The notes under the pieces were generated by a model. It was not told the DNA's origin, made no database searches, and saw nothing but the letters and a program-made list of their open reading frames with translations. 64,000 nt of DNA from Candidatus Zixiibacteriota bacterium (GTDB lineage: Bacteria; Zixibacteria; MSB-5A5; GN15; FEB-12): NCBI GenBank assembly GCA_024278935.1, contig JAJRSF010000002.1, forward strand, positions 1 to 64,000, in the 5' to 3' direction. Both the position numbers and the translations under genes were made by a program. Numbering within the stretch: position 1 is the first letter of the stretch; every line of letters begins with the position of its first letter. This document shows, piece after piece, positions 1-64,000 of the stretch.

Positions 1-2
1 AT

Positions 3-1330
3 GATAATTGCGGTCCAAACGGATGTGAACATTCTGCCTCTGGTGCTGACAATGACCCATACACCGATTGGTTCTATTGGCAAATTCCTGCTGATAATTT
101 TGGCAATATTGTGACGAATTTTGGTGATTCAGCATATATGGTATTTGAAGATTCTGCAATAGCTGACCTATCGATGCCGAACTGGCAATTTAACGAACTT
201 CCGGTGATGGATAGAATGGTTTTAATCAATTGGAATGGCGGTGAACAACCACAGTTTAATCAAGACCTTCCTGAGCAAGGAACAATATTTAAGATATCGA
301 CAACTTTTGATTACAGCCCGGATACGATAACATTTGTAACTCCTGATGAAACTGTCAGGGAAACGCATACAACTTATTCACCGGAGCATACATCTATTTA
401 TTTTGAGTATAAATTATATAATAAAGGTGGTAACTTTATTGATAGCTGTTATATCTCTATTTGGACCGACCCTGACTTAGGCGGTGCAGGAGATGATTTT
501 GTCGGATGTGATACGCTCTCGGATATATTCTATTGTTACAATGACAAAGGTAGTGATAATCAATATGGTGCTACCCCACCAGCTATAGGATTTAAATTTA
601 TACATGGTCCTTTAATTCCTGCTCTAGGTGAAACAGCTCAATTTGAAAATAGTAGTATTGATGATTTTTCAAATTTAGGTATGTCGGCTGTAACAATGTA
701 TATCGGCGGAACTGACGCTGATAATGCTTCACAAGCTTTTGATTATATGAAAGGCTTAACTAGAGAAGGAAAGCCATACTACTATAATGGTACCGTAACA
801 AAATTCTATTTGAGCGGTGATCCTGTTAGTGGTATTGGTGATATTGACAGAGTATCTTCTGACAGAAGAATTATGGGAACTATGGGACCATTTGATTTTG
901 CTCCCGGTGATTCTCAGTATGTCAAAATTAAAATGGCTGTTGGACAAGGAGGTGACAGGCTTAGTTCTATAGTAGTCATGAAAGATATTTTGAATACACC
1001 TGAAAAGTTATCGCAAATCCTGACCCATGGCCACCTGTGAAAATACTTCCGACAAGTTTTTTAATAGCACAGAACTATCCGAATCCGTTTAATCCGAGTA
1101 CAAAAATTGTATATGAGATTCCTGCAGCTTCTCATGTATCAATAGAAATTTTTAATATCCTTGGTCAAAAAGTTAAGAACCTCGTCAATCAATATCATGA
1201 AGCTAATTTTTATTCTGTAGACTGGGATGGAACCGATCAAGCAGGTCAAAGACTTGCTACCGGACTTTATTTTTATAAAATTATTTCAGGTGAGCATACT
1301 GTATCTAAAAAAATGATGCTTCTCAAATAA
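3..1330 (+). CDS. Secreted surface protein with C-terminal sorting domain; 5' end missing, internal frameshift
   Basis: The reading frame is open to the left edge, so the N-terminus lies outside the window. The first part (to about base 1002) is a beta-rich extracellular protein with conserved patches such as DPDLGGAGDDFVGCDT, a type common in secreted proteins of FCB-group bacteria. The last ~90 residues, read in another frame, are a FlgD-Ig/T9SS-type C-terminal sorting domain (QNYPNPFNPSTKI, then FNILGQKV and GLYFYKI), which normally directs export and surface attachment. The two halves join if one A is added to the AAAA run at 1003-1006, giving EKVIANPDPWPP followed by the sorting domain. 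Without it the first frame stops at 1040. The domain call is family knowledge; the binding target is unknown. Confidence 0.75.
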
Positions 1331-1353
1331 AATCATTCTTACTTCAGTATAAT

Positions 1354-1390
1354 AAAACCGTGAACTTTTTTTAAATTTCACGGTTTTCTA
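1354..1390 (+). terminator. Intrinsic terminator-like hairpin
   Basis: A perfect 11-bp inverted repeat (AAAACCGTGAA at 1354-1364, TTCACGGTTTT at 1377-1387) sits 24 bases past the stop of the sorting-domain protein. The stem ends in a T run. It is read as that gene's terminator. Confidence 0.7.
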
Positions 1391-1566
1391 TTATATACAA
1401 GATTATAATTTGAGAGATGACTTTTTAAATAGTACACTCTTTTATTATTCTTGCTAAAATCGACAAATACAGTATATTATGTGGATAATCGACTACTGTT
1501 ATCTATATTACTGTCAGTTCGTATTATTACAAAAAAAGCACAAATATCAGCTATAATGGAGTAAGT

Positions 1567-2355
1567 ATGAGAAACAACTTCTTTGGAATTTCTTTTTGTC
1601 TCTTAATTTTCACAGCAGGATTTGTAGCAGCTTTTTCCGGGGGACCTCCCGATGGACGTACCGGAGCGCCGGGCGAAAGTAATTGCACGGTTGGATGTCA
1701 CAGCTCATCCCCTTTAAACTCAGGTAGTGGAACCTTGACTATCACCGGTCCATCTACTTATGAACCGCATGGCTCTTCGATTATGACTATTGTCATCTCG
1801 CAAATGGGTCAATCACGGTGGGGTTTTGAAGCTACAGCCTTAGATACAAATGACAATTTTGTCGGTTTTTTTATGGATATCGAAGCAATCGACCGAGTGC
1901 AAATCTCACCTGGCGGAGCTAGAGAATATGTGAAACATGCTTTCGTAGGTACCGATGCCGGCACATCTAATGTATCGCCCGGCTGGCAGATAAATTGGCA
2001 AGCCCCAACAACCAATGTTGGACCTGTGACAATTTATGTTGCTGCCAACGCTGCCGATAATAATAACTCTAACACAGGTGATTTTATTTATACCGAATCT
2101 TTTACAATCACCCCGATAGTTTCATCATGTTGTGTGGCTAGTAGAGGAAATGTTGATAATGACCCTAATGATAATGTAGACATTTCTGATCTAGTCTTTA
2201 TAGTAGACTTTATATTTACAAACGGCTCTGGTCCTGTTTGCCCCGAAGAGGCAAATGTTGATGGTGATGTCGGCGAAAATATAGACATTTCCGATTTAGT
2301 ATATATCGTTGATTTTATATTTACCGGTGGTCCGCAACCGCCTGCTTGTCCATAA
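1567..2355 (+). CDS. Secreted choice-of-anchor V/Reeler-like protein with two dockerin repeats
   Basis: An N-terminal signal peptide of about 22 residues is followed by SGGPPDGRTGAPGE and a Cys-His motif, the hallmark opening of the choice-of-anchor V (Reeler-like) domain. In this copy the motif is CTVGCH, a CxxxCH spacing, where relatives known to me mostly carry CxxCH. A beta-sandwich domain runs to about residue 185. Then come two dockerin type I repeats (GNVDNDPNDNVDISDL and NVDGDVGENIDISDL), calcium-binding F-hand motifs that bind cohesins. The start has a GGAGTAAGT ribosome-binding site. It probably acts outside the cell, possibly tethered through the dockerin. The partner is unknown, though the next gene encodes a cohesin-like domain. 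Confidence 0.75.
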   Translation: MRNNFFGISFCLLIFTAGFVAAFSGGPPDGRTGAPGESNCTVGCHSSSPLNSGSGTLTITGPSTYEPHGSSIMTIVISQMGQSRWGFEATALDTNDNFVGFFMDIEAIDRVQISPGGAREYVKHAFVGTDAGTSNVSPGWQINWQAPTTNVGPVTIYVAANAADNNNSNTGDFIYTESFTITPIVSSCCVASRGNVDNDPNDNVDISDLVFIVDFIFTNGSGPVCPEEANVDGDVGENIDISDLVYIVDFIFTGGPQPPACP

Positions 2356-2375
2356 AACTTCTCTTATAGATATTT

Positions 2376-2409
2376 AAAACAGCCAAGTCGCAGAATTTGG
2401 CTGTTTTTT
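2376..2409 (+). terminator. Intrinsic terminator
   Basis: An 11-bp perfect stem (AAAACAGCCAA at 2376-2386, TTGGCTGTTTT at 2397-2407) with a T run follows the dockerin protein by about 20 bases. Confidence 0.85.
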
Positions 2410-2437
2410 CTGTAAAAAAACTGAATTTTTCTTATTA

Positions 2438-2467
2438 TTGACAAATACTCATTTACCGATATATTAT
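2438..2467 (+). promoter_or_regulatory. Sigma70-type promoter for the secreted protease
   Basis: TTGACA at 2438-2443 and TATTAT at 2462-2467 are separated by 18 bases. Transcription would start near 2474, giving a leader of about 68 bases before the protease start codon. Confidence 0.55.
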
Positions 2468-2541
2468 TATATACTCTTTTCTACTGATAAATACTGATTT
2501 ATTTACAAGCAAAAAAACAAAATAAAAATATAGGTATACAA

Positions 2542-4797
2542 ATGAGACATCAACAAATCATATTTATTTTCATACTCGGAATTTTCTTATCTCTCCCATC
2601 AACATCCTCGGCTCAATTATCTCACGGCGGAACGCCTAAAAGTTTTGAGTTAAGCTTCAAATCAAGTACACAAACTATCACAACAGCTACTGCAAATATC
2701 GATGTACCAGCCCTTTTGGCTGAAGATGCTGAAGAGGAGAAACAGGGAATCCCGCAACGGTTTGGTTTTCCATTTGATGTCAGCTACAACCTTTTAAATT
2801 CCGGCAATTGGACAACGCTCCAGGATGGAAGCAAACTGTGGACTTTGCAAATTGAGTCACCGGGTGCTTACTCGATAAATCTTATATATGATAATTTCCG
2901 TATTTCTGATGGTGCTGAGTTTTTCATATACAACCAAGACAGATCAATGGTAATCGGTGCCTTTACATCAGAGAACAATAAACCATACGAAAAATTTGCG
3001 ACTGCTCCTGTCAAAGGTGATTTTATAACTTTAGAACTTAATGTCCCTGCCGAAGTATCATACCCCGGGGAAATTTCTATTTCAAGAATTGTACATGCCT
3101 ATCGTGACCTTTTTTATAAAGCCGACAAAGCGTTTGGATCTTCCGGCTCATGTAATAATAATGTCAACTGCCCCGAGGGTGATCCTTGGAGTGATGAAAT
3201 CAATTCTGTGGCTATGATTATTTTAGGATCCGGCTCAAGGTGGTGTTCGGGTTCGATGGTCAATAATGTTCGTCAGGATTTGACTCCGTATTTTCTAACT
3301 GCCAACCATTGTTTAAACGAACCGGAAACTTTTATTTTCATGTTTAATTACCAATCTCCCTCCTGTACGAATATCAATGGACCTACTACAATGACCTTGC
3401 AGGGTTCTACTTTGCTTTCTACGAATACAACTTCTGATTTTGCACTCTTGCTTCTCGATGACACCCCTCCTGACTCATTTGATATTTTTTATTCGGGTTG
3501 GTCAAATGTTGACGTAGCCGCATCGACATCGGTTGGGATTCATCACCCTGCCGGAGATATAAAGAAAATTTCATTTAATGATAATTCGGTTACATCAACA
3601 GGATATTTAACATCATCGGCAAGTAATAACTCACATTGGCGAGTAGATGATTGGGAAGATGGTACCACCGAAGGCGGTTCATCTGGCTCTCCCCTCTTTG
3701 ACCAAGACCACAGAGTCATTGGACAACTCCATGGTGGCTACGCATCCTGTGCTTCTATCACCGATGATTGGTACGGTAAATTTGCGACCTCTTGGGATGG
3801 ATCGGCATCATCGAACAGGCTACGTGACTGGCTTGACCCTGACAATACAGGTGCAACAACGCTCGACGGAATTGATGCGAACGGATTGGCGTTTGATGTT
3901 GACACATCTATAGGATGGATTCCATTTGATGTACAGTTCTCGGCAACATCGGCTATACCAATTGACACTTGGGATTGGGATTTTGGTGACGGTAATTTCG
4001 CCTCGGTTCAAAACCCTTTGCACAACTACACTACTCCCGGTGCGTTTGATGTTCGACTTGATGTTACCACTGGAGTTGAGCAAGCTTTCAGATTAAAACA
4101 AAACTTTATAGTTGCTTTGGCAGACACTCTTTCTGAAACAGATGTAGAAAGCGATCCGGGGGCAACTATTGTTGTCACACTAAATGCTGAAAACAATATT
4201 CCTATAAATAATTTTATAATTCCTGTAGAATATAGTGGTGACTTAAAACTTTCTTTTGATTCAATCTCTACTGTTGGTTGTCGTACAGAATATTTTAACG
4301 AAGTAGGACTTATACATGTTGATGCTTGGAATAAAAGAATTACTGCTCGGGTTCAAGCAACTTTTACAGACACGCAACCTGATCTACCTCAAGGTTCCGG
4401 TGCTATCCTAAAATTATATTTCGTAATCGATGCCGCAGCACAAGGAGCCGATACAACGGTTCTGCAAATTGATGGATATACATCGGGTGAAAATATTTAT
4501 ACTCCACTGTTTAGCAGTCCACTCCATGAATATCAACCGATATTACAACCGGCTACGATAACTGTCTTCCCATCTTGCTGTGTTGGTATCAGAGGAAACG
4601 TAGATAATGACCCGGGTGATAATGTTGATATATCAGATTTAGTTCAATTGGTTGATTTTATCTTCGTTGGCGGAGTTGCTCCGGAATGTGAAGAAGAGGG
4701 AAATGTTGATGGCTTAGGCGATACAGATATTTCTGATTTAGTACAGCTTGTTGACTTTATATTTACCGGTGGAATCCCGCCTGCAAATTGTTTTTAA
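2542..4797 (+). CDS. Secreted lysyl-endopeptidase-like serine protease with PKD, cohesin-like and dockerin domains
   Basis: This is a 751-residue exported protease. A signal peptide (about 1-24) precedes a prodomain-like region. The trypsin-fold catalytic domain follows, with the likely triad His256 (TANHC), Asp299 (SDFALL) and Ser381 (GGSSGSP); these contexts match Achromobacter lysyl-endopeptidase-type proteases. A PKD domain spans about 450-515 (WDWDFGDG). A beta-rich region at about 530-673 looks like a cohesin-type domain. The C-terminus (about 681-751) carries two dockerin F-hands (NVDNDPGDNVDISDL, NVDGLGDTDISDL), nearly the same as those of the upstream gene. Cohesin and dockerin in one chain would allow self- or cross-assembly. 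Substrate preference for Lys is not established. The cohesin call is less certain than the rest. Confidence 0.8.
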   Translation: MRHQQIIFIFILGIFLSLPSTSSAQLSHGGTPKSFELSFKSSTQTITTATANIDVPALLAEDAEEEKQGIPQRFGFPFDVSYNLLNSGNWTTLQDGSKLWTLQIESPGAYSINLIYDNFRISDGAEFFIYNQDRSMVIGAFTSENNKPYEKFATAPVKGDFITLELNVPAEVSYPGEISISRIVHAYRDLFYKADKAFGSSGSCNNNVNCPEGDPWSDEINSVAMIILGSGSRWCSGSMVNNVRQDLTPYFLTANHCLNEPETFIFMFNYQSPSCTNINGPTTMTLQGSTLLSTNTTSDFALLLLDDTPPDSFDIFYSGWSNVDVAASTSVGIHHPAGDIKKISFNDNSVTSTGYLTSSASNNSHWRVDDWEDGTTEGGSSGSPLFDQDHRVIGQLHGGYASCASITDDWYGKFATSWDGSASSNRLRDWLDPDNTGATTLDGIDANGLAFDVDTSIGWIPFDVQFSATSAIPIDTWDWDFGDGNFASVQNPLHNYTTPGAFDVRLDVTTGVEQAFRLKQNFIVALADTLSETDVESDPGATIVVTLNAENNIPINNFIIPVEYSGDLKLSFDSISTVGCRTEYFNEVGLIHVDAWNKRITARVQATFTDTQPDLPQGSGAILKLYFVIDAAAQGADTTVLQIDGYTSGENIYTPLFSSPLHEYQPILQPATITVFPSCCVGIRGNVDNDPGDNVDISDLVQLVDFIFVGGVAPECEEEGNVDGLGDTDISDLVQLVDFIFTGGIPPANCF

Positions 4798-4819
4798 ATC
4801 TTTTTTAATAATGATTTAT

Positions 4820-4854
4820 ACAGCCGAATTTTAAATGATTCGGCTGTTTTTTTT
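4820..4854 (+). terminator. Intrinsic terminator
   Basis: A 10-bp stem (ACAGCCGAAT at 4820-4829, ATTCGGCTGT at 4838-4847) runs into eight Ts, directly after the protease gene. Confidence 0.9.
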
Positions 4855-4943
4855 CATATAATTTTTACCTGACAATCCGACAATATAAGAGTACTATAAA
4901 TTCAGAGAATTTGAAAATAACAAACGGAAGATTGCGTTCATAG

Positions 4944-6923
4944 ATGTGTGGTATAACAGGATTTTTTCAGCTCCATGGGGAAACTGACCCGAATATAGAT
5001 TTAATCAGCAAAATGGTAAAAGCTATTGAGCATCGTGGTCCTGATGAATACGGCGTTCTCTTTGATAGAAAAGCTGTCTTAGGACATGCTCGATTGTCAA
5101 TCATTGATTTGGCAGGCGGTTCACAACCACTGAGCAATGAAGACAATTCGGTATGGATAGTTTTTAACGGTGAGATATATAACTATATCGAGCTGAGAGT
5201 TGTGCTGGAAAAAGCAGGGCATAAGTTTCGTACAAATTCTGACACCGAAGTTATTGTCCATGCCTATGAAGAATATGGCAGAGATTGTGTAAAACAATTT
5301 AATGGTCAGTTTGCATTTTGTATCTACGACAAAAAAGATGAATCACTTTTTATCAGCAGAGATAGATTTGGAATTCGTCCGCTCTTTTATACGGTGCATA
5401 ATAATCAGTTCTATTTTGGTTCCGAGATTAAAACTATTTTTTGCGACCCGCAAGTCAGAAGAAAAATAGATTTAGATGGTCTCGATCAATTATTTACCTG
5501 GTGGACTACCGCCCCTCCGAAAACTGTCTTTGAAAATATTTCAGAACTTGCCGCAGGTCATTCATTGATTATCAAAGATGGGAATATAAAAACTGAAAAG
5601 TATTGGGAGATTACGTACCCCGAAACTTTTGACTACACTCGTTCAGTTGATTCATGGGCTGAAGAGATGCATGGCTTGCTTGTAGATTCTGTACGGTTAC
5701 GTCTTCGTGCCGATGTTCCGGTCGGAGCATATTTGTCGGGGGGGCTTGATTCGGCAGTGACAACCGCCCTTATAAAAAACTTTACTGATACAAAAGTTGA
5801 AACATTTTCTATAGCGTTTGAAGATAAAGCATTCGATGAGTCGACCTATCAAACACAAATGTCGGATTTTTTAGGTACTAATCATCATGTTATAAAATGT
5901 AACTACAAAGATATTGCCGAAAATTTCCCACGTGTTATTTATCATACCGAAAAACCGATTGTACGCACAGCACCAACCCCTCTCATGTTACTTTCAGGGC
6001 TAGTCGAACAGACAGGATTTAAAGTTGTACTCACCGGCGAAGGCTCCGATGAACTTATTGGTGGCTATGATATTTTCAAAGAAACCCTGATACGAAAGTT
6101 CTGGGCAAAGTTCCCGAACTCAAAATTCAGACCGGTCGCTCTTCGCAAACTCTACCCGACTCTTCCAGTTTCCCAAGCTGACACCGGGGCATACCTAGGT
6201 GAATTTTATAAATCAGGTTTTGCGGAAATTGAAAAATATTATTTTTCTCATATCCCTCGAATGAATACAACAACAAAAGTAAAAATGTTTTTCTCAGCTG
6301 ATGTCAAAGAAACGCTTAAGAACAATTCTGCGATTGATGCCTTTGGTGGCGATCTTCCAGAGAACTTTGACAACTGGCATCATTTGTCGAAGGCACAATA
6401 TGTCGAGGCAAAGTCACTACTGGCCGGATATATTTTATCATCGCAGGGTGATCGTATGTTGACCGCTAATTCAATCGAAGGACGGTTCCCGTTTTTAGAT
6501 CATCGCTTTGCCGAATTTTGTGCCACGATTCCTCCCGGCCATAAAATTTTTGGACTCAACGAAAAGTATCTGCTCAAAAGAGCAATGAAAAAAGAACTCC
6601 CGAAAGAAATTGTCAACCGAGTCAAACAACCATATATGGCACCGGATTCAAATTCATTTGTGCAGCATGACTCGCCATCGTATACCCAGGACATCCTCTC
6701 TGAAAAATCACTTGAACAGGCCGGGCTGTTTAATCCCAAATCGGTTTCTCGTCTGGTTGCAAAATGCACCAAGATGGCAGACAAACATCTTTCGTTTAAA
6801 GATAATATGTCGTTTATCTCTATCCTCTCCACTCAGCTTTTACATGAAAAATTTATTGCAGGTTTTGAGATTCCAAAACCGATTGAGAAATCTGATTATA
6901 AAACATATGTAGATTTACGATAA
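4944..6923 (+). CDS. asnB: Asparagine synthase (glutamine-hydrolysing), AsnB type
   Basis: The protein makes asparagine, or amidates a related carboxylate, from aspartate, glutamine and ATP in the cytoplasm. It begins MCGITGFF: Cys2 is the class II glutaminase nucleophile exposed after Met removal. The glutaminase domain covers about 1-200 (HRGPDE, HARLSIID, FNGEIYNY). The synthetase domain follows, with the PP-loop ATP-binding motif SGGLDS at 265-270 and a GEGSDELIGGY motif near 365-375. The length of 659 residues is on the long side of the family. Such longer homologues often sit in surface-polysaccharide loci, but this copy stands alone. Its stop codon directly abuts the stop of the convergent reductase, leaving no room for a separate terminator. 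Confidence 0.9.
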   Translation: MCGITGFFQLHGETDPNIDLISKMVKAIEHRGPDEYGVLFDRKAVLGHARLSIIDLAGGSQPLSNEDNSVWIVFNGEIYNYIELRVVLEKAGHKFRTNSDTEVIVHAYEEYGRDCVKQFNGQFAFCIYDKKDESLFISRDRFGIRPLFYTVHNNQFYFGSEIKTIFCDPQVRRKIDLDGLDQLFTWWTTAPPKTVFENISELAAGHSLIIKDGNIKTEKYWEITYPETFDYTRSVDSWAEEMHGLLVDSVRLRLRADVPVGAYLSGGLDSAVTTALIKNFTDTKVETFSIAFEDKAFDESTYQTQMSDFLGTNHHVIKCNYKDIAENFPRVIYHTEKPIVRTAPTPLMLLSGLVEQTGFKVVLTGEGSDELIGGYDIFKETLIRKFWAKFPNSKFRPVALRKLYPTLPVSQADTGAYLGEFYKSGFAEIEKYYFSHIPRMNTTTKVKMFFSADVKETLKNNSAIDAFGGDLPENFDNWHHLSKAQYVEAKSLLAGYILSSQGDRMLTANSIEGRFPFLDHRFAEFCATIPPGHKIFGLNEKYLLKRAMKKELPKEIVNRVKQPYMAPDSNSFVQHDSPSYTQDILSEKSLEQAGLFNPKSVSRLVAKCTKMADKHLSFKDNMSFISILSTQLLHEKFIAGFEIPKPIEKSDYKTYVDLR

Positions 6924-8039
6924 TTATTTTATCAGAAAAAACTTTTTCGAATACTCTTTCATTCGATCAGGGATTGCAAGTTGTTGACGTTCCTGCTCTG
7001 AATTTATTTTTGTTTGTATCGAGTCAATATCTCCCGACATAACTTTTTTCACCCAATCCTTTTCAAGCATCAGTATTTTACCTAAGGCAACAAACTCAAT
7101 CCCCTGTTCTAAAACTTCAAGAGCCTGATGAGGTTTTTCAATTCCTCCCACACCTATGATTGGCATATATGGCAAAGCTGATTTTATCATATAGGTCGGG
7201 TTCGTTCCATTTGGAATATCATTTCGTAAATTTGCATGATAGTCCCACGATGAGACATGGATAATATCAATTCCATAGGGAACAATAATTTTCAAAAGGT
7301 CGATAGCATCTTTTGTAGAATAACCAAATGGGTCGGATTCTTCGGGCGAAATTCTATACGCTATCGGATAGTTCTCACCGACCTCTGCACGGATAGCTTT
7401 TATAATCTCACGAGCAAAGCGTGAACGGTTTTCAAGACGGTTTCTTCCCGGCAAGACAACATCGCCACCCCACAAATCATTTCGTTTATTGGTAAACGGC
7501 GAGAAAAATTGTTGCAGCAAATATGTATTAGCACCATGCAGTTCTACACCTGTGAAGCCTGTTTGTTTGGCACGTCCGGCAGCTTTTGCAAATGATTCTA
7601 TCGTTTGCCAAATCTGATCTTCGGTCATTGCTTGGGGTAGTTCTGAATTGCCGGTTCTGTTTTTACAAGCAGATGGGGCTAGTGGTTTTTGCCCAGTATA
7701 AATTTCTTTGGCAGCATTGCCACCATGATGAATTTGCAAAAACGAAACCGCACCATGTTTGTTGATTGCATCGGCGGTACGAGAAAGAGAATCCAGCATG
7801 CTATCATCGGCACATCCAACTTGCCGTTCAAATGCCTGCCCACTCTTATGGGAGTAACAAGCCGGAGTCATGATTGTCCCGATACCATCTTCGGCTCTTT
7901 GAGAAAGATATTTTATTTCCTGTGCGGAGAAAGAACCATCAAGCTCACCGGAGACAGTTGTCATCGGTGCCATGACAAGACGGTTTTTAAATGTTAGCTT
8001 GGGAAGTTTTGCAGGTTCAAATAGTTTAGAAAAATCCAT
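6924..8039 (-). CDS. NADH:flavin oxidoreductase, Old Yellow Enzyme family
   Basis: This 371-residue TIM-barrel FMN enzyme is predicted to reduce activated C=C bonds or related substrates with NAD(P)H. Recognisable family patches are KNRLVMAPMTT near the N-terminus, LQIHHGGNAA, the GFTGVELHGANTYLLQQF segment with FSP and N-KR-D-WGG, and IGVGGI near the phosphate-binding loop. Length is normal for the short form; there is no C-terminal iron-sulfur/FAD extension as in enoate reductases. No strong ribosome-binding site is visible before the ATG. The physiological substrate cannot be read from the sequence or neighbours. Confidence 0.85.
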   Translation of the reverse strand: MDFSKLFEPAKLPKLTFKNRLVMAPMTTVSGELDGSFSAQEIKYLSQRAEDGIGTIMTPACYSHKSGQAFERQVGCADDSMLDSLSRTADAINKHGAVSFLQIHHGGNAAKEIYTGQKPLAPSACKNRTGNSELPQAMTEDQIWQTIESFAKAAGRAKQTGFTGVELHGANTYLLQQFFSPFTNKRNDLWGGDVVLPGRNRLENRSRFAREIIKAIRAEVGENYPIAYRISPEESDPFGYSTKDAIDLLKIIVPYGIDIIHVSSWDYHANLRNDIPNGTNPTYMIKSALPYMPIIGVGGIEKPHQALEVLEQGIEFVALGKILMLEKDWVKKVMSGDIDSIQTKINSEQERQQLAIPDRMKEYSKKFFLIK

Positions 8040-8096
8040 GTACTAAGATGTAGAAGTTTTATGAGATTGTCAATCGCTCAGTAACTGAATAGTATA

Positions 8097-10700
8097 CTAA
8101 TTTGAATCTTGAGATTTTGTTGTAAGAAGGAAATTTATATCTTCAATAAACGTTCCACCTTCAACAGGTTGAATTTCAAAATCTATAAACGGTGGGTTAC
8201 AGTCATAGCCATATTTTTCTAGTGCACCTTTATCAAGATAGGCTCGATAAGAACCCGGGATAAGCCCAAGGTAATAAAAATCACCTGAATTAAATGTAGG
8301 CAGTTCTAAAAGTGTTTCTTTTGAGAGATTCATTATATATACTTTAAAGCCACCAAGCCCGGAAGTAATCAGTCCCAGTTTTCGTTCTACCTTGCCGGAT
8401 AATTCACTTGCAGTAACGATAGGCACTTTTATAGATGTAACCACGTTCGGATTTATTTTAACTTTATAGTTTTCATGTGTTGGTTTCAGCATTGGATCGT
8501 CGAGTGAATACTGATCAATTTGCACTATGTATTCTTCATATGGACGAAGGTTGTTATAGAAATATTTTCTTTGTGTTGTACTGCCTGTTACATTCACTCT
8601 AGCACCTTTTATTTTGGCACGGAGACCTTCAAGGTACTCTTCTTCATTATCCATAACACCATTATAGTTGTCATCTAAAAATGGTTTTACAACTGCTGCA
8701 CCAAAGCCTATCGAGTTATTTCTATCAAAGTGGAATGCTTTGTTTTGAGAATCATATCGGATCGAACCTTTTTGCATTTGATTATACGAAGTAGAATTAG
8801 CATTTTTTGAAAAACGTGAGGTAAAGTCGGCAAACGCTTGTAAGAAATTGATCGTCAGCATAAAAGTATTTGATTTCGACTGATTGTTTCTCTCGTATGA
8901 AAAACCTAGTTGGCTTGTTCTGAATATTCTTTTGGCAAAAAACAGACCATATTTTTCAAGCATACTTGTTGTATGATTATAGTCAACTCTAAATTGAGGA
9001 CGGATAAATTTTAATAAGCTTGTTGAAAGCAGAATTTGACTTTGCATCTGACTTTCAGAATCATAGAAATTGTTATTAATTTTGTACTGTCCTATATAAG
9101 TAAAGTAAATAGGATTGGCCGAAACATTAGCACCATAGTTCATATTGATTGCTGAAGTTTCCAAATATTTATCATAGGAAACATTGTAACGAACACCAAC
9201 ATTTTGTCCAAAAACTTTTAAAGGAGATGAAATTGCAAAATGAACATTATACTGGGTAGCTAATGGATTCTTGATTGGATTCACAGCATACTTCGCAAAA
9301 TCTACATTGAGGTTTAGCACCGATGGCAGAGAATAATTCAACCGAGCCCGATTGAGATAGTTTGGTATAAGAGCTGCATTAAAAGTCATATTCCCAATAA
9401 TTTGGTAAGTCGCATCTAATCCCATTAATGGTTTAGAATTTTCGTCTGGGGAAAGCGGAATTTCTGAACTTATTCCAAGAGTTATTTTATCAGTAACACC
9501 ATAAATTGAATTTGTTTGAATAAATTTTTTGATCTCTCTATTTTCGAATCCATCACCGATAGCAATTGCATATTCGAATTCATTTTTTGGAATCAATGTA
9601 TACGGCACTCGTACAATATGTTCTTTAATCAAGTACTCACCGTTAGGTCCATACATGCGAAGTTCAATATTTGATGAGCCGTAAAACACATCGGTAGAAA
9701 ATTCATACATACCATCTGCTTTTGTCATAACATAGTCAGCAAGTTTATTGTCAATATAAAGTTCAACTTCCCAATCCGGTCCTACAAAATCAGAGATAAT
9801 AATCGACTGGAAAAATTTTCTTCGTACTTGTGGTCTATTAGTCACCATCAGGCCATCTAAGGATCTGCTTAGTGCACCACCTCCGGTAACATTTCCAATT
9901 TCAGCTTGTGTGATAAAAGTATTTTTATTGAAAACATAATGCCACTTGTAATCTAGTTGATCGGTATCAAACAGCTTGGAGTCTTCGTCGCCAAAAGAAC
10001 CACCACTCGTAATTAGTAAATCTCCGCCTAAAGCCATACTGCCGAATCTCAGATTATAATAATGTTTACTCTTTACTCCGATAGGGTTTGTTGAAAGAAG
10101 CCAGTCTACTGACCCTGCCTCTAAGTAAGTTTTTGTAGATTTTATATTGACAAAATCTTTGAGAGCGATTTCTTCTTTGTCCAGTTTCTCTCTGGCAATT
10201 TTTCTTTTAAGTTTTTTATAGACAGGGAAATTTTCATCGAGTCTCAGAAAAACTCTAAGCAAAGTGAAATCAAAATCTGCATTGAGATCAAATATCTGGT
10301 TTAAGGTTTCTAGCCTGACATAGAGATCATCATCACCAAAATAATAATTTGATGCAAGGTATGGTATCTCTTCCCCAAATACTTTTATATGATTTTTAGC
10401 AAGGTCAAAGTCGAAAGTTTTATCTTTGGTCAAATAAAAACCTGAAACTTTCCTTGTTAAGAAGTCAGCTTCAATATTTATATCGAGAAGTGTAAAAACT
10501 TTTATCAATGGCAGGTAGATAGACGTACCATCGTACATTACAACAATATCAGAGACAACTGCTTTTGGAACTTCAAACGAAATTACAATTTCTTCAAGTT
10601 CCATCTCAGGCGTCTGATAAGTTTGTGCATTAATCTTAGATGACAATAGTAAAATGAGTATTGTCATAATAAGAGCTGTTTGCAATGTCAAGTTATTCAT
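8097..10700 (-). CDS. Usher-like outer-membrane protein of a chaperone-usher-type locus
   Basis: The protein has 867 residues, about the size of fimbrial ushers. A signal peptide (about 1-25) precedes an N-terminal domain with the pattern YLPLIKVFTLLDI then a SGFYLTKDKTFDFDLA strand, resembling the start of alternative TcfC/CooC-like ushers. The middle is long and beta-rich, with alternating hydrophobic/aromatic strands consistent with a 24-strand barrel, and includes a plug-like E-set segment (WEVELYIDNKLADY). From about residue 690, DDNYNGVMDNEEEY opens SdrD/carboxypeptidase-regulatory-like Ig domains to the C-terminus. It lies 27 bases downstream of a PapD-like chaperone and four DUF4402 pilin-like genes, which is the main reason for the usher call. 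Similarity to classical PapC ushers is weak by eye; another OM translocon is possible. Confidence 0.65.
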   Translation of the reverse strand: MNNLTLQTALIMTILILLLSSKINAQTYQTPEMELEEIVISFEVPKAVVSDIVVMYDGTSIYLPLIKVFTLLDINIEADFLTRKVSGFYLTKDKTFDFDLAKNHIKVFGEEIPYLASNYYFGDDDLYVRLETLNQIFDLNADFDFTLLRVFLRLDENFPVYKKLKRKIAREKLDKEEIALKDFVNIKSTKTYLEAGSVDWLLSTNPIGVKSKHYYNLRFGSMALGGDLLITSGGSFGDEDSKLFDTDQLDYKWHYVFNKNTFITQAEIGNVTGGGALSRSLDGLMVTNRPQVRRKFFQSIIISDFVGPDWEVELYIDNKLADYVMTKADGMYEFSTDVFYGSSNIELRMYGPNGEYLIKEHIVRVPYTLIPKNEFEYAIAIGDGFENREIKKFIQTNSIYGVTDKITLGISSEIPLSPDENSKPLMGLDATYQIIGNMTFNAALIPNYLNRARLNYSLPSVLNLNVDFAKYAVNPIKNPLATQYNVHFAISSPLKVFGQNVGVRYNVSYDKYLETSAINMNYGANVSANPIYFTYIGQYKINNNFYDSESQMQSQILLSTSLLKFIRPQFRVDYNHTTSMLEKYGLFFAKRIFRTSQLGFSYERNNQSKSNTFMLTINFLQAFADFTSRFSKNANSTSYNQMQKGSIRYDSQNKAFHFDRNNSIGFGAAVVKPFLDDNYNGVMDNEEEYLEGLRAKIKGARVNVTGSTTQRKYFYNNLRPYEEYIVQIDQYSLDDPMLKPTHENYKVKINPNVVTSIKVPIVTASELSGKVERKLGLITSGLGGFKVYIMNLSKETLLELPTFNSGDFYYLGLIPGSYRAYLDKGALEKYGYDCNPPFIDFEIQPVEGGTFIEDINFLLTTKSQDSN

Positions 10701-10727
10701 TTTAATCTCTAACTTCTTATTCTAATC

Positions 10728-11606
10728 TTATTCGTTTAGACTTAATAATGTCGAAAGATCGTTACCAAAAATCATTTCATTGGTCGGAATATCATTTCTC
10801 CCTTTATTGGTAACAGAAACAGCAACCGAATAAGGTCGTTTAAAGTTGCCTGCTTTTATTGGCAAAGACACTTTACGTTTTAAATCCCGATAAACCGCAA
10901 GCTGAATATGGTTTTTACTAATCTCTTTGTTATCAGCATCCAGTAAACGGCATTCAAAGAGACCTACATACGAGACATTACCTTTGTTGCCAAAATCTAC
11001 TATAACATCAACAGACTCGTCTTTTACTATAAGTTCGGAACCTTTGATTTCAAGAGCTGCGATTAGCTCACCAGTACGATATTTAAGCATGATAGCAGTA
11101 CGCATAATCATATTTAACTTTGTTGTAATCTGCTCTTCATCGGTAGCAGTTGGAATCGATGTTATCCCCTCTTGAGACTCGACAACAACTCTTACCCAAT
11201 ACTCGCCATCTTCCAAACCTTTTGGAGGTCTTGCGATAAACCGTACAACCTGAGAACCATTTGGCGGAATAATTAGTTTTCTTGGAAAAGCTTTAATCCA
11301 TCCTAAAGAAGAGTTCGGATATGTGATTGCGGTATCTCTTAAGAAAATACTAACATTGCCTAAGCTATCTGATTCTGGAATTCCATAGCTGAAACTAATC
11401 GAAACTTCCTTTGGACTATTTGATGGGTTTTGTAAGTTCATACGACCGGTTTTTGATCTATCATTAAGAACAATCACCGATGGTGCGACTAGCACACCTG
11501 CTGTCACTTGCGAGACAGATGCCGCAAACATTAACAAAAACACAAAAAATCCCCATAAGGAATTATGTGACTTTTCACTTATGGGAATTCTATTTTTCTT
11601 TTTCAT
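10728..11606 (-). CDS. PapD-like periplasmic pilus chaperone
   Basis: This is a 292-residue exported protein. A cytoplasmic lead of about 17 residues precedes the hydrophobic signal segment (LWGFFVFLLMFAASVSQVTAG). The mature part looks like two immunoglobulin-like domains, as in fimbrial chaperones. PSVIVLNDRSKTGRMNLQNPS resembles the first strands with the exposed basic residue, and FPRKLIIPPNGSQVVRFIAR matches the F1-G1 region that donates a strand to pilin subunits. In known systems the chaperone folds subunits in the periplasm and passes them to the usher. It lies between the pilin-like genes and the usher-like gene on one strand. It is not a close relative of E. coli PapD/FimC. Confidence 0.75.
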   Translation of the reverse strand: MKKKNRIPISEKSHNSLWGFFVFLLMFAASVSQVTAGVLVAPSVIVLNDRSKTGRMNLQNPSNSPKEVSISFSYGIPESDSLGNVSIFLRDTAITYPNSSLGWIKAFPRKLIIPPNGSQVVRFIARPPKGLEDGEYWVRVVVESQEGITSIPTATDEEQITTKLNMIMRTAIMLKYRTGELIAALEIKGSELIVKDESVDVIVDFGNKGNVSYVGLFECRLLDADNKEISKNHIQLAVYRDLKRKVSLPIKAGNFKRPYSVAVSVTNKGRNDIPTNEMIFGNDLSTLLSLNE

Positions 11607-11687
11607 AATAACACTATCCTATGTTTATTTAAAAGTTCATCATTTCGCAATCCTATGCAAAATGATTTTAAAATCAAATTATTTTAT

Positions 11688-12236
11688 CTATGCACCATTA
11701 TACGCAACAGTTAAAATAATGTCTGCTGTATACGCACCAGCTGTTTGATCAACTGAAGGGTTCACTGAACCACCTAAGAACAAACCAGTTTGTCCAGCAC
11801 CACCAATAACAACACCAGTAGGTAAGTTATAAGGGTTTTGGTTTAGATAACCAGATGCTGCAGTTGGATCAACGTTTGCACTTGTATCAACACCACAATC
11901 AGTAGTACTGAAAGTAATAACCATACGGTCATCACCAGTTGCTGTTGACATATAGTCAGGTAATTGTAGATAGATAGAAATACCTGATGTTGCTTGACCA
12001 GTAATAGTGAAGACACCGGCAGCGGCATCTACTTCAGCAACTGAAGATGCAACGCCCTGGAATATTGTTCCAAAGACTAATGCTGCTGTTGCTGTTACTG
12101 TTAATGGAGTTTGAACTGTAGCTGTTGCAGAACCTGCGGCTACATCTTGAGCTTGAACTGCTGTCGGAGTGCCTACGGCAATCATCATGACAAACAGAGC
12201 CAAGATCAATAATACGTTTTTGTTTAGTTTACACAT
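11688..12236 (-). CDS. DUF4402 pilin-like secreted subunit (copy 1)
   Basis: A 182-residue protein has a signal peptide ending near AVQAQ. The mature protein starts with an alternating hydrophobic strand (AAGSATATVQTPLTVT), a plausible donor strand. A DUF4402 beta-sandwich follows (LVFGTIFQG, LPDYMSTATGDDRM, DCGVDTSA) and ends in ADIILTVAYNGA. In chaperone-usher pili, subunits complete each other's folds through such N-terminal strands; that role here is inference. An AAAGGAAG ribosome-binding site precedes the ATG. It is closely similar to the next gene upstream and looks like a tandem duplicate. The chaperone follows. Confidence 0.75.
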   Translation of the reverse strand: MCKLNKNVLLILALFVMMIAVGTPTAVQAQDVAAGSATATVQTPLTVTATAALVFGTIFQGVASSVAEVDAAAGVFTITGQATSGISIYLQLPDYMSTATGDDRMVITFSTTDCGVDTSANVDPTAASGYLNQNPYNLPTGVVIGGAGQTGLFLGGSVNPSVDQTAGAYTADIILTVAYNGA

Positions 12237-12295
12237 GCTGCTTCCTTTGTTTTTAAAAAATATTACAATGTTTAATTTTTCTTACTTCGTTAATC

Positions 12296-12853
12296 TTATG
12301 TCCCATTATATGCGACAGTTAAAATAATATCAGCAGTATACGCACCTGCTGTTTGGTCTACTGATGGTCGTACTTGACCACCTAAAAACAATGCCGTTTG
12401 AGTACTCGTACCACCAATAATAACACCTGATGGTAAACTGAATGGGTTTTGGTCTGTCCATCCGGTTGCTGCCACAGTAGGGTCAACATTGGATGTTGTA
12501 TCAATAGCACAATCCGTTGTACTAAATGAAATAACCATTCGATCATCTCCCGATGCTGTAGACATATATTCAGGTAATTGTAAGAACAATGATATACCTG
12601 CACCTGCTTGACCGGTCATTGTAAAGATTCCGGCGGCGGTATTTGTTTCAGCAACTGAGAGTGGTACTCCTTGGAAAATCGTACCAAAGGCAAGGGCTGC
12701 TGTTGCAGTCACTGTCAATGGTGTTTGTACTGTTGCGGTAGCTTGACCAACAGCGACATCTTGTGCTGCGACCGAACCAACAATGAGAAAACTCATCGAG
12801 AGCAAGAGAACTAAAATTTTCCAAACAAAAGGCATTTTTCGTTTTGAATCCAT
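12296..12853 (-). CDS. DUF4402 pilin-like secreted subunit (copy 2)
   Basis: A 185-residue protein with a basic N-terminus, a signal peptide ending VAAQ and a DUF4402 fold. It is collinear with copy 1 along its whole length: ATATVQTPLTVTATAAL, FGTIFQGV, ISLFLQLPEYMSTASGDDRM, DCAIDTTSNVDPT, then SVDQTAGAYTADIILTVAYNGT. One difference is an ATGWTDQNPF segment where copy 1 has SGYLNQNPY. An AGGAGA ribosome-binding site lies six bases before the ATG. Probably a structural or minor pilus subunit transcribed with copy 1, chaperone and usher; its relative abundance is unknown. Confidence 0.75.
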   Translation of the reverse strand: MDSKRKMPFVWKILVLLLSMSFLIVGSVAAQDVAVGQATATVQTPLTVTATAALAFGTIFQGVPLSVAETNTAAGIFTMTGQAGAGISLFLQLPEYMSTASGDDRMVISFSTTDCAIDTTSNVDPTVAATGWTDQNPFSLPSGVIIGGTSTQTALFLGGQVRPSVDQTAGAYTADIILTVAYNGT

Positions 12854-13084
12854 GCCTGTCTCCTATTTATAAAATCAAACTATTTCTTCTGTTTATACTT
12901 TTGCTTATTTACTAAATCGTCACACAGTGCAATTCCTTAACAGTAAATTTTAGAAAAATTGCATAAAACCAAAAGTTTTTTGAGAAAATATTATTTTTAT
13001 CCATTAGATAAGGGCAGAACCGACCACTTTACCCCTATTTTGTTGAATAACTACGACTTAAGTAAGTCCATTATTAATGGCATA

Positions 13085-13112
13085 AAAAAATCCGCCCGAA
13101 AGCGGATTTTTT
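13085..13112 (-). terminator. Intrinsic terminator after pilin copy 3
   Basis: A perfect 11-bp stem (AAAAAATCCGC at 13085-13095, GCGGATTTTTT at 13102-13112) lies 22 bases past the last codon of the interrupted pilin. It would separate pilin copies 3 and 4 from copies 2 and 1, chaperone and usher, or reduce read-through. Confidence 0.85.
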
Positions 13113-13134
13113 AAAGGAAGCAGCATTATAACAA

Positions 13135-13692
13135 CTAATTGCCATTATATGCCACAGTTACTATTATATTCCCCGAATATGCTCCTGCGGATTGGTCGAC
13201 TGAAGGTATTACCTTCCCACCTAAAAACACCATAGTATGTGGTGTTGCATCAGAACCAATCACTAAACCATTCGGAATATTATTTGGATCAACATCGGGT
13301 CAACCATCACCAAATGCCGATGGGTCAGCATTTGAGGTTGAATCGACGGATAAGTCAGAATTATTAAAAGCGATGTTCATTCGATCATCACCTGTAGCAG
13401 TTGAAATATATTGAGGAAGAGTCATATATGCTGAGATTCCGGAACCAGCTGAACCTGTAATAGCGAAAATTCCCGATGCGGCAGCATCACTGTTTGCAAC
13501 AGTTTTGGAAACTCCCTGAAAGACTGATCCAAATTGTAAATCCTGTGTGGACACAATTGCAAGAGCGGTTTGTACATTTGCAGTAGCTGATCCATTGGCT
13601 ACATCCTGTGCTGATACATTTGTAAAAGCAAAGCAACTTAAAACACAAACTATAGTAGATATGATTCTCTTATTATCTCTGATGTTTTTCAT
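13135..13692 (-). pseudogene. DUF4402 pilin-like subunit (copy 3), interrupted by an in-frame TGA
   Basis: The start with a GGAG ribosome-binding site is the ATG at 13692. A signal peptide ending VSAQ and the family patches (GSATANVQTALAIV, FGSVFQGV, LPQYISTATGDDRM) follow. The frame reaches a TGA at 13300-13302, then continues in the same frame with PDVDPNNIPNGLVIG and a normal family ending SVDQSAGAYSGNIIVTVAYNGN before a TAG. The TGA aligns with the Trp of ATGWTDQNPF in copy 2, so TGG-to-TGA is the simplest change. Other genes here end with TGA, so general reassignment is unlikely. It may be a recent pseudogene, a base-call error, or a read-through product (the next base is C, a leaky context). 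Confidence 0.75.
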
Positions 13693-13890
13693 GAAGTACT
13701 CCATGTTTCTATTTTTTAAAGCTATAGTTATCTTCTAATATAATAATCGCCCTCTTGCTAAAGAGGTATTAGAAAATTGCCATGAAAAACTGGATTGTTT
13801 AAAAAAGTTGTACTATTGTCAAGCATCTTATAGGATGGTTACAATAGTATTTGCAGAACTATGGGAGATTCCCCATAGAAATAACTGAAA

Positions 13891-14358
13891 TTAATTACCG
13901 GTATATGTTACCGTGATGACAATATTAGATGCATAACTTCCCTCTGACTGGGTAAGTCCCGGAACAAGGATCCCTCCAAGCCATACATATAAACCACTGG
14001 AGCCGATGCGATATGTTAGAGTATGCCACGGATCTAAATTGTTAAATTCAGGGTTCGACTGATCGGGAGTCGCCGAGGTATCTATGGCACAGTCGGTCTC
14101 CTGGAAGATAACTTGCATATTGGAAGAACCTATATTCATGTAAGTCGGTAAAGCAAATTCGATAGTCACTTCGTTGCCTGCAGTACCGGAGATAAAAAAT
14201 TCGGCAGCTAACCCGGCAGTAGTTTTTGAAATCGCTTTCGGAATCCCGGGATAGACAGTTCCAAAAGATAGATTATTATTCACCGTCACATTTTGGGCAG
14301 ACAGATGAGTGCTTGCGAGAAGCAGGCAGAAAAATAAAATAAGCAAATTTCTTTTCAT
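13891..14358 (-). CDS. DUF4402-like secreted subunit, divergent (copy 4)
   Basis: A 155-residue protein with a signal peptide ending LSAQ. It is shorter than the other three and lacks their long N-terminal strand, going almost directly into NNNLSFGTVYPGIPK. The shared frame is still visible: a LPTYMNIG strand, DCAIDTSA, a WLGGILVPGLTQSEGSYAS segment, and the ending NIVITVTYTGN. It is the most upstream gene of the locus on this strand. The missing donor-type strand would suit a tip or terminal subunit, or a different partner; that is inference. No ribosome-binding site is obvious, and a TTGACT/TATAGT pair with a short 15-base spacer lies just upstream. Confidence 0.65.
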   Translation of the reverse strand: MKRNLLILFFCLLLASTHLSAQNVTVNNNLSFGTVYPGIPKAISKTTAGLAAEFFISGTAGNEVTIEFALPTYMNIGSSNMQVIFQETDCAIDTSATPDQSNPEFNNLDPWHTLTYRIGSSGLYVWLGGILVPGLTQSEGSYASNIVITVTYTGN

Positions 14359-14462
14359 AGAGACAAACTATACTTTTCTAAATTTTAAGTCAATATTAAA
14401 GAAATTTCAAAAAACTATATTTTGTTCTTTTATAGTTCTCATTCTACTTATATATTTTAGGT

Positions 14463-15101
14463 ATGGAACAAGAAAATTTGGAAAATAAAGAGATCGAGTT
14501 AAAAATCGCTCTCGCCTCATTTGTCGATTATCTCAAACTTATTGGCTATATTGGCAATGCCGATGCCAAAATTTATCAAACCAATATTTTTTATGACTCA
14601 GCAGATAAGCAAGTTTCTAAGCTAGGCTATGCCTTTCGTCTTCGGATTGAACAAGATAGAGCTATTGTGACACTCAAATCTACAACTGCTCATGTCGGCG
14701 ATGCTGCCGTTCGGACTGAGATTGAAAAGTTTCTCTCTATTGAAATGGGCAAAGAACTCCAAGAAACATCTGATTTTCACTTAATTGATATGCCGGCGAT
14801 TCAGCTTTTACAATCTAAGAAGGTCAAAATCGGTGATCTCAAACCGCTCCTGCAGTTTGAAAATGAACGTTTTAAAAAGAAAATCGAGCTACATAGCAGA
14901 AACTACATATTTGAAATAGATAAAACGACATATTCCGACAGCACAATTATCTATGAATTAGAAATAGAACTTGCCACTACCGATGAAATTGAAAATGCAG
15001 TCAGCGATGTTCAGCAGCTCTTTAAAAGTTTAGATATTGAGTTTGAGTTGATGAAAAAATCGAAATTTGAACGAGCATTGGAAATAGCCCAACTTAAATA
15101 A
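14463..15101 (+). CDS. CYTH-domain protein (class IV adenylate cyclase/triphosphatase family)
   Basis: The CYTH signature ExExK appears at the N-terminus as EIELKIA. Further tunnel residues typical of the fold are seen in FRLRIE, TLKST and YELEIELAT, and the total of 212 residues suits a single CYTH domain. Members act on triphosphorylated substrates (inorganic triphosphate, thiamine triphosphate, or ATP to cAMP). The motif TNIFYDSADKQVSKLGYAFRLR is characteristic. No CHAD domain follows. The gene is transcribed away from the pilus locus and its function among these options cannot be set from sequence. Confidence 0.8.
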   Translation: MEQENLENKEIELKIALASFVDYLKLIGYIGNADAKIYQTNIFYDSADKQVSKLGYAFRLRIEQDRAIVTLKSTTAHVGDAAVRTEIEKFLSIEMGKELQETSDFHLIDMPAIQLLQSKKVKIGDLKPLLQFENERFKKKIELHSRNYIFEIDKTTYSDSTIIYELEIELATTDEIENAVSDVQQLFKSLDIEFELMKKSKFERALEIAQLK

Positions 15102-15103
15102 AT

Positions 15104-15604
15104 CTATTGATTCTTCTCTTTATATAATTGTAATAAGACTAAAAATGAATCGGATGGGTAATAATTTGCCTGAATCCGTCCAAAATATTTGTTTTCAGCA
15201 TCCAAAATCAACATCGATGGCACCCCGACAAGATTATATGTCTTAAAAAACTGATTCCCGGTAATCATCCTATCTTGAAATTGTATGAGCGAATCATTGG
15301 CTGTTGATATTCGCACTACATTATAGGCTGAGTTTAAGGCTATAATGACGGTAGAGTCCAAAAATGTGTTCTGCTCCATCAAAACACCATCAGAACAGGC
15401 ATCATCGGTGAAATAGAGTATAGAAAGCGACTTTTTCTCCGCATCACTATTATATAGTAGCGACGAACTGACCCAGTCAATCTGGCTCTGATTGAGTAAA
15501 TTTGCCTTATCTCCAAGAGCTGTATCAGGTTCTGACGGCTTGGAACAGCCCAGAATGAGTAAGCTCAAAACAAGGAAAAACGTTGGTATTAGAGGCTTTT
15601 TCAT
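15104..15604 (-). CDS. Lipoprotein with a degenerate thioredoxin-like fold
   Basis: The preferred start is MKKPLIPTFF, placing a signal peptide with lipobox LILGC near residue 20. The body (LSILYFTDDACSD, a helix with NTFLDSTVIIALNSAYNVVRIS, then FKTYNLVGVPSMLILD) follows the thioredoxin pattern, including the cis-Pro region GVPSMLIL. The usual CxxC is reduced to a single Cys, so classic disulfide exchange is unlikely. It ends three bases from the stop of the convergent CYTH gene. It is predicted to be anchored in a periplasm-facing membrane. Role unknown. Confidence 0.55.
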   Translation of the reverse strand: MKKPLIPTFFLVLSLLILGCSKPSEPDTALGDKANLLNQSQIDWVSSSLLYNSDAEKKSLSILYFTDDACSDGVLMEQNTFLDSTVIIALNSAYNVVRISTANDSLIQFQDRMITGNQFFKTYNLVGVPSMLILDAENKYFGRIQANYYPSDSFLVLLQLYKEKNQ

Positions 15605-15747
15605 ATAATTAGTATACATATTAATCTGTCGGAAGTACAAGCTTTAAATCTTAATTAAATTTTCTCTCATTTTTGAAAATTTTTCCCTTGAAATTAATAG
15701 TCTGATTTATATATTATATGACAACTTTTTTAAGGAGAGATGTACGT

Positions 15748-16059
15748 ATGAGCAACAATGGCTTATTATGTTGGAACTGCGGGAAACCAACGGGGATTAC
15801 CGGTCGGGTGATGCGAACTGACAGTTGTGTTGATTGTTTGGCAGATTTAAGATGCTGTCGTGGATGCCGTCATTTTGACCCTACTCGCAACAAACAGTGC
15901 CGAGAACGAATCGAAAGTGCAGTTGTCAATAAAGATAAAAATAATATGTGTGATTTTTATCAAAAACGTGATGCCGACAAAATTGCCGGCGGAGTTTCAC
16001 ATCAGGTTGATTCTAAAGTAAACAAAAAGAAAAGTTTCGACGATCTTTTTAAAGACTGA
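15748..16059 (+). CDS. Small zinc-ribbon protein
   Basis: The start MSNNGLLC is chosen because AAGGAGAG lies eight bases before it; a longer in-frame start 30 bases upstream has none. The 103-residue protein has Cys pairs CWNC, CVDC and CCRGC plus two later Cys (KQCRE, MCDFY), enough for two zinc-binding sites. The C-terminus is basic and hydrophilic (KVNKKKSFDDLFKD). Such proteins are found as uncharacterised cytosolic proteins. No function is proposed. Confidence 0.65.
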   Translation: MSNNGLLCWNCGKPTGITGRVMRTDSCVDCLADLRCCRGCRHFDPTRNKQCRERIESAVVNKDKNNMCDFYQKRDADKIAGGVSHQVDSKVNKKKSFDDLFKD

Positions 16060-16255
16060 AGCCGATTACGGTTTTTTTAGATTCACGTAACATTCTTTTA
16101 ATTAAAGTTTACTATAATCCCCGTCTAACTTTATTGCATATAAATATACTGTTTCTGAGAACTTTTTGCTTGCGTATTCAGTTATATATCATATACTACG
16201 TGGAGCAATTTAGTATACGATTATAATTAGAATTTACCTTACATATTTACCTCCC
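16060..16255. other. AT-rich intergenic stretch, no gene recognised
   Basis: No supported coding frame. A weak hairpin with a T run (GCCG-ATTA-CGG, 16061-16078) just after the zinc-ribbon gene could end that transcript. A promoter-like pair, TTGCTT at 16166 and TCATAT at 16189, points toward the strong terminator that follows, so a short RNA is possible. Confidence 0.4.
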
Positions 16256-16290
16256 AAAAAAGGACAGGCTTTAAAACCTGTCCTTTTTTT
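16256..16290. terminator. Strong bidirectional terminator
   Basis: AAAAAAGGACAGG (16256-16268) pairs perfectly with CCTGTCCTTTTTT (16277-16289), with runs suited to both strands. It may serve the minus-strand DUF6599 gene, the zinc-ribbon gene, or a small RNA. Confidence 0.85.
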
Positions 16291-16360
16291 ATTGCATCTA
16301 TATTTTTATTAATTATCAAAAATCTCTTAATTATTTAATTGCGAGTCATATTAGCATTAA

Positions 16361-16434
16361 CCCTGACCCTTCGACAAGCTCAGGGTGACTTCAAAGATAA
16401 TTACTTACAATCTGTCATGCTGAGCTTGTCGAAG
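16361..16434. repeat. REP/MITE-like palindromic repeat
   Basis: CTTCGACAAGCTCAG (16369-16383) is exactly inverted as CTGAGCTTGTCGAAG (16420-16434). The left arm also has its own CCCTGA/TCAGGG hairpin. Elements with a core of this kind are recalled as high-copy intergenic repeats in many environmental bacterial genomes. Confidence 0.7.
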
Positions 16435-16446
16435 TATGTTACGAGC

Positions 16447-17379
16447 TTACAGCCCTTTGAGCCAAGTTGAAAGAGTATGATCAGTCTTATGAGGTTTATA
16501 TTGAATAGTTCCAATCAACTTCTGTGATTTAATACCTCCGATTATAACGCCATTTTTATCATCTTTTAAGGCTATCGAAAATGTTGAATCATAGGCAAAC
16601 CGATTAAATGATTCGACTACTTCACCACTTTGACGGGCATATCTTGTCAGATACTTAAATTTGTTCACATCGGTATCCATTGATAAGAAAAGTATCAGAG
16701 TATCTTCACCAATCAAATACGAAGTAGTATAGACATCGTTGAGACCTGGAATTCCAAGATATTGATATGGATAATATTTTATTGAAGGGATTATTTTGTT
16801 TTTATATGGGAAAAGTAAAAAGAACGGCGGCGTAGATTTTGAACCGAGAATTGCATTATCAAGTTCGATAGTGAAATCCCGCATTATTATATTTGCTGAT
16901 TCAGATTCATTTTCAACAGAAGTGATAACAACATAATCGGACTTTACCATATAACGGCTATTGCCCGACTGATAAGACTCCGCCCCAATTTTTTCAATCT
17001 TGACACCATCCGGTCGTAACGATGCGTAGTAACCGTATGCTCTGATCTCATCAGCAAATTGGATGACTTCAGCATATAATTTGTTATTATCAAATGTATA
17101 ATTTCCTGAACTTTTCCCTATAAAAAGATGATTCAGATAATGCTCTGCCTGATTCGGTTGAGAGGCGAGAAGTTCCTGAGGTCGTATAGACTGCACCGCT
17201 TCATGTAAGTTCAGATTATGTTTTTCAAATTTTACAGGTAATAAGGTATCAGCAAAGTATGGCATCGTAACCAAATTTGCGATAATATAGGCAGGTGAAA
17301 GCTCTGGGAGAACTTCTTCTTTTTTAGAACAGGAGATTGAAATAATGACCAACAGAGCAACCAAGATTGTTTTTTTCAT
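16447..17379 (-). CDS. DUF6599-like lipoprotein
   Basis: The ATG at 17379 overlaps the upstream TGA as ATGA, fixing the start and implying translational coupling to the prenyltransferase. A signal peptide with lipobox ISISC near residue 17 leads to a body of about 290 residues. It contains YLNHLFIGKSSGNYTFDNNKLYAEV and DDKNGVIIGGIKSQ, patterns recalled for DUF6599, a family of unknown function in FCB-group bacteria. It is predicted to be membrane-anchored outside the cytoplasm. No catalytic motif is evident. Confidence 0.6.
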   Translation of the reverse strand: MKKTILVALLVIISISCSKKEEVLPELSPAYIIANLVTMPYFADTLLPVKFEKHNLNLHEAVQSIRPQELLASQPNQAEHYLNHLFIGKSSGNYTFDNNKLYAEVIQFADEIRAYGYYASLRPDGVKIEKIGAESYQSGNSRYMVKSDYVVITSVENESESANIIMRDFTIELDNAILGSKSTPPFFLLFPYKNKIIPSIKYYPYQYLGIPGLNDVYTTSYLIGEDTLILFLSMDTDVNKFKYLTRYARQSGEVVESFNRFAYDSTFSIALKDDKNGVIIGGIKSQKLIGTIQYKPHKTDHTLSTWLKGL

Positions 17380-18263
17380 AATATATACAGCACCAAAATA
17401 ACGGTTAATATCCATAAAATAACGGTAGCCATAATAGGTATATCTGAAATCATTACCTTTGTTGGCGAACCGCCTTTCTCTTCTTTGTGAATCAAATATA
17501 AATATCTAAAAATCCCATAGACAATAAATGGAATAGTCAGAAATAATTTATCAGTATGCAGTTTGGCAGATACTTCAGGTGAAAAGGTGTACAGCATATA
17601 CATCACCACCACCGATGCTGTCACAACTCCAATCAGTTGATCGAGTAAGTATGGCGAATAACGGCTGAGTATTTTTCGATGATTGGATGCCTCTCCCTCA
17701 AGCAAAATCAGCTCATGGCGTCTTTTCCCAAAGCCTAAAAACATTGCTAACAGCAAAGTGTTTATCAAAAGCCATTTTGAAGTTGGGACACCAATAACAA
17801 CTGCCCCGGCATACGCCCGAATCACAAAACTAACGGCAATAGACATAACATCGATAATAACAATATTTTTAAGAAAAAGGGTATAGAGCAAATTGAACGA
17901 AATAAACAGCAAGGTAACGGTGAAAAATTCTTGGCTCAGATACAAGGCCCCGCTCAATCCAACCGTGAACAACAACGCAACAAAAACCAAAGCGGCTGTC
18001 TGCGATAATTCTCCAGAGGCAATAGGTCTTAATTTTTTCAATGGATGCTGTTTGTCTTTCTCTTTATCTTTGAGGTCATTAAATAAATACAACCCCGATG
18101 ATAAGAAACAGAAAACAATAAATGCTTCCAAAACTCGAACAATATTCTCGGTAGACATAATTTCGCCAGCAAAAATAAGAGCAGCAAACAAAATAAGGTT
18201 CTTAAGCCATTGAGACGGTCGAGCAGATTTAATGAGTGGGTATATCATTCGGTAAAAATACAT
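17376..18263 (-). CDS. UbiA-family prenyltransferase, decaprenyl-phosphate phosphoribosyltransferase-like
   Basis: This is a polytopic membrane enzyme of about nine helices. The first Asp-rich site reads NDLKDKEKDKQHPLKKLRPIASG, and the N-terminal RPSQWLKNLILFAALIFA matches the branch that moves phosphoribose onto polyprenyl phosphate (as in actinobacterial arabinan synthesis) rather than quinone prenylation. Many non-actinobacterial members have no proven substrate. The likely quinone enzyme, MenA, is encoded elsewhere in this window. An in-frame ATG five codons later (MIYPLIKSARP) is an equally plausible start. Confidence 0.75.
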   Translation of the reverse strand: MYFYRMIYPLIKSARPSQWLKNLILFAALIFAGEIMSTENIVRVLEAFIVFCFLSSGLYLFNDLKDKEKDKQHPLKKLRPIASGELSQTAALVFVALLFTVGLSGALYLSQEFFTVTLLFISFNLLYTLFLKNIVIIDVMSIAVSFVIRAYAGAVVIGVPTSKWLLINTLLLAMFLGFGKRRHELILLEGEASNHRKILSRYSPYLLDQLIGVVTASVVVMYMLYTFSPEVSAKLHTDKLFLTIPFIVYGIFRYLYLIHKEEKGGSPTKVMISDIPIMATVILWILTVILVLYIL

Positions 18264-18358
18264 AAAGAAAAATACTGTTTCAAGTAAAATAATAAAAGAA
18301 ATCAGAATGTTACTTCTTTCTCATTGCCATTATATAGAATTATGCTGATATTAAGCAG

Positions 18359-19300
18359 ATGAAAAAAGAACAATCAAAAAAGAAACCACACCATTATTGC
18401 CTTCTGGTAAACCAACACGCAGAAAATTACAGCTCAGCACCAATCAAGAAATTAACATCTGCTATTCGTAAAAAAGGTGATAATTATACAATTTTTGAAC
18501 CAGACACTGCCTTTAAACTCCTCAACACAGCCCTAAAATCTATAGGTGCAAAAAAATGGCACCGCGAGGTTCCCAAAGCATTTTTACAAAGAGGCAAAGT
18601 GACAGCTCTTATCGCCTGTGGAGGTGACGGAACTTTCAATTTAGTTGGACGAGCCGGATATAAAGGAAACATCCCGGTCGGGATTCTTCCGATGGGCAAG
18701 TTTAACAATATCGCACAATCGCTACACAAAGATATCACTACTGATTCAGCTATAAAAAATATCCTATCAGCAAAACATCACAATATCGACATTGGTACTT
18801 TGGGTGAGCAATTATTTTTTGGGTCGGTTGCATTGCGTTTTATTCCTGAGATGCAAAAGCTACTGGCAGAAAAATCGTTGTCGAGGTTTGCATTCAGATG
18901 GGGACAAGAAGCAAAAAAAGCCGTAGCAGAAGTGAAGACAAAACCGTTAATCGTGAAAATCGATGCTTTCCGGTTTGAGATAAACCCGATATTTCTCAAT
19001 ATAAATTTACTGGCAAACACAGTCGGCATTCCAATTTCGCCTACCTCGATAACCGATGACTGCCATGCTGAAATTATTATGGATTTTGATAATAACAAAA
19101 AAAATATCACTCAATTTATCCGCCAACTGTATAAAGAGAAATATCTTTATGCCAACGAATTCAAATTGTTTAAAGGCAAGCGGATTTCTATTCAACCGGT
19201 TAAGAGTGAAACTTTGTATCTTGATGGTGAACTGTTAGAACTCCCTAATGATGTTTTAGATATTGAAATAATTGACAAGCAGTTGAAAGTACTTTGTTAG
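18359..19300 (+). CDS. Diacylglycerol kinase-like lipid kinase
   Basis: The 313-residue protein carries the nucleotide-binding GGDGT loop at 88-92 and a C-terminal beta-domain ending YLDGELLELPNDVLDIEII, both typical of the DAGK/YegS/sphingosine kinase fold. Members phosphorylate a lipid hydroxyl with ATP at the inner membrane. The second family motif, usually PxGTxN, reads PMGKFNN, so a residue close to the active site is changed. The N-terminus is strongly basic (KKEQSKKKPHH). It is followed 15 bases later by a DUF5683 gene. Confidence 0.75.
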   Translation: MKKEQSKKKPHHYCLLVNQHAENYSSAPIKKLTSAIRKKGDNYTIFEPDTAFKLLNTALKSIGAKKWHREVPKAFLQRGKVTALIACGGDGTFNLVGRAGYKGNIPVGILPMGKFNNIAQSLHKDITTDSAIKNILSAKHHNIDIGTLGEQLFFGSVALRFIPEMQKLLAEKSLSRFAFRWGQEAKKAVAEVKTKPLIVKIDAFRFEINPIFLNINLLANTVGIPISPTSITDDCHAEIIMDFDNNKKNITQFIRQLYKEKYLYANEFKLFKGKRISIQPVKSETLYLDGELLELPNDVLDIEIIDKQLKVLC

Positions 19301-19315
19301 AAGAAATTTTTTAAT

Positions 19316-19915
19316 ATGAAACCAATATTTTACATTGTCATAATTCTATTTTTATCTGCCACATATACTATCCAAGCAGATGAAACAACTCCACCAGATA
19401 CAACAACTTACCCAGATGAAACAACTCCACCTGATACAGTTTTATTTCATGAAAAATTTATTCTAGAAGATGCTACCCCGGTGACAGATTCCACCGACTA
19501 TGAACAACAAAAATATCAAAACCCTACTACGGCTCTTTTTAAATCTATGGTTATGCCGGGATGGGGTCAGTATCGCAACAAAAAAAAATTGAAAGCGTTT
19601 CTCTTTGCATCTTTTGATATTTGGATGATTGTCAAAGCACTCGACCATAAGAAAAAAGCGAACGACCTCTGGGATAAATTTGATTCGTACGATGATGTTA
19701 CAACACGGAATTTTTATCATGACCTCTATGACGACGAAAGAACTCTGCGCAATAAATATACCTGGTATGCTGTCATAACATCGTTTTTTGCAATGTTCGA
19801 TGCATACGTCGATGCCCACTTAAGTGGATTCCCGAGAGAAAAAGATAAATTATCGTTTGATATTGTACCGTCAGAATCGAACGGTGCAATCGTATCGTTA
19901 TCGCTTCGTTTTTAA
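19316..19915 (+). CDS. DUF5683 membrane protein
   Basis: A signal peptide ending near IQAD is followed by a threonine/proline-rich stretch with an imperfect repeat of DETTPPDT. The core PTTALFKSMVMPGWGQYRNKKKLKA is the DUF5683 signature, next to one or two membrane-proximal hydrophobic segments (FLFASFDIWMIV; YAVITSFFAMFDAYVDAHL). The short C-terminus ends in a beta strand with terminal Phe (IVSLSLRF), as in outer-membrane proteins. The family is common in Bacteroidetes and relatives and has no known function. It overlaps the end of the convergent HD-GYP gene by four bases. Confidence 0.75.
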   Translation: MKPIFYIVIILFLSATYTIQADETTPPDTTTYPDETTPPDTVLFHEKFILEDATPVTDSTDYEQQKYQNPTTALFKSMVMPGWGQYRNKKKLKAFLFASFDIWMIVKALDHKKKANDLWDKFDSYDDVTTRNFYHDLYDDERTLRNKYTWYAVITSFFAMFDAYVDAHLSGFPREKDKLSFDIVPSESNGAIVSLSLRF

Positions 19916-21357
19916 TTCTCTAAAATAAAATCTTTTATATCAAGCCTGTGCTGCTCCGGTTCAATTTTACGGACAATACTCCGATATTTATTTTCATCTA
20001 TAGATAAATCTGTCCAGACCGGTTCTGAAAGTATTCCACTTTTATTACCAACAATTTTTATATATGGACGTGATTTATCTGTCTGGTTATTGGCAAGCAC
20101 TAAAGCGATTTCATCGGAAGTCAATAAAACCAGCGAACCGACCGGATAAACACCTATGATATCATTAAAAAGTTTAAGCAAAAATTCATCAAATTTTACT
20201 TTCATCTGATACTGCATTTTTTTGATAACATCTTCAGGTTGAATAGATTTTTTCAAATAGACCCGCCCCGATGTTAAGGCATCAAAAGAATCTACGATAG
20301 AAATTATTTTTGAAAACAAAGTTGTTTCTTTTTTTTCAAGACGCAACATAGGGTAACCGGTAAAATCATTATTGATATGATGTTCAAATGCTCCTCGTGC
20401 CGCACGAGCAGAATGTATATCAAATTTCAAATTACGTAAAATAGTCTTTGCACCAAGAAGCGGATGTCGCTGCATTTGTATCCAGTCATTTTCATCATAG
20501 GCATCCGGTTTATTAATTAAATCGGTAGGAAGTTTTACTTTGCCTATATCATGAAAAAGTGCTGAAAAACCAAGCTGCGAAAGCCGAGCTCTGTCAAGTC
20601 CGAGACGCACCCCCATAGTAAGTGAGTAAACGGCAACATTGGTTGAATGAGCATAAGTGTAATCATCAAAATCTTTAATTGCGGCAAGTTCGATAAGCGA
20701 AGACTCATCTTGGGAAATCTGATCAATAAGCGAATGCACAACCCGTTTGGTTTTTGAAATATTAATTTCGGAATCGGTTTGTGTATTTACAACCACTTCC
20801 TGCACTACAGACATCGCTTTGAAAAAAGTAGAACGGGCTTGCGAACGTAGTTGACGACGCATCTCTTCGGTTAGGATAGAACCATCAACCCCCTCGATAG
20901 CTTTTGAAAATAATTGTATCGATGGAAGGCTGTTCTCTTTTAATTTTTCAGAAAGAGGATCTAAGTTTTCACTGTTCGGTTTAATATTCGCCATAAAGAT
21001 AAAATATCTATCTGCTTCATCTTTTGATAGTTCGGCATCAAAACAGACACCACCAACACCAAGAGAATTCCATTCAGCAATTATGTTATTCGCTCCGGAA
21101 AGACCGGCACCATCAAAACGCACCATAAGTTCATTGACAAAAAACCGACTTGATATGATTTTTAGTTCTGCTGAACCAAATTTTTTAAACAAAGGTTTTA
21201 TCGTATCATAAAATTTGTCAGATTGATATTGAAAATTATTGTTTTCTTTATCAACCAATCGAGCTGTTTTATATAGGACAAAAAATGCTGATAAAAAACG
21301 TTCTTCATCTTTACCTGCAATTGTTCTCAGAGCTTCTTGTTCTGCTATCTGACTCAT
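19912..21357 (-). CDS. HD-GYP domain protein, possible cyclic-di-GMP phosphodiesterase
   Basis: The 481-residue protein has an N-terminal region of about 210 residues of no known domain, then an HD-GYP domain. The HD pair is at 269-270 (FHDIGKVKLP), an upstream His in HSTNVAVY, and the GYP at 334-336 within HHINNDFTGYP. The usual HHE of that motif is HHI, so full activity is uncertain. HD-GYP enzymes hydrolyse cyclic di-GMP. The start ATG overlaps the stop of the upstream HEAT-repeat gene as ATGA, so the two are translated together and probably work together. Confidence 0.8.
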   Translation of the reverse strand: MSQIAEQEALRTIAGKDEERFLSAFFVLYKTARLVDKENNNFQYQSDKFYDTIKPLFKKFGSAELKIISSRFFVNELMVRFDGAGLSGANNIIAEWNSLGVGGVCFDAELSKDEADRYFIFMANIKPNSENLDPLSEKLKENSLPSIQLFSKAIEGVDGSILTEEMRRQLRSQARSTFFKAMSVVQEVVVNTQTDSEINISKTKRVVHSLIDQISQDESSLIELAAIKDFDDYTYAHSTNVAVYSLTMGVRLGLDRARLSQLGFSALFHDIGKVKLPTDLINKPDAYDENDWIQMQRHPLLGAKTILRNLKFDIHSARAARGAFEHHINNDFTGYPMLRLEKKETTLFSKIISIVDSFDALTSGRVYLKKSIQPEDVIKKMQYQMKVKFDEFLLKLFNDIIGVYPVGSLVLLTSDEIALVLANNQTDKSRPYIKIVGNKSGILSEPVWTDLSIDENKYRSIVRKIEPEQHRLDIKDFILEN

Positions 21358-23273
21358 GAGATTTCACCTCCATACATAAATTCTCGTCTTGCTTGCAAAG
21401 TTTTTTGTGCCTGTTTTTTCAAATTCTGCCTGATAGAACGACTGAGCTTGAGAAGTTCTTGCTCACATTTGTCTGATTGATTTATACTCAACGCTTCAAA
21501 ACTTGCAGACCTAAAAAATTCTATCTGTGAATTATTTAAAATATTTATTCGTTTTATGAGTCTTACCAAATATTCAACGGCATACTCACCACCTAGTTTG
21601 GAATATGCTTTTAGAAGTGCTTTCTGGTCTGATTCTTCATTGACTAAAAAGGTATCGTCGTTTATTATTTCTGTAATTGTTTCAAAAGCTGATTTCCCCT
21701 TACGAGAGACAATAGACTCTATCGCTTGGTTGCGAATTTCAGCTACTGAATCAAAAGCACCTTGTTTCAAAATTGTCAGAACTGCTTCCGACGGCGAGTC
21801 TTTGAGTGCGGTGACTAAAGCAAGACGTACTGAATCCTCACGATGGTTAACTACTTTTGACAAATAGGTCAGAGATTTTGCGTCACCAATCTTTGATAGG
21901 ATAGTGATCGCATTACATACGACTTCGGCCTTTTTATCAAAAATTCCTTTACCGACAAAATCAATATTGTCTTTTCCATTTTCTGATAAGAAAGTAACTA
22001 TACATTCTTTATGGGGTTCATGAATGACGCTACTCAATAGATCTGTAATATTATTTAAAACTTCCCATGAAAAATTAGAAAGGTACCGTTTTAATTCGAT
22101 AGAATTTATTTCACTATTATTATTTAAAGCATCGGATAAGACTATCAGCCGTTCGCCTGAACCTGCCGTAACAATAGCATCTTTTAAACGTTCTGCCCAG
22201 AGTGGTTTTTTCAGACGGATTTTTTTCTCCAAAGCAATATGATAAGAAAGAATCATCGAAGCCTCAGCAAGTTTGCCATGCGAAATAAATTCGGTCATGA
22301 CTTTTTCACAGATAGTAACTGTTTCATAAAACATTTCCATCTGATCTTCCTGATGCAGCATCTCTTTTAAAAGTTGTGCAATAGAATGATATGGGTCAAA
22401 CTCAGCATCATCTTTAAGTAATTGCTGTATTTTCTTTTCATCTTCTTGGGAGATTTCAAAACTCTCGTTTAAAATCATAGTCGTATCAGGAACAGATTTT
22501 TCAGCTGGTGCAAGATCATCAAACCCCATTGCCGATGCTGCCTCGGCGACTCTGTAATCTACCCGTGGAGCATTAGAGTCTGAAGATGTTAAGACATCTC
22601 CTGAATTGGAAAAGACCTCGCTAAAGATAGAACTTCCCGCGCTGTTTTCACCTGGAGAAACAACTGCGGGTGCATCATCTAAAATTATTTCACCAAGTTG
22701 TTCGATTTTATCAGGTGAAAATATTTGCTGGTAGTCTACAGATTCATCGGTAGCAAATTGTAAGCCTTGTATTTTATCGGCAACATTCTGAGCATTGACA
22801 AATTGTTTTAAATTAAAATCAGAATCATATTCCGATAGTGCTATATCTTCGAGGGTTTTAAATTTGATCTGCGAGATAGATGACTCCCACATCATAGAAA
22901 TCAAATCAAGCGACTTATCGTTTGAATTCAGATATCTTTTTATGACATCTAAAAATTGATAAATTTCATCAACAAATAAACCATCCCGAAAAGAGACCAG
23001 GGTAATACCGGCATCATAAAACAAACCTGCCAAATTATCTTCTTTGGATTTACTTTCGTAGACAATCTCTTTTTCAAAAGTCAAAGTTTCCGCGTCAACG
23101 GCAAAATTCATCTCACCATAATCTTCCACTACTGATTCTAATTTTTCAGAGAATGATCTTCGAAGCGATGTTGGCAGTGGATTATCTTCGGGATAGAGCG
23201 TAACTACTTTAATGACCTTGAGCAAGTCTTTTAAAATATAGGTTATGTCTCTAATTTTGGTTTCTTCAGCCAT
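21354..23273 (-). CDS. HEAT-repeat protein paired with HD-GYP
   Basis: A 639-residue soluble protein. The N-terminal half (LYPEDNPLP, then AVDAETLTFEKEIVY) resembles the N-terminal region of its HD-GYP neighbour, suggesting a shared scaffold module. A central acidic linker runs about 190-270. Helical HEAT repeats from about 435 on include DKKAEVVCNAITILSKIGDAKSL, NHREDSVRLALVTAL and SVAEIRNQAIESI. Such repeats bind proteins. It may regulate or position the neighbouring phosphodiesterase; this is inference from the four-base overlap. Confidence 0.7.
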   Translation of the reverse strand: MAEETKIRDITYILKDLLKVIKVVTLYPEDNPLPTSLRRSFSEKLESVVEDYGEMNFAVDAETLTFEKEIVYESKSKEDNLAGLFYDAGITLVSFRDGLFVDEIYQFLDVIKRYLNSNDKSLDLISMMWESSISQIKFKTLEDIALSEYDSDFNLKQFVNAQNVADKIQGLQFATDESVDYQQIFSPDKIEQLGEIILDDAPAVVSPGENSAGSSIFSEVFSNSGDVLTSSDSNAPRVDYRVAEAASAMGFDDLAPAEKSVPDTTMILNESFEISQEDEKKIQQLLKDDAEFDPYHSIAQLLKEMLHQEDQMEMFYETVTICEKVMTEFISHGKLAEASMILSYHIALEKKIRLKKPLWAERLKDAIVTAGSGERLIVLSDALNNNSEINSIELKRYLSNFSWEVLNNITDLLSSVIHEPHKECIVTFLSENGKDNIDFVGKGIFDKKAEVVCNAITILSKIGDAKSLTYLSKVVNHREDSVRLALVTALKDSPSEAVLTILKQGAFDSVAEIRNQAIESIVSRKGKSAFETITEIINDDTFLVNEESDQKALLKAYSKLGGEYAVEYLVRLIKRINILNNSQIEFFRSASFEALSINQSDKCEQELLKLSRSIRQNLKKQAQKTLQARREFMYGGEIS

Positions 23274-23336
23274 TTATAAACACCTTAATGATTTAGATAT
23301 TTATCGGCATATTAAACTAAATTGTTAATTACGCAC

Positions 23337-23367
23337 AAAAAAAGCCCGCTATTGCGGGCTTTTTTTA
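23337..23367 (-). terminator. Intrinsic terminator of the nucleotide-sugar operon
   Basis: A 13-bp perfect stem, AAAAAAAGCCCGC with TATT loop and GCGGGCTTTTTTT, lies just past the stop of the UDP-sugar dehydrogenase and works in both directions. Confidence 0.9.
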
Positions 23368-23392
23368 AGTTAATCTTGTTCTATTATGTAGT

Positions 23393-24732
23393 TTATAACA
23401 ATTCGATTTTCTGTCTACCTTTTTTCACAAACTTAGTAGCATTGCGACTATCAAAAATTGCTTTAGAATTTTGAACGATAAATTCATAATCATAATCGGT
23501 ATGGTCGGTGAGAATAATCACCAAATCAGCATCCTGCAAAAGTTTGGCAGTCAGCTTGGTTGATTTATGCGTTTTTGTTTCAAGACGAAACGATGGCACA
23601 TATGGATCATTGTAACGAACCTTGGCACCTTTGTCTTCAAGCAATTGGATAACATCCAAAGCAGGTGACTCGCGCATATCCTGAATGTCTCTTTTATATG
23701 CTACACCCAAAGCAACGATATTTGATTTATTAATCGACTTGGCAAATTTGTCATTGAGTAAATTTGAAATCCTTTCAATAACATATTCAGGCATATGAGA
23801 ATTCACATCACCGGCAAGTTCAATAAAACGAGCCGAATAATTGAGCGATTTTAATTTCCATGATAAGTAATGCGGATCGATTGGAATACAATGTCCGCCT
23901 AAACCCGGTCCCGGATAAAACGGCATAAAACCAAACGGCTTGGTTGCAGCGGCATCGATAATTTCCCAAACATCAAGCCCCAAACGGTCACACATAAGGG
24001 CAACTTCATTGACTAAGCCAATGTTCACCGAACGGAATGTGTTTTCCAAAAGCTTTACCATCTCGGCAGACTGTGTTGATGACACCGCATGGATATTTGG
24101 AATTGTCTGTTCGTAAAATACTTTTGCAGTGTTTGTGCAGGCAGCAGTTATACCACCAACCACACGCGGAGTATTTTTTGTAGTATAATTCAGATTACCC
24201 GGGTCAACACGTTCCGGTGAAAATGCTAAGAAAAAATCTATCCCGACTTTTTTTCCATTTTCAGAAAGTATTGGCAAGATAAGTTCTTCGGTAGTTCCCG
24301 GATATGTAGTCGATTCCAGAACAACCAAAGCACCTTTTTTAAGATATTTTTTTATCGAATTTAAAGCTGATAATATATAGCTAACATCGGGGTCTTTTGT
24401 TTTTGAAAGAGGAGTTGGTACACAAATCGAAACTGTATCCATATTTGAAATAAGTTTCCAGTTCATTGTTGCTTTGAATTTTTTTGCGTCGACAATTTCT
24501 TTCACTGCCGAGTTAGGAATATCATCGATATCTGATTTTCCTGAATTAAGCAGATCGACTTTCTTTTTAGAAATATCAAAACCAATTACGTTGAAACCTT
24601 CTCGTGCTAATTCAACTGACAACGGTAGTCCAACATAACCAAGACCGACAATAGCTACTTTTGCTTTTCGTTCTTTGATTTTATTGATAAGTGCGGCTTC
24701 AGCTTTTTTTGATGCATCATTTTTTTTGCCAT
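23393..24732 (-). CDS. wbpA: UDP-sugar 6-dehydrogenase (WbpA/WecC type), N-terminal frameshift
   Basis: A nucleotide-sugar dehydrogenase that oxidises a UDP-hexose (probably UDP-GlcNAc) to the uronate with NAD. The Rossmann motif KVAIVGLGYVGLPLS, FSPERVDPGN and the catalytic-Cys segment GLGGHCIPIDPHYL are present. The frame holding the Rossmann motif has no start codon. An ATG at 24732 with a GGGAGAAA ribosome-binding site is one base out of frame; adding one base to the eight-base run at 24720-24727 joins them as MAKKNDASKKAEAAL before the Rossmann strand. The gene follows rmd by 30 bases. Use in surface polysaccharide is likely. Confidence 0.85.
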
Positions 24733-24762
24733 GCTATCTTTCTCCCGAATCTTTATCTTCGG

Positions 24763-25722
24763 TTAAATTTTTTCTCTCCAGTAGTTTAGCGAATCCAACA
24801 AAGTTTTATCAAATTTATAATTTGGTTTATACCCTATTGCTTTTTTTGCTCTACTGTAATCACCACGTATAGTAGGTATATCGTTTTTTCTGAAAAAATT
24901 CTTATCTATTTTTACAGTTATTTTCTTAGAAGATAATTTTAGTAGTTTATCCAAAACCGATTGTATCGAAATTGCTTTGCCTGAACAAAGCTGATAAACC
25001 GCTCCTGCCTTACCTTTTTCAGCCATCAGGCGGTAGCCACGGACAATATCACGAACATCGGATAAGTCTCGTTTTGCCGAAAGATTTCCTACATTCATAA
25101 GTGGTTTTTGTTTGCCTGCCTCTATCATTGCAATCTGTTTGCAAAAAGATGGGATAACACAAATTTCATTCTGCCCTGCTCCCGAATGATTAAAGGCTCT
25201 GGCAATAACAATAGGAACTTGAAATCTGCTCAAATATAATTGACAAATATGTTCGGCGGCAACTTTTGAAATACCATACGGTGAGATAGGATTTAAGAGA
25301 TCATCTTCGGTCAGCGTTTTTGTTTTAGGAGAAAATTTCCCGTAACATTCCGATGAAGAGATAAAAACAAACTTCGCTATTTTTTTCAATCCAACAGATG
25401 CTTCCAGTAAATTTAATGTCCCATCGATATTTATTTTATACGTCAACCGCTCGTTTGCAAAAGATTGACCAACCGATGAAAAAGCTGCCAGATGAAAAAT
25501 ATAATTCGGTTGCAGTTTTTGAATCAATTTGGAAGTTTGCAATTTACTTAAAATATCGAGCTTGTAAATCTTGCACGTTTTTTTGAGAAATTTAATCTGT
25601 TCGGGCGAATCATCTTTATAGACCGACCCCGAAACAGAGTAGCCGGCATCAAGAAGTTCCTTAGCAAGATATGTTCCTGCAAATCCGCCTATACCTGTTA
25701 TAAATGCATGTCTGTTTTTCAT
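24763..25722 (-). CDS. rmd: GDP-4-dehydro-6-deoxymannose reductase
   Basis: This short-chain dehydrogenase (319 residues) has an N-terminal ITGIGGFAGTYLAKEL NAD(P)-binding motif, a Ser in SSSECYG and the YGISK Tyr-Lys pair. ARAFNHSGAGQ and VRDIVRGY are typical of the Rmd branch, which reduces the product of Gmd to GDP-D-rhamnose. The gmd gene lies directly upstream on the same strand, strongly supporting the role. A 6-deoxytalose-forming relative is the main alternative. Confidence 0.8.
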   Translation of the reverse strand: MKNRHAFITGIGGFAGTYLAKELLDAGYSVSGSVYKDDSPEQIKFLKKTCKIYKLDILSKLQTSKLIQKLQPNYIFHLAAFSSVGQSFANERLTYKINIDGTLNLLEASVGLKKIAKFVFISSSECYGKFSPKTKTLTEDDLLNPISPYGISKVAAEHICQLYLSRFQVPIVIARAFNHSGAGQNEICVIPSFCKQIAMIEAGKQKPLMNVGNLSAKRDLSDVRDIVRGYRLMAEKGKAGAVYQLCSGKAISIQSVLDKLLKLSSKKITVKIDKNFFRKNDIPTIRGDYSRAKKAIGYKPNYKFDKTLLDSLNYWREKI

Positions 25723-25752
25723 ATTTATTTTATGCCCAATAATAACTGGCTA

Positions 25753-26718
<966 letters not shown>

Positions 26719-26847
26719 TTATTATGTTTCTATTTCTCTTCACTAAGAAATTTACTATCATTATTTGTTGCTAATCTTAAGCGACAAATATAACTTTAAA
26801 CATTATACAGGTCCATACTTAAAAGTTCATATTCGGATCGGATTTTT

Positions 26848-27831
26848 ATGAAAACTCAATTTTTCTGTTTATTGTCAATAATACTTATTTCGACTTCGGC
26901 TTTTGGAGTTAATATAAAATCAAAAGGAGCAATCATGACCCAACCTAATTCCGCTGACAGCTTGCTTTCTGCTGCTGATGATATTTTTCAAGCAAATAAA
27001 ATAGATGATGCCTTTGAGGCGTATAGCAAAGCTTTTGAAACGGCTCGGAAAGAATTTAACCGCTCGGTCGAGGTTGAGGCTCTTTCGCAAATGGCTCGGA
27101 TGAAACTAAAATCTAACTATAAAGAGGAAGGGCGGATTTTTCTGGGGCAAGCCAAAGAGCGGGCATCGGAGACCGATCCACTCGGTTATTCACGGTTTTT
27201 AGGGGTTAAAGGTCGTTTTGAATGGCTGGATGACAGCTTAAAAAATGCCCAAAAGACGTTCGCTGAAATGTATGAATTCTGCCATTCCAACGCATTATGG
27301 GGACGGGTTGTCGATGCTGCCAATATGATGGCGATTGTTTCGGAAACACCCGAACAACAGATTGAGTGGAGTCGCAAAGGAATCGAAACTGCCGAGGCAA
27401 CCGAAACCGAACGACTGCTTGGAGCATTGTGGAATAATCTGGCAGGGACATATTACGATTTAAAAGATTATGAAAATGCTGTGGAATGTTATAAAAAATC
27501 ACGCGAATACCACTGGCGGTTTTCAGGCGAAATCGGCAAACTGTACGCCGACTATCATATCGGCATGACTCACCGTCTGCTCGGACAATTTGATGAAGCC
27601 GGCAAATGGCTCCGTCCTGTTTTGGCTTGGGCAGAACGACTTGGTAATCATTCGGCAATCGGACAGGCATGCGAAGATTTAGGCGAAATAGAAGCTGCCA
27701 AAGGGAACAAAGCCGATGCACTCGTTTATCTGAAACGTGCCAGAGACGAATACAAACTGGAAGGCTACGATACATCCTGGCAAGAAATCTGGGACAACAT
27801 TAATACCAGAATCAAACAACTTGAGGGGTAA
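26848..27831 (+). CDS. TPR-repeat protein with possible dual start
   Basis: About 327 residues of helical tetratricopeptide repeats (for example LLGALWNNLAGTYYDLKDYENAVECYKKSREY, cut across two repeats) that form a protein-binding scaffold. The longer form starts with a signal peptide (MKTQFFCLLSIILISTSAFG) and would be exported. A second in-frame ATG at 26935 has a much better ribosome-binding site (AAAAGGAG) and would make a cytosolic protein. The body is visibly richer in G+C than the ATPase island after it. Partner unknown. Confidence 0.65.
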   Translation: MKTQFFCLLSIILISTSAFGVNIKSKGAIMTQPNSADSLLSAADDIFQANKIDDAFEAYSKAFETARKEFNRSVEVEALSQMARMKLKSNYKEEGRIFLGQAKERASETDPLGYSRFLGVKGRFEWLDDSLKNAQKTFAEMYEFCHSNALWGRVVDAANMMAIVSETPEQQIEWSRKGIETAEATETERLLGALWNNLAGTYYDLKDYENAVECYKKSREYHWRFSGEIGKLYADYHIGMTHRLLGQFDEAGKWLRPVLAWAERLGNHSAIGQACEDLGEIEAAKGNKADALVYLKRARDEYKLEGYDTSWQEIWDNINTRIKQLEG

Positions 27832-27859
27832 GACAATGTCATTTAAAAAAAATAGTTAT

Positions 27860-27888
27860 TTGACAATCAAATTAGCTGATATTATTAT
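27860..27888 (+). promoter_or_regulatory. Sigma70-type promoter of the PARIS-like operon, predicted leaderless
   Basis: TTGACA (27860-27865), a 17-base spacer and TATTAT (27883-27888) give near-consensus spacing. The expected start of transcription, about seven bases on, coincides with the ATG at 27895, and there is no ribosome-binding site. A leaderless mRNA is therefore likely. Confidence 0.65.
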
Positions 27889-27894
27889 AGTATT

Positions 27895-29268
27895 ATGAGA
27901 ATAAAATCACTATCAATCAAAAATTTATTTGGTGTTTTTAATCATCAACTTGAATTTAAATATACTAATCGTGTGATGTTAATACATGGTCCAAACGGTT
28001 ATGGTAAAACTGCAATCTTAAAAATTATCCATGCCATTTTTAACAACGAATTATCGTATTTAAGAAAATTACCTTTTTTGGAAATTATTTTTACTTTTGA
28101 TAACGAAACTCAATTAAAAATTTCAAAATTACGACCTAACCCCGAATTAAAATTAGATGAAATTTCAAGAATTAATATTTCTAAAGAAATTGATTTACGT
28201 CTATTCAGTAAAGGAAAAGTAATAGGGAAACATAAATTAGAGCGAATTAATCCAAAAGTTTTCCCACTTGGTATGATTGACAGAAATATAGATAATTTAG
28301 AACGTGTAAATGATGATTTATTATGGAAACATCAATCAACAGGTGAGTTATTTACCCTAGAGGATATTGCTGATAAATACAATTATTTGCTACCTGAAAG
28401 ATTTGCCAGCAGAAGAAAAACACCTGATTGGTTAATCGAATTAAGAGATAAAATAAATGTAAAATTTATTGCAACTGAAAGATTAAATCATTCGATACAA
28501 TCCACACCATCACCATTTGGAGATAATGAGTTTAGTATTCTCCCAACTGTAGTTTCGTACTCAAAAGACTTAGTAACTTTAATTCAAAGAAAACTTAGTG
28601 AATACGCTTCACATTCGCAATCTTTGGATAGAACTTTTCCATCAAGATTAGTTGATAAAGAATCAAATGATAATAAATCAATTAATGATTTAATTCCTCG
28701 ATTGATTGAAATAGATATTAAGAGAAGAAAGCTTACATCCACAGGTCTACTAGATAAAGAAGAAGAGATACCTTTTGATGCAGAGAAAATTAGAGAAGAC
28801 AGTAGAAACCTAAAAGTATTAGAAGTTTATATTGACGATATAGAAAAAAAATTATGTATTTTCGATGAATTAACTAATAAAATTGATACCATGATTAACA
28901 TTATCAATAGCAGATTTAGATATAAAAAAATGATTATTAGTAAAGAAGAAGGTTTTGGCTTTCATACTTTTGATAATAAGTTTTTACCACTAATTAAATT
29001 ATCTTCAGGGGAACAACATGAAATTGTTTTACTATATGAATTACTGTTCAAAATAGAAGAAGATTCTTTAGTTTTAATTGATGAGCCTGAAATTTCATTA
29101 CATGTTGCTTGGCAAAGAGAGTTCTTAAATGATTTAATAAAAATAGTAACATTATCAAAATTTGATGTTCTAATTGCAACACATTCTCCTCAAATTATTC
29201 ATGACAAATGGGATCTTACAATTGAGTTAAATGGACCTGATGATGATAGAAAACCTAACACCATTTGA
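27895..29268 (+). CDS. AriA-like AAA/ABC ATPase of a PARIS-like defence system
   Basis: A 457-residue ATPase of the AAA15/AAA21 (SMC-like) group. MRIKSLSIKNLFGV opens the ATPase head, Walker A GPNGYGKT spans 32-39, the signature region is LSSGEQHEIVL, and Walker B LVLIDEPEISLH has Asp396/Glu397, followed by ATHSPQII. The following gene encodes a DUF4435 TOPRIM-like protein overlapping its end. ATPase plus DUF4435 is the architecture of PARIS, where AriA assembles a cage that holds AriB until a phage anti-restriction protein triggers release. Strongly AT-rich compared with neighbours, suggesting transfer. OLD-type or other AAA+TOPRIM systems remain alternatives. Confidence 0.75.
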   Translation: MRIKSLSIKNLFGVFNHQLEFKYTNRVMLIHGPNGYGKTAILKIIHAIFNNELSYLRKLPFLEIIFTFDNETQLKISKLRPNPELKLDEISRINISKEIDLRLFSKGKVIGKHKLERINPKVFPLGMIDRNIDNLERVNDDLLWKHQSTGELFTLEDIADKYNYLLPERFASRRKTPDWLIELRDKINVKFIATERLNHSIQSTPSPFGDNEFSILPTVVSYSKDLVTLIQRKLSEYASHSQSLDRTFPSRLVDKESNDNKSINDLIPRLIEIDIKRRKLTSTGLLDKEEEIPFDAEKIREDSRNLKVLEVYIDDIEKKLCIFDELTNKIDTMINIINSRFRYKKMIISKEEGFGFHTFDNKFLPLIKLSSGEQHEIVLLYELLFKIEEDSLVLIDEPEISLHVAWQREFLNDLIKIVTLSKFDVLIATHSPQIIHDKWDLTIELNGPDDDRKPNTI

Positions 29269-30109
29269 CCTAGCTAATGATATCAGAATGTTGAGAAATC
29301 ACGATAACATTCCAATTGTTGTTTTTGAAGGTGGGTCTGACAATAAAGTATACTCTAATTTCTTTAACAAAGGTCGATTTCATGCTGTTATTTCACATGG
29401 TAAAACTAATGGAATTGGAGCCATAAGTATATTAAATAGAGAAAACTTTGAAGGTCTTTTAGCAATAATAGATACCGATTTTGATAAATTAGATAACAGA
29501 GAATGTACTTCAATGAATATCTTATCAACTGATTTTCATGATTTAGAAACTATGATAATCAATTCATCTGCATTTGAACATAATATTTTAGAATTAGCTG
29601 ACAGTAATAAGATGCATTTATTAAACCCATCTCCTTTAGATCATATCATTAAAAATTGCAGAATCATCGGAGCATTTAAATGGTTATCTTCTGTTAGACA
29701 ACAAAACCTAAGGTTAACTTTCAAAGAAATTGATTTTACTAACTTTGTTGATATAAACACTCTAGAAATTAACTGTGAAGATTTGATTAAAGTTGTTAAA
29801 CAGAACTCTGTAAATTATAAAAGTTTCGATGAAAAATTACTCGAAACTGAAATATTACAGATAGTAAATAACTCTCAAATTGATTCATGGCAACTATGTT
29901 CTGGTCATGATTTAGTATACTTATTTTTGTTATCAATAAAACATATAATAGGAAATTCAATAATAACGAGTTTAACATATGAACTCTTTGACTCAATTAT
30001 CAGATTATCTTATTCATTTCTTTATTTTAATAAAACAAAATTATATTCAGATATAGTTGAATGGGAAAAAACTAATTCTTCTTATAAAGTTTTAGCTATT
30101 GATACATAA
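29231..30109 (+). CDS. AriB-like DUF4435/TOPRIM effector of a PARIS-like defence system
   Basis: A 292-residue DUF4435 protein. The TOPRIM-like features are an N-terminal Glu (VVFEGGSDNKVY, Glu33 from the first ATG; slightly lower from the Met at 4 or 5), then LAIIDTDFDKL with the DxD aspartates, and STDFHDLETMI. In characterised PARIS systems AriB is a TOPRIM nuclease that cleaves host tRNA after release and aborts phage infection; applying that here is inference. The gene overlaps the ATPase by up to 38 bases, so the pair is co-translated. It ends the AT-rich island. Confidence 0.72.
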   Translation: MDLMMIENLTPFDLANDIRMLRNHDNIPIVVFEGGSDNKVYSNFFNKGRFHAVISHGKTNGIGAISILNRENFEGLLAIIDTDFDKLDNRECTSMNILSTDFHDLETMIINSSAFEHNILELADSNKMHLLNPSPLDHIIKNCRIIGAFKWLSSVRQQNLRLTFKEIDFTNFVDINTLEINCEDLIKVVKQNSVNYKSFDEKLLETEILQIVNNSQIDSWQLCSGHDLVYLFLLSIKHIIGNSIITSLTYELFDSIIRLSYSFLYFNKTKLYSDIVEWEKTNSSYKVLAIDT

Positions 30110-30216
30110 TGAATATGGAAAACTAGACCCCACGGGTGACCCATTCAAAATCTCTACAACTTCAATCTAAAAGCTTACTCTCCCCTGTTTAATATGAAAC
30201 TAAACAAGCCAATAAT

Positions 30217-30250
30217 GGCAGAACCACTAAAGGGTTCTGCCCTACTACTT
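30217..30250. repeat. Palindromic repeat with CTGCCCTACTA tail (copy A)
   Basis: A 9-bp perfect stem (GGCAGAACC, GGTTCTGCC) is followed by CTACTACTT. The stem-CTGCCCTACTA layout recurs twice more in the window with a different stem sequence. It lies in the 449-base gap after the PARIS-like pair; bases 30251-30456 of that gap show nothing recognisable. Confidence 0.5.
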
Positions 30251-30456
30251 TCATCTGAACATTTTATTAAAGAGAGAAGTTCGTGCGAAAAAAACGCTAT
30301 ATCGAAAAACGAACCCATTTTGCTGTAACCTATATATGATTATGCACTTACAAGGAAAAAATTGTTTTGAGTTGTGGATAACTTTGAAGTATAGAAATGT
30401 CAGGTCTCTTAAAAGACGGTACATACGAAACTGGTTCTAGGAAGTGTGAAAATAAA

Positions 30457-30489
30457 AAAGAGAGAACAAGTGCACCTGTTCTCTCTTTG
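30457..30489 (-). terminator. Bidirectional intrinsic terminator
   Basis: AGAGAGAACA (30459-30468) pairs with TGTTCTCTCT (30477-30486). On the minus strand the stem is followed by six Ts, suiting the Gly-rich lipoprotein gene that ends about 70 bases away. Confidence 0.8.
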
Positions 30490-30519
30490 GTTGAAACATG
30501 AAGTTTGTTTATAATTGTT

Positions 30520-30557
30520 TCCCCTCTATAAAGAGGGGATAATGGGGTGTGTTATTG
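30520..30557. repeat. Short palindromic element, possible dispersed repeat
   Basis: TCCCCTCT and AGAGGGGA form a hairpin (30520-30540), followed by TAATGGGGTGTGTTATT. This layout is recalled as a short dispersed intergenic repeat in environmental genomes. Only one copy was seen here. Confidence 0.35.
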
Positions 30558-30558
30558 T

Positions 30559-31398
30559 CTACTTTATATTTTCTAGTTCTACTTTAAACCATTTTTCAAT
30601 TTTACCCATTGGTTGTGGTCTGTCCATCGAGCCACCGCCCATCTTACCGCCGCCTCCACGACCTCCACCGCCGCCCATTCCGCCACCGCGACCACCACCG
30701 CCGCCCATTCCACCGGAACGCGACGACTTCATCTGCTCTCTCATCTCTGACCGATCAACGCCCAATGCGAGTCCAACATTTATTTCTTTTACTTTGCCTT
30801 CTTTGAGGTCAGCAAAAATATCTTCGGTTAAAAACGGCATTCGTATCTCAAGCAGATAAACTGATTTGTACATATCTACCGATGCTTCCGGTTCGGTAAC
30901 GGCGTATCCATCTATTTCATATTCGTAACCATCATTAAAGAAAATTAGTGTTCCCGGTTTTTGTTTCATCCGTTTAGCCTGTTCCGGGTTTTGAGAAGCC
31001 ATTCTATTTTGCATCTGAGAAAAATCAAGGGTATCAATATCGCCAACATAATGCAGTCCGTAATCTTTATCTTTTTTCTTATCAATATCAACCCAAATAT
31101 CGATTCCACTTGTCTGCACAATTTTCATCATCTGTCTGTCGCGAGTCGCCAAAACCATGTAAATTTCATTATTACTGTGCTGAAATGAGATCGAAAAGTT
31201 TTCATCTTCAAAATGCTGAAGTGGGAAATTTGCCCATTCTGCTAGTTTTCCATCTATTTCAATAGGTTCTGAAACATAATGACTTGTAATCGAGGCATCG
31301 TTACATCCAGTAAAAAGCAGTAAAAAAAGCAATAAAAGTATGGTTTTCTTATCATTGTATCTAATCCTATTTTTATATTTTCCATATATCTTTGACAA
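30559..31398 (-). CDS. Lipoprotein with CBM9/DOMON-like domain and Gly-rich RGG tail
   Basis: A TTG start is followed by a signal segment and lipobox LLFTGC. The mature protein begins with IEIDGKLAEWANFP and SISFQHSNNEIYMVL, typical of a CBM9-like (DOMON) beta-sandwich that often binds carbohydrate or haem. Near residue 225 is a low-complexity run of Gly with Met and Arg (MGGGGGRGGG repeated twice), then a short WFKVELENIK end. RGG-type tails are rare in bacterial lipoproteins. No ribosome-binding site is obvious and no better start was found. Confidence 0.55.
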   Translation of the reverse strand: MSKIYGKYKNRIRYNDKKTILLLLFLLLFTGCNDASITSHYVSEPIEIDGKLAEWANFPLQHFEDENFSISFQHSNNEIYMVLATRDRQMMKIVQTSGIDIWVDIDKKKDKDYGLHYVGDIDTLDFSQMQNRMASQNPEQAKRMKQKPGTLIFFNDGYEYEIDGYAVTEPEASVDMYKSVYLLEIRMPFLTEDIFADLKEGKVKEINVGLALGVDRSEMREQMKSSRSGGMGGGGGRGGGMGGGGGRGGGGKMGGGSMDRPQPMGKIEKWFKVELENIK

Positions 31399-31500
31399 CC
31401 GTAAGTTAAAAAAGATTAATACAAGACAAAAAATAACTTACTATATTAATTGACGGATATGTCGATATCAAAATAAGGTAAAACTATTGGAAAAATAAAA

Positions 31501-31908
31501 ATGATACGTATAGAACAAAAGCCTTTCGGATACAAAATAACATTTTCAGGGATTATTTCTGAAAAAGAAGTCAAAGACTGGCATGTTGAATCTGAGAAAA
31601 CATTATCAGAAGGACCGAATGATTTTTCTGTACTCGTTGATATGAGGGATATGGAACTACTTCCTGTTGTCTGTCGTGAGCAGACCTACCACGGTCAGAA
31701 ATTGTACAAACGAATGGGTATGAATAGGTCTGTTGTCATTGTAAAAGATAAATTGACTTCCATGCAATTTCGTTTGATAGCTCAACAAACCGGTATTTAT
31801 GCTGATGAACGATATATAAATGCCTCTAATAATGAAAACTGGGAAAACGATGCTATCAATTGGCTGTTAAATTCTGTTGAACCGGAAGTTGAAAAAGAGT
31901 TAACATAA
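31501..31908 (+). CDS. SpoIIAA/STAS-like small protein
   Basis: A 135-residue cytosolic protein. The order of strands and helices (GYKITFSGIISEKEVKDW, FSVLVDMRDMEL, RSVVIVKDK, then a helix and YINASNNENWENDAINWL) resembles the SpoIIAA-like/STAS fold used in signalling and lipid-protein binding. Evidence is pattern-level only. It ends six bases from the convergent fluoride channel gene. Confidence 0.45.
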   Translation: MIRIEQKPFGYKITFSGIISEKEVKDWHVESEKTLSEGPNDFSVLVDMRDMELLPVVCREQTYHGQKLYKRMGMNRSVVIVKDKLTSMQFRLIAQQTGIYADERYINASNNENWENDAINWLLNSVEPEVEKELT

Positions 31909-31914
31909 AATAAA

Positions 31915-32292
31915 TCAGGCTAGCTTACCAAGCTGTAAACCTCCGTACACAGCTGCGATTCCTACTAGATTTTGTATCAGAATATTTCCAAAGACCATCA
32001 AATATTGAGAGTTTTTCAAAAGAACATTTGACTCAAAAATAAATGTTGAAAAAGTTGTAAAGGCTCCCATAAAACCAACAAACAGCACAAGACGCATCTC
32101 TTCGCTAATTGTAATTTTCCCCTCAAAAAGTGCATATAACAAACCAATCGCAAAACATCCGATGAGATTCACTGTCATAGTACCGTATGGAAATTCTGAG
32201 CCAGCTAGTTTTTGCACATAGACAGAAAGAAAATATCGCAATAAAGTTCCAAAAGCACCGGCAAGCATAAGTAGTAATATTTTTTGTATCAA
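31915..32292 (-). CDS. crcB: Fluoride ion channel CrcB/Fluc
   Basis: A four-helix inner-membrane channel that exports fluoride as a dual-topology dimer. AGAFGTLLRYFLS, the Asn in GTMTVNLIGCF and GFMGAFTTFSTFIFE carry the family residues for ion passage. The chosen start is a TTG preceded by AAAGGAG, giving 125 residues, the normal length; an in-frame TTG nine codons earlier lacks a ribosome-binding site. No fluoride riboswitch was recognised upstream. Confidence 0.88.
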   Translation of the reverse strand: MIQKILLLMLAGAFGTLLRYFLSVYVQKLAGSEFPYGTMTVNLIGCFAIGLLYALFEGKITISEEMRLVLFVGFMGAFTTFSTFIFESNVLLKNSQYLMVFGNILIQNLVGIAAVYGGLQLGKLA

Positions 32293-32451
32293 AAGTTTTC
32301 TCCTTTGAATTTCTGTCAATAAAATATCTAAATTTTTCTCGATTTCAAGTTTTAACAGATAACAATTATTAATTATTGTTGCTTTGAAAACAGTTTCTTT
32401 CCATTTTCATTATAGTTAAAATCAGAAATCAACGTTTACAAGGAATAAATT

Positions 32452-34866
32452 GTGGCAAGTTCTATAAAGAAAAAAGTATTTTCATTTCTCGGTTTAACAT
32501 TTGTCGGGGTAATCGGCGGGATTATAATCTCGTTTTATATCATGCTGCAACTTTCTATTCCACAAACTGACGGGGAAATTTCTCTTGATGATATAGCTTC
32601 AGAGGTTGAGATTATTTTTGATGCAAAAGGTATTCCTCAAATTTTTGCTGAAACGGAGAAAGATGCCTACTTCGCTTTGGGCTATCAGCATGCTGCCGAC
32701 CGTTTGTTTCAGATGGATCTCTCACGAAGAGTCGCCCAAGGGAAACTTTCTGAACTACTTGGCTCTGTGACAAAATCAATAGACAGAGCACAGATCAAAA
32801 TAGGTCATTACCGAATCGCGGTTGATGCATCACAAAATTTATCAAGTGAAAATCGAGAACGTCTGCAAGCATACGCTGATGGAATAAATAAATATACTGA
32901 GATTTGCAAATCGCTTCCGTTTGAATATCGTTTTCTTCCGGTTGATTTTGTCAAATGGACTATCACCGATTGTTTAGCATTGCTCTCTTTTCAGACATGG
33001 TATTCAAACAGCTTGATGAATCGTGATTCTTTTTATCATAAGTTAGTTGATAAAGTTGGTGTTGAAAAAGCTGCGTCACTTCTGTTCCCCTACCCTGACT
33101 TTGCACCTCCGACTGTTGAAAGCAGTTTGGAAGAATCAAATCTTTCATCACTGCAATTAAATCAATCTGTAAGTTATAACTATTCTTTTCAGTTAGAAGA
33201 AAATTCCGATGTAAGTTTTGCACAGCAACAGATTGCGAACCAATATTTTCATAATGGAATATCATCTTTTAAAATGTCGGAAGCATCCAACGCTTGGGTC
33301 GTGGCACCATCACGATCGGCAAACGGAAATGCGATGCTTGCCTCGGACCCTCATCTGGAACTCGGACGTCTGCCTCAGTTTTGGTATGCTGTTGGGATAC
33401 ATATAAAAAGTACAGCAACAGATGCCTTTGGAGTTACAACTCCGGGTTTACCATTTGTTGTCATGGGGCATAACAAAAAAACGGCATGGGCATTCACAGC
33501 AGGCGGAAACGATATTGTTGATTACAAACTGCTTCAGACAAACAGCGACGGAACAAAGTACATGAGTGAAACCGGTTGGGAAAATTTTGTGTTTGATTCG
33601 ACGGAACATATCAATTCATCAGTAGATAGTTCGGTGACTATAGTTACAAAACTTTCTGACTATGGTGTTGTCATGAATGAAAAAGAGAGCAGTGCGATGG
33701 TTCTCCATTGGGTAGGGCATGAAATTGATTTGAATATTGGTGTAACAAATGGATTCAGATTACTTGGGACAAGTTCTTTTAAACAATTTCAAAATATAGT
33801 CACCAACTTTGGTGCTTTGGATGCCAACTACATGTATGCTGATAGTTCCGGCAATATTGGCTATCAACTTTCCACTCCTATTCCGATTCGACAAGAGAAC
33901 CATGGAACGATATTACCTGATGCTGTAAGTTCTCAAGCCAAATTTAGTTTTCAAAATTTGGAAAAGACTCCTCATCTGCTGAATCCTGAAATAGGATGGG
34001 TAGCATCTTGCAATAATAAGCCTGATAATTCAAACAGCACCCATGGTTTCTATTTTGCCGATCGGATTTTACGTCTGCATCAGCTATTAAACTCAAAAGA
34101 AAAATTTACGATTGTAGATATGCAAAAATATCAGTTTGACCAAACCGACATATATATGAAAAATTATGCGGAATATTTTTCGGATCTGCTTTCTTCTATC
34201 GGCGAAAATGAAAAAGCAGAACAGATGAAAATCTGGGATGGCAAGAGCGACACATCATCATATTATGCTGCGTTGATGACTCTGTTTTTGGATGAATTAA
34301 AAAAAGAAATTTTTGAAGATGAGCTAAGTGGTTTGTATCATCAGGTTCCTGCCAAGTTCATTGAAAACCTTGAAAGAATAAAATCTGATGGATGGTTTGA
34401 TAATATTGAAACTTCAGAAATTGAAACAACATTTGCAATAGAACAACTTGCTATGAAAAGAGCGTTGAAAATCGCTGGTGATAAAAGATGGGGAGATTTA
34501 CAAACACTTCAAATGAAACACCCATTGTCGATAATTCCGATTGTAGGTTCTGCACTAGACCTGGCAACAAAACCAATTGCCTATGGTGGCAGACCGGGAA
34601 CTATGAATTCATCATTTTCACGAAAAACATCAGACAGTTCTTATGCTACTCTTGCCGGAGCAAGTATGCGGTTTCTTGTAGATTTTTCTGATTTGGATGC
34701 GACCACAATCGTACTGCCTGCCGGCAATTCAGGGAATCCGATGAGTGAACATTTTTTAGATTTTTATGAGATGTGGCAGACAAACGATCGTTGGAATGTA
34801 CCAATAAGTTCTAATAAAATAAGAGATGGTGCTAAAAGTAAATTATTGCTCAGACCAAAAAATTAG
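32452..34866 (+). CDS. Penicillin-acylase-type Ntn hydrolase
   Basis: An 804-residue precursor of the penicillin/AHL acylase family, which cleaves amide bonds of acylated substrates. A GTG start with AAGGAA upstream leads to a membrane anchor or signal (about residues 10-35). The alpha-chain region has AYFALGYQHAADRLFQMDLSRR. After a linker comes the autocleavage site, with Ser279 as the N-terminal nucleophile of the beta chain (EASNAWVV), then ASDPHLEL, MGHNKKTAWAFT and, near the C-terminus, SFSRK. Acts in the periplasm. Substrates could be antibiotics, acyl-homoserine lactones or others. Confidence 0.85.
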   Translation: MASSIKKKVFSFLGLTFVGVIGGIIISFYIMLQLSIPQTDGEISLDDIASEVEIIFDAKGIPQIFAETEKDAYFALGYQHAADRLFQMDLSRRVAQGKLSELLGSVTKSIDRAQIKIGHYRIAVDASQNLSSENRERLQAYADGINKYTEICKSLPFEYRFLPVDFVKWTITDCLALLSFQTWYSNSLMNRDSFYHKLVDKVGVEKAASLLFPYPDFAPPTVESSLEESNLSSLQLNQSVSYNYSFQLEENSDVSFAQQQIANQYFHNGISSFKMSEASNAWVVAPSRSANGNAMLASDPHLELGRLPQFWYAVGIHIKSTATDAFGVTTPGLPFVVMGHNKKTAWAFTAGGNDIVDYKLLQTNSDGTKYMSETGWENFVFDSTEHINSSVDSSVTIVTKLSDYGVVMNEKESSAMVLHWVGHEIDLNIGVTNGFRLLGTSSFKQFQNIVTNFGALDANYMYADSSGNIGYQLSTPIPIRQENHGTILPDAVSSQAKFSFQNLEKTPHLLNPEIGWVASCNNKPDNSNSTHGFYFADRILRLHQLLNSKEKFTIVDMQKYQFDQTDIYMKNYAEYFSDLLSSIGENEKAEQMKIWDGKSDTSSYYAALMTLFLDELKKEIFEDELSGLYHQVPAKFIENLERIKSDGWFDNIETSEIETTFAIEQLAMKRALKIAGDKRWGDLQTLQMKHPLSIIPIVGSALDLATKPIAYGGRPGTMNSSFSRKTSDSSYATLAGASMRFLVDFSDLDATTIVLPAGNSGNPMSEHFLDFYEMWQTNDRWNVPISSNKIRDGAKSKLLLRPKN

Positions 34867-34868
34867 TT

Positions 34869-35564
34869 CTACTCTTTAATCTGTTTCTTGTATTCTGTTT
34901 GTGCTTTTTCATAATCAGATGGTCGACCGATGTCTAACCAGAATTTTTCAAACAGGTAACTGTTGATAGAAATATTTTTTTTAAGTAAAGAGTGCATAAG
35001 ATTGTCGAATCCGAACGACATATTATCAGGGACATGTGCAAGCACTGATTTTGAGAAGGCATAGATTCCACAAGAAACTAAAACATTTGATTTTGGTTTT
35101 TCAACAAACGAAATTATTTTGCCATCGGAATTTTTTTCTATGACACCATAATCTATATTGTGACATCTATTGGTAACCGCAACAGTTAGTTCTGTTTTTG
35201 ACTTAAGATGTTTTTGCATTAAATCAGCGAAGTCAAAATCGGTCAAGATATCACCATTGGCGACGATAAAATTATCTTGCAGTGCATCAATCAACTTGAG
35301 GGGAGCGACGGTTGAGAGTTCTTTCTCTTCGTGTGAGTACCGAACTTTGAGACCAAATAAGGAACCATCACCAACGACTTTTTCAATTTGATCGGCCATA
35401 TGATTAAGGGCGATAATAACTTCTGAAACCCCACTTGATTGCATCTGTTTAAGCAAGATTGCAATAATCGGTTCGCCATGAATTTCTACTAATGGTTTTG
35501 GAATCTCTTTTGTAAAGGGATATAATCTTCGCCCTTTACCACCTGCTAAAATGACTGCTTGCAT
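34869..35564 (-). CDS. Sugar-phosphate nucleotidyltransferase
   Basis: A 231-residue enzyme with the pyrophosphorylase signature AVILAGGKGRRLYPFTKEIPKPLVEI and a metal-binding Asp in IVANGDILTDF. It transfers NMP from an NTP to a sugar-1-phosphate to make an NDP-sugar. Only the catalytic domain is present. It begins eight bases from an SDR epimerase on the same strand. Close relatives act in heptose or mannose activation; the sugar here is unresolved. Confidence 0.8.
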   Translation of the reverse strand: MQAVILAGGKGRRLYPFTKEIPKPLVEIHGEPIIAILLKQMQSSGVSEVIIALNHMADQIEKVVGDGSLFGLKVRYSHEEKELSTVAPLKLIDALQDNFIVANGDILTDFDFADLMQKHLKSKTELTVAVTNRCHNIDYGVIEKNSDGKIISFVEKPKSNVLVSCGIYAFSKSVLAHVPDNMSFGFDNLMHSLLKKNISINSYLFEKFWLDIGRPSDYEKAQTEYKKQIKE

Positions 35565-35572
35565 AATTTTCT

Positions 35573-36556
35573 CTATATGTTTTTATACTTAGAACTATCT
35601 AGGTCTTTTAGTCTGCCTGATTGAATTAGTTCGATATATTCTTTTATTCCGTCTCTGACTCTTTTTGTTATTTTAAATTGTAACTGATTTTTTATACGTT
35701 CAAAATTTACTCGGTAATCGCGAGGGTCTTCTTCTTTTGAAACATATATAACATTTTCTTTGAATTCAGGAAGTTCTCTGATAATCATTTCGACTATAGT
35801 TTTTTTCTGATAATTTTCTTGTGTATCGCCAACATTAAAAGCCTTGTGGGAGACAACAGACTTTTCAGACTCGATTGCTTTGATACATGCTTGGGCGATG
35901 TCAGATGTATGGCAGTATGGTCGCCAAAATTGTTCACCGTAGATTTCTAGTTTTCTACCTAAGGTAAGTTCTTTTGTAAATTCATTGACTGTAAGATCAA
36001 GTCTGATACGTGGTGATAAACCATAAGCGGTAGCAAACCGCAGGCAGACCGGAGTAATACTTGAATCTGAATGGTTAAGAAGTTGTTGTTCAAAACCAAC
36101 TTTGAGTTCAGCGTAAAGTGATACCGGGTTTAGTGTCGTCGACTCATCGACATAGCCATCGGGGTCAGGCATCTTGCCATAGTTTGAACAAGTTGAGGCA
36201 AAGACAAACCGACTGACCTTTGCGTTGCGAGCAGCATCTAATAGATTTTGCGAACCAATTTTATTCACCGCAACAGCAAGCTCCGAATTTTTCTTACAGG
36301 CAGGGTCGCCAACGATTGCAGCAAGATGCACGACAGCATCGATAGATTCGACCGCTTGTTTGCAGTCATCGCTGTTTCGGATATCCCCATGTAGAAATTC
36401 AAATTCAGAATTATGCGAGTAACCTGCCAATGCTTGGTCGCCAAAAGAGAGGTTGTCAATTGTACGAACGAAGTAGCCTTGTGCAAGCAGTTGCCCGATG
36501 AGAACTGAACCGATATATCCGGCACCACCGGTAATAAGTATTTTTTGAGGCTTCAT
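35573..36556 (-). CDS. NAD-dependent sugar epimerase/dehydratase (extended SDR)
   Basis: The ATG start gives 327 residues; the frame also opens at a TTG three codons earlier. ILITGGAGYIGSVL binds NAD, VHLAAIVGDP and ASTCSNYG follow, and the Tyr-x-x-x-Lys appears as YAELK. VCLRFATAYG and the Tyr-Cys-His tract in WRPYCHTSDIAQA are typical of sugar epimerases. The next gene is a nucleotidyltransferase, so both likely serve one activated-sugar pathway. Confidence 0.8.
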   Translation of the reverse strand: MKPQKILITGGAGYIGSVLIGQLLAQGYFVRTIDNLSFGDQALAGYSHNSEFEFLHGDIRNSDDCKQAVESIDAVVHLAAIVGDPACKKNSELAVAVNKIGSQNLLDAARNAKVSRFVFASTCSNYGKMPDPDGYVDESTTLNPVSLYAELKVGFEQQLLNHSDSSITPVCLRFATAYGLSPRIRLDLTVNEFTKELTLGRKLEIYGEQFWRPYCHTSDIAQACIKAIESEKSVVSHKAFNVGDTQENYQKKTIVEMIIRELPEFKENVIYVSKEEDPRDYRVNFERIKNQLQFKITKRVRDGIKEYIELIQSGRLKDLDSSKYKNI

Positions 36557-36605
36557 AGAGTTCAAGATAAGAATTTAGGAAGAGAAGTAAAAGAAAAATC
36601 AGAAA

Positions 36606-36634
36606 AAAAGCCGACTATACAATAATCGGCTTTT
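36606..36634 (-). terminator. Intrinsic terminator of the TPR lipoprotein gene
   Basis: AAAAGCCGA (36606-36614) pairs with TCGGCTTTT (36626-36634), preceded on the + strand by extra As that form the minus-strand T run. It is 27 bases past the stop of the TPR gene. Confidence 0.8.
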
Positions 36635-36660
36635 CATATATAATAAATTTCTAACTGTTC

Positions 36661-38850
36661 TTATTTTAAAGCAGCCTTTGCTTCGGTTAAGAATTTACCT
36701 GTCAGACCGAGATCGATTGCTTTATTAAGGTTTTCTTTCCCGGGGGCTGACCATCTTTTTTGGTCTTTACTTTTTAAACATGCCATGCCATATCTGAAAA
36801 ATGGATATGGGTTTACTTTATCACGACGTATTGCTTTCCCCATATCACCACGGCAAAGATCATAGCGACCCATCATATAATAAATATCTGCTAAGTTCAC
36901 GAGATAGTGTATAGCCCCATATCCTTGGAAAACGGCAGTACGAGCCATGTTGGAAGCTCGCTGATAATCAATATCTTTTTCTGCTTTTTCAGCCAGTGCT
37001 TTTGAATAGAGAATCAGATTATGAGGGTCATTTTTATTTACGGCTAAATTTTTCTCAAACAATTCAAATGCTTCGGCAGTCTTACCGGTGCGGAACAGTG
37101 TCTCGGCTTTTAATATCATTACTTCAAGATTATTTGGTTCGACAGCAAAAACTTCGTCAAGTAATTTAAATGACTTATCAAATTCTTTATTTTCTATAGC
37201 AATGGTTGCCATAAGCAGTTTTACATCCGGGTTTGTACTATCTAACATTGCAAGTATTGATTTCAGATCATCGGTTCTCCGAGCAATTTTTAAGATACTG
37301 ACAAGTTCTTTGACAAACAGAATATCGCCCGATGCATATTTATAAAATTGTTTAAACTGCTTGAGACCTTCATCGTATTTTTTATTATAAAAAAGGAATT
37401 TTGTTTTTTGTAAGGCAGTGTACTGATTTTGTTCAAATTGAGGATACATTTCAAAAACAGAAAGAGCTTTTTTATAATTTTCAATTCGTTCAAACAATTT
37501 GACATAATTTTCAAATGCAGGATAATAATTATTATCAAGAGCAATTGCTTTTTGATAATATTCTTCAGCTTTGTCATATTGTCGAACTCCCAGATTGCCC
37601 CATACATCGGCAATACCGGTAATCCAGTCAGCATCACGCTGATGCCCGGCTTCGATATTTTTTAAGTTATTTGCACATTCATCTTTTAGACCAATAACAA
37701 AATTTGTCAGGGCAAGTGTAAATTTGTAATCTTTTCTATTGAGGTATAAACCGGAGATATCATTTAAGAGGCTAATTGTCTGTGGACTTAAATTATTTCG
37801 TGCTGAATGCATGATAATTATGTTTTGAAAAAATTCACCAAACTCTTCTGAATACATGCCTTTTAAAATCTCACTTTCAACAAGCTGTACTGCTTGTTCA
37901 ATAGTTTGCTTATCAGAAACTTTTGCTACCACATAGAGATCATACATTCTGGCACTTAAAGTCTTGGGGGAACCGACAAGATACTCTAAACCAAATTTTC
38001 TAATATTACTTTTATTGTCTACATGCAGTGCTTTAAATAAATGAAGTCCTACTGTAACAATTGGCGGAACCTGCATCTTATCCAATGTTTGGATTATCAT
38101 CCGATTATCAGCATGGTAATTATTTTTTAAAGCTCTCATATACGAAAGATAAACAGACTGTATATCTGTTTTGTTATTCTCAAATAATTTTCTATTGTAT
38201 CCCATTGCAGAATCAATGAGACCTACTGTTTCAAAATAAGTAGCAGCGGCATTGTAGAAGATCGGATCATCGGTGCGATCGGCATCGGCAAGTGATGCTT
38301 CTTTGTTAGCGTCATCATGTAAACCTCGCATATACAAAACAGTTGCGAGCATATAGTGTGCTGCATTTTTATGTGCATAACCTGAATTTACTGCTTGGGT
38401 AAAATAAGTTTCTGCCCGCTTTAAATCACCTAAGTTTTTATATGCTTCGCCTAAGATATATTTTGTATGTGTATTAGCGTGCCAATTTTTATTATAATGC
38501 ACGGCTGCGACAAGAGCTTCATCATAGAAACCTAAATTTTTATACCCATTGTATAATCCTGAAAAGGCATCTTCATGGTCTGTACTCAGAGATAAAATTG
38601 TAAGATATTTTTGGATAGCATCAAAATATTCTAAACGAGCTTCATGTGCTTTTGTAACACCTAATAATCCTAAAGTTGATGCCGGATCGATTTCAAATAT
38701 CTGTGCAAAAGAGGAATCTGCTTTGGCATATTGAAAATCAGCTATTTGTTCGACACCATCTTCGTAAAGAGCTTCTACTTTTTCTTCAGGTGTTTTTGAA
38801 CAACCTGCTACTAAAAAGATAGCAAATGAGAGGAGAATAATTTTTTTCAT
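36661..38850 (-). CDS. Large TPR lipoprotein
   Basis: A 729-residue lipoprotein with the lipobox LVAGC near residue 17, then tetratricopeptide repeats almost end to end (clear units near 100-170, 415-470 and 560-640). TPR lipoproteins anchor multiprotein complexes at the outer membrane, including secretion, wall synthesis or gliding machinery. Nothing in the neighbouring genes specifies which. Ends in GLTGKFLTEAKAALK before a terminator. Confidence 0.75.
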   Translation of the reverse strand: MKKIILLSFAIFLVAGCSKTPEEKVEALYEDGVEQIADFQYAKADSSFAQIFEIDPASTLGLLGVTKAHEARLEYFDAIQKYLTILSLSTDHEDAFSGLYNGYKNLGFYDEALVAAVHYNKNWHANTHTKYILGEAYKNLGDLKRAETYFTQAVNSGYAHKNAAHYMLATVLYMRGLHDDANKEASLADADRTDDPIFYNAAATYFETVGLIDSAMGYNRKLFENNKTDIQSVYLSYMRALKNNYHADNRMIIQTLDKMQVPPIVTVGLHLFKALHVDNKSNIRKFGLEYLVGSPKTLSARMYDLYVVAKVSDKQTIEQAVQLVESEILKGMYSEEFGEFFQNIIIMHSARNNLSPQTISLLNDISGLYLNRKDYKFTLALTNFVIGLKDECANNLKNIEAGHQRDADWITGIADVWGNLGVRQYDKAEEYYQKAIALDNNYYPAFENYVKLFERIENYKKALSVFEMYPQFEQNQYTALQKTKFLFYNKKYDEGLKQFKQFYKYASGDILFVKELVSILKIARRTDDLKSILAMLDSTNPDVKLLMATIAIENKEFDKSFKLLDEVFAVEPNNLEVMILKAETLFRTGKTAEAFELFEKNLAVNKNDPHNLILYSKALAEKAEKDIDYQRASNMARTAVFQGYGAIHYLVNLADIYYMMGRYDLCRGDMGKAIRRDKVNPYPFFRYGMACLKSKDQKRWSAPGKENLNKAIDLGLTGKFLTEAKAALK

Positions 38851-39024
38851 AGAATCCTTAATATATCAAATTTTTTCTTCGTTTTATTGGTATAACTAAT
38901 AGAGCTTTAAGTTATACATTTTTTTTTCTTAGAGAAAGGAATTTTTTTTAATAAAAAACAGCAAAATATGTGCTGAAAACACAAAAAATATTGTGAAAAT
39001 CATTTAACTCGGTTATATTTAAGT

Positions 39025-39750
39025 ATGGCAATTCTTAACTCAAAAGATTTAGTAAAATACTATAGAAAACGAGCTGTTGTAAACGGCGTTTCTATTGAAG
39101 TAAATTCCGGTGAAGTTGTTGGGCTACTTGGACCTAACGGTGCCGGTAAAACAACGACTTTTTATATGATTATCGGCTTTATACGGCCTGATGGCGGCAA
39201 TGTTTATATGGAGCAAAAAGAAATCAGCTACCTTCCTATGTATAAAAGAGCATCAGAAGGCATCGGCTATCTTGCTCAGGAAGCATCAGTTTTCAGAAAA
39301 ATGACAGTTGAAGATAATATTATGTCTGTCTTGCAATATCGTAAATTAAGCCGAAAACAGCGAAAAATTCGGTTAGAAGAGCTTCTTGAGGAGCTGGATA
39401 TTGCTCATTTACGCAAAAGTAAAGCATATACGCTTTCCGGCGGTGAAAGAAGACGGGTCGAAATAACCAGAGCTTTGGTAAATGAACCAAAATTTATCCT
39501 TCTCGATGAGCCGTTTGCCGGGATTGACCCAATTGCGGTTGAAGATATTCAGAAAAATATCTCCAGACTTGTTGAAAAAGGGCTTGGGGTATTGATAACC
39601 GACCATAATGTTCGAGAGACTCTATCAATTTGTAATCGTGCTTATATAATGTGTGACGGCAAAATTTTGAAATCCGGCGATTCTGAGTATTTAGCAAATG
39701 ATGATGAAGCCAAAAAGATTTATTTAGGTGAAAAATTTAAACTGAACTAA
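39025..39750 (+). CDS. lptB: LPS export ABC transporter ATPase LptB
   Basis: The cytoplasmic ATPase that powers extraction of lipopolysaccharide from the inner membrane with LptF, LptG and LptC. It shows Walker A GPNGAGKTT, the signature LSGGERRRVEI, Walker B FILLDEPFAGIDP, and a switch His in LITDHNVRET; 241 residues is normal. It heads the conserved order lptB-rpoN-hpf, supporting the assignment and showing that the organism is diderm. Confidence 0.93.
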   Translation: MAILNSKDLVKYYRKRAVVNGVSIEVNSGEVVGLLGPNGAGKTTTFYMIIGFIRPDGGNVYMEQKEISYLPMYKRASEGIGYLAQEASVFRKMTVEDNIMSVLQYRKLSRKQRKIRLEELLEELDIAHLRKSKAYTLSGGERRRVEITRALVNEPKFILLDEPFAGIDPIAVEDIQKNISRLVEKGLGVLITDHNVRETLSICNRAYIMCDGKILKSGDSEYLANDDEAKKIYLGEKFKLN

Positions 39751-39873
39751 GAGCAACTGTGTAAATAATGAACGGAATGGCAACTCGAAGTAAATCGACT
39801 TACTATTTGTCCGATAAAGCTAATAGAAATGGCAATATCGACAAACCTCTAAAGAATAATTGAGTAGAAAATT

Positions 39874-41283
39874 ATGAAATTAGGACTACATCAAAGACTT
39901 TCGGTAACTTTAGCACCGCAATTGATACAATCTTTAAAGATGCTCCAAATGCCGGTATTAAAGCTTGAACAGACTATCAGACATGAGCTCTCGACAAATC
40001 CGCTTCTGGAAGAAATCGAAGATGTTGAGTCAGAAGAAAAAGATGCTGATTCTGAGCTTGAATTAACCGAAGAAAAGACTGACGAAGAAAAAGCTGACGA
40101 ATGGGAAGATTATCTTTTTAACAACGACGATGATGGCTATAAAGTCAAAGAACCTGTTGAACAACGTGAAGAACGTTTTGAAGGTCCCGGTACATCTGCG
40201 ATAAATTTATATACTCACTTAAACGAACAACTTTCACTTTTAAAACTTTCTGAAGAAGGACATCTGATTGGTGAATATGTCATTGGTAATATTTCCCCTG
40301 AAGGATATTTATCTATCTCTGTTGCTGAAATGGCAGAGGAGCTTGATTTAGATGCTGAAAAGATTGATGCAATTCTCAAATTAGTTCAGCGGTTTGATCC
40401 TCTTGGAATCGGTTCCAGAGATCTACGAGAATCTTTAATGATTCAGCTTGAAGAAAAAGAACTACAAAACTCGCTCGCCTATCGTATAGTTAAAGAACAT
40501 ATAAATGAGTTAGACCGTAAATCGATTTTACACATAGCCAAGTTCATGTCGGTTTCTGCTGAAAAAGCACAAGCTGCAATGGAGGTTATCAAAGGTCTTA
40601 CACCTACGCCTACCCATGGTCGCTTTGACAATGGTGCTATGCCGGTTATCCCGGATTTGGTCGTTGAACGTGTTGGTGATGAATATGTTGTTTTTCATAA
40701 TGATGCTTATGTTCCAAGATTACGAATTAATGCCAACTATAAAGAACTCATGAAACGCGGTAATAGTTCCACCAAAGGAACCAAAGATTATGTTCGTCAA
40801 AAATTAGAACAAGCTCGGTGGCTTCTTAACTCTATCAACCAAAGACGTTCTACTATGATTCGGGTCATGGAAGCTATTATTGAAAAGCAAAAAGATTTCT
40901 TTGAACGTGGGCAGGAATTTATTAAACCGATGATTATGGAAGACATAGCTCAAGCTGTTGAAATGAATGTTGCTACTATCAGTAGAGTCTCAAACAGTAA
41001 GTATGTGCAGACTCCTCTTGGTGTTTTTGAAATCAAATATTTCTTTAATTCCGGTATCGCCAAAGCTGATGGTGAGAATATGGCAAAACGTCAGGTGAAA
41101 CAACGTATTGAAGAAATTATTAAAGCAGAACCGATGGAGAAGCCTCATTCTGATCAGGAAATTTTCAGGTTGCTCAATAAAGAAGGCATCACTCTCGCCA
41201 GAAGAACTGTGACAAAATACAGAGAAGAACTTAAACTTCCTCCTGCAAGACTGAGAAAACGTGTACCATCGAGCAGTAAATAA
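39874..41283 (+). CDS. rpoN: RNA polymerase sigma-54 factor RpoN
   Basis: Sigma-54 recognises -24/-12 promoters and needs an AAA+ activator. The glutamine/leucine-rich region I (LHQRLSVTLAPQLIQSLKMLQ) interacts with activators. An acidic region II follows to about 100, then the core-binding domain. A helix-turn-helix lies around PHSDQEIFRLL, and the RpoN box ARRTVTKYREEL reads -24. Its 469 residues match the family. The only plausible intergenic frame upstream is a 31-codon one without a ribosome-binding site. Confidence 0.94.
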   Translation: MKLGLHQRLSVTLAPQLIQSLKMLQMPVLKLEQTIRHELSTNPLLEEIEDVESEEKDADSELELTEEKTDEEKADEWEDYLFNNDDDGYKVKEPVEQREERFEGPGTSAINLYTHLNEQLSLLKLSEEGHLIGEYVIGNISPEGYLSISVAEMAEELDLDAEKIDAILKLVQRFDPLGIGSRDLRESLMIQLEEKELQNSLAYRIVKEHINELDRKSILHIAKFMSVSAEKAQAAMEVIKGLTPTPTHGRFDNGAMPVIPDLVVERVGDEYVVFHNDAYVPRLRINANYKELMKRGNSSTKGTKDYVRQKLEQARWLLNSINQRRSTMIRVMEAIIEKQKDFFERGQEFIKPMIMEDIAQAVEMNVATISRVSNSKYVQTPLGVFEIKYFFNSGIAKADGENMAKRQVKQRIEEIIKAEPMEKPHSDQEIFRLLNKEGITLARRTVTKYREELKLPPARLRKRVPSSSK

Positions 41284-41489
41284 AGTTATATTATAGGAAG
41301 ATAATTGTAACTGAACGCACAGAAAAAAATCATGGAAGATAGAATTAGAAAAAATAATCAGGACAGTTTATATATCAAAAGATATTTCATAGCAATAACA
41401 TCTTTGCGTTCCCATTGTAATAAATCATTTCATATAGATTTATTCATTAACCTTCAAATTAATGAATGCATGGAAAGGAGTATGTAACC

Positions 41490-41849
41490 ATGCAAAAAAA
41501 GATATCCGCACGTCACTTTGATTTAACAGAAGATCTAAGAGAAATCGCTGAAGCCGAAATGGACGGTCTCACCAAGTATTACGATAATATAATTTCAGCC
41601 GATCTTGTTTTGGACACAGAAAAGCACCGTCGCTTAGCTGAATTAAAAATTACCGTCTACAACCAAACTATCGCAGGTTCAGGTGAAAGCGATGATATGG
41701 TCAATTCGATTTCTACCGCAGTTGATAAAGTTCGTACCCAACTGCTGAAGTACAAAGGAAAACAAAAAGACAAAAGACCAGATGAAATCACTGAAACAAA
41801 AGTTGCTGCCACTAAACCAAGCACCAATGATGAAGATTTAGATATCTAA
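41490..41849 (+). CDS. hpf: Ribosome hibernation promoting factor, short form
   Basis: A 119-residue protein of the HPF/RaiA family that binds the 30S A/P sites and silences ribosomes in slow growth. The start MQKKISARHFDL is chosen because GGAAAGGAG lies upstream; a longer frame would begin within that signal. The core has EIAEAEMDGLTKYYDNI and ADLVLD. No C-terminal dimerisation domain of the long form is present. Third gene of the lptB-rpoN-hpf set, as in many proteobacteria. Confidence 0.88.
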   Translation: MQKKISARHFDLTEDLREIAEAEMDGLTKYYDNIISADLVLDTEKHRRLAELKITVYNQTIAGSGESDDMVNSISTAVDKVRTQLLKYKGKQKDKRPDEITETKVAATKPSTNDEDLDI

Positions 41850-41873
41850 AAATCAATACCGCACTAAATTTTG

Positions 41874-41900
41874 AAAAGCCCACTTCTTGTGGGCTTTTTT
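41874..41900 (+). terminator. Intrinsic terminator after hpf
   Basis: AAAAGCCCAC and GTGGGCTTTT form a 10-bp perfect stem with a five-base loop, ending in a run of Ts. Confidence 0.9.
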
Positions 41901-41911
41901 GTAGTTTTTTT

Positions 41912-41945
41912 GGAAGGTCTCAAAAGCGAAACCTGCCCTACTAAT
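41912..41945. repeat. Palindromic repeat with CTGCCCTACTA tail (copy B)
   Basis: GGAAGGTCTCAAAAGCGAAACCTGCC followed by CTACTAA. It is close to copy C at 45075, with mismatches in the arms that weaken the stem. It lies just after the hpf terminator. Confidence 0.5.
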
Positions 41946-41971
41946 TGTTACCTATCACTATTTACATTATA

Positions 41972-42003
41972 GTTTATTTAGATGATGGTTTATTTAGATG
42001 ATG
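41972..42003. repeat. 16-bp tandem direct repeat
   Basis: GTTTATTTAGATGATG is present twice in a row and a third partial unit (GTTTATG) follows. It lies in the 437-base gap after hpf. The rest of the gap, 42010-42286, shows no gene or strong signal. Confidence 0.8.
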
Positions 42004-42286
42004 GTTTATGTACATATTGGTACGTTGGATATTCTTGTCCGACAAATTAAGCGCTGTCAGGCGTCCCCGTCTAACAGCTTATAAAAAATAATTCGGATTT
42101 ATTTTTGCAATATGAGCAATTTAATTCATACTATCCTGATTCAACCTATCTTCTTTTCAACTGAGACCCTATAAGTTTAACCAATGCCTCTCAACAACTT
42201 ACATAATTAAATTTATTCAAATCTCAAGTTGGCACACAATTCTCTATATAGCTTATTTGAATAAGTAATTTTAATAGGATGATTAT

Positions 42287-42739
42287 ATGTTAGTTTTAGA
42301 TTTTACATATATAACTTTGGTGCTGATGTTGAGTGCGTCGCTTTTTTTCCTGATGGTCGGTATCCGTTCGCTCAAACGAGATTGCTATGAAGGATTGCTC
42401 TTTGTAGCCTTGTCCGCATTTTTTGCAGTCGCACATTTTTTCTATCTGTTTAATATTCCAATAGATTCTCCACTCTCATTTATTTTCACTAGAGGTGATC
42501 TCTGGGTATGGCTGACAATTTTATTTTCTCCCGCACTTATAATTCTATTTATATCTTTTGGGTTGGTGAATTTTTTCCTAGACTATTTTAGATACGGGCT
42601 TATAAAAATATTTTTTGGTCTCACGCTATTGTGTTATGTCTTTATGCTTGGGGATGCATGGGCGTTTGATATACGCGGAATTATTACGATTTTGTTTGGG
42701 CTTATCTGGTTTGAAGTTGAGATGAAAACAGCAACATAA
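42287..42739 (+). CDS. Small polytopic membrane protein of unknown function
   Basis: A 150-residue, highly hydrophobic protein with about five membrane helices (for example YITLVLMLSASLFFLMVGI and FSPALIILFISFGLVNFFL) and short basic loops (RSLKRD). No family was recognised. There is no strong ribosome-binding site. It ends one base from the convergent EamA transporter. The membrane pattern makes a real gene likely but is the only evidence. Confidence 0.5.
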   Translation: MLVLDFTYITLVLMLSASLFFLMVGIRSLKRDCYEGLLFVALSAFFAVAHFFYLFNIPIDSPLSFIFTRGDLWVWLTILFSPALIILFISFGLVNFFLDYFRYGLIKIFFGLTLLCYVFMLGDAWAFDIRGIITILFGLIWFEVEMKTAT

Positions 42740-42740
42740 A

Positions 42741-43664
42741 TTATGATGTAAGCATCAGCAGAGCAATTCCACCAACAGCTATAAGAGTTCCAATGATAAT
42801 CCGAAATGACAATTTCTCTTTATACAAGACTCGTGTCATAGGCAACAGCCATATCGGAGTAGTTGAATTTAGTGTTGCAGCAATTCCTGCCGCAATATAT
42901 TTGACTGCCAACAGTGACATCCATACTCCCATAAACGGACCAAAAACAGCTCCGCCAAAAGCATAACCCATCGCTTTTTTATTTTTCAAAGCCATAACAG
43001 TTTCTTTGAGTTGTCCACGAAATGCGGCAAGAATCCAAATTCCCCCTAAGGAAACAAGCATCCGAATAAAAGATGCTTCCATCGGTGGGATCTCATCACC
43101 AACGTTCAGCATAGCATGTTTGGCTAGGACAAGTCCAGTTGCCTGACCAAAAGCAGCAATGACTCCGAGCATGACACCCCTGCGAAGTGAACCGCTATCG
43201 GGATGGTTGTCGTGCAATTTATTATTGCGATATTTTCTTTCAGATACAACCCATCCGATTCCACCCATGGTAAGAGAGATACCAAACATATCAAGCAGTT
43301 CTAATTTCTCACCTAAAAACAGCCATGCAATAATTGTTGCGATGACCGGTGCTAATGAATACAGGAGTGAAGTCAGCCGAGGACCTATCATGACCATCGC
43401 TTTAAATCCGGCACCATCGCCGATTACCAAACCGATAATTCCTGAAAGACCTAACCAAAGAACATGCTCAAATGTTAACTGGTCGGGAATGAGCTGACCT
43501 TTAAACACGAGAAGGACTACGACATAAATAGAAACCGCCATCAGCAAGCGGATATTATTGACTTTAAACGAGCCAATCAGTTTTCCAGCTTCTGAAAAGA
43601 ATAGCGATGTAAACGCCCAGCAAAATGCCGTCGTTAAGGCAGCGGCTTCTCCGATAAATTCCAT
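42741..43664 (-). CDS. EamA-family (DMT) transporter
   Basis: A 307-residue inner-membrane protein with ten predicted helices in two five-helix repeats. Each EamA domain ends with the usual signature, here APVIATIIAWLFLGEKLELLDMFGISLTMGGIGWV and TTPIWLLPMTRVLYKEKLSFRIIIGTLIAVGGIAL (each cut by intervening loops). Family members export amino acids, nucleosides or drugs. Substrate unknown. Confidence 0.85.
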   Translation of the reverse strand: MEFIGEAAALTTAFCWAFTSLFFSEAGKLIGSFKVNNIRLLMAVSIYVVVLLVFKGQLIPDQLTFEHVLWLGLSGIIGLVIGDGAGFKAMVMIGPRLTSLLYSLAPVIATIIAWLFLGEKLELLDMFGISLTMGGIGWVVSERKYRNNKLHDNHPDSGSLRRGVMLGVIAAFGQATGLVLAKHAMLNVGDEIPPMEASFIRMLVSLGGIWILAAFRGQLKETVMALKNKKAMGYAFGGAVFGPFMGVWMSLLAVKYIAAGIAATLNSTTPIWLLPMTRVLYKEKLSFRIIIGTLIAVGGIALLMLTS

Positions 43665-43869
43665 TCAGCGAATATACGTATGAGTCGACAAAAGAGCAAA
43701 TCGGAATATAGTGGATTAAAAGAAAAATGGAGTGGTGCCATCGATTGGCTTTAATTGGAACATCTAGCACTATCTCTATAATTTATTCTTATCAATTGAC
43801 ATGTAGTTCTATCTCTCTTATTCTTAATATAATATAAATTTTTATAATGTATAGAATTGGAGAGATTCT

Positions 43870-45069
43870 ATGTTTAAAAATATTTTAATTACTTGTCTAT
43901 CAGTTATTATATTTATAGCACCAACGATATATTCCGGCACTTCAGATCGCACTCTACTTTATTTAAATATTATAAACTCACCTCGTGCTGTTGGCATGGG
44001 TGGAGCGTCGGTAAATCTTGTAGATGCTCAATCAGCACTTTATAATCCTGGTGCATATGGGCTTTTTTCTTTAAATAGTAATTTTTCTTTTTCTTTACCT
44101 AATAGCACAAAATGGCTCCCTCAACTAGCTGACGATCTTCTATTAAAAACCTGGTCGATTGGTGGAGGATACTCTAAAACTCATAGCAATAATTTCCGCT
44201 ATTCAATTGGGTTGGCGTATTCAAAGAGAATATTTGATTATGGAGTCTATTCTATAACTGATCCAGACGGTAACCGATTACCACCTTTTAATCCAATTGA
44301 TAAAGCAGATTATTTCACAATTGCAATTGGAATAGAATATAAAATTCGAATTGGAATTGGATACACTCTAAAGAAATATTATTCAGATGATCAATTGATC
44401 TTTGTTGGAGATCCATTACCTTCGACAGAGACAACTGGAGATACTTATGATTTTGGTTTGTTGCTTGAATACGATCTTTTTCAAACAGCAGATTTATACG
44501 ATAATGATATGCACTTGGAAGTGACACCATCATTTGCTTTAGTTAAATTAAACTTGGGAGATCCACTTGTTACTTCAGCTTTTCGTCAAACGGGCTATGT
44601 TGCGAGACTCCAAAGGACAGGATTTGGTTTAAATATAAGCCTCAAACAAAACTCAAAGCATATTATGAAGATTAAAATTGTTTATGAAAAAGAAAAAGAC
44701 CTTGTAGATAATAATTATTATTTTAGCGAAACTGGAGCATCTGAAATTATACCAAAAATAAATCGCAGAGGTATTGAAATTGGAATCTTTGATGCAATCT
44801 ATTTTCGTACAGGTGAATTAAAGGATGAAAATTCGCAACCAATTATTGGCGTTAATACTAGTGATTATTTCTATTCTAGCAACGGGTTTGGATTTAGTTT
44901 GCGTGGATTGCTTACAGCTTTTTCAAACGGAAGTACGGATAATAAAGTAAGAGATGCTATGGGATATATTCTTAAAAATATTGATGTGAAGTTTGACTGG
45001 GCAAAAATAAGTGAGAATAGCTCTCCCTTGAATAAGACTAAATTTATGAAACTAAGTATTACGATATAA
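43870..45069 (+). CDS. PorV/PorQ-like outer-membrane protein (FadL-like fold)
   Basis: A 399-residue protein with a signal peptide ending IYSGT. The first mature segment NIINSPRAVGMGGASVNLVDAQSALYNPGA is the hallmark of PorV/PorQ and UPF0164 proteins. A series of alternating hydrophobic/aromatic strands suits a 14-strand FadL-like barrel. In FCB-group bacteria such proteins support type IX secretion or surface attachment. This fits the sorting domain on the first gene of the window, but no T9SS core gene is seen. Confidence 0.65.
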   Translation: MFKNILITCLSVIIFIAPTIYSGTSDRTLLYLNIINSPRAVGMGGASVNLVDAQSALYNPGAYGLFSLNSNFSFSLPNSTKWLPQLADDLLLKTWSIGGGYSKTHSNNFRYSIGLAYSKRIFDYGVYSITDPDGNRLPPFNPIDKADYFTIAIGIEYKIRIGIGYTLKKYYSDDQLIFVGDPLPSTETTGDTYDFGLLLEYDLFQTADLYDNDMHLEVTPSFALVKLNLGDPLVTSAFRQTGYVARLQRTGFGLNISLKQNSKHIMKIKIVYEKEKDLVDNNYYFSETGASEIIPKINRRGIEIGIFDAIYFRTGELKDENSQPIIGVNTSDYFYSSNGFGFSLRGLLTAFSNGSTDNKVRDAMGYILKNIDVKFDWAKISENSSPLNKTKFMKLSITI

Positions 45070-45074
45070 AAAAA

Positions 45075-45141
45075 GGCAGGTCTCAAAATCGAGACCTGCC
45101 CTACTACTATCTTAACGGAACAGGCAAGCCTGCTCCCTACA
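45075..45141. repeat. Palindromic repeat pair with CTGCCCTACTA tail (copy C)
   Basis: GGCAGGTCTC and GAGACCTGCC form a 10-bp perfect stem followed by CTACTACTA. A second hairpin, CAGGCAAGCCTG inside GGAA...TCCC, follows at 45116-45138. They fill the gap between the convergent PorV-like gene and gyrA and may also end both transcripts. Confidence 0.65.
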
Positions 45142-45152
45142 AATCACATATT

Positions 45153-47578
45153 CTAATCTTCGTTGACTACTCGGGCGACATCAGTAACTTTGTCACCTTC
45201 TTTGAGACGTATCAGTCTGACACCCTGTGTGTTCCGACCGATGACCTTGATATCTTTGACCGATTGACGGTTAGCTATACCATTTTGTGTCATCAAGATA
45301 AGCTCATCTTGGTCGAGGACTTCTTTGATTGTCACAACTTCGCCGTTGCGATCCGATGCTTTCATATTGATAACACCTTTCCCACCACGGTTCGTCATAC
45401 GATAGTCTTCAATCTTGGTACGTTTACCGTATCCGTTTTCAGAGACTACTAAGAGTGAACTATCACGTTTGACCGCTACCATACCAATACATAATCGCCT
45501 TTGGCAAGGTTGATTCCGCGTACGCCATAAGCAGTACGTCCCATTGAGCGGACTTTATTTTCAGGGCACCTGATAGCCATACCCATACGAGTTGCGAGAA
45601 CGATTTCATAATCACCATCGGTGATAGTTGCTTCGATAAGCTCATCGTCGGCAGGTAAGTTCATTGCATTGACACCAGCTTTGCGAGGGTTTGAGAAAGC
45701 GTCGAGTGGTGTTTTTTTGATCTGACCTTTTTTAGTCGCCATGACAATATAATTATCTGCAGAGAAATTCCGAACTTTACAGAATGCAGTAATTGTTTCA
45801 CCTTTTTCTAGTTTACAAAGATGTACAATCGGTTTACCTTTGGCAAGTTTGCCCGATATTGGAATCGTGTGAACTTTAACCCAGTGGACTCTCCCCTTGG
45901 TTGAGAAGAATAGAATATAATCATGGGTCGAAGCGATAAAGAGATGCTCCGCAAAATCTTCCTCGCGGGTTTCAATCCCTTTGACACCTTTACCACCACG
46001 GTTCTGTTTTTTGTATTGCGTAACTGAAAGACGTTTGACATAGCCAAGATGAGAAATTGTAATAACCATCTCTTCTTCGGCAATCAAATCTTCAACAGTC
46101 ATATCATCAACAGCTTCTTGAATCACAGTCCGTCGTTCATCACCATATTTAGTTGCAATCTCTTTTGTTTCATCGATAACAATTTGCATTCTCAATTTTT
46201 TAGATGCTAAGATAGCTTTTAACTTGGTGATAAGTTTGATAAGATTGCGATACTCTTCTTCAATTTTGTCACGCTCTAAACCGGTTAAGCGTTGCAGACG
46301 CATTTCCAAAATTGCAGTTGCCTGAATCTCAGACAGTTTGAACTTTTTCATCAAACCGGCATGAGCGGTCGGAGCATCTTTCGATTTTTTAATCAGCTCG
46401 ATAACAGCATCGATATTGTCAAGAGCTATACGGTAGCCCTCAAGAATATGTGCTCTTGCTTCTGCTTTTTTAAGTTCAAACTTGGTACGTCTGGTAACAA
46501 CTTCATGACGATGCTCAACAAAGCAATCAATCATCTGTTTAAGAGTCATCAGTTTTGGAACACCATGATCTAATGAAAGCATATTTGCTGAGAAAGTATT
46601 TTGCAGTGTCGTATGTTTGTAAAGCAGGTTGAGAACTATCTCGGACTGTACGTCACGTTTGAGTTCAATGACAATACGCATACCATCACGATCGGACTCA
46701 TCACGCAGATCGGAAATACCTTCAATTCTTTTATCACGAACCAAGTCGGCAATTTTTTCAATCAAGTTTGACTTGTTGACCTGAAAAGGAATCTCACCAA
46801 TGATAATTGCTTCACGGTTATTTTTAATTTGTTCAATACCAATTTTAGCACGAACCGAGATATGTCCTTTACCAGTTTTGTAGGCGGAGACAATTCCTGC
46901 CCGACCATTGATAATACCACCGGTTGGAAAATCAGGACCAGGGACTATTTCGATTAAGTCGTCGTTGGTGCAATCAGGTTCGTCGATAACTTTTAAGATT
47001 GCTTCGCAAATTTCGTTTAAATTATGCGGTGGAATATTTGTCGCCATACCAACAGCGATACCTGTAGTACCATTGCAAAGTAGATTCGGGAACCGTCCCG
47101 GTAGAACTTTAGGTTCCTCACGAGTATTGTCATAGTTCGGCATAAAGTCGACCGTATCTTTTTCAAGATCAGCAAGCATCTCAACAGCAATATGTGTCAG
47201 ACGTGCTTCTGTGTAACGCATAGCAGCGGCACCATCACCGTCAATAGAACCAAAGTTTCCCTGACCATCAACAAGCGGATAGCGCAGATTAAAATCCTGA
47301 GCCATACGAACAAGAGTCGGATAGACAACCTGCTCACCATGGGGATGGTAGTTACCCGAAGTATCACCGGCGATTTTGGCACACTTACGATGTCCTTTGC
47401 CCGGGGCAAGATGGAGATCGTTCATAGCAACCATGATGCGTCGGTTGGATGGTTTCATGCCGTCGCGAATATCCGGTAAAGCACGGTTGGTAATAACCGA
47501 CATCGAATAATCGAGATAAGAGGATTTCATTTCCTCTTCTAAAAATATCGTTTCAATTTTTTGGCGTTCAATTGCCAT
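45153..47578 (-). CDS. gyrA: DNA gyrase subunit A, with a C-terminal frameshift
   Basis: Gyrase A makes the double-strand break during supercoiling. The catalytic Tyr122 lies in [11 protein letters not shown], and the winged-helix, tower and beta-pinwheel C-terminal domains are complete if frames are joined. At 45484-45485 the frame breaks: as given, KGDYVLVW ends in TAG. Adding one C to the CC pair gives [14 protein letters not shown] and continues through ENGYGKRT to the normal end. As gyrA is essential the lesion is probably a base-call error. In the quinolone region, position 83 is Gln and 87 is Pro ([10 protein letters not shown]), unlike Ser/Asp in E. coli. Confidence 0.92.
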
Positions 47579-47660
47579 TAGAAATGTCCTTATATATAGT
47601 TCTTATTTTCTGTATCATATAACCTCAAAAAGGTACACAAAAAGAGTGCATAAATCAACA

Positions 47661-47683
47661 AAAAAGGGGCGGAAGCCCCTTTT
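47661..47683 (-). terminator. Terminator-like hairpin in the gyrA leader
   Basis: AAAGGGGC and GCCCCTTT form an 8-9-bp stem, followed on the minus strand by a T run. The flanking genes diverge, so no gene ends here. It lies about 85 bases upstream of the gyrA start and may attenuate it. Confidence 0.55.
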
Positions 47684-47823
47684 ATATACTACTGAGAGAT
47701 AACAGCTTACAACTCATTTTTCGCTTATTTTCACTTTTTTATATTTAACGGATTTTTATCACAATTCTCGTTGAGTTTCAGCCTTTAATTCGATATATAT
47801 GTATAACTAACAAAGGAAAAAAT

Positions 47824-48333
47824 ATGCTAAAAACTATCAAACTGCTATCACTTTTTGTCTCTTTATTTTTAATAGGTACCACTCTCAATGCTGGCGAGGT
47901 TAAGAAAATCGAACTTTCGAACCTTGATGGAAAATGGGAAGGCAACGGTTCTTTTCTCCTGCCCGGTGTGCATACCAAAGTTGGAATCGATGGTAAGGCG
48001 ACATTCAAATATAATGAAAAATCAAAACAGCTTCGCACTTCATTAAGCGGTGAGAAGTTTATGTTTTCCTATAACGATTCAGGCTACTTGTATATTGACC
48101 CGGTGACCGATTCGGTTTCATGGGAAGTTTGGGATAACCGCAACAAGCATGCTTTGTATTATGGTATTCGCAAGGATAATATTATCAATGGTGAACGGAT
48201 GCGTGGTAAAGACAAATATGAATTGGTAATCGACCAAGTTGCTATAGACACAATCGAGTTTAAACTTATTATCACTCAACCTGATGGCGATGTATACGAC
48301 AAAGCAGTCTTCAACCTCTGGCGTGTTAAGTAG
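47824..48333 (+). CDS. Secreted protein of unknown function
   Basis: A 169-residue protein with a signal peptide ending LNAG and an AAAGGAAAAA ribosome-binding site. The mature part looks all-beta (LSNLDGKWEGNGSFLLPG, YLYIDPVTDSVSWEVWD, FNLWRVK), similar in outline to lipocalin-like or DUF-type periplasmic domains, but no family was recognised. No Cys is present in the mature chain. Confidence 0.6.
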   Translation: MLKTIKLLSLFVSLFLIGTTLNAGEVKKIELSNLDGKWEGNGSFLLPGVHTKVGIDGKATFKYNEKSKQLRTSLSGEKFMFSYNDSGYLYIDPVTDSVSWEVWDNRNKHALYYGIRKDNIINGERMRGKDKYELVIDQVAIDTIEFKLIITQPDGDVYDKAVFNLWRVK

Positions 48334-48391
48334 GGAAATTAACTCGGGGCATTTGTTACACCTGTACTAGAACTTCTATAAAGTTTTATTG

Positions 48392-48420
48392 TTGACAACA
48401 ACGTACAATTTAATTCATAT
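48392..48420 (+). promoter_or_regulatory. Sigma70-type promoter for the SbsA-Ig lipoprotein
   Basis: TTGACA (48392-48397), 17 bases, TCATAT (48415-48420). The -10 is imperfect but the spacing is optimal; the leader would be about 35 bases. Confidence 0.5.
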
Positions 48421-48462
48421 TGGCAACATGAAAAACGATTTCAACTATTCCAGGGAGGAATT

Positions 48463-50058
48463 ATGTCCTACAAAACATTATTCATTTTCATTGCGACAAC
48501 TTTACTATTAATATCAGGGTGTACTGATGATAGTATCACAAATAACTATATAGATACTTCAAGTTCAATTATTGGACGGGTTATACCGGCGGAGTTAAAT
48601 ACTGAGATAAGCATATGGCAAGCTGAGAAAGTAGCAACTACTTACGCCGATAGTTTAGGGTATTTTGAGATATTGAATGTACCTGTTGGTATTTACAAAT
48701 TGAAAATTAAACCGTTAGATGGGGCAATGTCTCTAGAAAACATTGAGGTTAAGAAAAACTCAACAACATCGCTTGGAGAAATTAAATTTAATAATTTGCT
48801 TTGGCCATTTATTTTTAGTTCACCAGAGCATAATGAAAGTTCAGTTTCAGTAGGGCTACAAAATATAGTATTCTATTGCAATGTTCCTCTGGACTTTAAC
48901 TCTTTTCAAAATTCTGTAGTATTTTCACCGCCATTAGAAGGGGTTTGGCAATACAGAGATTATAATAAAAGTTATTACTATGACATTGGGCAAGAACTAC
49001 TGCCAGGCACAACTTATACAGTTACAATTTCACCTTCTTCATTACTTGAAACCGGCGAAAGTTGGAACGATAGTTTACAACTTTCTTTTAGTACAACTAA
49101 TACAGCAATTTTTCAAATGAGTTCAATAGAATTACCATATGGTTTGTCAGATGTTTATTTATCTAGTTTGTACGGATATAGTTATTTTTTAAGAGCTTTT
49201 TATAATATAAATTTAGATACGAGCATAGCTCATTCGGCAATATCAATAACCCCTGATGTTAACTTTGACATTACTATAAGAAACTATAATTCCTCAGGGA
49301 GCGAATTAAAGATTAGTAACATAGAAGACTTCATACCTAATAAAACGTATACACTCACGATAGGTAAGGAACTTGCATCTGAATCCGGTATACTTTTAGG
49401 TACAGACGAAGTCATTACTTTCACAACTGAACCACTTATGGTGAGAGAATATGGATTTCGCACAAGCAGTTATAGGGTTGAGAATACTACCCCTGCCTAT
49501 AGTTTGTCTGAATTTAGAATAAACCTGAACACATCGGTAGATTTAGATGCGTTCAATCAGGCAGTTTCGATTTCACCTTATATTTCTGGCAGTTGGGCGA
49601 CAGTTAAGCGAAACGAATACTTTTTTATTGCAGACTCAAATAAATATCTATTACCAGATCTGACGTATACGATTACAATAGATGAAAACACAGCTCTAGT
49701 TGCCGACGAAGGGTTTAACAATGATGAAGTTTTAGAATACTTTACTAATTCTCTTTATATAAAAAGATTATATCCGTCATCAGGGCAAACAATTTCTACT
49801 GGTTCGTATGTATTTGTTGAATTTGCATCACCTATGAAAAAGGTCATTACAGAATCTGCTTTTCGATTAAAACTGTTTAATGGTAATGATGTAACAGGAA
49901 CAATATTGTGGGATGACGATAGCACATATTTTAGATTTACACCTGCAGACCCAATGATTTCTAATCAATATTATGAGATGATTGTAGATACAACTGCTGA
50001 AGATATTAATGGTTACAATATTACAGATGCAGGCTACTCATTATTTAGAATCTATTAA
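48463..50058 (+). CDS. Surface lipoprotein with SbsA-type Ig-like domains
   Basis: A 531-residue lipoprotein with GGGAGGAATT before the ATG and a lipobox LLISGC. A carboxypeptidase-regulatory-like domain (SIIGRVIPAEL to KLKIKPL) is followed by three or four Big_5/SbsA-type repeats, recognisable by LPGTTYTVTISPSSLLE, PNKTYTLTIGKEL and LPDLTYTITIDENTAL. Such proteins are extracellular spacers or adhesins. No enzyme domain is present. A hairpin follows. Confidence 0.75.
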   Translation: MSYKTLFIFIATTLLLISGCTDDSITNNYIDTSSSIIGRVIPAELNTEISIWQAEKVATTYADSLGYFEILNVPVGIYKLKIKPLDGAMSLENIEVKKNSTTSLGEIKFNNLLWPFIFSSPEHNESSVSVGLQNIVFYCNVPLDFNSFQNSVVFSPPLEGVWQYRDYNKSYYYDIGQELLPGTTYTVTISPSSLLETGESWNDSLQLSFSTTNTAIFQMSSIELPYGLSDVYLSSLYGYSYFLRAFYNINLDTSIAHSAISITPDVNFDITIRNYNSSGSELKISNIEDFIPNKTYTLTIGKELASESGILLGTDEVITFTTEPLMVREYGFRTSSYRVENTTPAYSLSEFRINLNTSVDLDAFNQAVSISPYISGSWATVKRNEYFFIADSNKYLLPDLTYTITIDENTALVADEGFNNDEVLEYFTNSLYIKRLYPSSGQTISTGSYVFVEFASPMKKVITESAFRLKLFNGNDVTGTILWDDDSTYFRFTPADPMISNQYYEMIVDTTAEDINGYNITDAGYSLFRIY

Positions 50059-50074
50059 AAATGTTAGCAAGAGT

Positions 50075-50110
50075 ATTGGTAGCATCCCTGTGATGCTGCC
50101 AATAAAAGTT
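50075..50110 (+). terminator. Hairpin terminator
   Basis: ATTGGTAGCATC pairs with GATGCTGCCAAT through one G-U pair, then AAAAGTTTTT. It separates the lipoprotein from the convergent YihY-like gene. Confidence 0.6.
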
Positions 50111-50118
50111 TTTAATAA

Positions 50119-51048
50119 TTACTTCGGCTCTAAGTAGTCGTCGAAGAAGATACTTTTTTTCTTCTCTTTTTCTATGAGCCATCGTTCAAAATGAAGCTGT
50201 CCGATTTCTGCCGCAAGAAACATCGAGAAAGATGCGTAGTAAATCCAAAAAGCTACTATTGCCACAAAGGCATAAACGCCATAGATATATTGCAGTGTGA
50301 CAACATGGCTCAGATAATAGCCAAACAAATATTCAGCTATCCGCCAAAAGATTGTTGCTGTTATTGAGCTGACAAAGACAATGCGTAAATTCGTACGGCT
50401 GATCGGTATCAACCAGAAGACAATAAAAAACATAACAAAGGTTACAAAGACAGAAATCGCCTGCACTATCAGTTGCTTCACTCCACCAATCCCTAAACTC
50501 TCAAGCCATGTTATACTATCGGCAAGTTCGATAAGAGTATTGATAAGAGGTATTATAAAGATTGTCCCTAAGAAAAGTACCAGTACAAAAACTATCAACA
50601 CAAAGTCATACAATTTTTCAAGTAGGAACTTTTCACTTTTGTGGGGATGAAATATTTTATTTAAAACAGTACGGATAGAACTAAACAAAGAACTCCCTGC
50701 AAAAATAACACCCAGCACACCAAACAACCCAACGATATTATTAAAGTCTGTGAGAGATTTCAGGCGAATGACTATTTCATTTTTTACTGTTTCCGCATAT
50801 TCAGGGTATGGAATAAACCGATCGATGATAGCATTGATTTCATTTATAATTTCCGGTTGGTCAACAATATTACCAAGTGCAAAAAAGATTATCAGCATAA
50901 GCGGAATGATACAGACAAACATTGTGAATGCTACGCCGGCTGACAAAAGAAAGATATGATGCATATCAACTCGATAATACAAGCCTGAGAAATAGTAGGA
51001 AAACGAGTTCCAGAATTTTTGAAATTTATCAAATAGTTTATTAGACAT
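50119..51048 (-). CDS. YihY/UPF0761 family membrane protein
   Basis: The start MSNKLFDKFQKFWNS is preferred: a longer frame would run into the upstream peptidase gene. The 309-residue protein has about six membrane helices and the family patches HHIFLLSAGVAFTMFVCIIPL and YGVYAFVAIVAFWIYYASFSMFLAAE. The family was once called RNase BN but is now treated as a membrane protein of unclear role. The C-terminus is charged and cytosolic. The peptidase gene lies 43 bases upstream. Confidence 0.82.
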   Translation of the reverse strand: MSNKLFDKFQKFWNSFSYYFSGLYYRVDMHHIFLLSAGVAFTMFVCIIPLMLIIFFALGNIVDQPEIINEINAIIDRFIPYPEYAETVKNEIVIRLKSLTDFNNIVGLFGVLGVIFAGSSLFSSIRTVLNKIFHPHKSEKFLLEKLYDFVLIVFVLVLFLGTIFIIPLINTLIELADSITWLESLGIGGVKQLIVQAISVFVTFVMFFIVFWLIPISRTNLRIVFVSSITATIFWRIAEYLFGYYLSHVVTLQYIYGVYAFVAIVAFWIYYASFSMFLAAEIGQLHFERWLIEKEKKKSIFFDDYLEPK

Positions 51049-51091
51049 AACTGAATATATAGGTCTAAAATCGTGAGGTGAATATAAAACT

Positions 51092-51685
51092 TTATTCTTT
51101 GGAGTTACTAACTGAATCGCCGATAAATTCCCAGTGCCATGGTTCCCATGTTTTGAGAGTCGAGTTCCCTTTAGGATATGTTTCGATAAAACCAAAGCTG
51201 TTGGCATGTTCGCTCAACCATCTGTATGCGATTGATTTTGCAAACGGATATGTTGCAGTCGCTATATCTAATGCATAGCCTGTTGAATGTCCGCGGTACC
51301 CCGGAGGAGCAGCGTAGCGGATAATCTCGGCAAATGATTTACCCTCTTTAAGCCGTCTGCGAATCATCTGTTTCTGATAACTCGGCGACCGAAAACCGGA
51401 CTTGGCTGTGAAAAATACAGAATCTTTTATCGCTGCCTGTGCCATCTGCACAAATGCATTGGTCGCATCACTGCGAACATATATTTTGTAGTCTTTGTGG
51501 CATAACGAATCAGGTATACGCGAGAGGTCTTCGTATTTGGCTATCAGAGTTGTGTCGATAAGTTTTCCGCACCAGACATCGTCGATAGTATATTCTACCG
51601 AGTCAATCGTAATGGTTTCATCGCATGCGAACATACTTGCTGAAAGAGATAATTGTAGGAGCAGAAAAATCAGAAATAATTTCAT
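51092..51685 (-). CDS. VanY-type D-alanyl-D-alanine carboxypeptidase (M15B)
   Basis: A secreted metallopeptidase that trims the terminal D-Ala of peptidoglycan. The ATG overlaps the TGA of the upstream reductase as TGATG; a GTG one codon earlier is also possible. After the signal peptide come the M15 motifs SGFRSPSYQ, HSTGYALDI (zinc His and Asp) and EPWHWEF (catalytic Glu/zinc His). Total 198 residues or fewer is usual for VanY-like stand-alone enzymes. Confidence 0.85.
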   Translation of the reverse strand: MKLFLIFLLLQLSLSASMFACDETITIDSVEYTIDDVWCGKLIDTTLIAKYEDLSRIPDSLCHKDYKIYVRSDATNAFVQMAQAAIKDSVFFTAKSGFRSPSYQKQMIRRRLKEGKSFAEIIRYAAPPGYRGHSTGYALDIATATYPFAKSIAYRWLSEHANSFGFIETYPKGNSTLKTWEPWHWEFIGDSVSNSKE

Positions 51686-52161
51686 CACCCAATATAGTTC
51701 AATTTTGAATTAGTAGTAGTTAAAAGTTCAGTTGTTGTATCATCAAGTTCCGATGCCTTCACTTCGCCGATAAATATCGTGTGGTTGCCTGCTTTAACTC
51801 TGTTGACAATTTCACAATCTAAAAATCCAATCGCTCCCGGAATAAGTGGCGTTTTCGTGGCAGGTGAATCTGTCACAGAACTATCCTGTAATTTATCATA
51901 GCCTGATTCAGCGGGACCATAATATGCTTTGACAACATCATCTTGTCCCTTGCCAATCAGATTAACAACAAACGAACCTGTCGATTCAAGCAAACGAGAC
52001 GACTGGTGTTTATTATGAACCGATACAGCAATCAGCGGTGGTTCTGATGAAACCTGCATGACCCAGCTAGCAGTAAATGCGTTGCCGCCGGTTCCTTCGC
52101 CCATGGTGACAACATAAATTCCATAACCTAATTTTTTGAGTACTTTTGAAATATCTTTCAT
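51685..52161 (-). CDS. Flavin reductase-like FMN-binding protein
   Basis: A 158-residue flavoprotein of the DIM6/NTAB flavin reductase group, with GYGIYVVTMGEGTGGNAFTASWVMQVS and PPLIAVSVHNKH at the FMN site. Members reduce free flavin with NAD(P)H or form diiron-linked electron transfer units. Heads a short transcript with the VanY-like gene, coupled by a one-base stop/start overlap. The partner enzyme is unknown. Confidence 0.82.
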   Translation of the reverse strand: MKDISKVLKKLGYGIYVVTMGEGTGGNAFTASWVMQVSSEPPLIAVSVHNKHQSSRLLESTGSFVVNLIGKGQDDVVKAYYGPAESGYDKLQDSSVTDSPATKTPLIPGAIGFLDCEIVNRVKAGNHTIFIGEVKASELDDTTTELLTTTNSKLNYIG

Positions 52162-52251
52162 GAGAATGCACCTTTCTGTTACTGTTTTGTCTTATACAAA
52201 AAGATAATTAAATAGACTGGATGAATCAATGTTTATTTTTAAAGCAAAAAA

Positions 52252-52278
52252 AAAGGCTGTCATAAGTTGACAGCCTTT
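52252..52278 (-). terminator. Intrinsic terminator after ferritin
   Basis: AAAGGCTGTCA (52252-52262) pairs with TGACAGCCTTT (52268-52278), preceded on the + strand by a run of As serving the minus-strand transcript. Confidence 0.9.
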
Positions 52279-52286
52279 AGATAATC

Positions 52287-52799
52287 TTAAGCAGATGGTT
52301 CAGATGCTCGTTGAGCGATCGTTTCTTTCATTCTGTTTTCAAGCATAAGCAGTTGGTTAGGTCCTGCGAGTTTTACCAAGTCAGCAAGTTCTGTGACCGA
52401 GGCGACTTCTTCTACTTGTTCTTCAACATACCACTGTAAGAAATTGAATGTGGCGTTGTCATTTTCGCTTTTGGCAACATCAACTAATTTGCTGATACAG
52501 TCGGTGATAAAAATTTCATGTTTAACTGTTTCGTCAATCATTGCACCGATTGAAGAACCATCGAAGGTTGGTTGGTCTAAAGCAGAAAGTGCAACTTCGG
52601 CACCTTGGTCAGATAAGTAGTCACACATTTTCATCGCGTGAGCTCTTTCTTCTGCTTCCTGTTGTCTGAACCATTCGGCAAAAACTTTCAAACTCATTTC
52701 GTCAGCTTTAAATGCCATGGCAAGATAAAGCCATCCGGAATAAAATTCGTTTTTAATCTGTTCGTTAATAGCGTCAGCCATTTTTTGTGAAATCATCAT
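52287..52799 (-). CDS. Non-haem ferritin
   Basis: A 170-residue iron-storage protein forming a 24-mer shell. The ATG at 52799 is set by TTGGAG seven bases upstream; the frame extends further with no typical ferritin sequence. The ferroxidase residues are seen in EFYSGWLYLAMA, QQEAEERAHAMKMCDYL and QWYVEEQVEEVAS. The following terminator gives it its own transcript. No haem-binding Met as in bacterioferritin was noted. Confidence 0.92.
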   Translation of the reverse strand: MMISQKMADAINEQIKNEFYSGWLYLAMAFKADEMSLKVFAEWFRQQEAEERAHAMKMCDYLSDQGAEVALSALDQPTFDGSSIGAMIDETVKHEIFITDCISKLVDVAKSENDNATFNFLQWYVEEQVEEVASVTELADLVKLAGPNQLLMLENRMKETIAQRASEPSA

Positions 52800-52938
52800 A
52801 TTAAAACTCCAATCAGAATTATATAAATTAAAATAACTATTAATCTTATGAACAGTAATTTCTATAATATGTGCCGAAAAACAAGGAATAATTTTGGAAA
52901 TCTGATCCAGTTGAAAACAGCTTTCAATATCAATAAAA

Positions 52939-52968
52939 AAAGCCCTGTAAAATAAATTACAGGGCTTT
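52939..52968 (-). terminator. Intrinsic terminator after pepF
   Basis: AAAGCCCTGTAA (52939-52950) and TTACAGGGCTTT (52957-52968) form a 12-bp stem with flanking As on the + strand, just past the pepF stop. Confidence 0.9.
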
Positions 52969-52997
52969 GAAATCATAAATAAAGGCGTTAGTTGAAA

Positions 52998-54880
52998 CTA
53001 GCTTTCATCTAAAAGACGTTCCAGCTCATCAACAAGTTCACCAAAAAGAGCAAGAGTACGATCGACCGCTTCTGATTCAGTCAAATCAACGCCGGCAGCT
53101 TTGAGAATATCAACCGGGTAGGCTGATTTTCCTGTTGCCAAAAACTGATGATATGTATCTAATATACCTTCATCGCCATCTAAAATCCGTTGCGAAAGCA
53201 TCTGTGCCGCAGCGTAGCAAGTAGCATACTGATAGACATAATACTGACGGTAGAAATGCGAGATTTTCATTCCCGACATATCATTGTGTTCACCAATGAC
53301 TAGTTCAGGACCATAATATTTTTGATAAATATCTCTGTATGTTTTTTGAAATAAGCAACAGATACCGCTCCACCATTTTCAACATGGTTATGAATTGCAA
53401 GTTCAAACTCAGCAAACATAACTTGGGTAAAGAAAGTACCTCTGATTTGGTTGATATACTGATTGAGAAGAATAATTTTTTCTTCTTTAGTTGTCGCGTT
53501 TTTCATCATGTATTTCATAAGGACAGCTTCGTTACATGTCGAGGCTACTTCCGCTGTAAACAATGAATGTCCAGAGTATGGATATGCTTCGTTACGATTG
53601 GTGTAGTAACTGTTCATAGCGTGACCCATTTCGTGGGCAAGGGTAAAGACATCATCCAAACGGTTGTTATAGTTCATAAGAATATATGGATGTGAAGAGT
53701 AGGTTCCCCAGTTATAAGCACCGGTTCCTTTGCCTTCGGTTTCATAGACATCAACCCAACCGGATGTAAAGCCTTGTTTGAAATCGCCGACATATTTTTC
53801 CCCAAGAGGAGCTAGTCCTTCAAGAAGCATTTTCTGAGCTTCTTCATAAGAATATTCTTTTGTAGATTTAGGACCGAGTGGTACCGACATATCATAGGTA
53901 TAAAGTGTATCAACATTCAGAATTTTTTTGCGTAAGCGGGTTAACTTATGTAGAGTTCCGATATTTGCATTAACAGCATCAATAAGAGCATAGTAAACAT
54001 CGGTAGGAATATTATTGTCTGCCAATGAATATTCAAGGCAGTCTTTGTAGCCACGAGTTTTGGCAAGGAAAACATCTTTTTTTACCGAGCCACCCATGGT
54101 CGCTGCTAAAGCATTGATATATTTTAGATATTGAATCTGCACAGTATCGTTGGCAGCCTTGCGGACTTCACGGGAACTTTCTTCCATGATGCGAGAGTAA
54201 CGACCCCAAGTAAGTTCAAGCGGATTGCCGTCATCGTCGATGATAGTACCAAGTTTTAAATCAGCATTATCAATCATGTTAAAAACATTTCTAGCTGTTG
54301 AAGTTATAGCACCGGCAGCGGCTAAAATTGCTTCTTCTTTGTCTGATAAGATATGTTCTTTTTGACGTTGCAAATCTTCAAGATTAAAACGGTATAGATC
54401 TAACTCAGGAGTTGATTTCAAAAATGATTGTAATTTATCACCGGGGATTGTCAGAAGTTCCGGCGCCATAAATGACACCGCAGTTGAAAACTCATCTGCT
54501 AAAGCACGAACGCGACCACCAAGTTCCTGATATTCAGACTGACGATTATCTTCATCAAGTTTTAAAAATGCGTAGACATATAAGTTATCAATTATAAGTT
54601 CTAATGAATCTGAAAGAGTCATACATTCTAAAAGTACCGATGGTGAGTCACCAAGATGTCCTTTGTATGCTGCAAAACGATCCAAATTATTTTTGATAAC
54701 ATCAAAATCTTTTTGCCATGCGATAGTATCGGCGTAAATATCTTCGACTTTCCATTTATACTGATTTTCAATATCAGACCGCTGTGGGATTTTTCCAGAA
54801 TCGGCCAAAACTGCCGAGACAGCCAAAAGACTGAGTAGGCAGAAAACGGCTAATTTTCTGAAAGTTGCTGTGAATGTCAT
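52998..54880 (-). CDS. pepF: Exported oligoendopeptidase F-like M3 peptidase, with a frameshift
   Basis: A zinc oligopeptidase of the M3B (PepF) family with HEMGH at 416-420. The ATG has AAGGAG upstream and encodes a signal peptide (KLAVFCLLSLLAVSAVLAD), so the enzyme is exported, unlike the cytosolic lactococcal form. The frame breaks in the six-T run at 53342-53347: as given the chain ends HTEIFIKNIMVLN. One more base restores AYFKKTYRDIYQKYYGPELV then MSGMKISHFYRQYYVYQYAT to the usual C-terminus. Likely a sequencing error. It may feed on short peptides in the periplasm. Confidence 0.88.
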
Positions 54881-54997
54881 TTTTACTCCTTAGTTGATTT
54901 CATGTTTATTTCTGTGTATCTTTCTTCATTATAAGACGTAAAAGATACAATAAGGTTTAGAAAAATTAAACTGTTTTTGAAAAAAAAGTGAGAAATC

Positions 54998-55399
54998 ATG
55001 TATAAAAAAGAATATTTTGTAACTTTGCCCGACACCGATGCTGCCGGGATACTCTTTTTTGGTAACTATATCAAGTTAGCGCATATTATCTATGAAGAGT
55101 TTATGACCGAAATTGATTTTTCACTCAGATACATTATCGACGATGCTGATTGTCTTATTTTAATTGTGCATACTGAAGCTGATTATAAGAAGTCGCTTTA
55201 TCTTGGTGACAAATTTAATCTCTCGGTGCAGGTAACTAAAATCGGTCGGACTTCTTTTGAACTTTCATATATATTTTCAGATTCTGATAACAAAGCAGTT
55301 GCAACAGTTGAGACTGTGCATGTAGTTGTGTCAAAAGAGAAAAAGAAACCAATGCGTATTCCAGATAAATTAAAAGAGCAACTGGTTAAATTTCAGTAA
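54998..55399 (+). CDS. Hot-dog acyl-CoA thioesterase, probable DHNA-CoA hydrolase
   Basis: A 133-residue hot-dog-fold thioesterase of the 4-hydroxybenzoyl-CoA class. The active-site Asp lies in LPDTDAAGILFFGNYIKLAHIIYEEF. It is convergent with, and one base from, the end of the menaquinone operon, so it may supply the DHNA-CoA hydrolase step (MenI) that has no other candidate in the operon. The assignment rests on location and family. Confidence 0.75.
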   Translation: MYKKEYFVTLPDTDAAGILFFGNYIKLAHIIYEEFMTEIDFSLRYIIDDADCLILIVHTEADYKKSLYLGDKFNLSVQVTKIGRTSFELSYIFSDSDNKAVATVETVHVVVSKEKKKPMRIPDKLKEQLVKFQ

Positions 55400-55400
55400 G

Positions 55401-56696
55401 CTATTTTTTGTTGAGATAGTTTTTTAGAAAACTTCGATTAAGTTTTATACCGAGAAGTTGGTACTCTTTTGGAAATGAGTGTATCTCTTTCGGGATTTCA
55501 AAATGCTGTACTTTATCTAGTAAATAATTTTTAATCTGCTCAAGTTCAATCTCTTCCCCGTCTGTCGATTTATAAAACAGAACTGCTATCTGTCCAAACT
55601 TTGAATCATCTTTCGGAACAACAGATACTTCAGAAAAATTGTGCATTTGAATCAGAATTTTTTCAATCGGTTCTGGATAGATATTTTCACCACCGGATAT
55701 AAACATATTATCTTTTCGTCCGAGAACTGTCAGGTTGCCCGTTTTATCCAAAGAACCTATATCGCCAGTGTGGAACCATCCTTTAGAATCAATATGCATT
55801 TCGGCATTAAGATAGGTCAATGCTAAGACCTCTCCCTTAACAAGAATTTCATTGTCGTCGGTAATTTTAATCTCACGATATTTGAGAACTTTACCTGATG
55901 TTTGTAGTTCTGTGGGCGAAGCATTCGACGGTGTAGTCGTCACTTGCGATGACATCTCTGACATACCGTATGTTTTATAAATCGGGAGATTCAAATCGAG
56001 AGCATGAGTAATTAAGTCCTCTCCGATAAAACCCCCACCAACTAAAATCGCTTTGAGCGATTTTAGTTGGTCTGGAGCATCTAGTAACTTGCGAAGTTGT
56101 GTAGCAACTAAAGAAATATGTGTGACTTGCTGTGTTTGAATTGTCTCAGCTATATCTGTCGATTTGTCATACCCAACTAATGTGCCGCCTCCAAGTAAAG
56201 CACGGAAGATAATAGAAAGTCCACCGATATGATGAAGAGGTAAAGACAACAGCCAGCGGTCACCGTTTTGAAAGGGAAGGTTCACCGATGAACCTAAAGC
56301 TGAATAATAATGATTGCTATATGTATGCATAACCGCTTTTGCTATAGACGTTGACCCCGATGTAAATATGATAGTCGCATTGTCAGATGACGTCGAATCC
56401 TTGCCTATAATAGATTGCACTAAATCAGTTCGCTGCTCTTTGGGAGTTTGAGAAGATATAAGAACAGGCAGAGCACCGCTATACATAACAGCAAAATTCT
56501 CTATGAGAAAATCAAAAGAACTGTCTGCTGTGATAACGACTTTTTTATTTTTCCTGTATGACGATTTATTTTGATTTGCTACTTGTACAATTTTTTGATA
56601 GAACTCTTTGTATGAAACAGTTCTTAAACTATCGACATAAAATAATTCGTCGCTATGTTTTTCAAACGAGTCCCATATGAACTTACTAGTTATCAA
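55401..56696 (-). CDS. menE: o-Succinylbenzoate-CoA ligase
   Basis: Adenylates o-succinylbenzoate and couples it to CoA. The AMP-binding P-loop is ATIIFTSGSTSIAKAVMHT; YKTYGMSEMSSQ, the GWFHTGDIG motif and the C-terminal EIPKEIHSFP follow. At 431 residues it has the short MenE size. It overlaps menC by 11 bases and is last in the operon. Confidence 0.9.
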   Translation of the reverse strand: MITSKFIWDSFEKHSDELFYVDSLRTVSYKEFYQKIVQVANQNKSSYRKNKKVVITADSSFDFLIENFAVMYSGALPVLISSQTPKEQRTDLVQSIIGKDSTSSDNATIIFTSGSTSIAKAVMHTYSNHYYSALGSSVNLPFQNGDRWLLSLPLHHIGGLSIIFRALLGGGTLVGYDKSTDIAETIQTQQVTHISLVATQLRKLLDAPDQLKSLKAILVGGGFIGEDLITHALDLNLPIYKTYGMSEMSSQVTTTPSNASPTELQTSGKVLKYREIKITDDNEILVKGEVLALTYLNAEMHIDSKGWFHTGDIGSLDKTGNLTVLGRKDNMFISGGENIYPEPIEKILIQMHNFSEVSVVPKDDSKFGQIAVLFYKSTDGEEIELEQIKNYLLDKVQHFEIPKEIHSFPKEYQLLGIKLNRSFLKNYLNKK

Positions 56697-57771
56697 GATT
56701 CACCTCGACAAGTTTTGAAAAATCAATTCCTGAATTCAAATTGATCTGTTTTGTTAAATCAATTTTACCATTTGAAATTGTAAGAGGTGTTGCTATCAAG
56801 TCATCTTCAAACCATGAAAGTGTATCGAGACCTATCGAAATCTTTGAATCTATAACGGCACCCATCGATGCTAAGACATAGCTACCGATTGAAGTTTCAA
56901 ACGATGAACTAATAACAGGCTGAATGCCTAGGGCGAACGCTTTTTTAGCAAACATCATTGTGCTGGTATATCCTAAAAGTGTCGGTTTCAACACGATTGC
57001 TTTTAAGGCGTACAAATCATTTAACATATCAGGTTGCAATTCTCTGAGCGATTCATCAAGAGCGATTGGCATCACATCATCTGTTTCCAAAATATATTTT
57101 TTCAATATTTCAAATGTCTGGAAAGGTTCTTCGATATAGTCAATGTTGACAGATTTAACTTTTTCAAAGAAGATGAGTGCAGTTTCCAAATCAAAAGCAC
57201 GGTTCGCATCAAGACGTATCAGGCAATCATCACCGACTATCTCGCGTACTTTAAAAATAGTCTCAACTTCGTTGTCGAAATCATTTCTCCCGACTTTCAT
57301 CTTAAATGCTCTATAACCGTTTTCAAAAAGAATCGCAGCACGTTCTAATATTTCAGATTGAGAACCTGTTAAGAGTGCATTTACAGATACTATCTGTTTT
57401 GCGTTTGGACTTAACAAGTCAACCAAAGTTAATTCTTTGGATTGTGCCATCATTTGTAAAAAAGCTGACTCGATACCAAAGCGAACCGATGGTGCATACT
57501 CTGCTAACTGGCTTAAAAGATCAGGTGGGATTGCATTGCCTGCAAATTTATTTTTAAATGATTTTATTTCTTTGATAACATCATGCATTGTTTCTTTGGA
57601 AAAATTTGGCAATGGTGCTATTTCTGAAATTGATTTTATCTGATCATCTGAAATAAGTTCAAGAATAACCCCTTCTCGACAATTTACAAGTTTATTTCCT
57701 AACTGTAGTTCTTTTTTGAGCGGAAGATTATAGGCGTACAGCTTGACAGATTCTAAAATCATAACATCCAC
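56686..57771 (-). CDS. menC: o-Succinylbenzoate synthase
   Basis: An enolase-superfamily dehydratase. Its barrel shows the KMKVG pair of Lys, metal ligands in RLDANRAF and IEEPFQ, and ALDESLREL, with VISSSFETSIGSY near the C-terminus. It turns SHCHC, the MenH product, into o-succinylbenzoate. The neighbouring frames overlap (13 bases with menA, 11 with menE), so the unit is tightly coupled. Confidence 0.88.
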   Translation of the reverse strand: MDVMILESVKLYAYNLPLKKELQLGNKLVNCREGVILELISDDQIKSISEIAPLPNFSKETMHDVIKEIKSFKNKFAGNAIPPDLLSQLAEYAPSVRFGIESAFLQMMAQSKELTLVDLLSPNAKQIVSVNALLTGSQSEILERAAILFENGYRAFKMKVGRNDFDNEVETIFKVREIVGDDCLIRLDANRAFDLETALIFFEKVKSVNIDYIEEPFQTFEILKKYILETDDVMPIALDESLRELQPDMLNDLYALKAIVLKPTLLGYTSTMMFAKKAFALGIQPVISSSFETSIGSYVLASMGAVIDSKISIGLDTLSWFEDDLIATPLTISNGKIDLTKQINLNSGIDFSKLVEVNLDN

Positions 57772-58637
57772 CCGAGAGCAAACATAAGGGAGTAGACAAA
57801 CAGAAGTTTCCCTGTTTGTGCTAAGACATTGTTAAGTTCTTTACCTGTTTTTGTGTAGACATTTTTAATGACAAAAATAGATGGTATAAGAATCAGAGTT
57901 GGAATAAGATGATACAAATTTTGAGATGTTAAAAATAATAAAATTGGAAGTAGCCCACTTACAGTTATCAATAAAGCAAATTGCAGTTTTGAAAAATCTG
58001 CTCCGAAACGAACGGCGATAGTTTTTTTCCCGCTAATTTTATCAGACTCTATATCTCTGAGATTATTCACAATCAGAATCGCTGATGAATATAAGCCGGG
58101 GGCAATCCCTGCTAAGAGTACAGTATTTGTAAATGTGAGAGTCTGCACGAAGTAAGTTCCCCCTACTGCTACAGGTCCAAAATAAATCAGAACAAACAGT
58201 TCTCCAAGTCCGAGATAACCGATTGGGTATTTCCCGCCTGTATAAAGAACTCCGAACAAAATTGAACTCAGTCCAATAACTACAATAGGAAAACCTGCTC
58301 GCATTACAAGATAGATACCAACAAGAAAGGCTAATCCAAATGCGATAATCGTTGCGTTTTTTACAGCCTTAGGAGAAACCAATCCTGCCTGGGTGACGCG
58401 AATCGGACCAAGGCGGTCATCACGGTCGGAACCTTTTTTAAAATCAAAATAATCGTTGGCAAGGTTCGTACCGATTTGAATAAACAAAGCTCCAAAGAGT
58501 GCAGCTATGGCAGACAATAGATGAAACCCACCCACAGCATACGCCATAGCGGTTCCTATAATAACCGGAGCGGCGGCAGCCGGTAGAGTTTTCGGACGAG
58601 CAGCAAGCCACCAAATTTTAATTTGAGATTCATGCAT
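57759..58637 (-). CDS. menA: 1,4-Dihydroxy-2-naphthoate polyprenyltransferase
   Basis: A UbiA-family membrane enzyme that attaches the isoprenoid tail to DHNA. The first Asp-rich site is NLANDYFDFKKGSDRDDR and the second NNLRDIESDKISGKKT; RPKTLPAAAAPVIIGTA opens the first helix as in MenA. Nine helices are expected. Embedded between menB and menC. Confidence 0.9.
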   Translation of the reverse strand: MHESQIKIWWLAARPKTLPAAAAPVIIGTAMAYAVGGFHLLSAIAALFGALFIQIGTNLANDYFDFKKGSDRDDRLGPIRVTQAGLVSPKAVKNATIIAFGLAFLVGIYLVMRAGFPIVVIGLSSILFGVLYTGGKYPIGYLGLGELFVLIYFGPVAVGGTYFVQTLTFTNTVLLAGIAPGLYSSAILIVNNLRDIESDKISGKKTIAVRFGADFSKLQFALLITVSGLLPILLFLTSQNLYHLIPTLILIPSIFVIKNVYTKTGKELNNVLAQTGKLLFVYSLMFALGWML

Positions 58638-58653
58638 AGGTTCTCAAAGGTTC

Positions 58654-59475
58654 TTAGCCTCGTTTTGGAAATTTTGAAAAATCAGGTTTTCGTTTTTCAA
58701 CAAAAGCGTTGCGACCTTCTTGTCCTTCTTCTGACATATAAAAAAGCATGGTTGTGTTTCCTGCGAGTTCCTGCAGTCCTACTTGTCCATCGCAGTCAGC
58801 ATTCATAGCAGCTTTTATGCAACGAATGGCAATTGGTGAATTGGCTAAAATTTCCTGACACCACTTGACCGTTTCTTCTTCAAGTTGTGCATACGGCACA
58901 ACGGTATTTACAAGTCCCATATCCAACGCTTGGGTGGCATCGTATTGACGACACAAGAACCAAATCTCTCGAGCTTTTTTCTGTCCGACAATGCGTGCCA
59001 TATAACTTGAACCAAATCCTCCATCGAACGAACCTACTCTTGGACCGGTCTGACCGAAGATTGCGTTGTCGGCAGCAACTGTTAAGTCGCACATAAGGTG
59101 TAGCACATGTCCACCGCCAATAGCGTAACCGGCAACCATTGCGATAACAGGTTTTGGGCAAGTTCGAATATCACGCTGGAAGTCAAGGACGTTTAAGTGT
59201 TCGGTTCCATCGGAGTCTTGATAGCCGGCATCACCGCGAATTGTTTGGTCGCCACCTGAGCAGAATGCTTTCTCTCCCTCGCCGGTTAAAATAATCACGC
59301 CGATAGTTTTGTCTGCCCTGGCATCGGCGAGAGCTTTTATCATTTCGCTTACTGTCTGCGGTCTGAATGCGTTTCTTTTTTCTGGACGGTTGATTGTAAT
59401 TTTTGCGATACCATCGAACTTGTCATATTTTATATCGGTGTATTCGCCTGATTTTGTCCATTGTATAGTTGCCAT
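58654..59475 (-). CDS. menB: 1,4-Dihydroxy-2-naphthoyl-CoA synthase
   Basis: A crotonase-fold enzyme closing the naphthoate ring. CSGGDQ with the oxyanion Gly, [15 protein letters not shown], the [16 protein letters not shown] segment and the C-terminal [16 protein letters not shown] are diagnostic. Length of 273 residues is typical. It lies between menH and menA. Confidence 0.95.
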
Positions 59476-59486
59476 AAAGTCCTCAT

Positions 59487-60272
59487 TTATTTCAAATAAT
59501 TTTCTACTGTTTTATAATATTGTTCTTCATTTTCAAAATGCACATTATGCGTGGTAGCGTCGATAATTTCATGAGATATATTTTCATGCTCTGATGAAAT
59601 TTCTTTTGCAATTGATGTATATTTTTTATCTAATGCTCCAGTGATAAGTAAAACTTCAGCAGTTATCTCAGCAAGCATGTTCCACATTGATGGCATAGCA
59701 CCTGTACCGTTATATTTTAATGACAATGCTAAATTGTCGATATTATTTTTTGTTTTTCGTTCGATCATTTTATTATATGCTTCTGAATTTTTATCTATCG
59801 AAGAAAACAGATCAAGAGAATACCAATCATCCAAAAATTGTGCAATCGGTTCCATACGCATTCTTTTTGAAAGAAACAGATCTTTTTGCACTCGTTCAAT
59901 TTTTTCCTGTTCGGTTTTTAAACCTGGCGATGATGATTCGATAATTGCTTTATGAAATACATTCGGATAATGTGTCAACAAGTAATACGCAACCCGCCCG
60001 CCCATAGAATAGCCTAGTAGATGAGAGTTGTTTATTTTTTTTTCATCAAGAAATTGTATCAGAGCTTCTGAAGTTTTTTCAATTATATAATCAGTTTCAG
60101 AGTCAACAATAGTTTGTCCATGCCCGGGGAGATCTATAGCGATGCAGTAATAATTTTCTTGTAGCCTGTTTGCGAGCGAGTCAAAATCTGAGGACTCCCC
60201 CATGAAGCCATGCAACATAATAAGCGGTTGGCTATTTTTATCGCCATAAGTTTTATAAGAAAAATCTATCAT
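59487..60272 (-). CDS. menH: SHCHC synthase
   Basis: An alpha/beta hydrolase that eliminates pyruvate from [18 protein letters not shown] and DLPGHGQT precede the nucleophile elbow GYSMGGR; a His near the end (THNVHFEN) completes the triad. It starts four bases inside menD. Its location in the operon makes the menaquinone role much more likely than a general hydrolase. Confidence 0.85.
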
Positions 60273-62002
60273 AAAATTTCACCAAGTTTTTTGATTTCTT
60301 TTTCTATTTTTTTCTGTTCTTTTATAACATTGGAATCTTGCAAACCTATTTCGATAATTGCAGATTGTTTTGATGTCTGTCTCTTTTTGTATATCTCTCT
60401 AAACTGTCTAGTAGAACTTACAAAATTATATGGTAGATCATGTTGCTTAGCGATATTTTCAAAACTTATATTCTGTGGTGTTTCAAAATAGTCTGTGTAA
60501 ATTTCTTTGTTTTGTGCAATTGGAAGGTATGAAAATATTTTCCCACCATTATTATTTAAAAGGACTATAACCATCGGCTGAGTGGATTTTTTTAGAAGAG
60601 CCAATGAATTCAGATCATGCTGAAAAGCTAAATCACCAATCAACAATGTACCTCCTTTGCGAGAACCGTCTGCGTAGCCAACGGCTGTTGCGATAGTGCC
60701 ATCTATTCCTGAGAGTCCTCTATTGGCAACCAACTGAATGTTTTTATCAGAACTGTCTGCGTACATATCAAGCAGACGAACCGACAATGAATTTGCTGAG
60801 CAGATAAAACTATTATTCTTTACTTCCTGAGATAAAACTCGAGTAATAGAAATTTCAGAAAATTTATAATCATGCTTTTCAATTGTAGATTTCAGTTTTG
60901 CATTACAACTTATAAGATCGTTCAAAAACTTTTTATCAAACGGTTCTACTTGCTTGGGCAGTTGTCGGAGCATTTTCTCAATAGAACCAAGATAACTCTC
61001 TGTCATTTTATGATGCGGGTTATAAGCGTTTGTATAATTGTGCAGAACCAGATATTTTTCTATATTCGCTTTTTCTATAAATAGCAGAAGTCGTTTAGAA
61101 ACTATATTACCACCAACATGCAAAACTTGATACGATTTTTTTGAGTCTAACACAGTTGTCAAAAGAAATTGGTCGTAGTATGAAATTATGTTTTTTGATT
61201 TATGTGACATCCGAATCCCAGAACGAATATCAGCAAAAACAGGCAAGTTATATGCTTCAGCAAATTTGACAACAGCATCAGCTTCTTTTTTTGTTTTCAA
61301 TGCACCGGCGATAATAAAAGTCCTGACACTATTAGTAAACTGTGAACCAAGTGATAACTTTGATTTATCAATTTTCTTTTTCTGAAACGGTTTATCTGAT
61401 TTAAGCCAGTTTGAAATTTCAGATGTATACTTACTATAATCTTTTTTTGAATTCTTAAAGACAAGCGGTTCCCGAAACATACAATTGATATGCACAACAC
61501 CAGTTGGTACTGTTGTTGCCTGCTGAATAAGCGAACTCACATTTGATAGAATCTCTTTTAACGAGCTGTTTTTTTCAAACGGTTCAATGTTATAAAATGC
61601 TTTCACCTTATCGCCAAACAAATTTTGCTGGCTCATTGTTTGGTTCGCCAAAACATTGTGTAGCTCCGGGGGGCGGTCGGCGGTGAGAACAATCAACGGT
61701 ACCGAGTCAGCCGACGCCTCGCAAATAGCAGGGAAATAATTTGCTCCGGCAGAACCCGATGTACATATCAGCACAGACGGTTTACCTGTTGCCCGGGCGT
61801 AGCCAAGTGCCGCAAAGGCAGAACCACGTTCATCGAAGTGAATATGTTTTTTTAGTTTTTTGTTTGAAGCAACGGAAGATGTCAGTGGAGTCGAACGTGA
61901 ACCGGGTGATATAAAAAATGTGTCTATTTTGTTACGGAATAATTCTTCTATGATGATGTTTGCCAGGAGTTCATTAAATGATGACGCTTGAGTGAGGCTC
62001 AT
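60269..62002 (-). CDS. menD: SEPHCHC synthase
   Basis: A thiamin-diphosphate enzyme adding 2-oxoglutarate to isochorismate. FISPGSRSTPLT with the conserved Glu/Arg region, FDERGSAFAALGYARATGKP, TADRPPEL, and the ThDP-binding IGDLAFQHDLNSL with NNNGGKIF match MenD. At 577 residues it has family size. The start overlaps menF by four bases. Confidence 0.94.
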   Translation of the reverse strand: MSLTQASSFNELLANIIIEELFRNKIDTFFISPGSRSTPLTSSVASNKKLKKHIHFDERGSAFAALGYARATGKPSVLICTSGSAGANYFPAICEASADSVPLIVLTADRPPELHNVLANQTMSQQNLFGDKVKAFYNIEPFEKNSSLKEILSNVSSLIQQATTVPTGVVHINCMFREPLVFKNSKKDYSKYTSEISNWLKSDKPFQKKKIDKSKLSLGSQFTNSVRTFIIAGALKTKKEADAVVKFAEAYNLPVFADIRSGIRMSHKSKNIISYYDQFLLTTVLDSKKSYQVLHVGGNIVSKRLLLFIEKANIEKYLVLHNYTNAYNPHHKMTESYLGSIEKMLRQLPKQVEPFDKKFLNDLISCNAKLKSTIEKHDYKFSEISITRVLSQEVKNNSFICSANSLSVRLLDMYADSSDKNIQLVANRGLSGIDGTIATAVGYADGSRKGGTLLIGDLAFQHDLNSLALLKKSTQPMVIVLLNNNGGKIFSYLPIAQNKEIYTDYFETPQNISFENIAKQHDLPYNFVSSTRQFREIYKKRQTSKQSAIIEIGLQDSNVIKEQKKIEKEIKKLGEIL

Positions 62003-63438
62003 GAGTCTAAAATTTTTAAGAAATTTTTAATTTTATTTTCGATTTCATCCCATTCACTCTCAGGAATAGAGCCTTCAATAATACCGGCACCCGAGTAAAG
62101 GGTCAATCTGTTTTCATCAACTAAACCGGAACGAATAGCAACCGCAAACTCCGATGTCTCTTTACTGATCCATCCTATAGGAGCAGCGTAGAAGCCTCGG
62201 TCAAATTTTTCTATCTCTCTGATTTCTGATAAGATATTATTTTTCGGGTAACCACCAACCGCAGCGGTAGGATGTAACTTATTCACAAGATCAAAATCGG
62301 TCACTGAATCATGTAGAGTAAATTTAAATCGTTTTATAAGATGCTGCACTCTGGCAAGTTGAACCAGTACAACATCGCCGTCGGTACTATCAGTACCATT
62401 GGTACTATTAGCACCATCGGTACTATTAGCACCATCGGTTTCACCATTACTTTTTTTGACATATTCAGAAAGAGCTTCGATAATAGAATCTATAACGTAG
62501 CGATGTTCTTTAATATCTTTTTTACTTTGTAAAAGTTCATCGGCTAAAGATTTATCATGACGTTCATCATCGCCTCTTGTTCTTGTCCCGGCAACTGCTT
62601 CGCACTTAACTGTAGTTTTTTTACGATAGTATAACCGTTCAGGTGTTGCACCTAAGAATGCATTGGTCGGGCTTAGCTGAAAACAGAAATGAAAACAGTT
62701 TGATGTATTTTCAAACAGATCCGACATAACTTTGTCGGCAGATATATTTTCTTTAAAGGTAAGTTCGGTCTTGCGAGCGAGGACAATCTTCTCATACTTG
62801 GCAGTATTCATCGCACTCAGTGCGGAATTAACTCGTAACATCCATTCATCTTCGTCCGGGAAATCTGTTCTATTTAAAATTTCATTTTTTTCTTTAACAA
62901 TAGATTCATCAGAAAAATTCAGATCGGCAAGTTGAGATAATACAGCTTCCTGATTTTCTTTATCAATAGGAGAAATAATATTACAGACGAATTGATAGGT
63001 CTCGTTTCGTTTCAAGAGTTCAAACCGAGGAAGCACAAAAGTAGCTGTTCCAAAGTTCTCCCAAGGAGCGGTCACTTCGGAGGCGGTATCAAATTTGATT
63101 CCACCAAAGTATCGTACTGACTCATCGGCACCTTGTAGTTGCGATTGTATTTTTTCAAACAGATCAGGATGTTGCTGGTCATCACCATTTTGAATCAACT
63201 TCGCAAAATGAATTCCTGCGACAGCAAATTTGTTATCACGATCTGACCAAAACATTTTTTTATCAACCGGTTGTTTTTGAAACCAACCAATAATATCTAT
63301 TTGAGGTATATCAATTTTTATACGGTGAATTGTTTCGTCTCTGTTTTCTGAAACAAAAAGTTTCTGAAGTTTTTCTTTTATAGTCGTCTGAATTTCAGAG
63401 ATTGAATTCACTTTATTTTTTAATGCCGTAGTAGTCAT
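61999..63438 (-). CDS. menF: Isochorismate synthase, with a repeat-encoded loop
   Basis: Converts chorismate to isochorismate, the first committed step. Signatures include KIVLARKTEL, LGATPERLY, CEAVAGTRTRG, LHPTAAVGGYP, FDRGFYAAPIGW and YSGAGIIEGS. Between KKS and VVLVQLARVQ, three 18-bp DNA repeats encode extra Gly/Thr/Asp/Asn-rich residues not typical of the family. The ATG shares its first base with the TAA of the upstream methyltransferase. Confidence 0.92.
   Translation of the reverse strand: MTTTALKNKVNSISEIQTTIKEKLQKLFVSENRDETIHRIKIDIPQIDIIGWFQKQPVDKKMFWSDRDNKFAVAGIHFAKLIQNGDDQQHPDLFEKIQSQLQGADESVRYFGGIKFDTASEVTAPWENFGTATFVLPRFELLKRNETYQFVCNIISPIDKENQEAVLSQLADLNFSDESIVKEKNEILNRTDFPDEDEWMLRVNSALSAMNTAKYEKIVLARKTELTFKENISADKVMSDLFENTSNCFHFCFQLSPTNAFLGATPERLYYRKKTTVKCEAVAGTRTRGDDERHDKSLADELLQSKKDIKEHRYVIDSIIEALSEYVKKSNGETDGANSTDGANSTNGTDSTDGDVVLVQLARVQHLIKRFKFTLHDSVTDFDLVNKLHPTAAVGGYPKNNILSEIREIEKFDRGFYAAPIGWISKETSEFAVAIRSGLVDENRLTLYSGAGIIEGSIPESEWDEIENKIKNFLKILDS
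62383..62436. repeat. Three 18-bp tandem repeats within menF
   Basis: Units at 62383-62400, 62401-62418 and 62419-62436; the last two are identical and the first differs at three bases. They keep the menF frame and add six residues each. Confidence 0.85.
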
Positions 63439-64000
63439 TATTGTTTTTTAACTCCTTCATAGATTGTCGCGATGCCAAAAGTTAATCTATGTTCTGATAC
63501 AGTTGAGAAGCCTGCTTTCTCCATTAAAGTACAAAATTCTTTGCCATACGGAAAGGATTCAACAGTCTGATTCAAATATTTATATGCATAACTATCACCG
63601 GAAATAATACCCCCAATAACCGGTAGGATATGGCGAAAATAAAAGAGATAGCCTGCTTTGACCAATCTGTTTTTCGGAAGTGAAAACTCCAAAATAAGTG
63701 CTTTGCCATTTTTGGTCAAAACACGATGCATTTCTTCAAGCGACTTTGAGACATCAACCACATTGCGAATCCCAAAAGCAATCGACACAGTATCAAAGGT
63801 GTTCGTATCAAATGGAATATGCACCGCATCGCCTCGTATAAACGAGATATTTTGATAGGCAATATTATCCTGAGCTTTTATAACAGCATATTTGAGCATC
63901 TCGCCCGACATATCAAGCCCAACGCCCGATGAAAAGTTTTTCGACTTTTCTGCCATCGACAAAATAAGGTCACCGGTACCGGTCGCTAAATCTAAAACTG
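63438..64000 (-). CDS. ubiE: Demethylmenaquinone/ubiquinone C-methyltransferase, 5' part beyond the window
   Basis: A SAM-dependent methyltransferase (MenG/UbiE) that makes menaquinone from the demethyl form. The frame is open to the right edge: VLDLATGTGDLILSMAEKSK carries the SAM-binding motif, then GVGLDMSGEML, the RGDAVHIPFDTNTFDTVSIAFGIRNV segment, and a C-terminal GIATIYEGVKK. The true start lies outside the window. First visible gene of the men operon. Confidence 0.92.
   Translation of the reverse strand, partial: VLDLATGTGDLILSMAEKSKNFSSGVGLDMSGEMLKYAVIKAQDNIAYQNISFIRGDAVHIPFDTNTFDTVSIAFGIRNVVDVSKSLEEMHRVLTKNGKALILEFSLPKNRLVKAGYLFYFRHILPVIGGIISGDSYAYKYLNQTVESFPYGKEFCTLMEKAGFSTVSEHRLTFGIATIYEGVKKQ

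Follow-up and report, generated by a model that had tools for sequence, protein, structure and literature searches.

Chaperone-usher pili have been placed in Proteobacteria, Cyanobacteria and Deinococcota (PMC4654587, PMC10104325). A cassette on the minus strand of a Candidatus Zixiibacteriota contig (C18, host genome 3.4 Mb), located in a window of 64,000 nucleotides that constitutes the whole stretch of DNA analysed, raises the question whether such a system also exists beyond these phyla and, if so, to which class it belongs. The cassette encodes four DUF4402-type exported subunits, a chaperone with PapD fold and an outer-membrane protein of 867 amino acids:

8097..10700, minus strand: usher (AlphaFold2 pLDDT 87.6; Foldseek matches to FimD/PapC; profile-profile E 6e-14, controls run); approximate domains are a signal peptide, the N-terminal domain 36-152, a barrel of ~24 strands, the plug 311-365 and C-terminal beta domains 664-760 and 765-861
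10728..11606, minus strand: periplasmic PapD-fold chaperone, 292 aa (sub-threshold PapD_N; Foldseek EcpB 1.6e-9; invariant Pro); its residues 160-178 are the candidate for the donor strand G1
11688..12236, minus strand: s1, DUF4402-type subunit with N-terminal donor-like extension (PF14352 22.9 bits; alignment; extension length 23)
12296..12853, minus strand: s2, DUF4402-type subunit with N-terminal donor-like extension (PF14352 19.7 bits; alignment)
13078..13113, minus strand: intrinsic terminator predicted in the s3-s2 gap (RNA fold and alignment, four congeneric sequences)
13138..13704, minus strand: s3, DUF4402-type subunit with extension, its frame broken by a TGA at 13302-13300 (a profile match that reads across this single TGA has E 5.9e-71)
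13891..14358, minus strand: s4, short subunit without donor-like extension, predicted tip (PF14352 26.6 bits; 8 residues, not 23, ahead of LxFG)

The same cassette order is repeated in dozens of genomes, and chaperone and usher genes are separated by 8-63 bp in 35 of 35 loci, a conservation that exceeds chance. The gene inventory of the original prediction was recovered in full and on the same strand, except that s3 is no intact open reading frame: the TGA ends s3 after 134 aa, and the frame then runs on in register to ...VTVAYNGN. In three congeners the same codon is TGG (Trp) and the reading frames are intact (186-189 aa), suggesting that s3 is broken or misread by one base in the assembly, whether through a nonsense mutation peculiar to this genome or through faulty assembly. 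General recoding of TGA was set aside, as all five remaining genes stay open when TGA is read as a stop and the congeners carry TGG.

No Pfam or NCBIfam model names the 867-aa protein an usher. The Pfam Usher family (PF00577) matches neither this protein nor any in 61 related genomes, and the one domain that Pfam detects in it, SdrD_B-like and C-terminal, stays under the threshold; homologues likewise carry only SdrD_B- or CarboxypepD_reg-like C-terminal domains besides weak N-terminal or TcfC matches. We modelled the protein with AlphaFold2 on an alignment of 39 homologues. The secondary structure of the model comprises an N-terminal domain and ~7 long strands, then a five-stranded insert (311-365), ~18 more strands and two C-terminal beta domains, the number of barrel strands read from it being ~24-25. 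Structure prediction, the check proposed for the usher, thus yielded a ~24-strand barrel with a plug inside and an N-terminal domain, and the description of the protein as usher-like with C-terminal Ig-like domains is borne out by a FimD/PapC-like model ending in two beta domains. When the model was compared with the PDB by Foldseek, the 18 best matches were all FimD or PapC (E 1e-27 to 3e-12), followed by the Ig region of SdrD, with other barrels at 4e-6 or worse; identity in the structural alignment with FimD/PapC was ~10%. The N-terminal domain (~36-152) lies inside these full-length alignments and was compared as part of them; homologues match Cu_amine_oxidN1 weakly in this region.

Profile comparison gave a concordant result. 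A profile of 43 diverse usher homologues matched that of six classical E. coli ushers with 98.2% (E 6e-14) over 693 columns, and reversed profiles, TonB-dependent receptors and LptD, used as controls, gave 25% or less over short alignments. EcpC scored 82.5% against the usher profile and 13.3% against the profile of the classical ushers. A sequence search of the PDB with the usher profile found no usher. From the structural and profile-profile matches we conclude that the large protein is an usher homologous to known ushers and, given the lack of a PF00577 match in the 61 genomes, that it lies outside this family.

The pair of s1 and chaperone shares one genomic reading frame and was modelled as a read-through product with the stops set to serine (pLDDT 83.2, pTM 0.74). 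Foldseek listed EcpB first (1.6e-9), then CupB2, CfaA, CsuC and FimC, together with a few unrelated Ig-like proteins. By sequence, PapD_N was matched below threshold, a PDB search with the chaperone profile returned weak chaperone matches only, and profile-profile comparison, the E. coli rows FimC and EcpB left out, gave E 4e-8. A proline is reported as the only invariant residue of the chaperone superfamily (PMC4654587), and this D1 proline is conserved in 36 of 36 aligned chaperones. The postulated PapD-like chaperone is thus supported by its fold, with EcpB as nearest solved relative, and by the superfamily proline.

An arginine in strand F1 (Arg89 of CsuC/EcpB) is reported to mark the non-classical, i.e. 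archaic and alternative, chaperones (PMC4654587). The corresponding position is Arg (EYR) in 24 of the 36 aligned chaperones, and the Zixibacteria chaperone reads EYWxR, with Trp137 at this position and Arg139 two positions on; Arg139 may take over the carboxylate anchor. The anchor residues Tyr169 and Arg148 of EcpB found no reliable counterpart in the alignment, in which the second domain aligns badly. In the read-through model the chaperone strand 160-178 (19 residues) has a pLDDT of ~95, the N-terminal extension of s1 is disordered (pLDDT 36-48) and the s1 body reaches ~90, a picture consistent with the one expected for a chaperone-held subunit. Neither of the two outcomes named beforehand as refuting the prediction was obtained, strand complementation being addressed indirectly through this model. 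Foldseek additionally placed the WxL-interacting protein of Enterococcus faecium among the matches of the chaperone fold (10728-11606), and a distant kinship between Gram-negative chaperones and Gram-positive WxL systems is possible.

Among the subunits of the host genome only s4 passes the PF14352 (DUF4402) cut-off of 25.2 bits, s1 and s2 staying below it and s5, encoded on another contig, just under it as well. Subunits adjoining homologous ushers elsewhere match DUF4402 with E values down to 1e-31. The assignment of the subunits to the DUF4402 type consequently holds for s4 and for the loci of homologous ushers, but is marginal by Pfam in the host. A PDB sequence search with the subunit profile matched no solved pilin. 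The common C-terminal strand, originally given as ending in T-V-x-Y-x-G, exists with a slightly different end, TV[AT]Y[NT]G followed by a single variable residue, its Y and G being unchanged in 45 aligned subunits.

At the other end of the subunits, the stretch that separates the mature N-terminus from the conserved LxFG motif has a bimodal length across the order, with 23 residues in ordinary subunits and 8 in s4. The ~15 residues absent from s4 (QDVAxGxATATVxxxL) are a candidate donor strand, in keeping with the idea of hydrophobic N-terminal strands suited to donor-strand exchange as far as sequence anatomy can tell. Every measurable s4-bearing operon contains one subunit type without the extension (as a tandem pair in two loci, L056 and L057), and those s4 rows that the pattern missed start similarly short, as judged by eye. 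The suggestion that the short copy s4 is a tip or terminal subunit is strengthened by this order-wide pattern: a subunit that accepts a strand and cannot donate one is expected at the distal end, and we predict that s4 is the tip subunit. The tip adhesins CsuE and CupE6 of the archaic pathway are two-domain proteins (PMC10104325), whereas the predicted tip s4 is one short domain.

In most relatives the gene order is s5 - s6 - s4 - s3 - s2 - s1 - chaperone - usher, and at the operon head a divergently oriented gene encodes a repeat protein whose C-terminal tail is of the type IX secretion kind; this gene has the same place in at least 21 loci of relatives. s6, a small and diverged exported protein, has a donor-like start and a C-terminal strand like those of the other subunits. 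In the host the operon head is displaced, s5 being located on contig C11 (L161:6951-7481) beside the repeat-protein gene (L161:5165-6646, minus strand) and an s6-like gene on contig C33 (L162:3473-3970). The s3/s2 hairpin has 12 pairs followed by a U tract; each of the four congeneric sequences is predicted to form it, and a conserved block reaches from it to s2; the hairpin was not among the calls of a generic consensus terminator scan. The predicted terminator and the conserved block suggest that s4-s3 is probably transcribed separately from s2-s1-chaperone-usher. Some Zixibacteria harbor two cassettes of this chaperone-usher family, the second having diverged to ~21-24% identity (L052, L055 and L063 in G036, G014 and G044) and, in L063, including DUF4402 subunits. 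In another locus (L059:8884-11541) the usher gene consists of two consecutive open reading frames of 666 and 214 aa, the C-terminal domains being split off either genuinely or by an assembly error.

The closest named relatives of the host genome are Candidatus Zixiibacteriota metagenome-assembled genomes (75-76% identity over the usher), and the usher is present in 49 of the 61 related genomes. When the phylum was sampled more widely, matches of full length were concentrated in the same order, weak matches covering the C-terminal domain only. A single-sequence contig search came back empty, whereas an alignment-based search gave, beyond the phylum, homologues in Saprospirales and other Bacteroidota, Ignavibacteria, Gemmatimonadota, Elusimicrobiota, Fibrobacter, Desulfovibrio and Alpha- and Gammaproteobacteria, most of them with a chaperone and many with DUF4402 genes next to the usher. 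In the class of Neptunomonas a minority of the sampled genomes has usher homologues. Further homologues are located on plasmids of Polaromonas, Novosphingobium, Sphingopyxis and Pseudoalteromonas; in the four plasmid loci that were read DUF4402 genes adjoin the usher, and the usher is annotated as 'carboxypeptidase regulatory-like' or hypothetical. One cultured carrier is Polaromonas sp. JS666, with the genes BPRO_RS26565-26580 on its plasmid 2. The host genome is FCB-type, as originally stated, but the system is not confined to such genomes.

By the features tested the locus belongs to the chaperone-usher superfamily. The usher and chaperone folds and the conserved cassette support the predicted pilus or surface-fibre system of this kind, with a putative fibre. 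The ushers compared directly were the six classical ones of E. coli and EcpC. With the classical pathway (FimD/FimC, PapC/PapD) the locus shares the usher barrel with plug and C-terminal domains and the chaperone fold, but it differs by the low identity in the structural alignment, the missing PF00577 match, the absence of fimbrial-domain subunits and the order subunits-chaperone-usher. With the archaic (sigma) pathway (Csu, CupE) it has in common a wide phylum range and small single-domain pilins with an N-terminal donor strand (PMC10104325), and chaperones of the CsuC and CupB2 type appear in its list of fold matches; the pilins, however, are DUF4402 here and spore-coat-U there. As in the alternative (alpha) pathway of E. 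coli (EcpA/EcpB/EcpC), the pilin start is donor-like, EcpB is the best chaperone fold match and similarity to EcpC is detectable in the usher profile, but the gene set is another one, the pilin is DUF4402 instead of MatB (EcpA), and CooC_C and TcfC, both detected in EcpC as control, are absent from the host usher and not matched over the cut-off in any usher scanned. A literature search for DUF4402 found no paper, most subscription journals and preprints being outside its reach. Taken together, we regard it as very probable that the locus represents a complete system of an undescribed, non-classical chaperone-usher class with a DUF4402 pilin, in which fibre and role are inferred. With less assurance we favor a fourth class beside the classical, alternative and archaic ones, defined by the DUF4402 pilin and an own chaperone anchor (EYWxR in Zixibacteria), forming the main or only such pathway of FCB-type phyla, found on plasmids of cultured Proteobacteria as well, and overlooked since ushers are annotated from their C-terminal Ig-like domain.

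Computation establishes the fold and homology of the usher, the fold of the chaperone, the conserved operon and the presence or absence of the extension, and with these elements assembly may be pictured as follows. The subunits would cross the inner membrane via Sec, whereupon the chaperone would lend its G1 strand to each of them, binding the C-terminal strand (TVxYxG). The complex would be passed to the outer-membrane usher, whose ~24-strand barrel would be gated by the internal plug, and there the N-terminal extension (QDVAxGxATATV..L) of the incoming subunit would displace the chaperone strand from the previous subunit. The chain would leave as an extruded fibre, with s4, lacking the extension, loaded first and ending up at the tip. 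We infer not only this strand exchange but also the fibre, its subunit order and an adhesive role.

Some chaperone-usher systems build thin or capsular structures, and as a long fibre cannot be deduced from sequence, the usher might, in place of long pili, export surface adhesins that are short or do not polymerise, or else an amorphous coat resembling a capsule; we consider this rather unlikely, since several subunits with donor-like extensions accompany one without, as in polymeric pili. That the locus is a very diverged branch of the alternative (alpha, ECP/CS1-like) class and not a class of its own is a more serious contender, albeit still a doubtful one. It would account for the markedly higher score of EcpC against the usher profile than against the classical one, for EcpB as best fold match of the chaperone, for a weak TcfC match in one usher homologue and for the CarboxypepD_reg-like C-terminus that EcpC shares, but is at odds with the lack of CooC_C and TcfC over the cut-off, the different pilin family and a phylum range exceeding that reported for the alternative class (PMC4654587).

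The reading of the large protein as an ordinary outer-membrane barrel or Ig-rich adhesin with an incidental chaperone neighbourhood is suggested by its Pfam domains, restricted to the C-terminal SdrD_B- and CarboxypepD_reg-like ones, and by the annotation of the plasmid homologues. It is extremely improbable and effectively refuted by the Foldseek ranking, in which ushers precede all other barrels, and by the profile comparison, which showed no similarity to TonB receptors or LptD; the conserved chaperone adjacency also argues against it. Our preferred reading, a chaperone-usher class with a DUF4402 pilin, is itself weakened by the Trp at the anchoring-Arg position of the Zixibacteria chaperone, by the interruption of s3 in the host assembly and by the lack of a solved pilin matching the subunits.

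The family extends the chaperone-usher pathway to Zixibacteria, Bacteroidota, Ignavibacteria, Gemmatimonadota, Elusimicrobiota and Fibrobacter-type genomes, and it suggests a pilin role for the domain of unknown function DUF4402. This branch, which some cultured Proteobacteria carry too, goes unrecognised in sequence databases, and the systematic misannotation of its ushers is corrected here. The cultured carriers make the system testable now. Three of the cassette plasmids (L165, L166 and L168, from cultured Polaromonas, Sphingopyxis and Novosphingobium) are typed as conjugative, and the Polaromonas plasmid cassette is flanked by IS6 transposases.
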